A DNA stretch of 43,026 nucleotides, from positions 1 through 43,026 of the forward strand of contig JBCCIS010000043.1 of assembly GCA_039028155.1 (NCBI GenBank). Direction: 5' to 3'. How positions within the stretch are numbered: position 1 is the stretch's first letter; each line of letters opens with the position of its first letter. This document shows positions 1 through 43,026 of this stretch, one piece after another. Below the pieces are notes generated by a model that was not told where the DNA came from, searched no databases, and was given only the letters and a program-made list of their open reading frames with translations. The translations under genes were made by a program, and so were the position numbers. This DNA is from Pseudomonadota bacterium. Its GTDB lineage: Bacteria; Pseudomonadota; Alphaproteobacteria; SP197.

Positions 1-618
1 GCCAAATTGGTGGCCAATCTGATCACCATGTCGGGCGCCAACCGGGTCCTGACCATGGACCTGCACGCCGGCCAGATTCAGGGTTTTTTCGACATTCCGC
101 TGGATAATCTCTACGCCGCGCCGGATTTCGAAAAGGACATCATGGAGAACTTCAACGGCGGCGATCTGATGATCGTGTCGCCGGATGTGGGCGGCGTTTT
201 CCGGGCACGCGAGATCGCCAAGCGGCTTGACGGCGGCTTGGCAATCGTCGATAAGCGCCGCGAACGCGCCGGCGTCTCGGAAGTCATGCACATTATTGGC
301 GATGTCGAGGGTCGGCGCTGTATTTTGGTCGACGATATCGTCGATTCCGGCGGCACCTTGTGTAACGCCGCCCAGGCCCTGAAGGATTCGGGCGCGACGA
401 GTGTCAGCGCCCACATCGTTCACGGTGTGCTGTCAGGCGGTGCCGTCGGCCGGATCGAGGCCTCGGTGCTGGACAGCCTGACCATCACCGATTCGATCCA
501 GCCGACCGAGGCGGTCCGGGTCGCCGAGAAGATACGCGTGGTCTCCGTCGCCAAACTGATGGCCGAGGCCATTCGCCGCATCAGTGACGAAAGCTCGGTG
601 TCGAGCCTTTTCGACTGA
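1..618 (+). CDS. prs: Ribose-phosphate pyrophosphokinase, C-terminal part (5' end outside window)
   Basis: Makes PRPP from ribose 5-phosphate and ATP in the cytoplasm; PRPP feeds purine, pyrimidine, histidine, tryptophan and NAD synthesis. The frame is open from base 1 and begins inside the protein, so about 205 of the usual roughly 310 residues are present. Visible family features are the segment with [13 protein letters not shown], the regulatory-flexible region [20 protein letters not shown], and the PRPP-binding loop [15 protein letters not shown]. The gene ends 30 bases before rplY in the same direction, an arrangement common in Alphaproteobacteria. The ATG at base 28 and the GTG at base 10 are internal codons, not starts. 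Identity is near certain; only the missing N-terminus limits it. Confidence 0.96.
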
Positions 619-648
619 CTGTGGCCGAGGTTGTGAAGGAGATTAATC

Positions 649-1350
649 ATGGCTGATCAAGCCACACTTGAAGCCGAACTGCGCACCACCCCGGGCAAGG
701 GGGCGTCGCGCGCCGCACGCCGCGCCGGCAAGATCCCGGGCGTTGTCTACGGCAGCGAGCAGGACAACGTGATGATCCAGCTCGACCGCGACCTGATGAA
801 CCGCGAGGTCAGCAAGGCCGGTTTCTACAACTCACTTTACGAACTGGCAGTCGACGGCAAGACGATCAACGTCCTGCCCCGCGAGCTGCAGGTGCATCCG
901 GTGACGGACGCCATCCTGCATGTCGATTTTCTGGCGGTGAAGGCCGATGCCACGGTGACGGTGAACCTGCCCGTGGTGTTCTTGAACGAAGAAGAAAGCC
1001 CAGGCCTGGTTCGCGGCGGCGTGCTGAACGTCGTGCGCCACGAGGTCGAGGTGAACTGTCCGGCCAACGCCATTCCCGAGTCACTCGAGATCGACCTGAC
1101 CGGCCTGGACATTGGTGACAGCGTCCACATCAGCATGGTCAAGCTGGCTGACAACGTCGTGCCGACCATCGACGACCGCGACTTCACCATCGCCACGATC
1201 GCCGCGCCGACGGTGATCACCGAGGAAGAGGAAGCCGGCGAGGAAGGCGAAGAGGGCGAAATTCCGGAAGGCGAGGAAGGTGCAGCCGAAGGCGATGCCG
1301 AGGGCGAGGGCGACAGCGGGGATGCCGGCGGCGACGCCGAGGACTCCTGA
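649..1350 (+). CDS. rplY: 50S ribosomal protein L25/CTC, long form with acidic tail
   Basis: Binds 5S rRNA in the large ribosomal subunit. This is the long CTC-type form (233 aa): an N-terminal L25 beta-barrel (about residues 1-95, with the typical GASRAARRAGKIPGVVYG stretch), then the TL5-like C-terminal domain (about 96-185, including HVDFLAVK and the DIGDSVHISM region). The last 40 residues are an almost pure Glu/Gly/Asp/Ala tail. The start is supported by a full AAGGAG at 636-641, seven bases before the ATG. It lies between prs and pth, which is the usual alphaproteobacterial order. Confidence 0.96.
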   Translation: MADQATLEAELRTTPGKGASRAARRAGKIPGVVYGSEQDNVMIQLDRDLMNREVSKAGFYNSLYELAVDGKTINVLPRELQVHPVTDAILHVDFLAVKADATVTVNLPVVFLNEEESPGLVRGGVLNVVRHEVEVNCPANAIPESLEIDLTGLDIGDSVHISMVKLADNVVPTIDDRDFTIATIAAPTVITEEEEAGEEGEEGEIPEGEEGAAEGDAEGEGDSGDAGGDAEDS

Positions 1351-1374
1351 CCCCTTCACCAGACCGGGTGAGCC

Positions 1375-2004
1375 ATGTTGCTGCTTGTAGGCCTCGGCAA
1401 TCCGGGGCCCGGCCACGCGCGTGACCGCCACAATATCGGCTTCATGGCCGCCGACCGGATCGCCGAGGATTGGGGCTTCGGACCCTGGCGGCGCCGGTTC
1501 CAGGCCGATACCGCCGAAGGTCGCCTGGACGGTCACAAGGCGCTGCTGCTGAAGCCCGTCACATTCATGAACGAATCCGGGCGCGCCGTCGGCGAGGCCG
1601 TGCGTTTCTACAAGATCGACCCCGACCAGGTCGTCGTGCTTTATGACGAGATCGACCTGGCGCCGGGCAAGGTGCGCTGCAAGCAGGGCGGCGGCCATGC
1701 TGGACATAACGGTATCCGCAGTGTGCACGCCCACATCGGGCCGGATTACCGGCGCGTGCGCATCGGCGTCGGTCATCCCGGCAGCAAGGAGCGCGTGATC
1801 GGTCATGTGTTGAGCAGTTTCTCCGCGTCCGACAAGGGCTGGCTGGATCGCCTGCTCGACGCCATATCCGATGCAGCGCCGCTGTTGGCGGAGCACAAGG
1901 ACGAGAAGTTTCAATCCCAGGTCGCCCACCTGTCGCAACCCCCAAAACCGAAGAAACCGGCGCAAAAGGCCGACCCGAAGAACGAGGACAGCAATGGGAA
2001 TTAG
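1375..2004 (+). CDS. pth: Peptidyl-tRNA hydrolase
   Basis: Cleaves the ester bond of peptidyl-tRNAs released from stalled ribosomes and so recycles tRNA. The 209-residue protein opens with the family signature LLLVGLGNPGPGHARDRHNIGF (catalytic His at about residue 21) and has KPVTFMNESGRAV, YDEIDLAPGKVR and GGGHAGHNGIRS. It is slightly longer than the E. coli enzyme because of a Pro/Lys-rich tail (KPKKPAQKADPKNED), common in alphaproteobacterial Pth. Its 3' end overlaps ychF by 11 bases, which implies translational coupling. A short possible hairpin (TCACC 1356-1360 with GGTGA 1367-1371) covers the ribosome-binding region. Confidence 0.96.
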   Translation: MLLLVGLGNPGPGHARDRHNIGFMAADRIAEDWGFGPWRRRFQADTAEGRLDGHKALLLKPVTFMNESGRAVGEAVRFYKIDPDQVVVLYDEIDLAPGKVRCKQGGGHAGHNGIRSVHAHIGPDYRRVRIGVGHPGSKERVIGHVLSSFSASDKGWLDRLLDAISDAAPLLAEHKDEKFQSQVAHLSQPPKPKKPAQKADPKNEDSNGN

Positions 2005-3094
2005 ATGCGGCATCGTGGGTCTGCCCAATGTCGGTAAGTCGACCCTTTTCAATGCCCTGACCGCGACCGGCGCGGCGCAGACCGGCAACTTTCCGTTCTG
2101 CACCGTCGATCCGAACATCGGCCGCGTCGCCGTACCCGACAGCCGTCTCGAAGCCATCGCCGGGATAGCCCAACCGGCCAAGGTGATCGCCAACCAGATC
2201 GAGTTCGTCGATATCGCCGGCCTGGTACGTGGCGCCAGTCAGGGCGAAGGCCTGGGCAACCAGTTCCTGGCCAATATCCGCGAGGTCGATGCGGTCCTGC
2301 ACCTGGTCCGTTGTTTTGAGGAAGGCGAAGTCGCCCACGTCGACGGCTCCGTCGACCCCATCCGCGACATCGAGACCATCGAGACCGAATTGATGCTGGC
2401 CGACCTGGAGAGCCTGGAGAAGCGCCAGCAAAGCACCGAGAAGCGCGCGAAGACCGGCGACAAGGAAGCCAAGCTCGACCTGGTGCTCATCGAGCGCACG
2501 CTCGATGCCTTGCGCGACGGCAAGCCCGCGCGCTCGGTCGAGATTGCCGATGACGAGGCCAAGCGGTTTCGCATGCTGCAGCTTCTGACGTCGAAACCGC
2601 TACTTTATGTCTGCAATGTCGACGAGGGCGACGCCGCCGACGGTAACCGCCACACCCACGCCGTCGCCGAACGCGCGGCGGGGGAAGGCGCACAGAGTGT
2701 CGTGGTCTCGGCCAAGATCGAAGCCGAACTGGCCGAGATCGAAGACGCCGAGGAACGCGCGATGTTCCTGGCCGAGATGGGTCTAGAGGAAGCCGGACTG
2801 GACCGTGTCATCCGCGCGGCCTATCGCCTCTTGGGCCTGATCACCTTCTTCACGGCCGGCCCGAAGGAAGCGCGTGCCTGGACCGTGCGCGACGGCGCCA
2901 AGGCGCCGGAGGCCGCCGGTGAAATCCACACCGACTTCGAGCGCGGCTTCATCTGCGCCGAGACCATTGCCTTTGACGACTACGTCGCGCTGAACGGCGA
3001 ACTGGCCGCCAAACAGGCCGGCAAGATGCGCCAGGAAGGCCGCGAGTACCTGGTGCGCGACGGCGACGTCCTGCTCTTCCGGTTCAACGTCTGA
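1994..3094 (+). CDS. ychF: Redox-regulated ATPase YchF (Obg-family, OLA1 type)
   Basis: Universally conserved P-loop NTPase that prefers ATP to GTP and associates with ribosomes. The 366-residue protein begins [22 protein letters not shown] (Walker A, about residues 8-17), followed by the ATP-preferring Obg-type region, a coiled-coil stretch rich in Glu/Lys at about 130-180, and the C-terminal TGS domain ending in the usual [16 protein letters not shown]. The frame extends upstream to 1871, but homology starts at this ATG, and the longer version would only re-read pth in another frame. The 11-base overlap with pth is typical of this pair. Confidence 0.96.
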
Positions 3095-3106
3095 GGGTGT
3101 CATCTG

Positions 3107-3126
3107 GAGCAGATCGCGATCCGCTC
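3107..3126. repeat. Imperfect 20-base palindrome between convergent genes
   Basis: GAGCAGATCG/CGATCCGCTC reads almost identically on both strands, with one mismatched pair, and ends at the stop codon of the minus-strand gene. It lies between the convergent ends of ychF and the glyoxalase-like gene, so it could act as a bidirectional terminator stem, but no T-run follows on either side. Read on the minus strand it starts CTAGAGCGGATC, resembling CTAGAGCATGACCCGAT at 5432-5448, so it may be a small dispersed repeat. Confidence 0.35.
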
Positions 3127-3974
3127 TAGGCCGTGAACACGAGGGCGACGCCGCAGGCGTCTTCCGCGGCGACCATGATCGAACGTAGCTCGCGCAGCAG
3201 CGGGATACTGGCCGACGCCATCACCTGGGTCGTCGCGTCGAGATCGGCGACCTCCAGCGTGATCACGGCCGGACACGGGATGTCATCGGATTCCGGCAAA
3301 AGGTCGGGGTAGAGCTCGTCCAGGTCATCGTGAGAGGCGAAGAGAATGCTCTGATCACCCAGCCACAACGAGACGATGTCATCGGTCGCCGTGACGGCGT
3401 TTTCGCCCAACAGCGTCGAATAGGCTTCGATCAGCGGCGCCGTGTTTTCGCAAGGAACCGCGACGCTCTTGATGCACTGCGCGCCGTTCGGGTGATGGGT
3501 CCAGCCTTCCCGCCGCACCAACTCCGGCGTCTGGTGATGACACAGGAACATGGGAATGCCCGGTGTTGCCGCGTCCGGCAGGTGGACGATCTGGAAGCGC
3601 GGTTCGCTCACCTCGCCCGCTTCTTCGATTAACCGCGACAGGTCCTTGGGCCCGTCGGCGGCAATGCCAGCGTCAATCAGCCGCGCGGCCGCGGCCGCGC
3701 CGTCGTCGGCTGCGAGTGCGATCGCCGATAATCCCGTGCCCCGATCGCGATTGCCGCGGTGCGATGCGTTGGCGGCGAACTCATCGGGATCGACGACGCC
3801 GATCAGTTCCAGATAGCCGCGCTCCAGCATGAAACAATAGTTGCCCGTGCCCCATTGCGGATGGCGCCCGCGCGGCGTCGGATTGAAACCGAGACGAATG
3901 TAGGTTTCCCGGTCGGCCTCCAGATCGTCGGCGTTTATGAGGGTGTGATCAATACCAGTGATGTCGCCGGCCAT
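3126..3974 (-). CDS. VOC/glyoxalase-like domain protein (Glyoxalase_3 type)
   Basis: A 282-residue protein of the vicinal-oxygen-chelate fold. The N-terminal module starts GIDHTLINADDLEADRETYIRLGF, the typical first strand and helix of Glyoxalase_3 proteins, followed by WGTGNYCFML and YLELIGVVDP. A second module begins around residue 150 (the segment GWTHHPNGAQCIKSVAV). His9 and Glu56 are possible metal ligands of the first module. Substrate is unknown; such proteins are often annotated as dioxygenase-like or lactoylglutathione-lyase-like, and I cannot choose. It lies 10 bases downstream of apt on the same strand, so it is probably the last gene of the mtnP-apt unit. Confidence 0.8.
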   Translation of the reverse strand: MAGDITGIDHTLINADDLEADRETYIRLGFNPTPRGRHPQWGTGNYCFMLERGYLELIGVVDPDEFAANASHRGNRDRGTGLSAIALAADDGAAAAARLIDAGIAADGPKDLSRLIEEAGEVSEPRFQIVHLPDAATPGIPMFLCHHQTPELVRREGWTHHPNGAQCIKSVAVPCENTAPLIEAYSTLLGENAVTATDDIVSLWLGDQSILFASHDDLDELYPDLLPESDDIPCPAVITLEVADLDATTQVMASASIPLLRELRSIMVAAEDACGVALVFTA

Positions 3975-3984
3975 GCCGCGTCTC

Positions 3985-4503
3985 CTAGTACTCTACGAGA
4001 GCGTGAAACGGTACGCCTAGAGCCTCAAGCTGCTGGGCGCCGCCCAGCTCCGACAGCTCGATGACGAAGGCGCATCCGACAATCTCCGCGCTGGCTTGGC
4101 GGAACAACTTGATACCGGCTGAGATGGTGCCGCCTGTGGCCAGCAAATCATCAACCATCAGGATACGTTGGCCGGCTGTCACCGCGTCTTCATGGATCTC
4201 GACCCGGTCGGAGCCGTACTCCAAGTCATAGTCCATGCCGATCGTCGCCCAGGGCAGTTTGCCTTTCTTGCGCACCGGGACGAAACCGACCGATAACTGA
4301 TGCGCGACGGCGCCGCCCAGGATGAAACCACGCGCTTCGATACCGGCGACGGCGTCAATCTTGTGGCCGGCATAGGGCTGCACCAATTCGTCGACGGTCC
4401 GGCGGAAACCGCCGGCATCACCGAACAACGTGGTGATGTCGCGAAACATGATGCCCTTTTGCGGATAGTCCGGGATGTTCCGGACCAACGACTTGATGTC
4501 CAT
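3985..4503 (-). CDS. apt: Adenine phosphoribosyltransferase
   Basis: Salvages adenine by joining it to PRPP to give AMP. The 172-residue protein starts [27 protein letters not shown], the standard APRT N-terminus, and has [11 protein letters not shown], the flexible-loop region VRKKGKLPW, and the PRPP-binding loop [18 protein letters not shown] longer frame reaching 4557 exists, but the ATG at 4501-4503 matches the family and sits one base after the mtnP stop, so translation is coupled. Pairing with MtnP is functionally sensible: MtnP releases adenine and Apt recaptures it, using PRPP from an enzyme such as the Prs encoded at the left edge of this window. Confidence 0.96.
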
Positions 4504-4504
4504 A

Positions 4505-5389
4505 TCAATCAGCTCCGTTGCCCAGGACACGTCCGGCCACCGCGTCCAAGCGAGCAATCAGTTCGGGATCGCGTTTCTCCGGCGCCGTGATCAAGGCGTG
4601 ATCGAGCGCCCGGTCGCAGCCGGCATAGCAAAGCTCGCCGTGCCGGTCGACCGACGGCGCAAGCGCCCGCACCAATTGGCGCGCGTTATCGGCGTTGGCG
4701 TGAAGAACCTTCAAAATCGAATCCACCGTCACGTTGTCATGGCCGTCATGCCAGCAGTCATAGTCGGTCACCATGGCGACGGTGACGTAACAAATTTCGG
4801 CCTCACGGGCGAGGCGCGCCTCGGGCATCGCGGTCATGCCGATGACGTCGCAACCCCAGCTGCGGTAAAGCTGGCTTTCGGCATAGGTCGAGAATTGCGG
4901 CCCCTCCATCACCAAATAGGTGCCGCCGCGGTGATAGGCGATGTCTTCGTTCTGGAGCGTTGTTTCGATCACGTCGGTCAGCCGCGGGCAGGCGGGATGA
5001 GCAAGAGAGATATGGGCGACCAGACCGTCGCCGAAAAAACTCTTGGTCCTCAGGTGCGAACGGTCGATGTATTGATCGACCAGCACGAACATGCCGGGCG
5101 CCAGGTCTTCCCGCAGCGACCCGACCGCGCCGACCGACACGATATCGGTGACGCCCAATCGCTTCATGGCATCGATGTTGGCGCGGGCGTTCAGACCGGT
5201 TGGCGAGATGTGGTGACCGCGACCATGTCGTGGCAGAAAGACGAGCTTTTGATCACCGAGCGTGCCCTGCAGAAACTCGTCGGAAGGCGCGCCCCACGGT
5301 GTATCCACCTTGATCCAGCGCGCGTCTTCCAGGCCATCGATGTCATAGACACCGCTGCCGCCGATCACGCCTAGAACGGTCTCAACCAT
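4505..5389 (-). CDS. mtnP: S-methyl-5'-thioadenosine phosphorylase
   Basis: Splits methylthioadenosine, the by-product of polyamine synthesis, with phosphate into adenine and methylthioribose 1-phosphate. At 294 residues it has the family landmarks: [18 protein letters not shown] at the N-terminus, the phosphate-binding [37 protein letters not shown], and [23 protein letters not shown] with the substrate-binding Met and Asp/Ala region. The frame could start at 5428, but this ATG gives the standard start. It is followed one base later by apt and preceded, on the same strand, by petC, an order often seen in Rhodospirillales. Confidence 0.95.
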
Positions 5390-5473
5390 CACGCCCCCGC
5401 AGCCTGCCGACCCTCTTCGGACCGGCACACTCTAGAGCATGACCCGATTGCATCAACCGGCCGCGCGGGCAAT

Positions 5474-6229
5474 TCAGTGATGGATCTTTGCCCAGATCTT
5501 GCGCTTCGAGACGTAGAACAAGCCGGTCAGGATGAGCAGGAACAGAAGGACTTTGATCCCCATCGACTTGCGGTCTTCAAGCTTGGGTTCCGCCGCCCAC
5601 ATCAGGAACGCCGCGACGTCCTGGGAGTGCTGTTCCAAGGTCGCCTCGGTGCCGTCGGTATAGGTGACGTAATCGTCGCCCAGCGGCGGCGCCATGGCGA
5701 TCAGCCCACCGGCAAAGTACTCGTTGTGGTAGAGACCGCCATCGGTCGGCTCATCACTCTCGTAACCGCTGAGTAGCGCGGCAATGTAATCCGGTCCATA
5801 GGGATTGCGCTTGGCCTGCAGTGAGAGGTCGGGCGGTACCGCACCGCCATTGGCGGCACGGGCGGCTTCGTCATTGGGGAACGGCGACGGGAACGCATCG
5901 GCAGGCAGAGCCGGACGGAAGAACATGTCACCTTCGGCATTCGGCCCATCCTCGACCTCGAAGCCGGACGCGATCGCCTTGACCTGGTCCTCGTTGTAAC
6001 CGAGTGCTTCCAGGTTCCGGAACCGGACATACTTCAGCCCATGGCAGCTCGCACAGACCTCCAGATAGACCTGCATGCCGCGCTGCAGCTCGCTTCGGTC
6101 AAAGGTTCCGAAAATGCCCTGGAACGACCACTGTTGTTCCGGCGGCGAGACCGCCTCCTCGGCAGCCATGGCAGCCGATGATGTGATCAGGGCGAAGGAG
6201 AGCGCGGCCGTGACGAATAGCTTCTTCAT
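5474..6229 (-). CDS. petC: Ubiquinol-cytochrome c reductase, cytochrome c1 subunit
   Basis: Membrane-anchored c-type cytochrome of the bc1 complex that passes electrons from the Rieske centre to soluble cytochrome c in the periplasm. The 251-residue precursor has a Sec signal peptide (MKKLFVTAALSFALITSSAAMA), the haem motif CASCH at residues 59-63, a likely axial Met179 in LIAMAPPL, and one C-terminal membrane anchor at about 224-240 ending KRKIWAKIHH. A much longer upstream frame re-reads petB in another frame and is not real; the ATG at 6227-6229 begins the signal peptide. It follows petB by 11 bases. Cytochrome b and c1 are separate genes here, unlike the fused fbcH of some relatives. Confidence 0.97.
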   Translation of the reverse strand: MKKLFVTAALSFALITSSAAMAAEEAVSPPEQQWSFQGIFGTFDRSELQRGMQVYLEVCASCHGLKYVRFRNLEALGYNEDQVKAIASGFEVEDGPNAEGDMFFRPALPADAFPSPFPNDEAARAANGGAVPPDLSLQAKRNPYGPDYIAALLSGYESDEPTDGGLYHNEYFAGGLIAMAPPLGDDYVTYTDGTEATLEQHSQDVAAFLMWAAEPKLEDRKSMGIKVLLFLLILTGLFYVSKRKIWAKIHH

Positions 6230-6240
6230 GGTCGCCTCCC

Positions 6241-7506
6241 TCAAGCCTTGTCGCGCGGCGCGGCGGCCGCCACCGGCGCGCCACCGCCTAAGACCGGCGT
6301 GGCGATACTGTCCGGCATTTGCCTGGGTCGCTCGAACCAACCGATCAGCGGCATCACGATGATGAAGTGCAGGAAGTAATAGGTCGTCGCGATGCGGCCG
6401 ATAATCAGCCATCCACCTTCGGCCGGTTGCGAACCGACGTAGCCCAGGACCAAGACGTCGATCAACAGCAGCAGGAAGAACCACTTGTAGATCGGACGGA
6501 AGGTCGACGAGCGCACCCGCGAGGTGTCGAGCCAGGGAATGAAGAGCAGGATCAGGATCGACGCGAACATGGCGATGACACCGCCGAGCTTGGCATCGAT
6601 GAACCAGATGTCCGGCACCGCGCGCAGGATCGCGTAGAACGGCAGGAAGTACCATTCCGGCACGATGTGGGCGGGCGTCACCAGCGGATCGGCCGGGATG
6701 TAGTTATCGGGATGCCCCATGTAGTTGGGCGCATAAAAGACGAACACCGCGAAAATGATCAGGAAGACGCCCAGGCCCACCGCATCCTTGATCGTGTAGT
6801 ACGGGTGGAACGGTATGAAGTCCTGCGGGCCCTTGTAGTCGATGCCCAAGGGATTGTTCGACTTCTTGTGGTGCAGCGCCCACAGATGCAGGAAGACCAC
6901 GCCGACAATCACGAACGGCAGCAGATAGTGCAGGCTGTAGAACCGGTTCAGCGTCGGGTTGCCGACCGCGAAACCGCCCCACAGCCACTCAACGATGCCG
7001 GGACCGATAATCGGGATGGCCGAGAACAGGTTGGTGATCACGGTCGCGCCCCAGAAGCTCATCTGACCCCAAGGCAGCACGTAACCCATGAACGCTGTCG
7101 CCATCATCAAGAGCAGGATGATGATGCCCAACCACCACAAGACCTCGCGCGGCGCCTTGTAGGAGCCGTAGTAGAGGCCTCGGAAGATATGGATGTAGAC
7201 GACGACGAAGAACAGCGATGCGCCGTTGGCGTGGATGTAGCGGATCAGCCAGCCGTAGTTCACGTCGCGCATGATGCGCTCGACGCTGTCGAACGCTAGT
7301 TCCGTGTGCGGAACATAGTGCATGGCGAGCACGATGCCGGTGATGATCTGAATGACCAGCGCGATACCGGCCAGCGACCCGAAGCTCCACGCATAGTTCA
7401 GATTGCGCGGCGCCGGGTACTCGACCAGGTGTTCGTTGACGTAGGAGAAGATCGGCAGCCGGTTGTCGAACCAGCGCACGAAGGCAATGTTCATCAATCC
7501 GTTCAT
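6241..7506 (-). CDS. petB: Ubiquinol-cytochrome c reductase, cytochrome b subunit
   Basis: Integral-membrane core of the bc1 complex that oxidises ubiquinol and carries out the Q cycle. The 421-residue protein has the four haem-ligand histidines with the canonical 14-residue spacing in each pair (His92/His106 and His193/His207), the Qo-site segment [19 protein letters not shown], and the PEWY motif at 283-286. About eight membrane spans are visible. It sits between petA (13 bases upstream) and petC (11 bases downstream) in one minus-strand operon. The C-terminal Ala/Pro-rich tail is ordinary for alphaproteobacterial versions. Confidence 0.98.
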
Positions 7507-7519
7507 CTCGCGCCCCCGC

Positions 7520-8044
7520 TCAACCGATACGCACGGTGGTGTCGTCGAGGAACTCGTAGGTCGGAACGGTCAGGTTCAGCGGCGCGGGTCCCTTGCGGAT
7601 GCGCCCGGACGTATCGTAGTGCGAACCGTGGCAGGGGCAGAACCAACCGTCATACTCGCCCTGATCGGCCAACGGAATGCAGCCAAGATGGGTGCAGATG
7701 CCGACCATGATCAGCCATTCGGGTTTAAGCACGCGGTCACCGTCGGTCTCGGGGTCTTTCAAATCCTCCAGTGGAACCGCCTCGGCTTCGGCGATGTCTT
7801 CTTCGGTGCGATGGCGGATAAAGACAGGCTTGCTACGCCAGCTCACGATGATCTGCTGACCGACCGGGACCTGCGACAGGTCGACTTCGGTGGTGCTCAA
7901 GGCCAGCACGTCTTCGGCCGGGTTCATTTGATCGACCAGCGGCCAAAGAACGGCCAGCGCCCCGACGCCAGCCACAGCGCCGGTCGCCACATAGAGGAAA
8001 TCGCGCCGGGTCTCCCCTTGCGCGCCTGCTGTCTGATCCACCAT
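7520..8044 (-). CDS. petA: Ubiquinol-cytochrome c reductase, Rieske iron-sulfur subunit
   Basis: Carries the [2Fe-2S] cluster that takes the first electron from ubiquinol in the bc1 complex. The 174-residue protein has a Tat-type N-terminus ([11 protein letters not shown]) that doubles as the membrane anchor, then the soluble Rieske fold with CTHLGC (Cys117 and His119 as ligands) and CPCHGSHYD (Cys136 and His139 as ligands); Cys122 and Cys138 are placed to form the stabilising disulfide. It is the first gene of the petABC operon and is divergent from trmL. Confidence 0.97.
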
Positions 8045-8155
8045 GCCGTGGCCCCTACACAGTTATCCAACCCAATGATCGAGCGCCACCATCCTGGCAG
8101 CGACACCCGATCACCCGCGCCTGCGGTTCCACACCTTTCCGTGAGGCGGGCCATG

Positions 8156-8182
8156 ATTATACTGTCAAAACCGGATAAGCAA
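8156..8182 (-). promoter_or_regulatory. Candidate petABC promoter
   Basis: In the 166-base gap between divergent petA and trmL, the minus strand has a perfect TATAAT (8161 to 8156) with TTGCTT (8182 to 8177) 15 bases upstream as a possible -35 box. The spacing is short and the -35 match is partial. It would leave a leader of about 100 bases before petA. A TTGACA at 8167-8162 lies only one base from the -10 box and cannot serve as its -35 element. The rest of the gap shows no other clear signal. Confidence 0.3.
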
Positions 8183-8210
8183 GGGGCGGAAACCAAGGAT
8201 TCTCAACGCT

Positions 8211-8693
8211 ATGCGCCTTGCCCTCTATGAACCGGATATTCCTCAGAATACCGGCACGCTTCTGCGCATGGCGGCCTGTTTCGCGGTTCCCGTCGATCTC
8301 ATAGAACCGGCCGGTTTTCAGCTTGGTGATGCCCGGTTTCGCCGCGCCCTCATGGACTATGGCGAGCGCCTCGATATGACGCGCCATGTTTCCTGGCAGG
8401 CATTTCAGCGCGACCGCCAACCGGGCCGCCTGGTGCTGCTGACGACCAAGGCCACGCAACCGGTCTGGCACGTCGACTTTCGATCGGAGGACACCCTGCT
8501 CCTGGGCCGGGAGTCGGCCGGCGTGCCCGATGTCGTCCACGAATCCGCCGATACTCGCGCCCTGATCCCCATGGCCGACGGCGCGCGGTCGCTCAATGTC
8601 GCGGTCGCCGGCGCGATCGCGCTGGGCGAGGCCTTGCGCCAGACCGGCTTTCCCGCCATGTCTGGCAACGAACAAACCCAGGGACATCCATGA
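8211..8693 (+). CDS. trmL: tRNA (cytidine(34)-2'-O)-methyltransferase, SPOUT family
   Basis: Methylates the 2'-OH of the wobble nucleotide of certain leucine tRNAs using S-adenosylmethionine. The 160-residue size and sequence match TrmL: LALYEPDIPQNTGTLLRMAACF at the start, DLIEPAGFQLGDARFRRALMDYGE, the SAM-binding knot region LLGRESAGVPDVVHESAD, and LIPMADGARSLNVAVAGAIALGEALRQTGF. It overlaps hemF by four bases (ATGA), so the two are translated together. The protein is compact, with no extra RNA-binding domain, as in E. coli TrmL. Confidence 0.93.
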   Translation: MRLALYEPDIPQNTGTLLRMAACFAVPVDLIEPAGFQLGDARFRRALMDYGERLDMTRHVSWQAFQRDRQPGRLVLLTTKATQPVWHVDFRSEDTLLLGRESAGVPDVVHESADTRALIPMADGARSLNVAVAGAIALGEALRQTGFPAMSGNEQTQGHP

Positions 8694-9553
8694 ACCCGTC
8701 CGAACGCGGCCCCGGCGACAGCGAAACGAAACAACGCGCCGTCACCTGGTTCGAAGACCTGCGCAATCGCATTTGCGCCGCAATCGAAGGCCTGGAAGAC
8801 GACCTGACCGGCACCTACGCGGACCGGCCGGCCGGCCGCTTTGAACGCAAGTCATGGCAGCGGCCCGGCGGCGGTGGCGGCACCATGGCGGTCATGAAGG
8901 GCCGGTTGTTCGAAAAAGTCGGCGTCAACGTCTCGGAGGTCTGGGGCAGGTTCGACGAGAAATTCCGCGGCGAGATCCCAGGCGCCGGCGACGACGGACG
9001 GTTCTGGGCCGCCGGCATATCGCTGGTCGCCCATATGCAATCGCCCCTGGTGCCCGCCGTTCATATGAACACCCGCCATATCGCGACGTCGGCCAAGGCG
9101 TGGTACGGCGGCGGCGCCGATCTGAACCCGCCCCTGCCCGATGACCAGGACACCGCCGACTTCCATGCGGCGTTTGAGGCGGCGTGCGACCGCCATGCCT
9201 GCGCCGACCATAAGAAGTTCAAGGAATGGGCGGACGACTACTTCTTCATCAAACACCGCGACACCGCGCGCGGCGTCGGCGGCATTTTCTACGACTATAT
9301 CGACGCCGACGACGATGCCTTCGCCTTTACCCAGGATGTCGGCCGTACGTTCGTCGCGATCTATCCCGAGCTGGTCGCCCGGCACATGGACCAGCCGTGG
9401 ACCGACGAACAGCGCGACCACCAGCTGGCCTATCGCGGGCGTTATGCGGAGTTCAACCTGGTCTATGACCGCGGCACCCGCTTCGGCCTGATGACCGGGG
9501 GCAACCCCGAAGCGGTGCTGATGTCGCTGCCGCCGGTCGCGACCTGGCCTTGA
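8690..9553 (+). CDS. hemF: Oxygen-dependent coproporphyrinogen III oxidase
   Basis: Converts coproporphyrinogen III to protoporphyrinogen IX in haem synthesis with O2 as oxidant. The 287-residue protein contains the family landmarks WQRPGGGGGTMAVMKG, the HMNTRHIAT strand with the active-site His region, WYGGGADLNPPLP, KEWADDYFFIKHR, RGVGGIFYDYID, and YRGRYAEFNLVYDRGTRFGL, ending MSLPPVATW. Length is close to the usual 300. The ATG overlaps the trmL stop. An aerobic enzyme fits the bc1 operon next door. Confidence 0.96.
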   Translation: MNPSERGPGDSETKQRAVTWFEDLRNRICAAIEGLEDDLTGTYADRPAGRFERKSWQRPGGGGGTMAVMKGRLFEKVGVNVSEVWGRFDEKFRGEIPGAGDDGRFWAAGISLVAHMQSPLVPAVHMNTRHIATSAKAWYGGGADLNPPLPDDQDTADFHAAFEAACDRHACADHKKFKEWADDYFFIKHRDTARGVGGIFYDYIDADDDAFAFTQDVGRTFVAIYPELVARHMDQPWTDEQRDHQLAYRGRYAEFNLVYDRGTRFGLMTGGNPEAVLMSLPPVATWP

Positions 9554-9578
9554 ACATAGGACAACGGGGGCGATCATC

Positions 9579-10433
9579 ATGCAGAAGCTAGAGGTCTTTC
9601 AGTCGGTCTGGGCAATGGAGCGGCGCCGACCCGACGGTAAGGAGTGGTCGCTGGAGGAGCAGGTCGCGATGATCGCCGAGGCCGGTTATGCCGGCATGGA
9701 TCTCTACAGCTTCGTGCCCGAGATATCGCGCCCGGCCAAAAAGCTGCTCGACCAGGCGGGTCTTGCCTGCACCTGCTGCGCCTTCCCCAAATCGATTGAG
9801 GGACTTCAGTCGGATATCGACATGGCGTTGGAACTGGGCGCGCGGCACCTGAATGTCATCGGCCAGCTCTACCCGATGACCGTCGCGGAAGGCGCGGACA
9901 TCGTCAAACGCTGGCTGGAGATGGGCGAGGCATCCGGCATGCCGATCACCATCGAGACCCACCGCGACTGCATCACGACCGACATGCTCTATACGCTGCA
10001 GTTGATGGATGCGGTGCCCCAGATGCGGCTCTGCGCCGACCTCTCCCACTTCGTCGTCGGGCGCGAGTTCACCTGGCCGATCCCAACCCGCGACGAAAAC
10101 TGGATCCAGCAGATCTTGGACCGCAGCGTCGCCTTCCAGGGCCGGGTTGCCAGCCGTGAGCAGGTCCAGGTGCAGCTCGACTTCCCGCAGCAGCAAGGCT
10201 GGGTCGGCAAGTTCCGCCAGTGGTGGGAAGACGGCATGCGCAAATGGCGCTTCCGCGAGCCGGCCGACGCCACCTTGAACTTCCTGGTCGAACTCGGCCC
10301 GCCGCCCTACGCCATGACCGACAAGGACGGCTGGGAACTCTCGGACCGCTGGGCCGAAGCGCTGGTTATCAAAGGCTGGGTCGAGGAGATCTGGGCGCGC
10401 CTGGAGGTCGAGGGCAAGGCGAACCAGGACTAG
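9579..10433 (+). CDS. Sugar phosphate isomerase/epimerase-like TIM-barrel protein
   Basis: A 284-residue protein of the xylose-isomerase-like/AP-endonuclease-2 superfamily. Seen motifs are EQVAMIAEAGYAGMDLYSF near the start, ARHLNVIGQLYP, a probable metal-ligand Glu in ITIETHRDCITTD (about 126-130), RLCADLSHFVVG with Asp and His, and a terminal FLVELGPPPYAM with the last Glu. This is the usual Glu-Asp/His-His-Glu arrangement of the fold. Substrate unknown. It is followed 68 bases later by a MarR regulator with its own operator, so the two are probably separate units. A hydroxypyruvate-isomerase-like or inosose-dehydratase-like role is possible but unsupported. Confidence 0.75.
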   Translation: MQKLEVFQSVWAMERRRPDGKEWSLEEQVAMIAEAGYAGMDLYSFVPEISRPAKKLLDQAGLACTCCAFPKSIEGLQSDIDMALELGARHLNVIGQLYPMTVAEGADIVKRWLEMGEASGMPITIETHRDCITTDMLYTLQLMDAVPQMRLCADLSHFVVGREFTWPIPTRDENWIQQILDRSVAFQGRVASREQVQVQLDFPQQQGWVGKFRQWWEDGMRKWRFREPADATLNFLVELGPPPYAMTDKDGWELSDRWAEALVIKGWVEEIWARLEVEGKANQD

Positions 10434-10461
10434 CGAAGGGCAAACGATCACCCAACACTAC

Positions 10462-10499
10462 TTGACATCTCAGATGTCAATATGGCATCTAAGGTGTCA
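10462..10499. promoter_or_regulatory. Two adjacent palindromes, probable MarR autoregulatory operator
   Basis: A perfect 19-base palindrome, TTGACATCT-C-AGATGTCAA (10462-10480), is followed by an imperfect copy, TGGCATCT-A-AGGTGTCA (10483-10499). Their centres at 10471 and 10491 are 20 bases apart, close to two helical turns, so two dimers could bind the same face. The first copy begins with a TTGACA that could be the -35 box of the gene starting at 10502, and the second ends two bases before that ATG. Occupancy would block both transcription and initiation, which fits a self-repressing MarR protein. Confidence 0.7.
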
Positions 10500-10501
10500 C
10501 T

Positions 10502-10996
10502 ATGACATCGGTCCCACCCACCAGCGAGACCCTCTACGACCTCATCCGTCTGGTGCGGCCGCTTTACAAGACCCTCGAGGCCTCGGTGGCCCTCGAGCTC
10601 GCGCCGACGGGCCTCAGCGTATCGCAGCGGGCGATCCTGGAGCTGGTGTTGGACCACGGTTCCCTGACGGTTCCGGCGTTGGCGCGCCACCTGATCGCGC
10701 CGCGCCAGTTCATCCAGCGTATCGTCAACGAACTGCTCGCCATGGGGCTGGTCGAGAGGCAGCGGAACGCCGCCCACAAACGTTCGGTGCTAATCGCCCT
10801 GACGCCCACCGGGTCGGCCGCCATCGCAAGCGTCAAGCAGCGCGAGGCCGCCGTGATGGAGCCCATCGCCCGCGACCTCGACGCCGCCGACATCGAGACC
10901 GCCAGGGCCGTCATGGCCGCGGTCACGGAGGCGTTTCGTTCGCACAACGAAAGAAACAAGACGACCAACCAGGAGGACGATCATGACAGTGCGTGA
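10502..10996 (+). CDS. MarR-family transcriptional regulator
   Basis: A 164-residue winged-helix regulator. The fold is visible as an N-terminal dimerisation helix (LYDLIRLVRPLYKTLEASVALEL), the helix-turn-helix (QRAILELVLDHGSLTVPALARHLIAPRQFIQRIVNELLAMGLV), the wing (ERQRNAAHKRSVLIALTPTG) and a long C-terminal helix. The ATG lies directly after twin palindromes (10462-10499), so autorepression is likely. Its 3' end overlaps the GFA-family gene by 14 bases, making that gene the probable main target. The ligand is unknown; with a glutathione/formaldehyde-type enzyme as partner, an electrophile is possible, but that is inference. Confidence 0.88.
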   Translation: MTSVPPTSETLYDLIRLVRPLYKTLEASVALELAPTGLSVSQRAILELVLDHGSLTVPALARHLIAPRQFIQRIVNELLAMGLVERQRNAAHKRSVLIALTPTGSAAIASVKQREAAVMEPIARDLDAADIETARAVMAAVTEAFRSHNERNKTTNQEDDHDSA

Positions 10997-11405
10997 AGGC
11001 GGCTGCCTGTGTGGCGCCGTCAGGTACAAGGTCGAAGGCGAACCGTTGATGTCCGGCGCCTGTTACTGCCGCGACTGCCAGTATGTCGCCGGCGGCGCCG
11101 AAGCGGTCGGCGCCGCATACCCGGCCGAGGCCCTGACCGTGACCAAGGGCGAGACGCGCCAATTCGTCATCAAGGGCGCGAGCGGCGCGGACGTCACCCG
11201 GCACTTCTGCCCCGCTTGCGGCGCCCATCTCTTCGCCCACAACAGCACGTTTCCGCAATTCCGGTCGATCAAGATCGGTACACTGGACGACCCCAGCGGG
11301 TTCACATCCCAGGGCAACATCTGGACGTCGTCGGCGCAGCCCTGGCACCGCATCGATCCCAACCTGCCGGCGTGGGAAAGGGAGCCGGACTTCGGCGGCG
11401 CCTAA
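10983..11405 (+). CDS. GFA-family (CENP-V/GFA domain) zinc protein
   Basis: A 140-residue protein of the family that includes Gfa, once proposed to activate formaldehyde with glutathione. Zinc-ligand cysteines are all visible: GGCLCGAV (Cys8, Cys10), CYCRDCQ (Cys27, Cys29, Cys32) and FCPACGAHLF (Cys76, Cys79). This is the complete set for the structural and catalytic zinc sites. Members are diverse and most have no proven substrate, so only the domain can be called. It overlaps the MarR gene upstream and converges with the GNAT downstream, sharing four bases. Confidence 0.85.
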   Translation: MTVREGGCLCGAVRYKVEGEPLMSGACYCRDCQYVAGGAEAVGAAYPAEALTVTKGETRQFVIKGASGADVTRHFCPACGAHLFAHNSTFPQFRSIKIGTLDDPSGFTSQGNIWTSSAQPWHRIDPNLPAWEREPDFGGA

Positions 11406-11866
11406 GTGAGCTCAAGCGTCATGAAGACACTGTTTGGATCAGGGCGATAGTCGGCAAAGGGCGGACACTCGACGAAGCCAAAGCGTGCATAGAGCTCCCG
11501 CGCCGCGCGATAGCCCTCCATGGAACCAGTCTCCAGGCTTAGGCGCCGGTAGCCGCGTTCGCGCGCGACGCCCAGAAGGTGCTCGACCATGCGCGCGGCG
11601 ATGCCGCGACCGCGAAAGGCTTCGGCCGTATGCATGGACTTGATCTCGCCGTGGCTCGCGTCGAGCTCTTTGAGCGCTCCACAGCCCAGAAGATCACCGC
11701 CGTGCCACGCGGTCCAGAACGTCACGCCGGTCTCGCGCAGCGAGTCCAGATCAAGCGCATGCGTGCTCTCGGGCGGAGCCTGCGCCGCGGCATGGTCAAG
11801 ATGGGTCGTCAGCAGTTCCCGAATCGCAGCGCCGCTGAGATCGTCCTCGCGTACGTTGATTTGCAT
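11402..11866 (-). CDS. GNAT-family N-acetyltransferase
   Basis: A 154-residue acetyl-CoA-dependent acyltransferase. The acetyl-CoA loop is clear in HTAEAFRGRGIAARMVEHLLG, preceded by WTAWHGGDLLGCGALKEL and GEIKSMHT, and followed by RLSLETGSMEGYRAARELYARFGFVECPPFADYRPD, a C-terminal pattern close to E. coli YjdJ/YsnE-type proteins. The Met encoded at 11866 is preferred to the longer frame reaching 11905 because the first strand MQINVREDDL starts there. The acceptor is unknown. It converges on the GFA-family gene and lies 61 bases downstream of the CCA-enzyme stop on the same strand. Confidence 0.85.
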   Translation of the reverse strand: MQINVREDDLSGAAIRELLTTHLDHAAAQAPPESTHALDLDSLRETGVTFWTAWHGGDLLGCGALKELDASHGEIKSMHTAEAFRGRGIAARMVEHLLGVARERGYRRLSLETGSMEGYRAARELYARFGFVECPPFADYRPDPNSVFMTLELT

Positions 11867-11926
11867 GGTTGCCTGCCGCCTGGTGTGATGACGCCGCCCT
11901 ATCATCCGACGGCTATCGGCATCAAG

Positions 11927-13138
11927 TCAGGATGACAGCAGCTGCTTGGCTTTCGCGAGACAGGCGTCGCGGTCCGGCTGGAAGTCTTCCGCACGCCACC
12001 AGTCTTCGACCGTGTCGACCACGCGGCCGACTTCCGGGCCCTTGGGCACGCCAAGTTCGACCACGTCCTGGCCGCGGATCGGCAGCTTGGGATCGTCCCA
12101 GCGGTTGGCCGTCTCCAACATCGCACGCCAGGCATCAGCGCGGCGCTCACCGTCGTCGGCCCAGGCGAGCAGCACGAGATCGCGATAGAGATCGGCGCCG
12201 GTATCGTAGAGAACCTGGCGCCGCGCCTTCTCATCCATCGCCGCGTCGAGCGTCACGCTCGGCGGCACCAGCGCGCCAAGCCGCGCCTTCTCCACGTTCG
12301 ACATGCGCAAGCGGTCGGCGACGCCTTCTCCGTCACGCTCGATCAACGACGCCAAACGGCGCACGGGATCGCGATCGTCGATCCCCGTCAGCGCGAGCAA
12401 CCGACCGAAGTCCCCGGCTTCGGGCAGCACCACCCCCAGAACGCCGGTCTCGCGCATGGCGCTGAGCGCGGGCACCGGGTTGGCGGCCGCCAGCAGCTTG
12501 AGCAGTTCCGCCCTGACCCGCTCGGCCGACAGGCGCGGCAGTTCGTCGCGGGCGTCCGCGCAGGCGCGCATGGCATCGGGGTCCGGTGCCGCCTCGCCGA
12601 AATGGGCGAGGAACCGGAAAAAACGGAGGATCCGCAGGTAATCCTCGGCGATCCGTTCGGCCGGCTCGCCGACAAACCGCACGTGGCCGGCATCGAGATC
12701 CTCGCGGCCGCCGAAGGCATCGAACAAGGTGCCGTCGGGCCGCGCGCTCATGGCGTTGAAGGTGAAGTCGCGTCGCGACGCATCGGCCAGCCAGTCGTCG
12801 GTAAAGGCAACCTCCGCATGGCGCCCGTCGGTCTCGACGTCCTCGCGCAGCGTCGTCACCTCGAACGGCTGGCCCTTGGCGACCGCCGTCACCGTGCCGT
12901 GTTTGAGGCCGGTCGGCACCGCCTTCAGCTTGGCGGCCTGAAGCAGCGCCATTACGGTCTCCGGCGGGTCGGGCGTCGCGATATCCATATCGCTGATCGG
13001 CCGGCCAAGCAGGCAGTCGCGCACGCAGCCACCAACGAAGCGCACCTCGCTGCCGCCGGCGGTCAGCGCCGCGATCACCGTGTTCGCCGCCGATGACGTC
13101 ATTTCCGGCGCTAACGTGATGCGCCCGACCGATTCCAT
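11927..13138 (-). CDS. CCA tRNA nucleotidyltransferase / poly(A)-polymerase-family protein
   Basis: Class II nucleotidyltransferase that adds or repairs the 3' CCA of tRNAs. The 403-residue protein has the G-S-like start VRFVGGCVRDCLLG (residues 33-45), the catalytic carboxylates in DMDIATP (Asp50, Asp52), TLREDVETDGRHAEVAFTDDWLADASRRDFTFNAM, and the head/neck RNA-binding region FVGEPAERIAEDYLRILRFFRF. The start at 13136-13138 overlaps the previous gene's TAA by one base; a longer frame to 13300 runs through that gene and is not supported. Alphaproteobacteria usually carry one such enzyme next to a Nudix hydrolase, as here. Confidence 0.93.
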   Translation of the reverse strand: MESVGRITLAPEMTSSAANTVIAALTAGGSEVRFVGGCVRDCLLGRPISDMDIATPDPPETVMALLQAAKLKAVPTGLKHGTVTAVAKGQPFEVTTLREDVETDGRHAEVAFTDDWLADASRRDFTFNAMSARPDGTLFDAFGGREDLDAGHVRFVGEPAERIAEDYLRILRFFRFLAHFGEAAPDPDAMRACADARDELPRLSAERVRAELLKLLAAANPVPALSAMRETGVLGVVLPEAGDFGRLLALTGIDDRDPVRRLASLIERDGEGVADRLRMSNVEKARLGALVPPSVTLDAAMDEKARRQVLYDTGADLYRDLVLLAWADDGERRADAWRAMLETANRWDDPKLPIRGQDVVELGVPKGPEVGRVVDTVEDWWRAEDFQPDRDACLAKAKQLLSS

Positions 13139-13416
13139 TACTCGCCGACCTGGCTCGGCTGGATCTCGCCGTCGACATAGGACGGTGGCGTATAGACGCC
13201 AGTCGGTTCGCCGCCGTCGAGGATGGCGAACAGCGCCATCGCGACCGCCATCGACGCCAATGTTCCGATGACGATCATGGTCCACGGCGCGTCGCGCCAT
13301 TGCGGCAACTGGCCCTTTTCGCGCAGCTCCTTGTTTTCGCGCGACAGCTTGTACCAGACGGCATAGCTCACCAGCGGAACGACAATCAGCAGGATGGGCA
13401 GCAGGTAGCGGATCAT
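13138..13416 (-). CDS. Small membrane protein, DUF6111-like
   Basis: A 92-residue protein with two predicted membrane helices (YLLPILLIVVPLVSYAVWYKL at about 4-24, and PWTMIVIGTLASMAVAMALFAILDGG at about 44-69) separated by a charged loop (SRENKELREKGQLPQW), and a Pro/Gly-rich C-terminus. From memory, DUF6111 proteins of this shape lie between a CoA pyrophosphatase and a CCA transferase in related genomes, which is exactly this position; the assignment rests on that and on size. It overlaps both neighbours (four bases with the Nudix gene, one base with the CCA gene), so it is certainly translated with them. Function unknown. Confidence 0.7.
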   Translation of the reverse strand: MIRYLLPILLIVVPLVSYAVWYKLSRENKELREKGQLPQWRDAPWTMIVIGTLASMAVAMALFAILDGGEPTGVYTPPSYVDGEIQPSQVGE

Positions 13417-14000
13417 GGATGACCTTTCAAAACGCCAATCAGGTTGACAAGGATGGCCGCTGTCGCCCCCCAGATGTACCGGTCCTCGTATTCGAAGACG
13501 CTGTACCAGCGATCGGCGCCGCGCCAGAACATGCTTTCGCGGCGATGGTTCCTCGGGTCGGTCAGGAAATCGAGCGGCACCTCGAAGGCGTCGATGAACT
13601 CGACCCCGTCCGGCTTGAGCTCGACCGGCGGCCGCACGATACCGACCAGAGGTGCGATCGCAAATCCCGAGCCAGCGCGGTGAGTATTCAGCCGGGCGAT
13701 AATCTCGACCTGACCGGGATGAAGGGCGACTTCCTCTTCAGCCTCGCGCAAGGCGGCGGCGGCTTCATCTGCGTCGGCGTCCTCGATACGTCCGCCGGGG
13801 AAACTAATTTGCCCGGCATGACTGTTCAGCCGCTCGGAGCGCTGACCGAAGATGACACTCATGCCGTCGTCGCGGTCGACCAGCGGCACCAGGACCGCCG
13901 CCTTCTTGCTGACCGGCTCGGTCTCCCAGTCGGACGGCGGCACGTCGAGGATGGGTTGCGGCGCCGCACGCAGCGCGCCGATCACAGCGTCACGTGTCAT
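13413..14000 (-). CDS. Nudix hydrolase, CoA pyrophosphatase type
   Basis: Probably hydrolyses coenzyme A or acyl-CoA at the pyrophosphate, as NudL does. In the 195-residue protein the CoA-specific upstream signature is seen in RSERLNSHAGQISFPGGRIED, running into the Nudix box with REAEEEVAL as the metal-binding REUXEE core. The usual glycine after EEX is Ala, a mild variation. AAVLVPLVDRDDGMSVIFGQRS and a C-terminal YIWGATAAILVNLIGVL complete the family pattern. The start at 14000 is chosen because homology begins there. It overlaps DUF1285 upstream by 11 bases and the small membrane gene downstream by four. Confidence 0.92.
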   Translation of the reverse strand: MTRDAVIGALRAAPQPILDVPPSDWETEPVSKKAAVLVPLVDRDDGMSVIFGQRSERLNSHAGQISFPGGRIEDADADEAAAALREAEEEVALHPGQVEIIARLNTHRAGSGFAIAPLVGIVRPPVELKPDGVEFIDAFEVPLDFLTDPRNHRRESMFWRGADRWYSVFEYEDRYIWGATAAILVNLIGVLKGHP

Positions 14001-14556
14001 CGTCGAGTGTACCCAACGCAAAAAACACGCCGCCGCTCCAAACACCCAATACGTCGGCGCCATCGCGCCGCTCGGTCTCACCAAGGCCCACCAGTTCGTA
14101 GTAAACGGGACGCGCGATCAGCGCCTCCAGCCCCGGCCTTATCTCGATGTAAGGCGCCGGCTCGCCCGTCGCGTCGTCAAAGTCGACGCGGATCGGATGT
14201 TCGGGCCCGGCGGTCACTTCATCATCCACATTGCTTCGGAACAACAGCTGCTGCGCCGCGCCTTCGCCTGTCGCCGCCACGTGCACCGCAACGAAGGGCG
14301 CGTCATCGACGGTGATCCGCCTCTTTTCCGCCGGAGTCACGAGATAGTACCCGCCGTCGGGATCGCGCGTGAGTATGCCGGCGAACAGCTTCACCAGCGG
14401 CTTGCGGTTGATCGGTGAGCCCTCGTGGTACCAGGTGCCGTCGCGCGCGATACGGATGTCGATATCGGCGTGGAATACCTGGCGAAATCGGGCTTCGTCC
14501 TCGCGGTTAAGCGCTTCGCGCGATGACCCGGCCTCACGGGGTTGTGTATCCGTCAT
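13990..14556 (-). CDS. DUF1285 domain-containing protein
   Basis: A 188-residue protein of a family whose function is not established. Recognisable segments are IRIARDGTWYHEGSPINRKPLVKLFAGILTRD, GYYLVTPAEKRRITVDDAPFVA, the strand-rich middle, and YIEIRPGLEALIARPVYYELV. It is the first gene of the DUF1285-Nudix-DUF6111-CCA unit and diverges from the MoxR operon with 67 bases between the starts. A longer frame to 14733 would run into moxR and is rejected. The minus strand upstream has a perfect TATAAT (14595 to 14590). Confidence 0.88.
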   Translation of the reverse strand: MTDTQPREAGSSREALNREDEARFRQVFHADIDIRIARDGTWYHEGSPINRKPLVKLFAGILTRDPDGGYYLVTPAEKRRITVDDAPFVAVHVAATGEGAAQQLLFRSNVDDEVTAGPEHPIRVDFDDATGEPAPYIEIRPGLEALIARPVYYELVGLGETERRDGADVLGVWSGGVFFALGTLDDDT

Positions 14557-14581
14557 CTGTCTGGGTGATATCCTGTCGTGC

Positions 14582-14595
14582 AGACGCCAATTATA
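14582..14595. promoter_or_regulatory. Probable -10 region in divergent gap; shares a 13-mer with 23758-23770
   Basis: The 67-base gap between DUF1285 and moxR contains AGACGCCAATTAT (14582-14594), which recurs exactly at 23758-23770 in another divergent gap. Read on the minus strand it is TATAATTGGCGTCT, a perfect -10 box plus a G-rich discriminator for DUF1285. On the plus strand TATATA (14592-14597) could serve moxR. No good -35 box is seen in either direction. It may be a core promoter shared by two units or a regulator site overlapping one. Confidence 0.4.
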
Positions 14596-14623
14596 TAGTT
14601 CGGGACACAGAAACGTAGGATCA

Positions 14624-15625
<1,002 letters not shown>

Positions 15626-15674
15626 TCGCCTGCCCGATGATCACCGCGTCTTTCCTTCGCGCCACGAGGCGATC

Positions 15675-16559
15675 ATGACCGAGACGGCTGTCAGTTTCCG
15701 GCAGCGCGCCGAACAGCTCGTCGGTCATCTGCCGCCGCTCTTGGTCGAGGCCGAACGTGTCGCGGCGATCGTGGCGCAAGGCGTGCACGGTAGGCGACGG
15801 GTCGGTCCGGGCGAGGCGTTCTGGCAGTACCGGCGCTACGAGCCCGGCGAGGCAGCCAGCCTGATCGACTGGCGCGCGTCGGCCAAGTCGATGCAGCTCT
15901 ATGTGCGCGAGAATGAGTGGGAGGCTGCCGAGAGTGTCTGGCTATGGTCCGACAACTCGCCGTCCATGACCTATGGCTCCCGGCTCGCCGAAACGACCAA
16001 GTTGGACCGCGCGCGCTTGTTGATCATGGCGCTTGCCGTCCTGCTCGTGCGCGGCGACGAGAACATTGCGCTGCTGGGCGTCGACAAGAGACCACGCACC
16101 GGCAGCGCAGCGCTGACGCGTTTCGCGACGCGCCTGATGCATCAGGAAACCGACGACGACACGCCCAGCCTGCCGCGCCACGAAATCCTGCCGCGTCATG
16201 CCCAGATCGTGTTGATCGGGGATTTCCTGGAGCCGCTGGAATCTCTCGACGCCATGATCAAGCATTTCGCCGGGCTTGGCGTTTCCGGCCACCTCTTGCA
16301 GATCCTGGATCCCGCCGAAGAGAGCCTGCCTTACGCGGGCCGCGTCCTGTTCGACGGCTTCGAGCGCGAAGGCACCATGCTGGCGAGCCGCGCCGAAGCG
16401 CTGCGCCAGGACTATGTCAGCCGGTTGAAGGCGCATCAGGAGACCCTGTCGGACATGGTGCGCCGTGCCCAATGGACGTTCAGCATTCATCACACCGATG
16501 CCCAGCCGCAGTCCGCGCTGCTGCCGCTTTACGTCCATCTCTCCGGCCAGGTGGTGTGA
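15675..16559 (+). CDS. DUF58 domain-containing protein (VWA-like partner of MoxR)
   Basis: A 294-residue soluble protein. The DUF58 core is plain: GRRRVGPGEAFWQYRRYEPGEAAS followed by LIDWRASAKSMQLYVRENEWE. The linked VWA-like region has an intact metal-binding motif Asp-x-Ser-x-Ser in LWSDNSPSMTYG. No membrane span is seen, unlike many DUF58 proteins that carry two. It sits between the MoxR ATPase and a BatA-like membrane protein, so it is probably the cytoplasmic adaptor of that set. Its precise role is not known in any closely related organism I can name. Confidence 0.9.
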   Translation: MTETAVSFRQRAEQLVGHLPPLLVEAERVAAIVAQGVHGRRRVGPGEAFWQYRRYEPGEAASLIDWRASAKSMQLYVRENEWEAAESVWLWSDNSPSMTYGSRLAETTKLDRARLLIMALAVLLVRGDENIALLGVDKRPRTGSAALTRFATRLMHQETDDDTPSLPRHEILPRHAQIVLIGDFLEPLESLDAMIKHFAGLGVSGHLLQILDPAEESLPYAGRVLFDGFEREGTMLASRAEALRQDYVSRLKAHQETLSDMVRRAQWTFSIHHTDAQPQSALLPLYVHLSGQVV

Positions 16560-16567
16560 GGGTCTAG

Positions 16568-19291
16568 ATGGTCAGCCTCGGTCCTCTCGCCTTTGTCGCC
16601 CCCTGGGTCCTGGTCGCGCTTGTCGTGGTGCCGCTGCTCTGGTGGCTGCTCAAGATCGTGCCGCCCTCGCCGCGCCTGGTCCGTTTTCCCGCCATTCGCC
16701 TGTTGTTCGGACTGGAGACCGACAAGCGCGCGGCTGAATCGACACCGCCCTGGCTCATCGCGCTCAGGATCGCGCTTGCCACGCTGCTGATCCTGGCGAT
16801 CTCGCACCCGCTGCTGAATCCGTCGCACCGTTCGCTCGACGACGGTAACGTCCTGATCGTGATCGACGATGGTTGGGCATCGGCTGGAGATTGGCTTGCC
16901 CGGCTCGATACGATTGAAGACATTCTCGCCGTCAGCGAACGCGATCGCCGTTCCGTCATGCTGCTCAGAACGGCGCCCGAAGACGACGGTGTGCCGATCG
17001 ACAACAGCGGTTTGATGGCGCCCGACGACGCGCGTCAGATTCTGCGCGCGATCGAGCCGCGCCCCTGGCCAACCGACCGTGCCAGCGCCGCGGCGGCGCT
17101 GGACGGCATCGATGACATCGCTAGCGTCTATTGGATCACCGACGGCATCGACGACGGCGGCACGGAGGATTTTGTCGCGCGGCTCGCCGAGCTTGGCGAT
17201 GTCCAGGTGATCGAAAGCACCATGCCCGGTGGCGCGATGGTTCTGATGCCGCCCCATGATGAAGCCGGTCAGTTGATCCTGGAGGCACGCCGATCCGACG
17301 CGACCTTCGAGCAGACGATCTGGGTCAGCGCAACGGACGAGGACGACAGGCTGGTGGTGCGCCAGGAACTGACGTTCGCCGCCGGCGACACGGTGACCGA
17401 CGCGCCGCTGGAGGTACCGGCGGAGATGCGCAATCGGATCGAGCGGCTGGAGATCGAGGAAGCCAACACCGCCGCGGCCGTGGTCCTGCTCGACCAACGC
17501 TGGAAACGCCTGCCGGTCGGCCTTGCCGCCGGCGGCGAGATCGAGAGCGATCAGCCGCTGTTGTCGCCGATCTTCTATCTGGAACGCGCGTTGGCGCCGG
17601 TCGCCGAAGTCAGGACCGGCAACGTGGCCACGCTATTGAGCCGTCCGCCGGCGGTCATGATGCTGGCCAATTTCGGCCAGATCCCAGTCGCCGAGCGGGC
17701 GCAGCTTGAATCGTGGATCGACGACGGCGGCATTCTCGTCCGCTTTGCCGGGCCGGAGTTTGCCCAGGATCATGACGATTTGGTGCCGGTGGAATTGCGC
17801 ACAGGCGAACGCGCCATGGGCGGCGCCATGAGCTGGACCCAGCCCCAACGGATCGCGCCGTTTGATCCCGGTTCGCCATTCGCCGGTTTGGACGTGCAGC
17901 AGGATGTGCTGATCGATCTACAGGTTCTGGCACAGCCGACCCTCGACCTGGGCGCCAAGACATGGGCCAGGCTGGAAGACGGCACGCCACTCGTCACCGC
18001 CGAACGGCGCGGTAGCGGCTGGCTCGTTCTGGTGCACACCTCCGCCAACACCCAGTGGACCAACCTGCCGATCTCGATCCTGTTCGTCGACATGATGCGG
18101 CGCATCGTCGATCTGTCGCAGGGCACCGGCGCCGAACTGGGCGACGAGCCGCTGCCGGTGATCAGCGCCCTCAACGGTTTCGGCGTACTCGGTCCCGCAC
18201 CGCCGACGGCGGGTGCGGTGGCCGCCAACGAGATCGACGATACGCTGGCCGGGCCGAGCCATCCGCCGGGCATTTACGGCACCCAGGATCTCAGGCGTTC
18301 GCTCAACCTGGGCGCGGCGCTCGATGCGCCGACGCCGCTATCGGAGCTGCCGGAAGGCTTCACGGTCACTGGGTTCGAGCGCCATGACGAGGTCGATCTG
18401 AGGCCCTGGCTGTTCGGCTTGGCCGGCCTGCTGGCGTTGTTGGAGATCTATGCCAGCCTGGCATTGCGCGGGCTGGTCCCCGGCTTCGGCACCGGCATGC
18501 GACTGGCCGCGGTGCCGTTGCTCTTCCTCTTCCTGTTGCCCGCCGATCAGGCCTTCGCGCAGCCGGCCGATGACGCCATTCCGGCCGGCGTTAACGACGT
18601 GCGGTTCGGTTACGTGGTCACCGGCAACAACCAGGTCGATCAGGTCTCGCACACCGGCCTGGCCGGGTTGAGTTCGATCCTGCGCGCGCGCACCTCGGTC
18701 GAACCGGGCGAGCCCGTCGCGGTCGATCTGGAAGAGGACGAGCTGATTTTCTTCCCGCTCGTCTACTGGCCGATCACCGCCGAGCAGCCGCTGTTGAGCG
18801 ACGCCGCGCGGGCGAAGCTCGACGCCTACCTCAGAACCGGCGGCATCCTGGTTGTCGACACCCGCGACGCCGACGAGGAACTGCAGGGCGTGACCGGCAC
18901 CGGCTCCAACGCCGCCCGCCTGCAGGAACTCCTGGCCGGGATCAACGTGCCGGCGCTGATACGCGTGCCGACCAATCACGTCCTGACACAGGCGTACTAT
19001 CTGCTGGCGGACTTCCCCGGCAGGTGGGCCAACGGCTCGGTCTGGGTCGAACGCCATCCTGGCGGCGTCAACGACGGCGTCTCCGCCATCATCATAGGCA
19101 GCAACGACTGGGCATCGGCCTGGGCGTTGAACGATCAGATGCAACCCCTGTTTCCCGTCGTCCCAGGCGGCGAACGCCAGCGCGAGATGTCGTTCCGCTT
19201 CGGCGTGAACCTCGTGATGTACGCGATGACCGGCAACTACAAGGCCGACAGCGTGCATTTGCCAGCGATCCTGGAGCGGCTTGGCCAATGA
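16568..19291 (+). CDS. BatA-like membrane protein with C-terminal DUF4159
   Basis: A 907-residue membrane protein. The N-terminus is BatA-like, with two membrane helices (about 8-30 and 61-80) bracketing a PAIRLLFGLE segment. A VWA-like region follows, but its metal motif is degenerate: VIDDGWASAG (Asp100, then Gly102 and Ala104 where Ser and Ser are expected), although WITDGIDDGG remains. A Rossmann/amidotransferase-like segment (VMMLANFGQIP to ILVRFAGPEF) comes next, then two more helices (about 612-634 and 645-663). DUF4159 fills 675-907 (VRFGYVVTGN, GGILVVDTRDAD, SNDWASAWA). It overlaps the next gene by four bases (ATGA), so the two products are probably made in step. Confidence 0.88.
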   Translation: MVSLGPLAFVAPWVLVALVVVPLLWWLLKIVPPSPRLVRFPAIRLLFGLETDKRAAESTPPWLIALRIALATLLILAISHPLLNPSHRSLDDGNVLIVIDDGWASAGDWLARLDTIEDILAVSERDRRSVMLLRTAPEDDGVPIDNSGLMAPDDARQILRAIEPRPWPTDRASAAAALDGIDDIASVYWITDGIDDGGTEDFVARLAELGDVQVIESTMPGGAMVLMPPHDEAGQLILEARRSDATFEQTIWVSATDEDDRLVVRQELTFAAGDTVTDAPLEVPAEMRNRIERLEIEEANTAAAVVLLDQRWKRLPVGLAAGGEIESDQPLLSPIFYLERALAPVAEVRTGNVATLLSRPPAVMMLANFGQIPVAERAQLESWIDDGGILVRFAGPEFAQDHDDLVPVELRTGERAMGGAMSWTQPQRIAPFDPGSPFAGLDVQQDVLIDLQVLAQPTLDLGAKTWARLEDGTPLVTAERRGSGWLVLVHTSANTQWTNLPISILFVDMMRRIVDLSQGTGAELGDEPLPVISALNGFGVLGPAPPTAGAVAANEIDDTLAGPSHPPGIYGTQDLRRSLNLGAALDAPTPLSELPEGFTVTGFERHDEVDLRPWLFGLAGLLALLEIYASLALRGLVPGFGTGMRLAAVPLLFLFLLPADQAFAQPADDAIPAGVNDVRFGYVVTGNNQVDQVSHTGLAGLSSILRARTSVEPGEPVAVDLEEDELIFFPLVYWPITAEQPLLSDAARAKLDAYLRTGGILVVDTRDADEELQGVTGTGSNAARLQELLAGINVPALIRVPTNHVLTQAYYLLADFPGRWANGSVWVERHPGGVNDGVSAIIIGSNDWASAWALNDQMQPLFPVVPGGERQREMSFRFGVNLVMYAMTGNYKADSVHLPAILERLGQ

Positions 19292-21372
19292 CCGCGACCG
19301 TCACCGATATCGCCTTTTCGCCGCTGCTGCCCCTATGGCTCCTGATCCCGTTTGCGGCGGTCGTCGTTCTGTTGCTCGTCTATGGCGTCGTCCGCGGCGC
19401 GCCCGGCATGGCGTGGCGCACCCTGGTTCTGGCCGCGCTGGCCTTGGCCATGGCGAACCCCTCGCTGATCGAGGAGCGACGCGAGGCGCTGCCGGACATC
19501 GCGCTGATTGTCGTCGACGAGTCCGCGAGCCAGACGATCGGCGAACGCGACGAGCAGACCCAGACAGCGCTCGACGCGATGCTGGAGCGGTTCGAACGGC
19601 TCGACAATCTCGAGACGCGGGTGGTGACAGTCGACGCCTTGAGCGCGCTCGATGACGACGGGCTGCCGGCATCGGGCACCGCGCTCTTCGCGCCGATCCG
19701 TCAGGCGCTGGCCGACGTGCCGCGCGAAGCGGTATCCGGCGCCGTCCTGATCACCGATGGCGAGGTCCACGACGCGCCGCAGACGCTTGAGGCGTTCGGC
19801 GTCGACGCCCCGGTCCACGTCCTGCTGACCGGTGAGCGCCAGGAGGTCGACCGCCGGCTGGTTCTTCTCGAAGCCCCGCGTTACGGCATCGTCGATCAGC
19901 CGACCAAGCTGGCGTTCCGCGTCGAGGACAGCAACGATCCCACCGGCACCGCCGAGGTGACGTTGACCGCGCCCGGCGTGTCACCGGTAACCCACACGGT
20001 GCCGATCGGCGAGCGCTATGAGATCTTTTTCTCCCTGGACCGCGCCGGTATGTCGATGGTCGAGCTTGACCTGGCCGACCGGCCCAACGAACTGACCGAC
20101 ATCAACAACCGGGTCGTCCTGGCCGTCAACGGCGTGCGCGAGGATCTGAAGGTCCTGTTGATTTCCGGCGAGGTGCACACCGGCGAGCGCGTCTGGCGGA
20201 ACACGTTGAAGGCCGATCCTGCCGTCGAACTCGTCCACTTCACCATCCTGCGCCCGCCGGAGAAACAGGACGGCACGCCGATCCGCGAACTGTCGCTGAT
20301 TTCATTCCCGGTGCGTGAGCTGTTCGAGATGAAGCTGCTCGACTTCGATCTCATCATCTTCGACCGCTACCGCAAGCGCGGCGTGATCCCCGAGCAGTAC
20401 CTGGAGAACATCGCCGAGTACGTGCTGGAGGGCGGCGCCATGCTGGTCGCCGCCGGCCCCGACTTCGGCACCCAGCTCGGCCTGCACACGACCGTTCTGG
20501 GCGAGTTGATGCCGGCGATCCCGACCGGCGACGTCGTCGAATACGGTTTCAACATCCTGCCGACCGACACCGGCCGACGTCACCCTGTCACCGCCGATCT
20601 GCCGGGCGCCCAGGACGAGCTGCCGGACTGGGGTCGCTGGTTCCGCCAGGTCAACGCCACCGCACCGACCGGCGAGGTCCTGCTGGACGGTTATGAGGGC
20701 CAACCGCTGTTGATCCTGCAACGGGTCGGCGAGGGCCGTGTCGCCCAGTTGCTCTCCGACCACGCCTGGCTATGGGCGCGCGGTTATGAGGGCGGCGGGC
20801 CGCAGCAGGAGTTGTTGCGTCGCCTGGCGCATTGGCTGATGAAGGAACCGGAACTCGAAGAAAACGCCATTCGCGTCAGCGCGATCGGCAACCGGCTCTC
20901 CATCATTCGCCAAAGCCTGGAGGACGAGGCCGGCGAGGTGACGGTGATCGCGCCTTCGGGGACGGAGACGACGGCCACTTTGACCAATGAGGCGCCGGGC
21001 CGTTCGAGCGCGGAGATCCGTGTCAGTGAAGCCGGCCTCTATCGCGTCACCGACGGAGAGCTGGAGACCATTGTCACGGTCGGCGAACTCAACCCGCGCG
21101 AATGGCGCGACCCACGCGCCAAGACCGACATGCTGCAGCCGATTGTCGACGCCACCGGCGGCGGCATCACCTGGATAGCCGACGAACGCCTGCCGACCGT
21201 GCGCCAAGTCGCGGCTGAACGCGACCGCAGCGGCCAAGGCTGGATCGGCGTGTTGGACCATGGCCGGTTTATCGTCCGCGGCATCGACAACACGCCGCTG
21301 CTGCCGGCTTGGCTTGCTCTATTGCTCATAGTCGGCGGCCTCGCCATGGCGTGGCGCGCGGAAGGCCGTTAG
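19288..21372 (+). CDS. Membrane VWA/glutamine-amidotransferase-like protein of the MoxR operon
   Basis: A 694-residue protein with two N-terminal membrane helices (about 13-35 and 41-58), a VWA-like domain with an intact MIDAS motif (Asp77-Glu-Ser79-Ala-Ser81 and ITDGEVHDAP at 155-164), a long beta-rich and amidotransferase-like middle (LKVLLISGEVHTGERVWR, LDFDLIIFDRYRKR, LEGGAMLVAAGPDFG) without an obvious catalytic Cys, and a C-terminal helix (LPAWLALLLIVGGLAMAW). Start: the ATG shares bases with the previous stop; the frame reaches back to 19024, but that part re-reads the DUF4159 gene. Orthologues usually stand beside DUF4159 proteins. Likely a partner of the 907-residue protein in one inner-membrane complex. 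Confidence 0.85.
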   Translation: MTATVTDIAFSPLLPLWLLIPFAAVVVLLLVYGVVRGAPGMAWRTLVLAALALAMANPSLIEERREALPDIALIVVDESASQTIGERDEQTQTALDAMLERFERLDNLETRVVTVDALSALDDDGLPASGTALFAPIRQALADVPREAVSGAVLITDGEVHDAPQTLEAFGVDAPVHVLLTGERQEVDRRLVLLEAPRYGIVDQPTKLAFRVEDSNDPTGTAEVTLTAPGVSPVTHTVPIGERYEIFFSLDRAGMSMVELDLADRPNELTDINNRVVLAVNGVREDLKVLLISGEVHTGERVWRNTLKADPAVELVHFTILRPPEKQDGTPIRELSLISFPVRELFEMKLLDFDLIIFDRYRKRGVIPEQYLENIAEYVLEGGAMLVAAGPDFGTQLGLHTTVLGELMPAIPTGDVVEYGFNILPTDTGRRHPVTADLPGAQDELPDWGRWFRQVNATAPTGEVLLDGYEGQPLLILQRVGEGRVAQLLSDHAWLWARGYEGGGPQQELLRRLAHWLMKEPELEENAIRVSAIGNRLSIIRQSLEDEAGEVTVIAPSGTETTATLTNEAPGRSSAEIRVSEAGLYRVTDGELETIVTVGELNPREWRDPRAKTDMLQPIVDATGGGITWIADERLPTVRQVAAERDRSGQGWIGVLDHGRFIVRGIDNTPLLPAWLALLLIVGGLAMAWRAEGR

Positions 21373-21381
21373 AGCGAGAAG

Positions 21382-22284
21382 TTAGTTGTCGTGAACGCTA
21401 CCGCCACGCAACGGCGTGTCATGGTCATCTTCCAGCAGCTTCACCGCCATCAGATGATTGGATGCGCCGCCAAAGGCTTCGCAGGCTTGGGCATAGATCT
21501 GCTCAGTGAGGCCGCAGAGCGGTAAATCGACACCGGCCGACTGGGCGAGTTCGCGCGCCAGCCGTAAGTCTTTGTGCGCCAGCATGAGGGTGAACGAGGG
21601 ATCGTAGTCGCCGTTCAAGATCGACGGTCCGTAACGGTCCGCGACGTAGCTGCTGCCCGTGCTGTTCTGAATGATCTCAAGCATCTTGTCGGCCCTGACC
21701 CCGCCCCTGACCCCCAGCATCATGGCTTCGGCGAGCGCCAGGGAGTGCACGTAACAGAGCACGACCTGGGCGATCTTCGCGGCGTAGCCGGCACCGTTTG
21801 GACCGAGATGATCGATGCGCGTGCCGATCGTCTGGAGAACCGGCAGGACACGGCGAAAGACATGCTCGTCACCGCCGACCAGGACCGAGAGCGCGCCGTC
21901 GGCCGCACCCTCGGACCCGCCGGAAACCGGCGCGTCCAGCAAGGCCACGCCGCGCGCGTTCGACGCGGCCAGGATCTCGCGGCCAACCGTCTGATCGTTG
22001 GTGCTGAGCTCGATCCAGGTCGTGCCGGTCATCATGTTGGCGATCAGCCCGTCCTCGCCCAACGCGACTGCGCGGATCTGCGCCGGACCCGGCAGGGATG
22101 TCATGACGACATCCCTATCGGCAGCAGCCGCCCCAGCCGATACCGCGACAGTGGCGCCAAGATCCGCGAGACGACGGCACTTATCAGCGTCGAGATCATG
22201 GACTGTGAGGTCATAGCCGGCACGCGCGAGGTTCGCGGCCATGGCACCGCCCATCACACCCAGTCCGATAAAACCGATCCGCAT
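21382..22284 (-). CDS. NAD(P)-dependent oxidoreductase, 3-hydroxyisobutyrate dehydrogenase family
   Basis: A 300-residue beta-hydroxyacid dehydrogenase. Seen: the nucleotide-binding start RIGFIGLGVMGGAMAANLARAG (Gly-rich loop at 7-13, Asp30 after the second strand suggesting NAD preference), DAPVSGGSEGAADGALSVLVGG (118-138, substrate-binding), and the catalytic Lys170 in GPNGAGYAAKIAQ. Substrate may be 3-hydroxyisobutyrate, tartronate semialdehyde or a related acid; the neighbouring class II aldolase does not settle this. The frame reaches 22401, but the family start is this ATG. It is the last gene of the aldolase-TetR operon, 11 bases after the TetR stop. Confidence 0.92.
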   Translation of the reverse strand: MRIGFIGLGVMGGAMAANLARAGYDLTVHDLDADKCRRLADLGATVAVSAGAAAADRDVVMTSLPGPAQIRAVALGEDGLIANMMTGTTWIELSTNDQTVGREILAASNARGVALLDAPVSGGSEGAADGALSVLVGGDEHVFRRVLPVLQTIGTRIDHLGPNGAGYAAKIAQVVLCYVHSLALAEAMMLGVRGGVRADKMLEIIQNSTGSSYVADRYGPSILNGDYDPSFTLMLAHKDLRLARELAQSAGVDLPLCGLTEQIYAQACEAFGGASNHLMAVKLLEDDHDTPLRGGSVHDN

Positions 22285-22295
22285 GACGTCGCCGG

Positions 22296-22940
22296 TCAGG
22301 GCCGACCGGTGCCCAGCAGGCAGCCGTCGATGTACCGTTCGGCGACTTGGATGGCATCTTTCGGCCCCAGCCCGTCGCGCCCGGTGGCCAGGTTGTTCCA
22401 TAGGCCATCGACGACCGTGATCAGACCGAGCGCGGCATGGGCAGCATCCAGACTGACATTACGCTTAGTGGCCGCAGCGGCGAAGGCGGGTTCGTAGAGT
22501 TCCTGCAGATGCTCGGAGACCTGGCGGATGACATCCAGAAACACTGGCTGAGACCGGCTGGCATTGGTGAAGGCTTGCCAGGCGGCGATGGCATCGGGGC
22601 TGAAGATGGGCGGCTCGAAGCTTGATCGTGCCATGCGTTTGATCGCGTCGTCGGGCCGCAGCGACCGGTCGTTCGCGATCGCCTTCTTCACCGCCATGGC
22701 CTGGGCGTCGAAAGTCTCGCCCGCCGCCGCCAACAGCAGCTCTTCCTTGCTGTCGAAGTAATGGGCGATGAGGCCGCGCGACGCCCCCGCACCATGGCAG
22801 ATCCGTTCGACCGTGGCGCCGGTCAGATCGTAACGCCCGACCGTGGCGATAGCCGAGCGGATCAGGCTCTCGCGCCGATAGACCCGGTTCTCCGCGCGGT
22901 TGCGCGGCGCGGCGACCGGCATGGCAATGTCGGCGGTCAT
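22296..22940 (-). CDS. TetR/AcrR-family regulator, BetI-like
   Basis: A 214-residue repressor-type protein. The N-terminal helix-turn-helix is RESLIRSAIATVGRYDLTGATVERICHGAGASRGLIAHYFDSKEELLLAAAGE, strongly TetR-like with the GLIAHYF recognition helix found in BetI relatives. The C-terminal ligand-binding region includes AWQAFTNASRSQPVF and ALGLITVVDGLWNNLATG, also BetI-like. The start codon overlaps the aldolase stop by one base (TGATG), so it is co-translated with it; regulator and target are thus in the same operon, and feedback on the promoter near 23.8 kb is the natural model. Ligand unknown. Confidence 0.87.
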   Translation of the reverse strand: MTADIAMPVAAPRNRAENRVYRRESLIRSAIATVGRYDLTGATVERICHGAGASRGLIAHYFDSKEELLLAAAGETFDAQAMAVKKAIANDRSLRPDDAIKRMARSSFEPPIFSPDAIAAWQAFTNASRSQPVFLDVIRQVSEHLQELYEPAFAAAATKRNVSLDAAHAALGLITVVDGLWNNLATGRDGLGPKDAIQVAERYIDGCLLGTGRP

Positions 22941-23713
22941 CAGTTGCGATAGGACGGATCGGCCCGGTCGCAGCGGCGCAGTAGCGCGGGCCATTCGTAG
23001 GTGCCCGGCGAAAACGCCTTGTACTGTTCGACCGACAGCTCCCACAGCGACGTATCGGCCGGTTCAAGCGGCAAGCCTGCGCCCTGCGCACTCATAGCGA
23101 CGTCGCACATGCGGATCAGGTAGTACATGTTCATGAAGGCCTCGCCCGCCGTCTCGCCCACGGTCAGGAAGCCGTGGTTGCGCATGACCAGGCACTTGTT
23201 GTCGCCAAGGTTCTCGGCAATGCGGAACCGTTCGTCCAGATCGACCGACAGACCTTCCCAGTCGTGATAGCCGATCTTGCCGTAGAGCATGGAGGAGTCC
23301 TGAATCAGGTACGGAATGCCGTCTTTGAACGACGTCGCGGCAATCGCCTGGGGCGGATGGGCGTGGAACACGAACTTGTTGTTCGGGTGGTGCAGATGAA
23401 TGGCGCTGTGGATGACGAATCCCGCGGTGTTCACGTCGGTCGGACCTTCCAGCACGTTGCCGTGCTCGTCGACCTTGATGAGGTTGCTGGCCGTGACCTC
23501 TTCGTAGAGCAGGCCGAAGCGGTGCATCAGAAAGTTATGGTCGGAACCGGGCACCCGCGCGGTGATGTGGTTCCAAATTACGTCGTCCCAGCCAAACATG
23601 GCGGTCAGTCGGAACATGGCGGCAAGGTCGATACGGACCTGTTCCTCCGCCTCACTGGTGCGAACGGCTCCCTCGGCATGCTTGAAATCGGCGGCGGATA
23701 CTTCGGTGTCCAT
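22940..23713 (-). CDS. Class II aldolase/adducin-family protein
   Basis: A 257-residue zinc-type aldolase-fold protein. The family pattern is seen in RIDLAAMFRLTAMFGWDDVIWNHITARVPG, FLMHRFGLLYEEVTASNLIKVDEHGNV, and the metal ligands FVFHAHPPQAIAATS (His-x-His) and VMRNHGFLTVGETAGEAF (third His). It could be a fuculose-phosphate-type aldolase, a decarboxylase or an epimerase; many members of this length in Alphaproteobacteria have no assigned substrate. It is first in the minus-strand operon with TetR and a hydroxyacid dehydrogenase, and diverges from an SDR gene, so all four may act in one sugar-acid or hydroxyacid pathway (inference). Confidence 0.88.
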   Translation of the reverse strand: MDTEVSAADFKHAEGAVRTSEAEEQVRIDLAAMFRLTAMFGWDDVIWNHITARVPGSDHNFLMHRFGLLYEEVTASNLIKVDEHGNVLEGPTDVNTAGFVIHSAIHLHHPNNKFVFHAHPPQAIAATSFKDGIPYLIQDSSMLYGKIGYHDWEGLSVDLDERFRIAENLGDNKCLVMRNHGFLTVGETAGEAFMNMYYLIRMCDVAMSAQGAGLPLEPADTSLWELSVEQYKAFSPGTYEWPALLRRCDRADPSYRN

Positions 23714-23757
23714 GGCGCGTCACTCCGGCCTGATGGGTGGTCTGAAGCAGGGTATAG

Positions 23758-23810
23758 AGACGCCAATTATGATGAACAACAAAAAAATGATGATCGTCCA
23801 ATTTTTGGCG
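23758..23810. promoter_or_regulatory. AT-rich divergent control region with inverted CGCCAA/TTGGCG
   Basis: In the 166-base gap between the aldolase and SDR starts, a markedly AT-rich tract is bounded by CGCCAA (23761-23766) and TTGGCG (23805-23810), 38 bases apart and inverted. Inside are two direct ATGATGA copies (23769-23775 and 23787-23793). The left edge carries the 13-mer AGACGCCAATTAT (23758-23770) also present at 14582. On the minus strand it includes CATAAT (23771 to 23766), a 5/6 match to a -10 box for the aldolase operon. This is the best candidate for the binding region of the operon's TetR protein. Confidence 0.4.
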
Positions 23811-23879
23811 CGTAAGCTCTCGCATGGCCGAAAAACGCCGTTTCTGGTGGTTTCTAGCTGGTATGGGGAGGATCAGTCC

Positions 23880-24650
23880 GTGGACATCTCGTTGGCCGGC
23901 AAGCGCGCCGTCATCACCGCTGGCGGCGCCGGCATGGGTCGGGCGACGGCGCTTGCCATGCACCGCTTGGGCGCCCGCGTCCTGACCTGCGACATCGACG
24001 AGGCTGCTCTGGCGTCCCTGCCCGATGGCATCGAGGCGGTGCGCTGCGATGTCTCGAAGTCCTCGGAGGTCGCCGCCCTGTTCGCCGATGTCGATACAAC
24101 CGGCCTCGACATCCTGATCAACAACGCCGGCATCGCCGGACCGACCAAACCGATAGAGTCGGTGACTGACGACGAGTGGCGCGCCGTCATGGGTGTGTGC
24201 ATCGACTCCCAGTTCTACTGCGCGCGCCACGCCGTGCCCGTCTTCAAGACGCAACAGCAGGGCGTCATCATCAATCTGGTGTCCGGTGCCGGCATCCTGG
24301 GTTACCCCAACCGCGCGCCCTATGTGGCGGCAAAATGGGCGGTGACCGGTCTGACCAAGACACTCGCCATGGAACTCGGGCCCGACAACATCCGGGTCAA
24401 CGGCATCGTGCCCGGCAACGTCAATGGCGAGCGTATGGAGGGCGTCATCAAGGCGCATGCCGAGAACGACGGGCTGGACGTCGAGACCGTGCGCCGCCTC
24501 TACGCCATCGGCACGTCGATGCAGTGTTACGTCGACCCCGAGGAGATCGCCGACCTCATCTGTTTCCTGTGTTCCGACTACGGCCGCCACATCTCCGGCC
24601 AGATCGTCGGTGTCGACGGCAACACGGAGACGCTTTACCCGAGGAGCTAG
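23880..24650 (+). CDS. SDR-family oxidoreductase
   Basis: A 256-residue short-chain dehydrogenase. The cofactor motif is the variant AGGAGMG (14-20), Asp38 follows the second strand (LTCDID, NAD-type), then NNAG (81-84), catalytic Ser135, Tyr148 and Lys152 (YVAAK), and a C-terminal GQIVGVDGNTETL. A GTG start at 23880 is chosen because a strong GGGGAGGA lies just upstream and the SDR fold starts at once; the frame stays open far upstream but crosses the divergent gene. It is divergent from the aldolase operon and converges by four bases with the TrpF-like gene. Substrate unknown. Confidence 0.9.
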   Translation: MDISLAGKRAVITAGGAGMGRATALAMHRLGARVLTCDIDEAALASLPDGIEAVRCDVSKSSEVAALFADVDTTGLDILINNAGIAGPTKPIESVTDDEWRAVMGVCIDSQFYCARHAVPVFKTQQQGVIINLVSGAGILGYPNRAPYVAAKWAVTGLTKTLAMELGPDNIRVNGIVPGNVNGERMEGVIKAHAENDGLDVETVRRLYAIGTSMQCYVDPEEIADLICFLCSDYGRHISGQIVGVDGNTETLYPRS

Positions 24651-25312
24651 CCGGCGCCTTTCGACTGCTCGACAAATGCCGCTACCTTCTGAAGATCCTT
24701 GGTTTCGCCGTCCGTGCTGTCGGTCTTGGTCTTGGAGTCGACGCCGGCCGGGCCGACCGCCTTGATCGCCTCGGCGACATTGTCCGGTCCCAGGCCGCCG
24801 GCCAGTATGACCGGCATGGAGACCGCCTCGACGATGCGTCGGCTTATCGACCAGTCGTGAGTAATGCCCTGGGCGCCGATCTGGCGGTCGCCGGGCGCGT
24901 GGCTGTCCAGCAGCAGCCAGTCGGCGATGCCCTCATAGTCGCGCGCCCATCCGATGGCGGCCTCACCGACCACCGGTATCGCGCGCATGATCTGGGTTTC
25001 CGGAAACTGACATTTGATGCTGCGGGTCTGGTCGACCGAGAACAGCTCAATCGCCGCGCCGATGTGAACAACATCCGGCGTGGTCTCACGGATGACGCGC
25101 GCGACCTCGTCCGGACTGTCTGAGAGCGATAAGGCGATGGAAATTTTGCCCGGCGGCAGAGCCTCAAACGTCGCGCGCGCTTCGGCACCAGGGCGCTCGC
25201 GCGGGAAGGCGCCCGGGCCGACAAGCACGCCCATGTGGTCGACGCCCAGATCGGCGAGCTGACGGGCTTCCTCCGGTCCGGATACTTCATAGATCTGGGT
25301 CAACATCGGCAC
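24647..25312 (-). CDS. TrpF-like (phosphoribosylanthranilate isomerase-like) barrel protein
   Basis: A 221-residue beta/alpha barrel. The second half is clearly TrpF-like: ADWLLLDSHA with Asp136 in the position of the general acid, PVILAGGLGPDNVAEAIKAVGPAGVDSKTKTD at the phosphate-binding end. The first strand, however, is LTQIYEVSGPEEARQLADLGVDHMGVLVG: where TrpF has Lys-x-Cys-Gly with the catalytic Cys, this protein has Tyr8-Glu9. The usual SSGVE after GVD is also replaced. It is therefore probably not a tryptophan enzyme. The start may be the ATG at 25312 or the one at 25306. It is not near other trp genes and is convergent with the SDR gene. Confidence 0.75.
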   Translation of the reverse strand: MPMLTQIYEVSGPEEARQLADLGVDHMGVLVGPGAFPRERPGAEARATFEALPPGKISIALSLSDSPDEVARVIRETTPDVVHIGAAIELFSVDQTRSIKCQFPETQIMRAIPVVGEAAIGWARDYEGIADWLLLDSHAPGDRQIGAQGITHDWSISRRIVEAVSMPVILAGGLGPDNVAEAIKAVGPAGVDSKTKTDSTDGETKDLQKVAAFVEQSKGAG

Positions 25313-25372
25313 TGCCCTCGGCCCCCTTGGACGCGCTCGACCATACGCCGCGACAATCCTGTCACCAAGCGG

Positions 25373-25400
25373 TTGTCAGACAGCCGCGCGTCACTAGACT
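25373..25400 (+). promoter_or_regulatory. Candidate pepA promoter
   Basis: TTGTCA (25373-25378) and TAGACT (25395-25400) are separated by 16 bases, giving 5/6 and 4/6 matches to sigma-70 boxes. The pepA ATG follows 27 bases after the -10 box, with AAGGGA just ahead of it. The position in a divergent gap and the short leader make this a plausible promoter. Confidence 0.45.
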
Positions 25401-25427
25401 CGCGCGAGACTTGTGCAAGGGAATTCC

Positions 25428-26945
25428 ATGAACACTTCGTTTGTCGAACAGGCTGTGGCGCCCGGCGACGGCACACTGATTCTTGGCGTCTTTTCCGACG
25501 GCGCCTTCGACGCCGTCACGCAACCCTACGACACGGCATGCGGCGGCGCGCTTCGCCGGATCGTTGACGCCAGCCGGTTCTCCGGCAAGCGTGACGATAC
25601 CCTGGACGTCACGGCCTCGTTCGACGGCGCGGCACGCCAGGTCGTCCTTGTCGGCCTCGGCGAACCCGACAAACTGGACGCACGGGCTTGGGAAGAGATC
25701 GGCGGAGCGCTTGCCGCTCACCTGACGACGACGGGTCAAACGGCTGCTGTCCTGGCCCTCGATACGCCTGTGGACGCGCCGCTCTCCGGCGGTAGGGCAC
25801 TTGCCCATGTCGCTTTGGGCCTGCGCCTGCGCGGCTACAGTTATGATCGTTACCGGACGTCAAGGGATGACGATGCCCCCTGTCGAATCGACCGGTTGAC
25901 GGTCGCAACACACGAAGTCGAAACGGCGCGGGCGGCCTGGCAAGACCTAGACGCCGTCGCAGGCGGTATCGAACTCGCCCGCGATCTCGTCAACCAGCCA
26001 GCCAACGACCTTTTCCCTGTGTCGTTTGTCGAGCAGATCGGATCCTTGGCCGATCTCGGCGTCGATATCGAAGCGCACGGTCCGGACTATCTGAGCGAAC
26101 AAGGCATGGGCGCCATGCAGGCGGTCGCACAGGGCAGCGGTCATGAACCGCGTCTGCTGATCCTGCGCTGGTCGGGCGCCGATGACCCGGATGCCGCGCC
26201 ACTCTGTTTCATCGGCAAGGGCCTGACTTTTGACAGCGGCGGCATCTCGATCAAACCGGCCAAGGGCATGGAGGAAATGAAAGGCGATATGGCCGGCGGC
26301 GGCGCCGTCGTCGGCGCGCTGCAGGCGCTCGCCGCACGCAACGCCGGGGTCAACGCGGTCGGGATTGTCGGCCTCGTCGAGAACATGGCCGGCAGCCGCG
26401 CCTATCGACCGGGTGATGTCCTGACGTCGAAAGCCGGCTGGACCATCGAGGTCTTGAACACCGACGCGGAAGGCCGCCTGGTTCTGCTCGACCTGCTGGC
26501 CTATGCGGTCGAGCGTTTCGAGCCGGCCGCCATGATCGATCTGGCGACGCTGACCTATGACATCATGGCCGGTCTGGGCCTCGTCTACAGCGGCATGTAC
26601 ACCAACGCCGACGCGCTTGCCGCCGACTTGGAAGCTGCATCGGCCGCCAGCGGTGAGAAGCTGTGGCGCATGCCGCTGGATCAGGAGTACGAGGACAACC
26701 TGGGCTCCGACATCGCCGACTTGCGCCAGTTCGCCGAGCCCGGCGACTACGCGGACGCGGCCCATGCCGCGCAGTTGCTGCAGCGTTTCGCGCGTGGCCG
26801 CCCGTGGGCCCATCTGGACATCGCCGGCAAGGAGATGGCCTATGACGACAAGCCGCTCTGCCCCAAGGGCGGCACCGGCGTCGGCGTGCGCCTGCTCGAC
26901 GCCTTCGCGCGAATCCGCGAGGACAGCGGCGATCCGGACAGCTAG
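25428..26945 (+). CDS. pepA: Leucyl aminopeptidase, M17 family
   Basis: Manganese/zinc exopeptidase that removes N-terminal residues from peptides in the cytoplasm. The 505-residue protein has an N-terminal macro-like domain (about 1-170) and a C-terminal catalytic domain with Lys264 and Asp269 (FIGKGLTFDSGGIS), Lys276, Asp287 (MKGDMAGGG), and the signature NTDAEGRLVLLD (Asp346, Glu348, Arg350). The full metal and catalytic set is present. The ATG at 25428 is preferred to the one at 25413 because the ribosome-binding AAGGGA lies between them. It precedes the SDR-FAH-permease genes by 33 bases; a link to them is uncertain. Confidence 0.94.
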   Translation: MNTSFVEQAVAPGDGTLILGVFSDGAFDAVTQPYDTACGGALRRIVDASRFSGKRDDTLDVTASFDGAARQVVLVGLGEPDKLDARAWEEIGGALAAHLTTTGQTAAVLALDTPVDAPLSGGRALAHVALGLRLRGYSYDRYRTSRDDDAPCRIDRLTVATHEVETARAAWQDLDAVAGGIELARDLVNQPANDLFPVSFVEQIGSLADLGVDIEAHGPDYLSEQGMGAMQAVAQGSGHEPRLLILRWSGADDPDAAPLCFIGKGLTFDSGGISIKPAKGMEEMKGDMAGGGAVVGALQALAARNAGVNAVGIVGLVENMAGSRAYRPGDVLTSKAGWTIEVLNTDAEGRLVLLDLLAYAVERFEPAAMIDLATLTYDIMAGLGLVYSGMYTNADALAADLEAASAASGEKLWRMPLDQEYEDNLGSDIADLRQFAEPGDYADAAHAAQLLQRFARGRPWAHLDIAGKEMAYDDKPLCPKGGTGVGVRLLDAFARIREDSGDPDS

Positions 26946-26978
26946 GATGCCGCGCCAAACATCAAATCGGGGAACACC

Positions 26979-27740
26979 ATGCGGGCAAGCTATGATCTTC
27001 AGGGCCGCAAGGCGCTGGTCACCGGCGGTGCGTCGGGCATCGGCCTGGGCGCGGTCGAGGCGTTCTTGCGCTGTGGCGCCAGCGTCGCCATCAACGACCT
27101 GCCGAGCTCGCCGCGTCTGGCCGAGGAAGTCGAACGTCTGAAGTCGGAAGGCCATGACGTCGTCGCCGCGCCCGGGGATGTCGGCAATGCCGACGACGCA
27201 CCACGCATGATCCGCGAAGCCGCCGAGGCACTCAACGGCCTGGACTACTTGATCAACAACGCGGGCACGCCGGGCACCTCGCTGCCGATCCCGGCCGCCG
27301 ATTTCGATGCCCAGGATGAAGCGTTCTGGGACAAGCTCTTGAACGTCAATCTGATCGGCCCCTATCGCTGCACCAAGGCGGCGACACCGTTCCTGAAGGC
27401 GTCCGGCGGCGCGATCGTCAACACGGCGTCGATCTCGGCCCACGGCGGCGGCGGCTCCAGCTCGGTCTATTGCGCGACCAAGGCAGGGCTGGTGAACTTG
27501 ACCAAGGAGTGGGCGCGCGCGCTGGCGCCAGACGTGCGCGTCAACGCCATCGCGCCGGGCGCGGTCGACTCGCCCTGGGAGTGCCGCTTCCCCGACATGT
27601 TCGACGATATCGAAAACATCGTGCCGCTGAAGCGTGTGGGGTCGCCGGACGACTATGGCGACACCATCCTGTTCCTGTCGGCCGGCGCCGACTACGTCAC
27701 GGGCCAGACACTGAACGTCGACGGCGGCCTGACCACATAA
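26979..27740 (+). CDS. SDR-family oxidoreductase
   Basis: A 253-residue classical short-chain dehydrogenase: cofactor loop TGGASGIG (15-22), NNAG (93-96), Ser151 in TASIS, catalytic Tyr164 and Lys168 (YCATK), and a C-terminal GQTLNVDGGLT. It begins an apparent operon with an FAH-family hydrolase (16 bases on) and an APC permease. An SDR plus FAH pair is characteristic of non-phosphorylative sugar-acid breakdown, in which a keto-deoxy acid is oxidised and then cleaved, but the same pairing occurs in other pathways, so the substrate remains open. Confidence 0.9.
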   Translation: MRASYDLQGRKALVTGGASGIGLGAVEAFLRCGASVAINDLPSSPRLAEEVERLKSEGHDVVAAPGDVGNADDAPRMIREAAEALNGLDYLINNAGTPGTSLPIPAADFDAQDEAFWDKLLNVNLIGPYRCTKAATPFLKASGGAIVNTASISAHGGGGSSSVYCATKAGLVNLTKEWARALAPDVRVNAIAPGAVDSPWECRFPDMFDDIENIVPLKRVGSPDDYGDTILFLSAGADYVTGQTLNVDGGLTT

Positions 27741-27756
27741 CCGGGGGATTACATCC

Positions 27757-28602
27757 ATGAAACTTGTGCGCTACGGCAGGCCGGGCAAGGAAAAGCCGGG
27801 TTTGGTCGACGATTCAGGCGCGATGCGCTCGTTGGCCGACGAAATCGATGACATTGATCCGTCCGTCCTGTCGGCGGCGGCGCTGAAGCGTCTCAGCCGG
27901 ATTGACCCGGCGAGCCTGCCCAAGGTGCGCGGCAAGCCGCGCCTGGGTCCGCCGCTTGCCGGCATCAATAAGATTATCTGCATCGGCCTCAACTACACCG
28001 ACCACGCTGAGGAGGTCGGCATGGCGGCGCCCGACAAGCCGATCGTCTTCTTCAAACCGACAACGACTCTGTGCGGCCCCAACGACGCGATCGAGCTGTT
28101 GCCCGACAGCCGCCATGGCGACTGGGAGGTCGAGCTGGGCGTCGTCATCGGGCGCGGCGGCAAGAACATCGCCGAGGCCGATGCGCTGAAGCATGTCGCC
28201 GGCTACTGCACCTGCCACGATGTCTCCGAGCGCAAGTTCCAGGGCTACGGCTCCGGTCAATGGGTACTCGGCAAGTCTGGCGACACGTTCTGTCCGCTCG
28301 GCCCCTGGCTGGTCACCGCCGACGAAGTGCCCGATCCCCAGAATTTGAGGCTGTGGTGCGAGGTCAGCGGCAAGATGATGCAGGACGGCACGACCGCCAA
28401 CATGATCTTCCCGGTCGCCCACCTGATCAGCTTCGTCAGCCGCTTCATGTCGCTGGAGCCCGGCGACGTCATGGCAACCGGCACGCCCGCCGGCGTCGGC
28501 CAGGGCAAGAAACCGCGGGTGTTCCTGAAGGCCGGCGACAAGGTGCGCATGGCGGTCGAGGGGCTAGGCGAACAGGAAAGCGATATCGTCGCGCCTGCCT
28601 GA
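27757..28602 (+). CDS. Fumarylacetoacetate-hydrolase-family protein
   Basis: A 281-residue enzyme of the FAH superfamily, which cleaves or decarboxylates 2,4-diketo acids with a metal. Visible: ICIGLNYTDHAEE (74-86), IVFFKPTTTLCGPND, metal ligands Glu124 and Glu126 (DWEVELGVVIG) and Asp155 (CTCHDVSER), WVLGKSGDTFCPLGPWLVTADEVPDP, and MATGTPAGVGQG. The sequence style resembles 2,4-diketo-3-deoxy-L-fuconate hydrolases and the so-called ureidoglycolate lyases, which are hard to tell apart. It follows an SDR gene by 16 bases and precedes the permease gene by one base, so the three are very likely co-transcribed. Confidence 0.9.
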   Translation: MKLVRYGRPGKEKPGLVDDSGAMRSLADEIDDIDPSVLSAAALKRLSRIDPASLPKVRGKPRLGPPLAGINKIICIGLNYTDHAEEVGMAAPDKPIVFFKPTTTLCGPNDAIELLPDSRHGDWEVELGVVIGRGGKNIAEADALKHVAGYCTCHDVSERKFQGYGSGQWVLGKSGDTFCPLGPWLVTADEVPDPQNLRLWCEVSGKMMQDGTTANMIFPVAHLISFVSRFMSLEPGDVMATGTPAGVGQGKKPRVFLKAGDKVRMAVEGLGEQESDIVAPA

Positions 28603-28603
28603 C

Positions 28604-29953
28604 ATGACAAGCGCCCAGCCCAAGCTCGACCGCAGCCTGGGTCTGGGCGCGGTCGTGCTGTTCGGCCTGGCCTATATGGCGCCGATGATCGTCTTCGGCA
28701 CCTTCGGCGTCCTGGCGGACAAGTCCGAAGGCACGGCGGCGGGGGCTTATCTGGTGGCGCTGGCCGCCATTCTGCTGACCGCCTACAGCTATGGGCGCAT
28801 GACCTCGATCCATCCGGTATCGGGGTCGGCCTATAGCTACACAAGGCGCACGATCAACGCCCATGCCGGGTTCCTGGTCGGCTGGGCGGTCCTGCTCGAC
28901 TACTTCTTCCTGCCCATGGTGATCTGGCTGATCGGCGCCGCCTATCTGGGCGCGGCGCTGCCCGACATCCCGTCGTGGATCTGGGTCGTCGCCTATGTCG
29001 TCCTGACGAGCGCGATCAACATCATCGGCATCCACTTCGCCAGCAGGGTGAACTTCATCCTGATGGTCGCTCAGTTTCTGATCGTCGCAGCGTTCATGGC
29101 GCTTGCCGCGCATTACGTTGTTGAGGTCTCGGACGGCGGCTCGCTGCTGTCGGCCGACCCCTTCTTCCAGCCGGGCGTGCCGTTCTCGGCGACACTCGCC
29201 GGCGCGGCGCTGGCGGTCTATTCGTTCCTGGGCTTCGATGCCGTCTCGACCCTGGCCGAGGAGACCATCGAACCGCGCAAGACCATGCCGCGCGCGATCT
29301 TCCTGATCGCGCTGATTGGCGGCGGCGTCTTTATCGGCGCCTCCTATGTCACCGAACTCGCGCATCCCTCGACCCAGTTCCAGAACGAGGACGCCGCGGC
29401 GTTCGAGATCGCGCGCAAGGTCGGCGGCGACATCTTCGTCACCGTCTTCCTGATCGGCATGGTCGTCACCCAGTTCACCGCCGGCCTGTCGGCCCAGGCG
29501 AGCGTCGGGCGCCTGCTTTACGCCATGGGCCGCGACCGCGTCTTGCCGCGCCGCGTCTTCGGCTACCTCAACGCGCGCTTCAAGACACCGGTCTTCAATA
29601 TCGTCATGGCCGGCCTGTTCGGCCTGCTCGCCATCGCGCTCGACGAGGCAACCTCGACCTCGTTTATCAACTTCGGCGCCTTCACCGCCTTCACCTTCGT
29701 CAATCTCTCGGTGATCGCGCACTACCTGCGCCACCGCCATGACGGCGAACGGCGCGGCCTGTTGCTGTGGGTCGTCGTGCCGGGCCTGGGCGCCATTCTC
29801 GACCTCGGCCTTTTGGCGAGCCTGGACAAGGACGCACTGATCCTGGGCGTTGTCTGGCTCGCCATCGGGATCGGCTACCTCACCTACCTGACCAAGGGCT
29901 ACAAGGTGCCACCCCCCGACCTCGACATCGAGGAGGCCGAGGGGGCGGGTTAG
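28604..29953 (+). CDS. APC-family amino-acid/polyamine permease
   Basis: A 449-residue inner-membrane transporter with about 12 hydrophobic helices. The first helix carries the APC signature LGLGAVVLFGLAYMAPMIVFGTFG, followed by GSAYSYTRRTINAHAGFLVGWAVLLDY, then SFLGFDAVSTLAEETIEPRKTMPRAIF, the most conserved APC segment, and RVFGYLNARFKTPVFNIV. The C-terminus is soluble and acidic. It starts one base after the FAH stop, which suggests that the substrate of the SDR-FAH enzymes, or its precursor, is brought in here; amino acids, amines or uronate-like compounds would all be possible. The operon ends 36 bases before the convergent sbmA-like stop. Confidence 0.9.
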   Translation: MTSAQPKLDRSLGLGAVVLFGLAYMAPMIVFGTFGVLADKSEGTAAGAYLVALAAILLTAYSYGRMTSIHPVSGSAYSYTRRTINAHAGFLVGWAVLLDYFFLPMVIWLIGAAYLGAALPDIPSWIWVVAYVVLTSAINIIGIHFASRVNFILMVAQFLIVAAFMALAAHYVVEVSDGGSLLSADPFFQPGVPFSATLAGAALAVYSFLGFDAVSTLAEETIEPRKTMPRAIFLIALIGGGVFIGASYVTELAHPSTQFQNEDAAAFEIARKVGGDIFVTVFLIGMVVTQFTAGLSAQASVGRLLYAMGRDRVLPRRVFGYLNARFKTPVFNIVMAGLFGLLAIALDEATSTSFINFGAFTAFTFVNLSVIAHYLRHRHDGERRGLLLWVVVPGLGAILDLGLLASLDKDALILGVVWLAIGIGYLTYLTKGYKVPPPDLDIEEAEGAG

Positions 29954-29988
29954 CGACGCTCCATCTACAGACCTAATCCACGATCAAC

Positions 29989-31263
29989 TTAGTCAGGCCG
30001 GTTGTCGCGTTCGATGTCCGCTAACTGTCTGCCTTGCATGGTGGCCTCAAAAGCGTGGAGGCGTTTGTAGATCGACATCATCTCGACGATCGTTGTCCAG
30101 GAGTTGATGAGGTACTGGAACGAGCTTTCGACACGGCCGAAGGCGCGCACAATCTGCTGCAGGATACCGAGCGTGATCGTCGCGGAGACGATTGTCGGCC
30201 CAAGCGCAAAATAGGGTACGAGTACGCCGACCTGCAGGTAGCTGATGCGTACCAGGTTGAAGTAAAGGTAGTTCAGATAGAGCCGGAAATAGTTGCGTCG
30301 GACGTCGGCGAACAGTTGATCCAACGTCGGTGGCTGCGCGCGGCTGGGATCATCTTCGCCGAAGACAAGCTCTTTGCGATAGGCCGCCTCGACGCGTTGG
30401 TTGCGGAACTCCAGGCCCGGTAGGCGAATGCCGGCAAGCGCCACGAGACCGGTGCCGAACACAGACCACACGATAGCGATAACGACAAGCGCCTGGGGGA
30501 TTTCGCCGATGATCGGTATCTCTTTGACGTGCTCCGACAGAGCCCAAAGAATCGGCAGGAAAGCGATCAGCGTCATTAGTGCATCGATCAGACTGACACC
30601 TAGGCTCTCCATGATGGCGGCAAAGCGCATGGTGTCTTCCTGAACGCGCTGCGACGCGCCCTCGATATGGCGCAGTCTCTGCCAGTTGGCGACGTAATAG
30701 TCGTTCATCGCCGTACGCCAGCGGAAGATGAAGTGGCTGACGATGAACCGATTGATGGAGGCGACGATGACAAAGACCATCGCGATCTCCAGGAAGTCCA
30801 GCAACAGCAGGTAGTACTCTGTCAGACTGATCGAGCCAGGCTCGCTTAGAGCCAACTGGACGGCATCATAGAAACGGCCAAACCAGTTGTTGATCATGAC
30901 GTCGAGCTGAACCAGGAACCACGTAATGAAGATGATGATCGACGCCACGACGACCGACCACCAGAACCAGCGATGGGGCAAGAAGCGGTGAACCAGAAAG
31001 GCGAAGATGGCACCAGCGACGATCATGTACTGGTAAAGCCAGACATCGACGGCGAACAGGCGTTGGTTGGCGTAGGCATCCATCGCCATCTCGTCGGCCT
31101 CGGGCGGCGGGGCTTCGGGATAGCCGTAGCCAATCAGTCCGCCCAGGCTGAGCGACTCGCCGAGATCGGCGCCGAAGATGAACCAGATGGCCATCGACAG
31201 CCCGGTCCACACAAGAGCGGCGGGGAAAAAGATGCGGGGATTGGGAAAGAACGAATGAAACAC
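29989..31263 (-). CDS. sbmA: SbmA/BacA-type peptide transporter
   Basis: Proton-driven inner-membrane importer of peptides and peptide antibiotics, with a membrane domain like an ABC exporter but no ATPase. It closely follows E. coli SbmA: SFFPNPRIFF at the start, FVSHFIFRWRTAMNDYYVANWQRLRHIEGASQRVQEDTMRFA in variant form, ELPIIG-like EIPIIGEIP, LPGLEFRNQRVEAAYRKELVFGEDD, and FQYLINSWTTIVEMMSIYKRLHAFE. From the GTG at 31261-31263 it is 424 residues, close to SbmA's 406; a GAGG eight bases before this GTG supports it. Another GTG at 31318-31320 would add 19 residues. Compared with SbmA there is a longer loop after helix 1. It is divergent from a GNAT gene. Confidence 0.92.
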   Translation of the reverse strand: MFHSFFPNPRIFFPAALVWTGLSMAIWFIFGADLGESLSLGGLIGYGYPEAPPPEADEMAMDAYANQRLFAVDVWLYQYMIVAGAIFAFLVHRFLPHRWFWWSVVVASIIIFITWFLVQLDVMINNWFGRFYDAVQLALSEPGSISLTEYYLLLLDFLEIAMVFVIVASINRFIVSHFIFRWRTAMNDYYVANWQRLRHIEGASQRVQEDTMRFAAIMESLGVSLIDALMTLIAFLPILWALSEHVKEIPIIGEIPQALVVIAIVWSVFGTGLVALAGIRLPGLEFRNQRVEAAYRKELVFGEDDPSRAQPPTLDQLFADVRRNYFRLYLNYLYFNLVRISYLQVGVLVPYFALGPTIVSATITLGILQQIVRAFGRVESSFQYLINSWTTIVEMMSIYKRLHAFEATMQGRQLADIERDNRPD

Positions 31264-31476
31264 CGGTCGGACCTCGTCGCTGGTTCGGCCGGGCCACCAC
31301 GAGCGGCGCCCGACGCTCACGGTCGATGGCGCACACTGGGTGAAGCCGGGCCGACTTGCAACGAAGGCGTTGGCCCGCTCGCGGGATCGTTTGGCAGGCT
31401 TTTCGCCCGTTGATGACCGCCAATCAGGGCTACACTGCCGGCATCGTTTGACACCGGGCGAAGAGAGGGTCCGGCC

Positions 31477-31929
31477 ATGAGACTACGTACCGCGACCAAA
31501 GACGACCTTCAGGCGATTGTGGCCCTGCTGGCCGATGACGTCCTGGGCGCGACAAGGGAGCGGCTGGAGGATCCTCTGCCTGCCGCCTATGTCGAGGCGT
31601 TCGACGCCATCGAACGGCAGTCCGGCAACCGGATCATTGTTGCCGTCGACGACAACGACGATGTCATGGGCTGCCTTCAGCTGACATTGACGCCGGGCCT
31701 CGCCCGCCACGGCATGATGAGGGCAACGATCGAGGCCGTCCGCATCGCCCGAAACCACCGCAACACCGGTCTTGGCGAACAGATGTTCAGATTTGCCATT
31801 GACGAGGCGAAGAAAGCGGGCTGCGGCCTCGTTCAGCTAACAACCGACCGGACCAGGCCCGACGCCCATCGTTTCTACGAGAGGCTCGGCTTCGAACCCA
31901 GTCACATCGGCATGAAACTCAATCTCTAG
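31477..31929 (+). CDS. GNAT-family N-acetyltransferase
   Basis: A 150-residue single-domain acetyltransferase. The order is regular: MRLRTATKDDLQAIVALLADD, GNRIIVAVDDNDDVMGCLQLTLTPGL, the acetyl-CoA loop IEAVRIARNHRNTGLGEQMFRFAIDEAKKAGCGLVQLTTD, and ARRFYERLGF-like AHRFYERLGFEPSHIGMKL. The acceptor is not known. It is divergent from the peptide transporter (213 bases between the preferred starts) and converges on a Rieske gene (25 bases). Possible -35/-10 boxes are TTGATG (31410-31415) and TACACT (31431-31436), with a short 15-base spacer. Confidence 0.88.
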   Translation: MRLRTATKDDLQAIVALLADDVLGATRERLEDPLPAAYVEAFDAIERQSGNRIIVAVDDNDDVMGCLQLTLTPGLARHGMMRATIEAVRIARNHRNTGLGEQMFRFAIDEAKKAGCGLVQLTTDRTRPDAHRFYERLGFEPSHIGMKLNL

Positions 31930-31954
31930 CTTGAGCCGATCAGGCCATAGAACA

Positions 31955-33157
31955 TCAGGCCTGCAACCGGTCGACGACCAGGTTCTGGAAATGATGCACG
32001 GCGCTTTCCCAGTAGGCCGAGAACCGTGTCTCCATGCCGAGCTCGTCGCGCTGGGCGTGCTTGGTCTGGACCTCGCGCACCATGGGGAAGTCCTGCTCGC
32101 CGACCTTGATCCAGGCGTCGCGCACCGCCTCGCGGGTCGCGCGGTGTTCGTCGTCCGTCGCCGCCTCGCCGATGAAGTGAAAGGCGCGGCGCGTCGGCGT
32201 CCGATCATGGGCCATCGGATAATAGATGTTGGTGACGACGTGGTCGTCCAGGACGGAGACGATGGCGTTGGGCACGATAAAGAAGAGCACGAGCTCCCGC
32301 GAGAGCCCGTCTTCACCCACCTTCTTGCCGTTGTAATGGGGGAACATCGGCAGAGTGTCGCCGGTCAGCACTTCTGTCTCGCGTCGGCTGGCGATCGAGA
32401 CATAGGTGTTGCCGCCCCGCTCGCCACGGAAGACGCCGCTCCTGGGTCCGATCTGAGGGTGAACCCAAGGCAGGTGGTAGTCCTCGCATCCGGTCTCGAT
32501 GGCGAGCTTCCAGTTGCCGTCGAACTGCGCCTCGGTCGTCAGGCCTGAGAACTGCACGACCGAGAGGTCGTGGTCGGGGACACGCTCGTGAACCGGGCGG
32601 ATGAAGTCCTCGAACGGCTCGGCTTGGCCGTCGATGTTGACGAAGACGAAGTGCATCCAGGTCTCACTGCGCACCTCGCGCAAGCCCAGCGTTGCCTTCT
32701 CGATGCCCGGCTGCTCGGCGCTGACCTTGCCGGTCGTCTCGTCGATGCCACCGATATCCGGCGTCGCGATCAGCCGGCCGTTGAGGTCATAGGTCCAGCC
32801 GTGCCAGGGACACTGCAGCCTTTGGGCCTTCTTGCAGGGCTCGGTCAGCACGGTCATCGACCTGTGCCGGCAGATATTGTGGAACACCTTGACCTCGCCC
32901 TGGCGGTTGCGTGCCACGATGAAGTCCCAACCGGCAATCGAAACCGGTTGGGCGTCGCCCGGCTCGGCAACGTCCGACTCATAAGCGATCGCCATCCAGC
33001 CGCGCGGGAAAATCATCTTGCGCTCCAGCTCGAAGAAGTCGGGGTCGGCATAGACTCGGCCCGGCAGGCCCTCGGCCTCGCCGACCGGACGGCGCAGGCA
33101 CGCGACCTGTTCGGCGCTGACAAAGTCATCGAGATTGAGCTGTTTCATGATGGTCAT
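31955..33157 (-). CDS. Rieske non-haem iron oxygenase, large subunit (bridging-Glu type)
   Basis: A 400-residue oxygenase component that would need a separate reductase. The Rieske cluster ligands are Cys96, His98 (NICRHRSM) and Cys116, His119 (CPWHGW). The mononuclear iron site has His228 and His233 in CEDYHLPWVHP, and the residue three before the first His, which bridges the Rieske and iron centres, is Glu225 rather than the usual Asp. Bridging Glu is known in carnitine monooxygenase CntA and relatives acting on quaternary amines. It overlaps the BetI-like TetR gene by four bases. The substrate is unproven. Confidence 0.88.
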   Translation of the reverse strand: MTIMKQLNLDDFVSAEQVACLRRPVGEAEGLPGRVYADPDFFELERKMIFPRGWMAIAYESDVAEPGDAQPVSIAGWDFIVARNRQGEVKVFHNICRHRSMTVLTEPCKKAQRLQCPWHGWTYDLNGRLIATPDIGGIDETTGKVSAEQPGIEKATLGLREVRSETWMHFVFVNIDGQAEPFEDFIRPVHERVPDHDLSVVQFSGLTTEAQFDGNWKLAIETGCEDYHLPWVHPQIGPRSGVFRGERGGNTYVSIASRRETEVLTGDTLPMFPHYNGKKVGEDGLSRELVLFFIVPNAIVSVLDDHVVTNIYYPMAHDRTPTRRAFHFIGEAATDDEHRATREAVRDAWIKVGEQDFPMVREVQTKHAQRDELGMETRFSAYWESAVHHFQNLVVDRLQA

Positions 33158-33774
33158 GGGGTCGTCTCCTCTTCCGGTGCCGTATCGGCGGCAAACATGG
33201 CGAGCGTGCTGCTGATCAGTTGCGCGCGCCGCTCTGGCGAAAAGCGCTTGGGGTCAAGCGCGGTCCGCACGAATATGCCCTCTCCCAGGGCGACCAGCTG
33301 ATCGGCGGTGTCGTCGGGGTCCAGGTGGCGTGGCAGATCGCCGACCGCGATAGCGTCCTCGACCTGCTCGCGGACCAAGCCGCGATAGCGGTCATAGAAC
33401 GACATGTTCAGCGCACGATGGCGATCATCGATGGTCGCGCTGGACCAAAAGCCGAGAAGCGCGGCGACACGCCCGGACTTGAGCTCGCCCGGCGCCAGCG
33501 CTTCGATCGTCGCGCGTACCCGCGGCATGCCCGCGGGCAAGACCGCCAGGGTCTCCGTCAGACGTTCAGCGGTCTGCTCGGCGATCAGCTGATAAGCGAA
33601 TGCCATGAGTTCACCGCGGTCGCGGAAATAGTGGTGAATAACCCCGGTCGTAAAACCGGCCTCACGCGCGATCTCGCGCAGCGTCGCGCCGTCAACGCCG
33701 TGCTTGGCGATCACGCGCCATGTCGCTTCGGCGACCTCTTCGCGGCGGGCATCATGGTTCACGACCTTAGGCAT
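33154..33774 (-). CDS. TetR/AcrR-family regulator, BetI-like
   Basis: A 206-residue repressor. The HTH is RREEVAEATWRVIAKHGVDGATLREIAREAGFTTGVIHHYFRDRGELMAFAYQLI, close to BetI (RREQLIEATLRTIAEHG-like, with GVIHHYF recognition helix). The C-terminal half (LKSGRVAALLGFWSSAT, DPDDTADQLVALGEGIFVRTALDP) also has BetI style. BetI binds choline, and this protein regulates neighbours that look like quaternary-amine oxygenases, so a trimethylamine-type ligand is plausible (inference). It is followed by the 400-residue Rieske gene (four-base overlap) and is divergent from the 352-residue Rieske gene, with a palindrome in the gap. Confidence 0.88.
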   Translation of the reverse strand: MPKVVNHDARREEVAEATWRVIAKHGVDGATLREIAREAGFTTGVIHHYFRDRGELMAFAYQLIAEQTAERLTETLAVLPAGMPRVRATIEALAPGELKSGRVAALLGFWSSATIDDRHRALNMSFYDRYRGLVREQVEDAIAVGDLPRHLDPDDTADQLVALGEGIFVRTALDPKRFSPERRAQLISSTLAMFAADTAPEEETTP

Positions 33775-33817
33775 GGACGAGCGACCCTTTCATCGGCTAT
33801 GACATCAGCCAGTTTTT

Positions 33818-33834
33818 TAACATGTCACATGTTA
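33818..33834. promoter_or_regulatory. Perfect 17-base palindrome, probable TetR operator
   Basis: TAACATGT-C-ACATGTTA is exactly symmetric about position 33826 and lies in the 124-base gap between the divergent TetR and Rieske genes. It is 44 bases upstream of the TetR start and 65 upstream of the other. On the minus strand, TTGACT (33856 to 33851) and TAACAT (33834 to 33829) form a plausible promoter with a 16-base spacer, with the -10 box inside the palindrome, so binding would repress the tetR-Rieske unit. An effect on the plus-strand gene is also likely given the distance. Confidence 0.65.
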
Positions 33835-33898
33835 TAAATAAATCTATCGAAGTCAAACACCGATGTGCCTATGACAAGGTTTATGTGAGGAAGTCGCC

Positions 33899-34957
33899 AT
33901 GTCCGCGCCGCAAACCCTGACCGACACGCTGCCCGCCGCGTGGTACCACGATCCCGATCAGTACGAGCGTGAGCGCCACTTGATCTTTGCGCGCAACTGG
34001 TGGCTGGTTGGGCGCGAGGCCGAGCTCGATCGGGCCGGCGCCTATCTCACAGCCAATGTGGCGGGCTGGCCGGTGTTCGCCGTGCGCGACCGCGTCGGCG
34101 GCTTACGCGCCTTCCACAATGTCTGCCGCCACCGCGCAGGGCCCCTGTTCACCGACGCCGGCGGTCGCTGCCAAACCCTGCGCTGCCAGTATCACGGCTG
34201 GATGTATGGCTTTGACGGCAGCCTCAGAACGGCGCCGGGCTTCCCCGATTCAGGCGCCCTCGACAAATCGAAGTTCGGGCTGTTTCCCGTGCGCGTCGAA
34301 ACCTGGCGGGGGCTTGTCTTTGTCTGTCTCGAAGAAGCCGCGCCGGACCTCGCAGCCTGGATGGGCGATGTCGATCGCCTGGTGGATGACTACCCGGCGA
34401 CGGAGACGTTTGTCTTTCTTGACGAGACGACGATCGCCGGCGCCTGCGACTGGAAGGCCTATGGCGACAATTCGTGTGAAGGTTACCACCTGCCCTTCGT
34501 TCACGGAGCGCTGAATAAGGCGGTCTCCGATGCCGACATCCGGACCTACGAGAATGGCGGCTTCGTTGGTTTCCATGTCGACTACGGCGGCACGTCGGAC
34601 GTGCGCGCCAACAAGGGGCTGTGGATCTATAAGTACCCCGGCCTGTTGCTGCACTACTCCGACCGCGCCCTCAACATCGAGCAGGTCGAGCCCGACGGCT
34701 CAGGTGCCATGACCATCCGCTCGTGGTACTGGTTTCCGGCAGGCGAGGAGGACTATGGCCGGTCCTACATCAAGGATTCCATCGCCGTGATGGACGAAGA
34801 CATGGGAGTGTGCGTAAAGGTTCAGAAGAACCTGGAAGCCGGCATCTACCAGTCCGGCAAGCTGTCACCGGAAAAGGAGCCCGGCACCATCTTCTTCCAG
34901 GCTCTCATCCGCGAGGCGCTGGAGGCCGATCCGCCGCGCCTCGGTTTGGCCGCATGA
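33899..34957 (+). CDS. Rieske non-haem iron oxygenase, large subunit (bridging-Glu type)
   Basis: A 352-residue oxygenase component, shorter than its neighbour at 31955. The Rieske ligands are Cys76, His78 (NVCRHRAG) and Cys96, His99 (CQYHGW). The iron site has His197 and His202 (EGYHLPFVH), with Glu194 in the bridging position, again Glu instead of Asp. The C-terminal half is the usual helix-grip fold, and an Asp in VMDEDMG may be the third iron ligand. No reductase or ferredoxin gene is in the window. It overlaps the following GST gene by four bases (ATGA), so both are produced together. Substrate: possibly a quaternary amine or betaine-like compound (inference). Confidence 0.88.
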   Translation: MSAPQTLTDTLPAAWYHDPDQYERERHLIFARNWWLVGREAELDRAGAYLTANVAGWPVFAVRDRVGGLRAFHNVCRHRAGPLFTDAGGRCQTLRCQYHGWMYGFDGSLRTAPGFPDSGALDKSKFGLFPVRVETWRGLVFVCLEEAAPDLAAWMGDVDRLVDDYPATETFVFLDETTIAGACDWKAYGDNSCEGYHLPFVHGALNKAVSDADIRTYENGGFVGFHVDYGGTSDVRANKGLWIYKYPGLLLHYSDRALNIEQVEPDGSGAMTIRSWYWFPAGEEDYGRSYIKDSIAVMDEDMGVCVKVQKNLEAGIYQSGKLSPEKEPGTIFFQALIREALEADPPRLGLAA

Positions 34958-35610
34958 CTACACCCGTCCTCTATATCGGCAACAAAAACTATTCGTCGTG
35001 GTCGCTCAGGCCGTGGCTGGTCTTCGAGCATTTCGGTCTGCCGTTCGAGGAAAAACTGATTCCGTTGTTCGACGACAAATGGGATGCGGCAATCGCTGAG
35101 GTCTCACCGTCGCACAAGGTGCCGTGCCTGGTCGACGGCGATCTGACCATCTGGGAGACCCTGGCGATAATCGAGTATGCCACCGATCGCCATCCCCAGG
35201 CCGCTATCTGGCCAGACGGTTTCGAGGCACGCGCGGTCGCGCGCAGCGTTGCCTGCGAAATGCATGCGGGTTTTGCCGACCTGCGTTCGGCGATGCCGAT
35301 GAACATCCGCAAGTCCCTGCCCGGCCGTGGCCATACGCCCGGCGCGCTGAACGATGTCGCTCAGATCCAGGAACGGTGGAACCGATGCCGCGGCGATTAC
35401 GGCAGCGGCGGCGACTTCCTGTTCGGCGCCTTCTCGGCCGCCGACGCCATGTACGCGCCGGTCGCCAGCCGACTGTTGACCTATGGTGTCGACCTCGACC
35501 CCGTCTCGTCTGCCTATGTCGATGCGATCGTAGCGCTGCCGGCCATGCAGGCCTGGAGCGAGGCTGCGCGCCAGGAACCCTGGGTCATCGCCGAAGAAGA
35601 ACTGGACTAA
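34954..35610 (+). CDS. Glutathione S-transferase family protein
   Basis: A 218-residue cytosolic GST. The N-terminal thioredoxin-like domain starts with the subgroup signature IGNKNYSSWSLRPWLVFEHFGLPFEE, with Ser in the catalytic region, then the cis-Pro segment SHKVPCLVDGDLTIWETLAIIEYATD; the helical C-terminal domain follows. This is the type that in E. coli includes YfcF-like proteins with peroxidase or dehalogenase-type roles. The ATG at 34954 overlaps the stop of the Rieske oxygenase gene, so a link to that reaction, such as removing a reactive product, is possible. The frame extends to 34723 but that part re-reads the Rieske gene. Confidence 0.9.
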   Translation: MTTPVLYIGNKNYSSWSLRPWLVFEHFGLPFEEKLIPLFDDKWDAAIAEVSPSHKVPCLVDGDLTIWETLAIIEYATDRHPQAAIWPDGFEARAVARSVACEMHAGFADLRSAMPMNIRKSLPGRGHTPGALNDVAQIQERWNRCRGDYGSGGDFLFGAFSAADAMYAPVASRLLTYGVDLDPVSSAYVDAIVALPAMQAWSEAARQEPWVIAEEELD

Positions 35611-35695
35611 CAGTCCTTCGACGGGTGCCCAATTCTGTTCGTGGTCGTTGCTTGTGTGTGCGATCGGACAGGTCTGCGCGCACAAAGGCCGCAGT

Positions 35696-36031
35696 CTAAT
35701 TCTTGTCCAGGTCGTCCAGATAGCGAGACAGCGAGTCGAACTGGCCGTCCCAAAACGCGCGATATCCGTCCAACCATTCGGCGGCATCCTTCATCGGTGT
35801 TGCCATCAGGCTGCAGTACCTGGTGCGCCCCCGTTTGGTGACACGGACAAGACCGGCATCTGAGAGCACTCGGACATGCTTGGACACGGCCGTCAGCGAC
35901 ATCGCATACGGTGCCGCCAGATCGGATATGGGCATGTCACCATCGGCGAGCTGAGCAACGATCGCGCGCCGCGTGGTGTCGCTCAGCGCGGCAAAGGTTC
36001 GACTTAGATCGGGCATCGGTGGTGGACTCAT
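35696..36031 (-). CDS. ArsR-family transcriptional regulator
   Basis: A 111-residue winged-helix protein: LSRTFAALSDTTRRAIVAQLADGDMPISDLAAPYAMSLTAVSKHVRVLSDAGLVRVTKRGRTRYCSL is a plain ArsR/SmtB fold with the recognition helix SLTAVSKHVRVL. The metal-binding CVC motif of the arsenic and cadmium sensors is missing (only one Cys), so it is not a classic metal sensor. This subgroup often sits next to SRPBCC or GST genes and acts as a repressor. It is divergent from the 208-residue GST; the 94-base gap between them holds several symmetric elements. The start could also be the second Met, five codons later. Confidence 0.88.
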   Translation of the reverse strand: MSPPPMPDLSRTFAALSDTTRRAIVAQLADGDMPISDLAAPYAMSLTAVSKHVRVLSDAGLVRVTKRGRTRYCSLMATPMKDAAEWLDGYRAFWDGQFDSLSRYLDDLDKN

Positions 36032-36032
36032 T

Positions 36033-36090
36033 AGTGAACTAGTTGGTTGACTTTAACGTGTTCCCACGTTAGTGAACCGATAAGTTCACT
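36033..36090. promoter_or_regulatory. Overlapping inverted repeats in the arsR/GST divergent gap
   Basis: Two inverted repeats abut here and share base 36071. TAACGTG (36054-36060) pairs with CACGTTA (36065-36071) across TTCC, and AGTGAAC (36071-36077) pairs with GTTCACT (36084-36090) across CGATAA. A third AGTGAAC lies at 36033-36039, two bases before the arsR start codon on the plus strand. A TTGACA (36095 to 36090, minus strand) next to the right arm may be the -35 box of arsR, and TTGACT (36047-36052) that of the GST gene. The arrangement suits one repressor controlling both directions. Confidence 0.6.
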
Positions 36091-36125
36091 GTCAACATCA
36101 ACCTACTCACCGGAGACGAACCACC

Positions 36126-36752
36126 ATGAAACTCTACGACGCAATGACGCCCAACTCGCTGCGCGTTCATGTTTTTCTCGCCGAGAAGGGTATCGAGGTC
36201 GATCGTGAGAAGATCGATGTCCTGGGCGGCGGAACGCGAACAGCTGACTTTCTGGCTATCAATTCTCTCGGAGAGCTCCCGGTTCTCGAAACGGACGATG
36301 GGCACATCCTGACAGAGAGCGTCGCGATAAGCCGATACTTGGAAGAGCTTTATCCCAATCCCCCGCTGATGGGCGAAAGCGCCTTTGACCAAGCGCGTAT
36401 CGAGATGTGGAACCGGCGCATGGAGCAGCAGATCTTTGGACCGATTGGCAACGTGGGGCGCCACACCCTGCCGTTCTTCGCCGACAAGGTCGAACAGCTG
36501 GCCAACTTCGCCGAATCGCAGAGCCGCCTGTTCGATAGCAACTGGGCATGGCTCGACAGCGAGTTGTCAGACGACAGGCCTTTTGTCGCCGGCGACGCGT
36601 TCTCGATCGCGGACATTACGGGAATGGCCGCACTCTTCGTCTGTGACATCCTGCAAAAAACGTTGCCTGACAATTTGAGTTTCGCCAATCGGTGGGCACG
36701 GACGATGAAGGCGCGTGAGAGTTTCGCGTCACGTATGGTCAAGGCCGCATAA
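36126..36752 (+). CDS. Glutathione S-transferase family protein
   Basis: A 208-residue GST with the thioredoxin-fold start MKLYDAMTPNSLRVHVFLAEKGIEVDREKIDV, GELPVLETDDGHILTESVAISRYLEELYP (cis-Pro and the Glu-Ser glutathione-binding pair), and a helical domain with DSELSDDRPFVAGDAFSIADITGMAALFV, in which ADIT is the usual N-capping motif. It does not share the NKNYSSWS signature of the other GST here, so the two are different classes. The divergent arsR gene and its shared operator region suggest induction by the compound this GST handles. It is followed by a 179-base gap with no recognised gene or clear terminator. Confidence 0.9.
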   Translation: MKLYDAMTPNSLRVHVFLAEKGIEVDREKIDVLGGGTRTADFLAINSLGELPVLETDDGHILTESVAISRYLEELYPNPPLMGESAFDQARIEMWNRRMEQQIFGPIGNVGRHTLPFFADKVEQLANFAESQSRLFDSNWAWLDSELSDDRPFVAGDAFSIADITGMAALFVCDILQKTLPDNLSFANRWARTMKARESFASRMVKAA

Positions 36753-36931
36753 GCCAGCACGATATGGGGTCGCTTACGCGGCGCGGGCCGAAAAAGCTCG
36801 GGCTGCGTCTGCGTTCTTCCAGTCCTCTTTCCGCGATTGCGACAACCGGGTTGCCCTGTGCTGCAAAGCGCTGCAACGATCCTCGTGTGAAGACGCGCCG
36901 TTGACGTTAACGCGCAGAAGCGGCCGTTTTC

Positions 36932-37912
36932 CTAGCTCTTCTTCGACGCCACGTTCTCGCCCATCAGGCAGAGGATCTCCCACATCATCTGGGCGCCGGT
37001 CAGCGCGGTCTGGCCCGAGGGATCAAACGGCGGCGAAACCTCGACCACATCGCCGCCAACGATGTCGAGACCGCGCAGGCCGCGCAGCATCTGTTGCGCC
37101 TCAAAGGTGGTGAAGCCGCCGACCTCAGGCGTTCCCGTGCCCGGCGCATAGACCGGGTCCAGGCCGTCGACATCGAAGCTGATATAGGTCGGGCCGTCGC
37201 CGACCACCTCGCGCGCCTTGGCGATCACGGCATCGATACCCATAGCGTAGAGGTCCTCGATATGAATCACGGTCATGCCGGATTCATAGCTGAACGCCCA
37301 CAATGGCTCGGCCGGCCCACGAATGCCGATTTGGATCGTGCGTTTGGGATCCAGCACACCATCTTCGACAGCAACCTTGAACGGTCCGCCATGATGGTGT
37401 TTGTGGCCGAACAGTTCCGGCCCTGTGTCGCAATGGGCGTCGAAGTGGATCAGACCGACGGGCCGATCGGCGGCGATCGCCTTCATGATTGGCAAGGTGA
37501 TCGAATGGTCGCCGCCTGCGGTCAGCGGCAGAATGCCGGCGGCATGGACCTTCTTATAGAACGCCTCGATGTCATCCATGGCGCGCTCAAGGCTGTAGAC
37601 ACCCTCGATCAGAACGTCGCCCAGATCTGCCGATTCGGCGATGTGATAGGGCCGAATGCCGGTCTGATGGTTGGTATGGCCCATCAATGTCGACTGTTCG
37701 CGCAATCCCCGCGGGCCATGGCGCGCGCCGGGACGATTGGTCACGCCGCCATCGAACGGGACGCCGATCAAGCCGATCTCGACCCCATCCCAGTCGCCGT
37801 CGGCACGCAAGGGACGGCGCATGAAGGTCGCGACACCGGAGTACCGCGGACGATAGATCTCGCCTGACGGCATCAACAATTCGCGAACATCATCCTCCTG
37901 GTCCTTACCCAT
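36932..37912 (-). CDS. speB: Agmatinase-family ureohydrolase
   Basis: Manganese enzyme that hydrolyses agmatine or a related guanidino compound to urea and an amine. All ligands are present in the 326-residue protein: His136 in GGDHSITL, Asp158, His160 and Asp162 in HFDAHCDTG, and Asp247 and Asp249 in SFDVDGLDP. The N-terminal FDGGVTNRPGARHGPRGLRE and the EVGGFTTFEAQQMLRGL segment fit agmatinase, but guanidinobutyrase and guanidinopropionase share these features, so the substrate is not certain. Polyamine metabolism would also fit mtnP at 4505. It is divergent from the DUF427 gene and preceded by a 64-base gap. Confidence 0.9.
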   Translation of the reverse strand: MGKDQEDDVRELLMPSGEIYRPRYSGVATFMRRPLRADGDWDGVEIGLIGVPFDGGVTNRPGARHGPRGLREQSTLMGHTNHQTGIRPYHIAESADLGDVLIEGVYSLERAMDDIEAFYKKVHAAGILPLTAGGDHSITLPIMKAIAADRPVGLIHFDAHCDTGPELFGHKHHHGGPFKVAVEDGVLDPKRTIQIGIRGPAEPLWAFSYESGMTVIHIEDLYAMGIDAVIAKAREVVGDGPTYISFDVDGLDPVYAPGTGTPEVGGFTTFEAQQMLRGLRGLDIVGGDVVEVSPPFDPSGQTALTGAQMMWEILCLMGENVASKKS

Positions 37913-37976
37913 GCATCTGGCCCTTTTTCAACGTGTCGGTCGCGCCAATATAGACTCTAACAGCGGAGAAGACGCC

Positions 37977-38759
37977 ATGACCGAGTTGTCACGCATCGCC
38001 AATCCGGCGCCCGGCTTCCAGGCGCATCCGAACTATCAGATCGAAATCCTACCATGCGCCAAACGCCTGCGCGCCATGTTCGGCGGCCAAACGGTGTTCG
38101 ATACGCTCGATGCGGTCATCTTGCGGGAGACCGAACACCTGCCGGTCTATTACGTGCCGCGCGCCGATGCCGACATGGCGCTGCTGACCGGCAGCGACCA
38201 CACGACCCACTGCCCATTCAAGGGCGACGCGTCCTATTACAGCCTGGCGCATGGCGACCGCGTGGCGGAGAACGCGGTCTGGACCTATGAAACGCCGTTC
38301 GACGAGTGCCGCTCCATCAAAGGTTACCTGGCGTTCTATTGGGACCAACTCGATCACTGGTACGAAGAAGACGACGAGGTCCACGTACACGCCCGCGATC
38401 CGAAGGCGCGGATCGACATCGTCGCGAGTTCGCGTCCGGTTCGCGTCGAAGCCGCCGGCGAGACCATTGCGGAGACAACGCGCGCGCGCTTCCTGTTCGA
38501 GACCGGTCTGCCGGTCCGCTACTACATGCCACTGGAAGACGTACGCCAGGATCTTCTTATCGCGTCGGATACAAAGACGCGCTGCCCGTACAAGGGCACG
38601 GCCAGTTATCACCACGTCAAGATCGGCCAAACCGTAATCAACGATGCGGTCTGGCACTACCCCGATCCACTCGACGAAGTCGGCCGGATCACCGGCTATC
38701 TCTGTTTCTATCCGGAAAAAGTCGGCCGTCTCACCGTCGACGGCAAGGACGTACCGTAA
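37977..38759 (+). CDS. Protein with two tandem DUF427 domains
   Basis: A 260-residue protein made of two copies of the roughly 95-residue DUF427 fold. The repeated core is visible twice: VYYVPRADADMALLTGSDHTTHCPFKGDASYY (about 57-88) and VRYYMPLEDVRQDLLIASDTKTRCPYKGTASYH in variant form (about 180-212), each followed by an AVWxY and GYLxFY motif (residues 100-121 and 224-245). Cys79 and Cys203 occupy equal positions. Function is unknown. The ATG at 37977 follows GGAGAAGACGCC, a good ribosome site; a longer frame from 37911 is not needed. It diverges from the agmatinase gene and converges with the MFS gene, six bases apart. Confidence 0.87.
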   Translation: MTELSRIANPAPGFQAHPNYQIEILPCAKRLRAMFGGQTVFDTLDAVILRETEHLPVYYVPRADADMALLTGSDHTTHCPFKGDASYYSLAHGDRVAENAVWTYETPFDECRSIKGYLAFYWDQLDHWYEEDDEVHVHARDPKARIDIVASSRPVRVEAAGETIAETTRARFLFETGLPVRYYMPLEDVRQDLLIASDTKTRCPYKGTASYHHVKIGQTVINDAVWHYPDPLDEVGRITGYLCFYPEKVGRLTVDGKDVP

Positions 38760-38764
38760 GGCGT

Positions 38765-39964
38765 TCAGTCCGACGTCCGCGCGTCCGACTCATTGCCGAC
38801 CACAAGCGGCGGCGCGCTGGAGATACGCCGCAACAACACGCCCAGGAAGATGGCGCAGAAGATAACCCCGACGATCGGCATACCGACAGGGCCCAGCGCG
38901 TCCATCGCGCCGCCGCTGATGCTCGGTCCGATGACGCTGCCGATGGCCCACAAGAACATGAAACTGGTCGTCGCCCCGACCAACTGCGCGCTGCGGAAAC
39001 GTCGCCCCATGGCGGTCAGCGCAATGGTATAGAAACTGCCCAGCGTTGCCCCCATCAGCAACAAGGTCGGATAGATTAGGACGGGATCGGTCACCAGAAA
39101 CGGCAGCGCCGCGATGGTGAGCAGCGTCACGAACGTGCAGGCGGCCATCAGACGCCGTGTCTCCACACGGTCGGCAAGAAAACCTACCGGTATCTGCGCG
39201 ATGATCGCGCCCACGACAAAGATCGTCAGCATCAGTTTGGCTGTATCTTCGCCGACGCCCATATCAACACCGTAGACCGGCAAAAGCGACAAGGTCGCGC
39301 TGTCGATCAGGCCGAACATAAGGCCCGCCATCATCAGCGACGGCGCGATGGTGAAGAAATGGATAATGCGCGCCCGATGATCACCCTGTAGCGCCGCCTG
39401 CGCGCCGCCTGCGACCGCGAGCGGCACCAAGCCAACCAACACAATCCCGATGCCGATATAGAGCGCCGTCCAGGTCTGCGTGTCCAGGACCGTCAGCATC
39501 ATCGGCCCCAGACCAAAGCCGCCGTGCTGGAACATGCCGGCGACACCGATCAGACGGCCGCGCCGGCGTTCGTCGGCAAGCTGGTTGATCCAGACATCAC
39601 CGGCGGTAAACGCGAGTTCGGCCGACAGGCCCAGCAGAAACCGGATCGGAAACCACAGCCAGACCGACGGGAAAACCGGCAGCAAGGCAAGCGCCACGGC
39701 CATGCCGACCATGCCGGCGGCAATAACGCGTTTGACGCCGAAGCGCCGGATCAGCCGAGGCGCCAGAAGTGCCAGGAACATCACCGCCAGCATCTGGACG
39801 GACGCGTTCAGCCCGTTCAGCAAGGGCGAGACACCCTGATGATGCAGAGTCAGCGCCAGGAACGGATAGCTGATGCCCAACGTCACCGTGACGGTGGTCG
39901 TCGCCGCGATACAGGCGATGATACCGCGGGTGCGCTGGCCTGATGACAGGGTAACCGTACTCAT
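38765..39964 (-). CDS. MFS transporter, YcaD-like
   Basis: A 399-residue major-facilitator-superfamily protein with 12 predicted helices and the usual central loop (QAALQGDHRARIIHF). The first helices resemble YcaD-type proteins (LGISYPFLALTLHHQGVSPLLNGLNASVQMLAVMFLALLAPRLIRRFGVKRV, containing the loop-2 R-R-x-G motif). A second such loop is seen in PVGFLADRVETRRLM. Substrate unknown. It is divergent from the dimethylformamidase-like gene, and the 168-base gap holds short inverted repeats. No periplasmic or energy-coupling partner is encoded nearby. Confidence 0.9.
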   Translation of the reverse strand: MSTVTLSSGQRTRGIIACIAATTTVTVTLGISYPFLALTLHHQGVSPLLNGLNASVQMLAVMFLALLAPRLIRRFGVKRVIAAGMVGMAVALALLPVFPSVWLWFPIRFLLGLSAELAFTAGDVWINQLADERRRGRLIGVAGMFQHGGFGLGPMMLTVLDTQTWTALYIGIGIVLVGLVPLAVAGGAQAALQGDHRARIIHFFTIAPSLMMAGLMFGLIDSATLSLLPVYGVDMGVGEDTAKLMLTIFVVGAIIAQIPVGFLADRVETRRLMAACTFVTLLTIAALPFLVTDPVLIYPTLLLMGATLGSFYTIALTAMGRRFRSAQLVGATTSFMFLWAIGSVIGPSISGGAMDALGPVGMPIVGVIFCAIFLGVLLRRISSAPPLVVGNESDARTSD

Positions 39965-39983
39965 AGTGCTGGTTTAGAGATTT

Positions 39984-40017
39984 CCCAAATTGGGGCAAGC
40001 CATGGTTTCCTCATGGC
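39984..40017. repeat. Two short inverted repeats in the MFS/DMFase-like gap
   Basis: CCCAA-A-TTGGG (39984-39994) is an exact 11-base palindrome 20 bases upstream of the MFS start. GCCATG (39999-40004) pairs with CATGGC (40012-40017) over a seven-base loop. Either could bind a regulator of the divergent genes, or the second could be a small hairpin. Neither has a T-run, so a terminator is unlikely. No regulator gene lies beside them. Confidence 0.3.
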
Positions 40018-40132
40018 AGACGTGAGGGGTTCTTATGGGTGCCTGGCATCGGCTAGGTTGTCGCCATAGCGACTGGCCGGAATCCCAGACGGTTCGGGGC
40101 GGCGCACGGTCGCAACAAGGGGCAGGTGAACC

Positions 40133-42376
40133 ATGTTGAAGAAGAAACTCGCGGCCTATGCCGACGAGATCTCCGTCGCGCCAGGCGACACGATCCGCAT
40201 CATGGCAAGCGCAGACGACGGGGTATCCAGCTATACGGCCAGCATCGTGCGCCTTCTCTCCGGCGACGACCAGCCGGGCGGTCCCGGCTATCGCGACGAC
40301 GTGCTCGACGTGCCCGCCAACGGCAGCCACGCGGCACGCCACCAGCCGACGTGGCCCGGCGCCTATGGCGCGGTCGGCCATAACAAGGCGTTCGACAAGC
40401 TGGAGAGCTTTTCGCTGCAATGCCTGTTCTGGCCGACGACGCCGGAACGGCCGTGGAAGTCGATCGTCTCCAAGTTCGCCGAAAGCAATGAGTTCGGCTG
40501 GGGTCTCTTCACCAATGGCGACGGGCACGCCTGTTTCTTCGTCGGCGACGGCAACGACCATCGCACAGCCCGCGCCGTCGCGCCGGAACCACTGATCGCG
40601 CGCCAATGGTATCTGCTGACCGGCAGTTACGACGCCGAAACCAAGACGCTTAAGATCGTCCAGCGCATGATCAATCCCGTGCCCACCATTCAGGCGTGCT
40701 CAGAGGCGACGGTCCCGGCGCCCGAGATGGGCAACATCCACAACCGGGAAGCCGCCTTTATGGTCGGCGCCTACAACAACCAAACCGAAAGCGGCACGTG
40801 GTTTCCCGGCGGCCACGTGAACGGCAAAATCGAACGCCCGGTCTTGATCAACCGCCTGCTCGACGACGACGAGAGCGCCGCCCTGCTGACCGGCGCCCTG
40901 CCGAAGAAACTTGCCAGGGACGCCGTGCTCGCCTGGGATTTCAGCCAGGAGATCGGCAGCGACAGGCTGGTCGATATCTCCGGCAACAAGCTGGACGGTG
41001 AGGCCGTCAACCTGCCGATCCGCGCGGTGCGTGGCCACAACTGGGACGCCACCGAGTTCAACTGGACCAAAGCGCCGGAGCAGTGGGGCGCCATGCACTT
41101 CGTCGAAGACGCAATCTACGACTGCGGTTGGCGGCCGGATTTCGAGGTGACGATCCCGGAAAGCGCCAAGAGCGGCCTTTATGCCGCCAAGCTGGAAGCC
41201 GACGACAGCGCGCCGGAGTTCGTGCCGTTTGTCGTGCGCCCGCCGGCGGGCAAAACGACGGCGTCGCTGTGTGTGCTCGTGCCGACCGCGAGCTATCTGG
41301 CCTATGCCAATCTGGACGAGCAGATTGCCTCGGCGGAGTACGACTATCAATTCAACCGAACGCCACGTCTGGGTCCCGACGACCTCCATCAGCAGGAACA
41401 TCCGGAGTTCGGTGTCAGCATGTACGGCCTGCACGCCGACGATACCGGCCCGCATTACAGCTCGCGGCTCAGACCGATCGCCAATCTGAGCCCCCAGCAC
41501 AATTCGCTGTGGCAGATGAGCGCGGACATGCATCTGATCGCCTGGCTCGAGCACGAGGGCATCGCCTATGACATGGTGAGCGACGAGGATCTCGACCGCG
41601 AAGGCGCGGACCTGCTCGCCCGATGGCCGTGTGTCATGACCATGAGCCATCCCGAGTATTATTCAACCCGCATGCTGGACGGCATTCAGGACTATACGCG
41701 CCAGGGTGGCCGGCTGATGTACATGGGCGGCAACGGTTTCTATTGGCGCGTCGCATTCCGTAACGACAAGCCGGGCGTCATGGAGATGCGCCGGGCCGAA
41801 GACGGCTCGCGCTCCTGGATCGCCGAGCCCGGCGAGTACCACATGAGCTTCACCGGCGAGCTGGGCGGTCTGTGGTGGCGTGGCGGCCGCACGCCCCAAT
41901 CAGTCGTCGGTGTCGGTTTCATCGCCCAAGGCTTCGACTGGTCGAGCCCCTATCGCCGACAACCCGGCAGCCACGACCCGCGCGCTGCCTGGATCTTCGA
42001 CGGCCTGGGCGAGGACGAACTGATCGGCGACTTCGGTCTGCTCGGCGACGGCGCGGCGGGCTGGGAGCTCGACTGTGCCGACCCCTTGCGCGGCACGCCG
42101 CCGCACGCCCTGGTGCTGGCCAGCTCCTTCGACCACTCCGATACCGTCTTGATGGTCAACGAGGAGCTCGGCCACATGCACCCGATGATCTATGGCTCGC
42201 TGCAGCCCCGGGTGCACGCGGACATGGTGTTCTTCGAAACCGACAACGGCGGCGCCATCTTCTCGACCGGCTCCATCGCCTGGGTCTCGGCCTTGCCGTG
42301 CAAGAACTTCGACAACAACGTAGCGGCCATCACGCGTAACGTGATCAAGCGCTTTTGTGACAAGATACCATTCTGA
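40133..42376 (+). CDS. N,N-dimethylformamidase beta-subunit-like protein
   Basis: A 747-residue protein related to the large subunit of dimethylformamidase, an iron amidohydrolase that cleaves dimethylformamide. Regions: a beta-rich start (1-75), a laminin-G-like domain (about 85-275, with SLQCLFWPTTPERPWKSIVSKF and GHVNGKIERPVLIN), and a large C-terminal domain (about 320-747) that begins VLVPTASYLAYANLDEQ. In the known enzyme iron is held by two Tyr and one Glu; candidates here are Tyr388 or Tyr391, Tyr431 and Glu508 (SHPEYYS), with similar spacing. The small alpha subunit is not in the window. The ASCH gene follows 18 bases later. The natural substrate is unknown. Confidence 0.87.
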   Translation: MLKKKLAAYADEISVAPGDTIRIMASADDGVSSYTASIVRLLSGDDQPGGPGYRDDVLDVPANGSHAARHQPTWPGAYGAVGHNKAFDKLESFSLQCLFWPTTPERPWKSIVSKFAESNEFGWGLFTNGDGHACFFVGDGNDHRTARAVAPEPLIARQWYLLTGSYDAETKTLKIVQRMINPVPTIQACSEATVPAPEMGNIHNREAAFMVGAYNNQTESGTWFPGGHVNGKIERPVLINRLLDDDESAALLTGALPKKLARDAVLAWDFSQEIGSDRLVDISGNKLDGEAVNLPIRAVRGHNWDATEFNWTKAPEQWGAMHFVEDAIYDCGWRPDFEVTIPESAKSGLYAAKLEADDSAPEFVPFVVRPPAGKTTASLCVLVPTASYLAYANLDEQIASAEYDYQFNRTPRLGPDDLHQQEHPEFGVSMYGLHADDTGPHYSSRLRPIANLSPQHNSLWQMSADMHLIAWLEHEGIAYDMVSDEDLDREGADLLARWPCVMTMSHPEYYSTRMLDGIQDYTRQGGRLMYMGGNGFYWRVAFRNDKPGVMEMRRAEDGSRSWIAEPGEYHMSFTGELGGLWWRGGRTPQSVVGVGFIAQGFDWSSPYRRQPGSHDPRAAWIFDGLGEDELIGDFGLLGDGAAGWELDCADPLRGTPPHALVLASSFDHSDTVLMVNEELGHMHPMIYGSLQPRVHADMVFFETDNGGAIFSTGSIAWVSALPCKNFDNNVAAITRNVIKRFCDKIPF

Positions 42377-42394
42377 GGGAGTCGGACCATCACC

Positions 42395-42754
42395 GTGCAC
42401 CGCATGCAATGGTTCCAATTGGCGCTGATCGACCAGATCATCGACGGCAGCAAGACGGCGACCGTGCGGTTCGTCGCATGGAGCGAAGGTCTTGATGCGA
42501 ACAATACCGCGCTTCATGTCGGCGCGACCTATGATGTGATCGACCGCGACGGCATGACACGATGCCGGGTGCGCTTGACCGGCATCGAACTCGTCCGCTG
42601 GGACGCCATTCCTGAACGGTTGTGGCGGCGCGACCCCGCTGTCTCAGGCGAGATCAGCCTGGAGGCGTTTCGCGCGGATCACTGGGACTACTTTCACCAG
42701 CCGTCCGACGACTTCGCGTTTCTCGGCGTCTACTTCGACCGAGTCGATGGCTGA
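42395..42754 (+). CDS. ASCH-domain protein
   Basis: A 119-residue protein of the RNA-binding-like ASCH fold: IIDGSKTATVRFVAWSEGL matches the ASCH GxKTxTxR motif, VGATYDVIDRDGMTRCRVRLTGIELVRWDAIPERL gives the barrel strands, and WDYFHQPSDDFAFLGVYFDRV the end. ASCH proteins may act on or bind RNA; some are amidohydrolases for acetylcytidine (YqfB), and this setting beside an amidase-like protein makes that worth considering. The start is a GTG at 42395 or the ATG at 42404. Its TGA is in the same frame as the next gene. Confidence 0.75.
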   Translation: MHRMQWFQLALIDQIIDGSKTATVRFVAWSEGLDANNTALHVGATYDVIDRDGMTRCRVRLTGIELVRWDAIPERLWRRDPAVSGEISLEAFRADHWDYFHQPSDDFAFLGVYFDRVDG

Positions 42755-42763
42755 GTGGCGTCC

Positions 42764-43026
42764 ATGACGCCTTTCCGTTTCTATCTGGACTGGCATGTGG
42801 ACTGTCAGTTCGCCGGTCTGATCTGGGCGCGCGAACAGGGCCTCTACGGCGAAGCCGGCCTGGAGGTCGACCTGGTCGCCCCGGAACGCCATCCCGAGCG
42901 CACGGTCCTCGACCTGATTGCCGACGACCCGTGTTCGGCGGGCTGCTGCGAAGACAATCTCGTGGTCCAACAGGGCGCCGACGGCAAGCCGGTGCGCGCC
43001 ATCGGCGCCATGTTGCAGGAAACGCC
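42764..43026 (+). CDS. THI5/NMT1-like substrate-binding-type protein, 5' part (runs off window)
   Basis: Only the first 87 codons are present, open to the window edge. The sequence FRFYLDWHVDCQFAGLIWAREQGLYGEAGLEVDLV followed by GADGKPVRAIGAMLQET matches the NMT1/THI5-like periplasmic-binding fold, where bacterial members bind pyrimidine, taurine or nitrate-type ligands. There is no signal peptide: an in-frame TGA at 42752-42754 means the earliest possible start is GTG 42755. Cysteines at 14, 57, 61 and 62 are unusual in such proteins. It may be a cytoplasmic relative of the yeast THI5 enzyme or a solute sensor. Substrate unknown. Confidence 0.75.
   Translation, partial: MTPFRFYLDWHVDCQFAGLIWAREQGLYGEAGLEVDLVAPERHPERTVLDLIADDPCSAGCCEDNLVVQQGADGKPVRAIGAMLQET

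Follow-up and report, generated by a model that had tools for sequence, protein, structure and literature searches.

The closest described relative of the enzyme that heads the locus reported here is N,N-dimethylformamidase (DMFase; DmfA1A2), whose large subunit is inactive when alone and whose iron site has been described as unique (PMC7686228). In the accessible excerpt of PMC11573777, the acetamiprid amidase AceAB is presented as a two-subunit member of the same family that has no activity on DMF. A third member, N-acetyl-(R)-beta-phenylalanine acylase, looks like a one-polypeptide enzyme because its structure entries (8huy, 8i59 and 8i5a) contain no chain resembling the DMFase small subunit; our literature search found no paper on it. 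The same search found no paper joining any two of the terms ASCH domain, THI5 and dimethylformamidase, and for dimethylformamidase combined with a substrate-binding protein (SBP) it returned a single candidate, PMC11801797, in the main text of which the combination does not occur.

The window, by which we mean the whole 43,026-nucleotide stretch of DNA analysed, is an entire contig from an uncultured alphaproteobacterium, and its end falls within the last of three genes that follow one another on the forward strand (Table 1). A second contig, C53, shares an exact 141-base overlap with the window and completes this gene, so that it encodes a protein of 297 residues. A reading made from the sequence only had placed the ASCH gene 18 bases behind the first gene, which is correct for the GTG start, but the conserved ATG gives 27; between the ASCH stop and the third gene it had given 1 to 10 bases, the ATG lying at 9 bases and a GTG at 42755 abutting the stop. 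Pairwise dN/dS values between the window and genome G001 (0.08 for the large subunit, 0.12 for ASCH and 0.25 for the third gene) show that all three genes are under purifying selection. No promoter-like site was found at the locus, and a search with Rfam gathering thresholds across seven sources gave no riboswitch, the single match being a tRNA in locus L166. Further upstream, an SbmA/BacA gene is seen at 29989-31194.

Table 1. Features of the locus, with positions in the window
Feature	Position	Strand	Remarks
Ureohydrolase; closest solved relative 3-guanidinopropionase	36932..37912	-	6 of 7 orthologous loci searched
Tandem DUF427 protein	37911..38759	+	7 of 7 orthologous loci searched
MFS transporter, divergent	38765..39964	-	
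DMFase large-subunit (beta) homologue, 747 aa	40133..42376	+	Without a neighbouring alpha gene
Tyr391 codon, first iron ligand (Y399 of DMFase)	41303..41305	+	Alignment and column check
Tyr431 codon, second iron ligand (Y440 of DMFase)	41423..41425	+	Alignment and column check
Codons of His506-Pro507-Glu508, with the catalytic His (H519) and the Glu that binds iron (E521)	41648..41656	+	Alignment and column check
ASCH protein; the conserved ATG gives 116 aa, GTG 42395 gives 119 aa	42404..42754	+	
NMT1/THI5/ThiY-fold protein without signal, 5' part (297 aa in full)	42764..43026	+	Remainder on C53

The first protein belongs, as the sequence-only reading had proposed, to the family of the DMFase large subunit: it matches Pfam DMFA2_C (PF20254) with an E value of 8.4e-95, and PDB 6lvb aligns to its residues 6-743 with an E value of 2.3e-160. 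In the latter alignment the iron ligands Y399, Y440 and E521 correspond to Tyr391, Tyr431 and Glu508, and the catalytic H519 and N547 to His506 and Asn534; the earlier choice between Tyr388 and Tyr391 for the first ligand is thus settled in favor of 391. All five residues are invariant in the 105 deduplicated full-length relatives that we aligned (of 146 matches, the 30 shorter than 690 residues were left out, and deduplication reduced the other 116 to 105). The window protein lies in a monophyletic clade (support 1.0) whose likely sister is a Chloroflexi clade that carries the alpha subunit (support 0.78). All eight members of the window clade carry Gly432, Met504 and Trp498, at positions close to the ligands along the chain; the remaining 97 relatives never have these residues but mostly Asp, Gly and Tyr. 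Because the three are unique to the clade, the enzyme probably splits an amide other than DMF. The position of the DMFase constriction residue Phe693 is occupied by His681, in a variable column that holds Phe in 19 of the 105 relatives; since the alpha-carrying sister clade has His681 as well, this residue is uninformative on the loss of the alpha subunit.

A profile of the small subunit found no match in the window or in 15 loci of the window clade. An alpha gene is adjacent in 56 of the 105 relatives, the likely sister clade included, and at most 45, eight of them being the window clade, have none; the 45 are an upper bound because many of these cases offer only about 1.5 kb of upstream sequence or lie in tandem arrays, although 18 do have at least 3.5 kb upstream with no alpha gene. 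As other subunit-free groups exist, the absence of the small subunit by itself is not new. The proposal that the small subunit is absent holds for the surroundings of the clade loci but not for the genome as a whole, in which three paralogues (L004, L005 and L006) each have an adjacent small-subunit gene. Two of these are marginally closer to DmfA2 than is the window protein (40.5% identity for L004 and 41.8% for L005, against 39.4%), so an alpha homologue does stand beside a slightly closer dimethylformamidase, an outcome that the sequence-only reading had named as refuting it and that is thus found in part. With the iron site intact and no small-subunit gene beside it, the window protein is still predicted to function as an amidohydrolase of the one-subunit type, as had been suggested. 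A natural clade that lacks an adjacent alpha gene, in a genome that keeps one at three paralogues, offers a direct test of the role of the small subunit.

The second protein scores 25.1 bits against a Pfam cut-off of 21.2 for the ASCH domain. Its structure model, like that of the third protein, is of moderate confidence (pLDDT 76). Among the structures matched to this model, E. coli YqfB, the N4-acetylcytidine amidohydrolase, heads the VIA-align ranking (Z 9.2, 95 residues, 21% identity) and is second by Foldseek. Lys17, Thr20 and Arg22 align with Lys21, Thr24 and Arg26 of YqfB, and in one MAFFT alignment Asp77 stands opposite Glu74, a position that the hhalign alignment stops short of; these four residues are invariant in all 11 orthologues. 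In the same single MAFFT alignment His70 of YqfB is replaced by Leu73. The link to YqfB by sequence is weak (hhalign probability 30% over 56 columns), and ASCH proteins of unknown function, EF3133 and one from Lactobacillus, score about as well as YqfB against the model. PDB sequence searches with the protein and with its profile returned no ASCH chain. The retained Lys, Thr and Arg support the link to ASCH amide hydrolases drawn earlier. Outside the family, a search of 240 class genomes (limit 1e-8) gave one distant match, and a search of 398 phylum genomes (limit 1e-7) gave the window alone; all genomes compared at the level of the order belong to the family. Since scoring covered no more than 19 first-look candidates per genome in the class search and 11 in the phylum search, weak relatives may be missed.

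The third reading frame has an NMT1/THI5-like Pfam match (E 2.9e-9), and its model is closest in fold to ThiY (Z 28.2, rmsd 3.3, 290 residues) and Thi5 (Z 26.1); enzymes with the SBP fold are also matched, namely MqnD (18.2), DszB (17.8) and MqnA (16.1). By sequence, its nearest PDB entries are 4nmy, an SBP with bound thiamin (2.2e-14), and 3ix1, which binds formylaminopyrimidine (9.8e-11). We considered and rejected two assignments. A periplasmic transport protein, in line with the dedicated binding protein of the sequence-only reading, was rejected for lack of a hydrophobic leader in all 11 orthologues, the chains of which begin at strand 1; the highest mean hydropathy of any 12-residue stretch near the N-terminus was 0.41-1.06, in a simple test rather than a dedicated predictor. 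Nor are ABC genes nearby: extension to the right, which had been proposed as a check, added 12 kb on C53 with 10 more gene calls, and none of these, all being scanned, nor any window gene scanned from 31477 to 39964, encodes an ABC permease or ATPase. An HMP-P synthase was rejected because Lys62 and His66 of THI5, whose roles are given in the accessible part of PMC10848271, are missing, with Met or Cys and Leu at the aligned positions. The lack of a signal peptide, of ABC genes and of these two THI5 residues argues that this is not an ordinary transport protein. Cys14 is invariant and lies at the start of helix 1 in the model. It sits at the presumed pocket and may have a catalytic role, as in other SBP-fold enzymes. 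Relatives outside the family were found in six of 240 class genomes, two of them in frames of about 550 residues (L138 and L139); the gene calls in L140-L143, being poor, were left out.

The arrangement of the three genes was followed through 16 genomes of the family, all uncultured Alphaproteobacteria, in which genes of the comparison loci were called with our own codon-bias script. The amidohydrolase clade is present in eight genomes, and in the seven that hold all three genes these are adjacent, in the same order and on the same strand, with 20-27 bases between the amidohydrolase stop and the MQW start of ASCH. The trio that had been picked out from one sequence is therefore real, and it stands up to the comparison with related genomes by which the sequence-only reading could have been refuted. 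It does not form an obligate three-protein pathway, because the pair and the amidohydrolase each occur without the other: the ASCH and ThiY-like genes are found alone in four genomes (G008, G010, G011 and G014), and the amidohydrolase alone in one (G002, where the 511 bases beyond its stop contain another reading frame), the remaining four genomes having neither. The pair is thus a unit able to exist without the amidohydrolase. The family trees are small, and the genus of the window was chosen as their root. Where neighbours outside the trio are conserved as well, this may be no more than the synteny shared by members of a family.

Our best explanation, which we hold tentatively, is a three-gene cytoplasmic unit for the breakdown or salvage of a small N-acylated amine of the formyl or acetyl type, beside a divergent MFS protein that would serve as its transporter and whose gene also accompanies the pair in two genomes lacking the amidohydrolase. 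The genes would be co-transcribed. The first product would be an Fe(III) amidohydrolase of the DMFase large-subunit family working without a dedicated alpha partner; the second, with its YqfB-like arrangement of Lys, Thr and an acid, is likely a second small amide hydrolase. The third, since it stays in the cytoplasm, would more likely be an SBP-fold enzyme or a ligand carrier than a transport component. It is rather unlikely that the trio amounts to a new pathway for N-acyl amines in the cytoplasm, one where a single imported compound would pass from an iron amidohydrolase of the DMFase type without alpha to a YqfB-like ASCH hydrolase and an enzyme of the SBP fold, with Cys14 possibly catalytic.

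It is quite possible, as an alternative, that the genes are neighbours with unrelated functions, the amidohydrolase having been gained or lost between the MFS gene and the ASCH and ThiY-like pair. The five genomes with only the pair or only the amidohydrolase are in keeping with this, as are the MFS gene lying directly beside ASCH in two of those without the amidohydrolase (G008 and G011), and the co-occurrence of amidohydrolase and pair, which is not significant in the 16 genomes (one-sided Fisher p 0.14). The amidohydrolase is moreover one of several family members, 15 of the 16 genomes holding 3-10 matches each at E <= 1e-100, and a weak terminator-like hairpin of six pairs (42757-42771) lies directly behind the ASCH stop, overlapping the start of the third gene; three such sites were observed in the stretch against 1.9 expected by shuffling. 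The tight same-strand spacing in all seven genomes speaks against unrelated neighbours, as it persists although identity outside the window's genus has fallen to about 70% for the amidohydrolase and ASCH and to 44-47% for the third protein.

Salvage of the thiamin pyrimidine, in which the amidohydrolase would deformylate N-formyl-aminomethylpyrimidine and the ThiY-like protein would bind that pyrimidine in the cytoplasm, is very unlikely. The compound belongs, with NMF, to the N-alkyl formamides, N-methylformamide and N-ethylformamide are both split by DMFase (PMC7686228), and 4nmy and 3ix1 are the nearest solved sequences of the third protein; against this stand the lack of a TPP or other riboswitch at the locus, the lack of thiamin genes among the gene calls on the 12 kb of C53, the missing Lys62 and His66, and the persistence of the pair without the amidohydrolase. 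The pyrimidine or heterocyclic substrate of the sequence-only reading likewise has no pointer beyond family names. Least probable of all is that the 13-kDa ASCH protein replaces the missing 15-kDa alpha subunit by docking on and stabilising a large subunit that in DMFase is inactive alone (PMC7686228), for which its place directly behind the large subunit in seven of the eight genomes of the alpha-free clade and the alpha-carrying likely sister could be cited, but ASCH and the large subunit each occur without the other (in four genomes and in G002), such an ASCH is missing from other alpha-free groups, and the protein keeps residues of catalytic type.

The earlier observation of this gene arrangement is thus confirmed and its interpretation partly supported, and the tentative cytoplasmic unit can be set beside the systems from which its parts are known. 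Compared with DMFase (6lvb), the window protein is a whole-length homologue of the large subunit (39-40% identity) that keeps the two-Tyr, one-Glu ligands and the catalytic His and Asn; it differs in having no alpha gene nearby, His681 in place of F693, and clade-specific residues near the ligands. The phenylalanine acylase belongs to the same family (E 2.2e-121) but the window protein scores lower against it than against DMFase (410 vs 539 bits), and AceAB is, as far as the excerpt describes it, two-subunit, unlike an amidohydrolase with no adjacent alpha gene. YqfB shares with the window ASCH protein the fold and the Lys, Thr and Arg, whereas overall identity is 21% and, in the single MAFFT alignment, Asp stands in place of Glu and His70 is not kept. 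ThiY (3ix1), the thiamin SBP (4nmy) and THI5 (4esx) are the nearest relatives of the third protein in fold and sequence; unlike ThiY it lacks a leader and neighbouring ABC genes, and unlike THI5 it has neither Lys62 nor His66. An ASCH subfamily thereby gains a repeatable partner, a signal-less protein of the ThiY/THI5 fold, so that the function of each becomes accessible to study.

Contig C43, one of 118 in a 5.3-Mb genome, makes up the window in its entirety. The amidohydrolase ORF is followed by the ASCH ORF (Pfam 25.1 bits versus a cut-off of 21.2) and then by the NMT1/THI5-like ORF, which is interrupted by the contig end. A second contig of this genome, C53, starts with the rest of the third gene; the two contigs overlap by exactly 141 bases and, joined, give a stop-free frame encoding 297 aa. 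Among solved structures the amidohydrolase comes closest to the N,N-dimethylformamidase (DMFase) large subunit (E 2.3e-160, residues 6-743), with N-acetyl-(R)-beta-phenylalanine acylase next (E 2.2e-121). When the window is compared with its nearest relative, pairwise dN/dS is 0.08 for the amidohydrolase, 0.12 for ASCH and 0.25 for the third gene, as expected for working genes, and the three-gene set noticed in the sequence-only reading stands.

Coordinates of the features discussed (L137 and L144, fetched loci; G004, a family genome)
Feature	Location	Remarks
SbmA/BacA-type peptide transporter gene	window 29989-31194	E 4.5e-146; about 9 kb left of the trio
Two Rieske oxygenase genes flanking a TetR gene, with GST	window 31955-35610	distantly like glycine betaine monooxygenase; found in part in relatives
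Ureohydrolase gene	window 36932-37912	among solved structures nearest 3-guanidinopropionase (E 3.8e-109), not agmatinase
Amidohydrolase ORF, 747 aa	window 40133-42376	Pfam DMFA2_C, E 8.4e-95
Polysaccharide-deacetylase-family gene	L137 1240-2139	3rxz, 2e-56; PuuE allantoinase, 4e-20; 6/7 orthologous loci
Amidase-signature gene	L137 9232-10875	right of the trio
Distant ASCH relative, another Alphaproteobacterium	L144 5156-5533	directly behind an FAD monooxygenase gene; Asp/Glu/hydantoin racemase gene nearby
Three large-subunit genes in tandem	G004:C12:44700-51906	behind a single alpha gene

Our leading, though still tentative, explanation is a modular set of cytoplasmic proteins dealing with a small N-acylated amine, in which the amidohydrolase would be an iron enzyme free of the DMFase small subunit (alpha, DmfA1), the ASCH protein would be a second hydrolase and the third protein would be a cytoplasmic SBP-fold enzyme or carrier, with an MFS transporter adjoining. 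The main alternative, somewhat less probable but a serious one, is that the amidohydrolase merely lies beside an independent ASCH and SBP-fold pair. Among 16 genomes of the family, the window-type amidohydrolase is present in 8 and the ASCH orthologue in 11, the third gene being in the same 11. Linkage between amidohydrolase and pair across these genomes is not significant (one-sided p 0.14), yet the 7 genomes that carry all three genes always keep them as neighbours: the arrangement that the sequence-only reading proposed to look for in other genomes is found on one strand in 7/7, the ASCH MQW start lying 20-27 bases beyond the amidohydrolase stop. The pair has no amidohydrolase adjoining it in G010 and G014, nor in G008 and G011, where ASCH has the MFS gene as its direct neighbour. 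In G002 the amidohydrolase is followed by another ORF; neither an ASCH nor a third-gene orthologue was matched in that genome, whose single hit to the ASCH family fails to match the profile of this subfamily. A scan of 127 sequences, made up of the window and the loci retrieved with the amidohydrolase or alpha (L001-L126), found orthologues of the pair only beside the window clade, the eight amidohydrolases that include the window's.

MFS and DUF427 genes are present in 7/7 orthologous loci examined and the ureohydrolase in 6/7. To the right of the trio, on the opposite strand of C53, lie DUF5680 and polysaccharide-deacetylase-family genes, and beyond those two a TPR protein, a fatty acid desaturase, MlrC, ChaC, CorA, an amidase and two GFA proteins. 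Neither ABC nor thiamin genes turned up among these 10 genes called on C53, the side on which the sequence-only reading had looked to ABC transporter or pyrimidine-salvage genes. The deacetylase-family and amidase-signature genes of L137 possibly encode further C-N hydrolases. ASCH and the third gene have a weak terminator-like hairpin between them, and a search for promoter-like sites gave none, so the third gene may not be co-transcribed.

A model of the third protein from 6 orthologues (mean pLDDT 76) is nearest to formylaminopyrimidine-binding 3ix1 (Z 28.2), thiamin-binding 4nmy (27.4) and then Thi5 (26.1), and SBP-fold enzymes also match it (MqnD 18.2, DszB 17.8, MqnA 16.1). Salvage of the thiamin pyrimidine is nonetheless improbable in our view; Lys62 and His66, whose roles in THI5 are described in excerpts of PMC10848271, are not kept. 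A hydrophobic leader is absent in 11/11 orthologues, the chain beginning at the first strand, and the transport role earlier proposed for this protein does not stand; the pyrimidine substrate proposed with it is unsupported rather than refuted. The invariant Cys14 opens helix 1, and we take the notable cysteines of DszB (C27) and MqnD (Cys11), named in PDB titles, to occupy presumably the same loop. Of the three proteins it evolves fastest: comparison of the window's genus with the others gives 44-47% identity for the third protein and about 70% for the other two.

The DMFase iron ligands Y399, Y440 and E521 and catalytic His519 and Asn547, as given in excerpts of PMC7686228, align with Tyr391, Tyr431, Glu508, His506 and Asn534 of the amidohydrolase. 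All five are invariant in 105/105 deduplicated full-length relatives, so the iron-site match is real, yet it characterises the family as a whole. In place of Phe693, the residue that constricts the DMFase pocket, the window protein has His681, in a variable column (Phe 19/105, His 28/105) where His is common to the sister clade. Gly432 (DMFase D441), Met504 (G517) and Trp498 (Y511) occur in 8/8 window-clade members and 0/97 others, and may line the pocket, judging from their closeness to the iron ligands along the chain. Cys380 (DMFase A388) is not unique to the clade. The window clade's total of 22 clade-specific switches is not unusual, a control clade of equal size (Chloroflexi) having 20.

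A search with dmfA1 of Paracoccus aminophilus plasmid pAMI2, then with an iterated profile, placed an alpha homologue adjacent upstream of 56/105 large-subunit genes and farther upstream of 4; neither the window nor any of the 15 window-clade loci (8 proteins) yielded one. The window clade has support 1.0, and since its sister in the tree, a Chloroflexi clade (sisterhood support 0.78), carries alpha in 8/8 loci, loss in the window clade is the simpler reading. The alpha and beta pairs of Chloroflexi/Dehalococcoidia metagenome genomes (L044-L051) are likely this sister clade. The sequence-only reading had held that an alpha elsewhere beside a closer DMFase would count against it. In the window's genome alpha homologues do adjoin three paralogues (L004, L005 and L006), and L004 and L005 are slightly nearer DmfA2, the large subunit, than the window protein is (L006, incomplete, was left out of this comparison); help in trans from a paralogue's alpha is possible. 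In 15/16 family genomes, 3-10 genes match a large subunit of DMFase type (E <= 1e-100); the remaining genome shows no such match.

Of 45 proteins without alpha, 18 have at least 3.5 kb upstream free of it, including an Acidobacteria group. The acylase is represented by three PDB entries, none with a chain resembling the small subunit of DMFase, whose matches were confined to six DMFase entries. Being alpha-free is therefore not new. Acidobacteria-type alpha-free homologues of 761-845 aa were seen in L086, L092, L096, L098, L101, L108, L109, L111, L114 and L115. Substitution of the ASCH protein for alpha is, like thiamin-pyrimidine salvage, an improbable reading.

The ASCH model, from 7 orthologues (mean pLDDT 76), matched Lactobacillus ASCH first and YqfB second by Foldseek; VIA-align put YqfB first (Z 9.2, rmsd 3.0, 95 residues, 21% identity), effectively tied with EF3133 and the Lactobacillus protein (Z 8.5). 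YqfB is inactive without Lys21, Thr24 and Arg26, according to excerpts of PMC6972931 and PMC9599836; these correspond to K17, T20 and R22, invariant in 11/11. Glu74 of YqfB aligns with invariant Asp77, and its His70 with Leu73. The sequence link to YqfB is weak (hhalign probability 30%). Amide hydrolysis by the ASCH protein is plausible, with acetylcytidine at most a candidate substrate. The neighbours of the distant relative in L144 suggest a catabolic setting.

The combination of amidohydrolase, ASCH and third protein that would make up the N-acylated small-amine set was not found in the literature searched. DMFase-family members need not act on DMF, as the AceAB excerpts of PMC11573777 indicate, and the amidohydrolase family, its iron site, its alpha-free members and ASCH hydrolases are already known.
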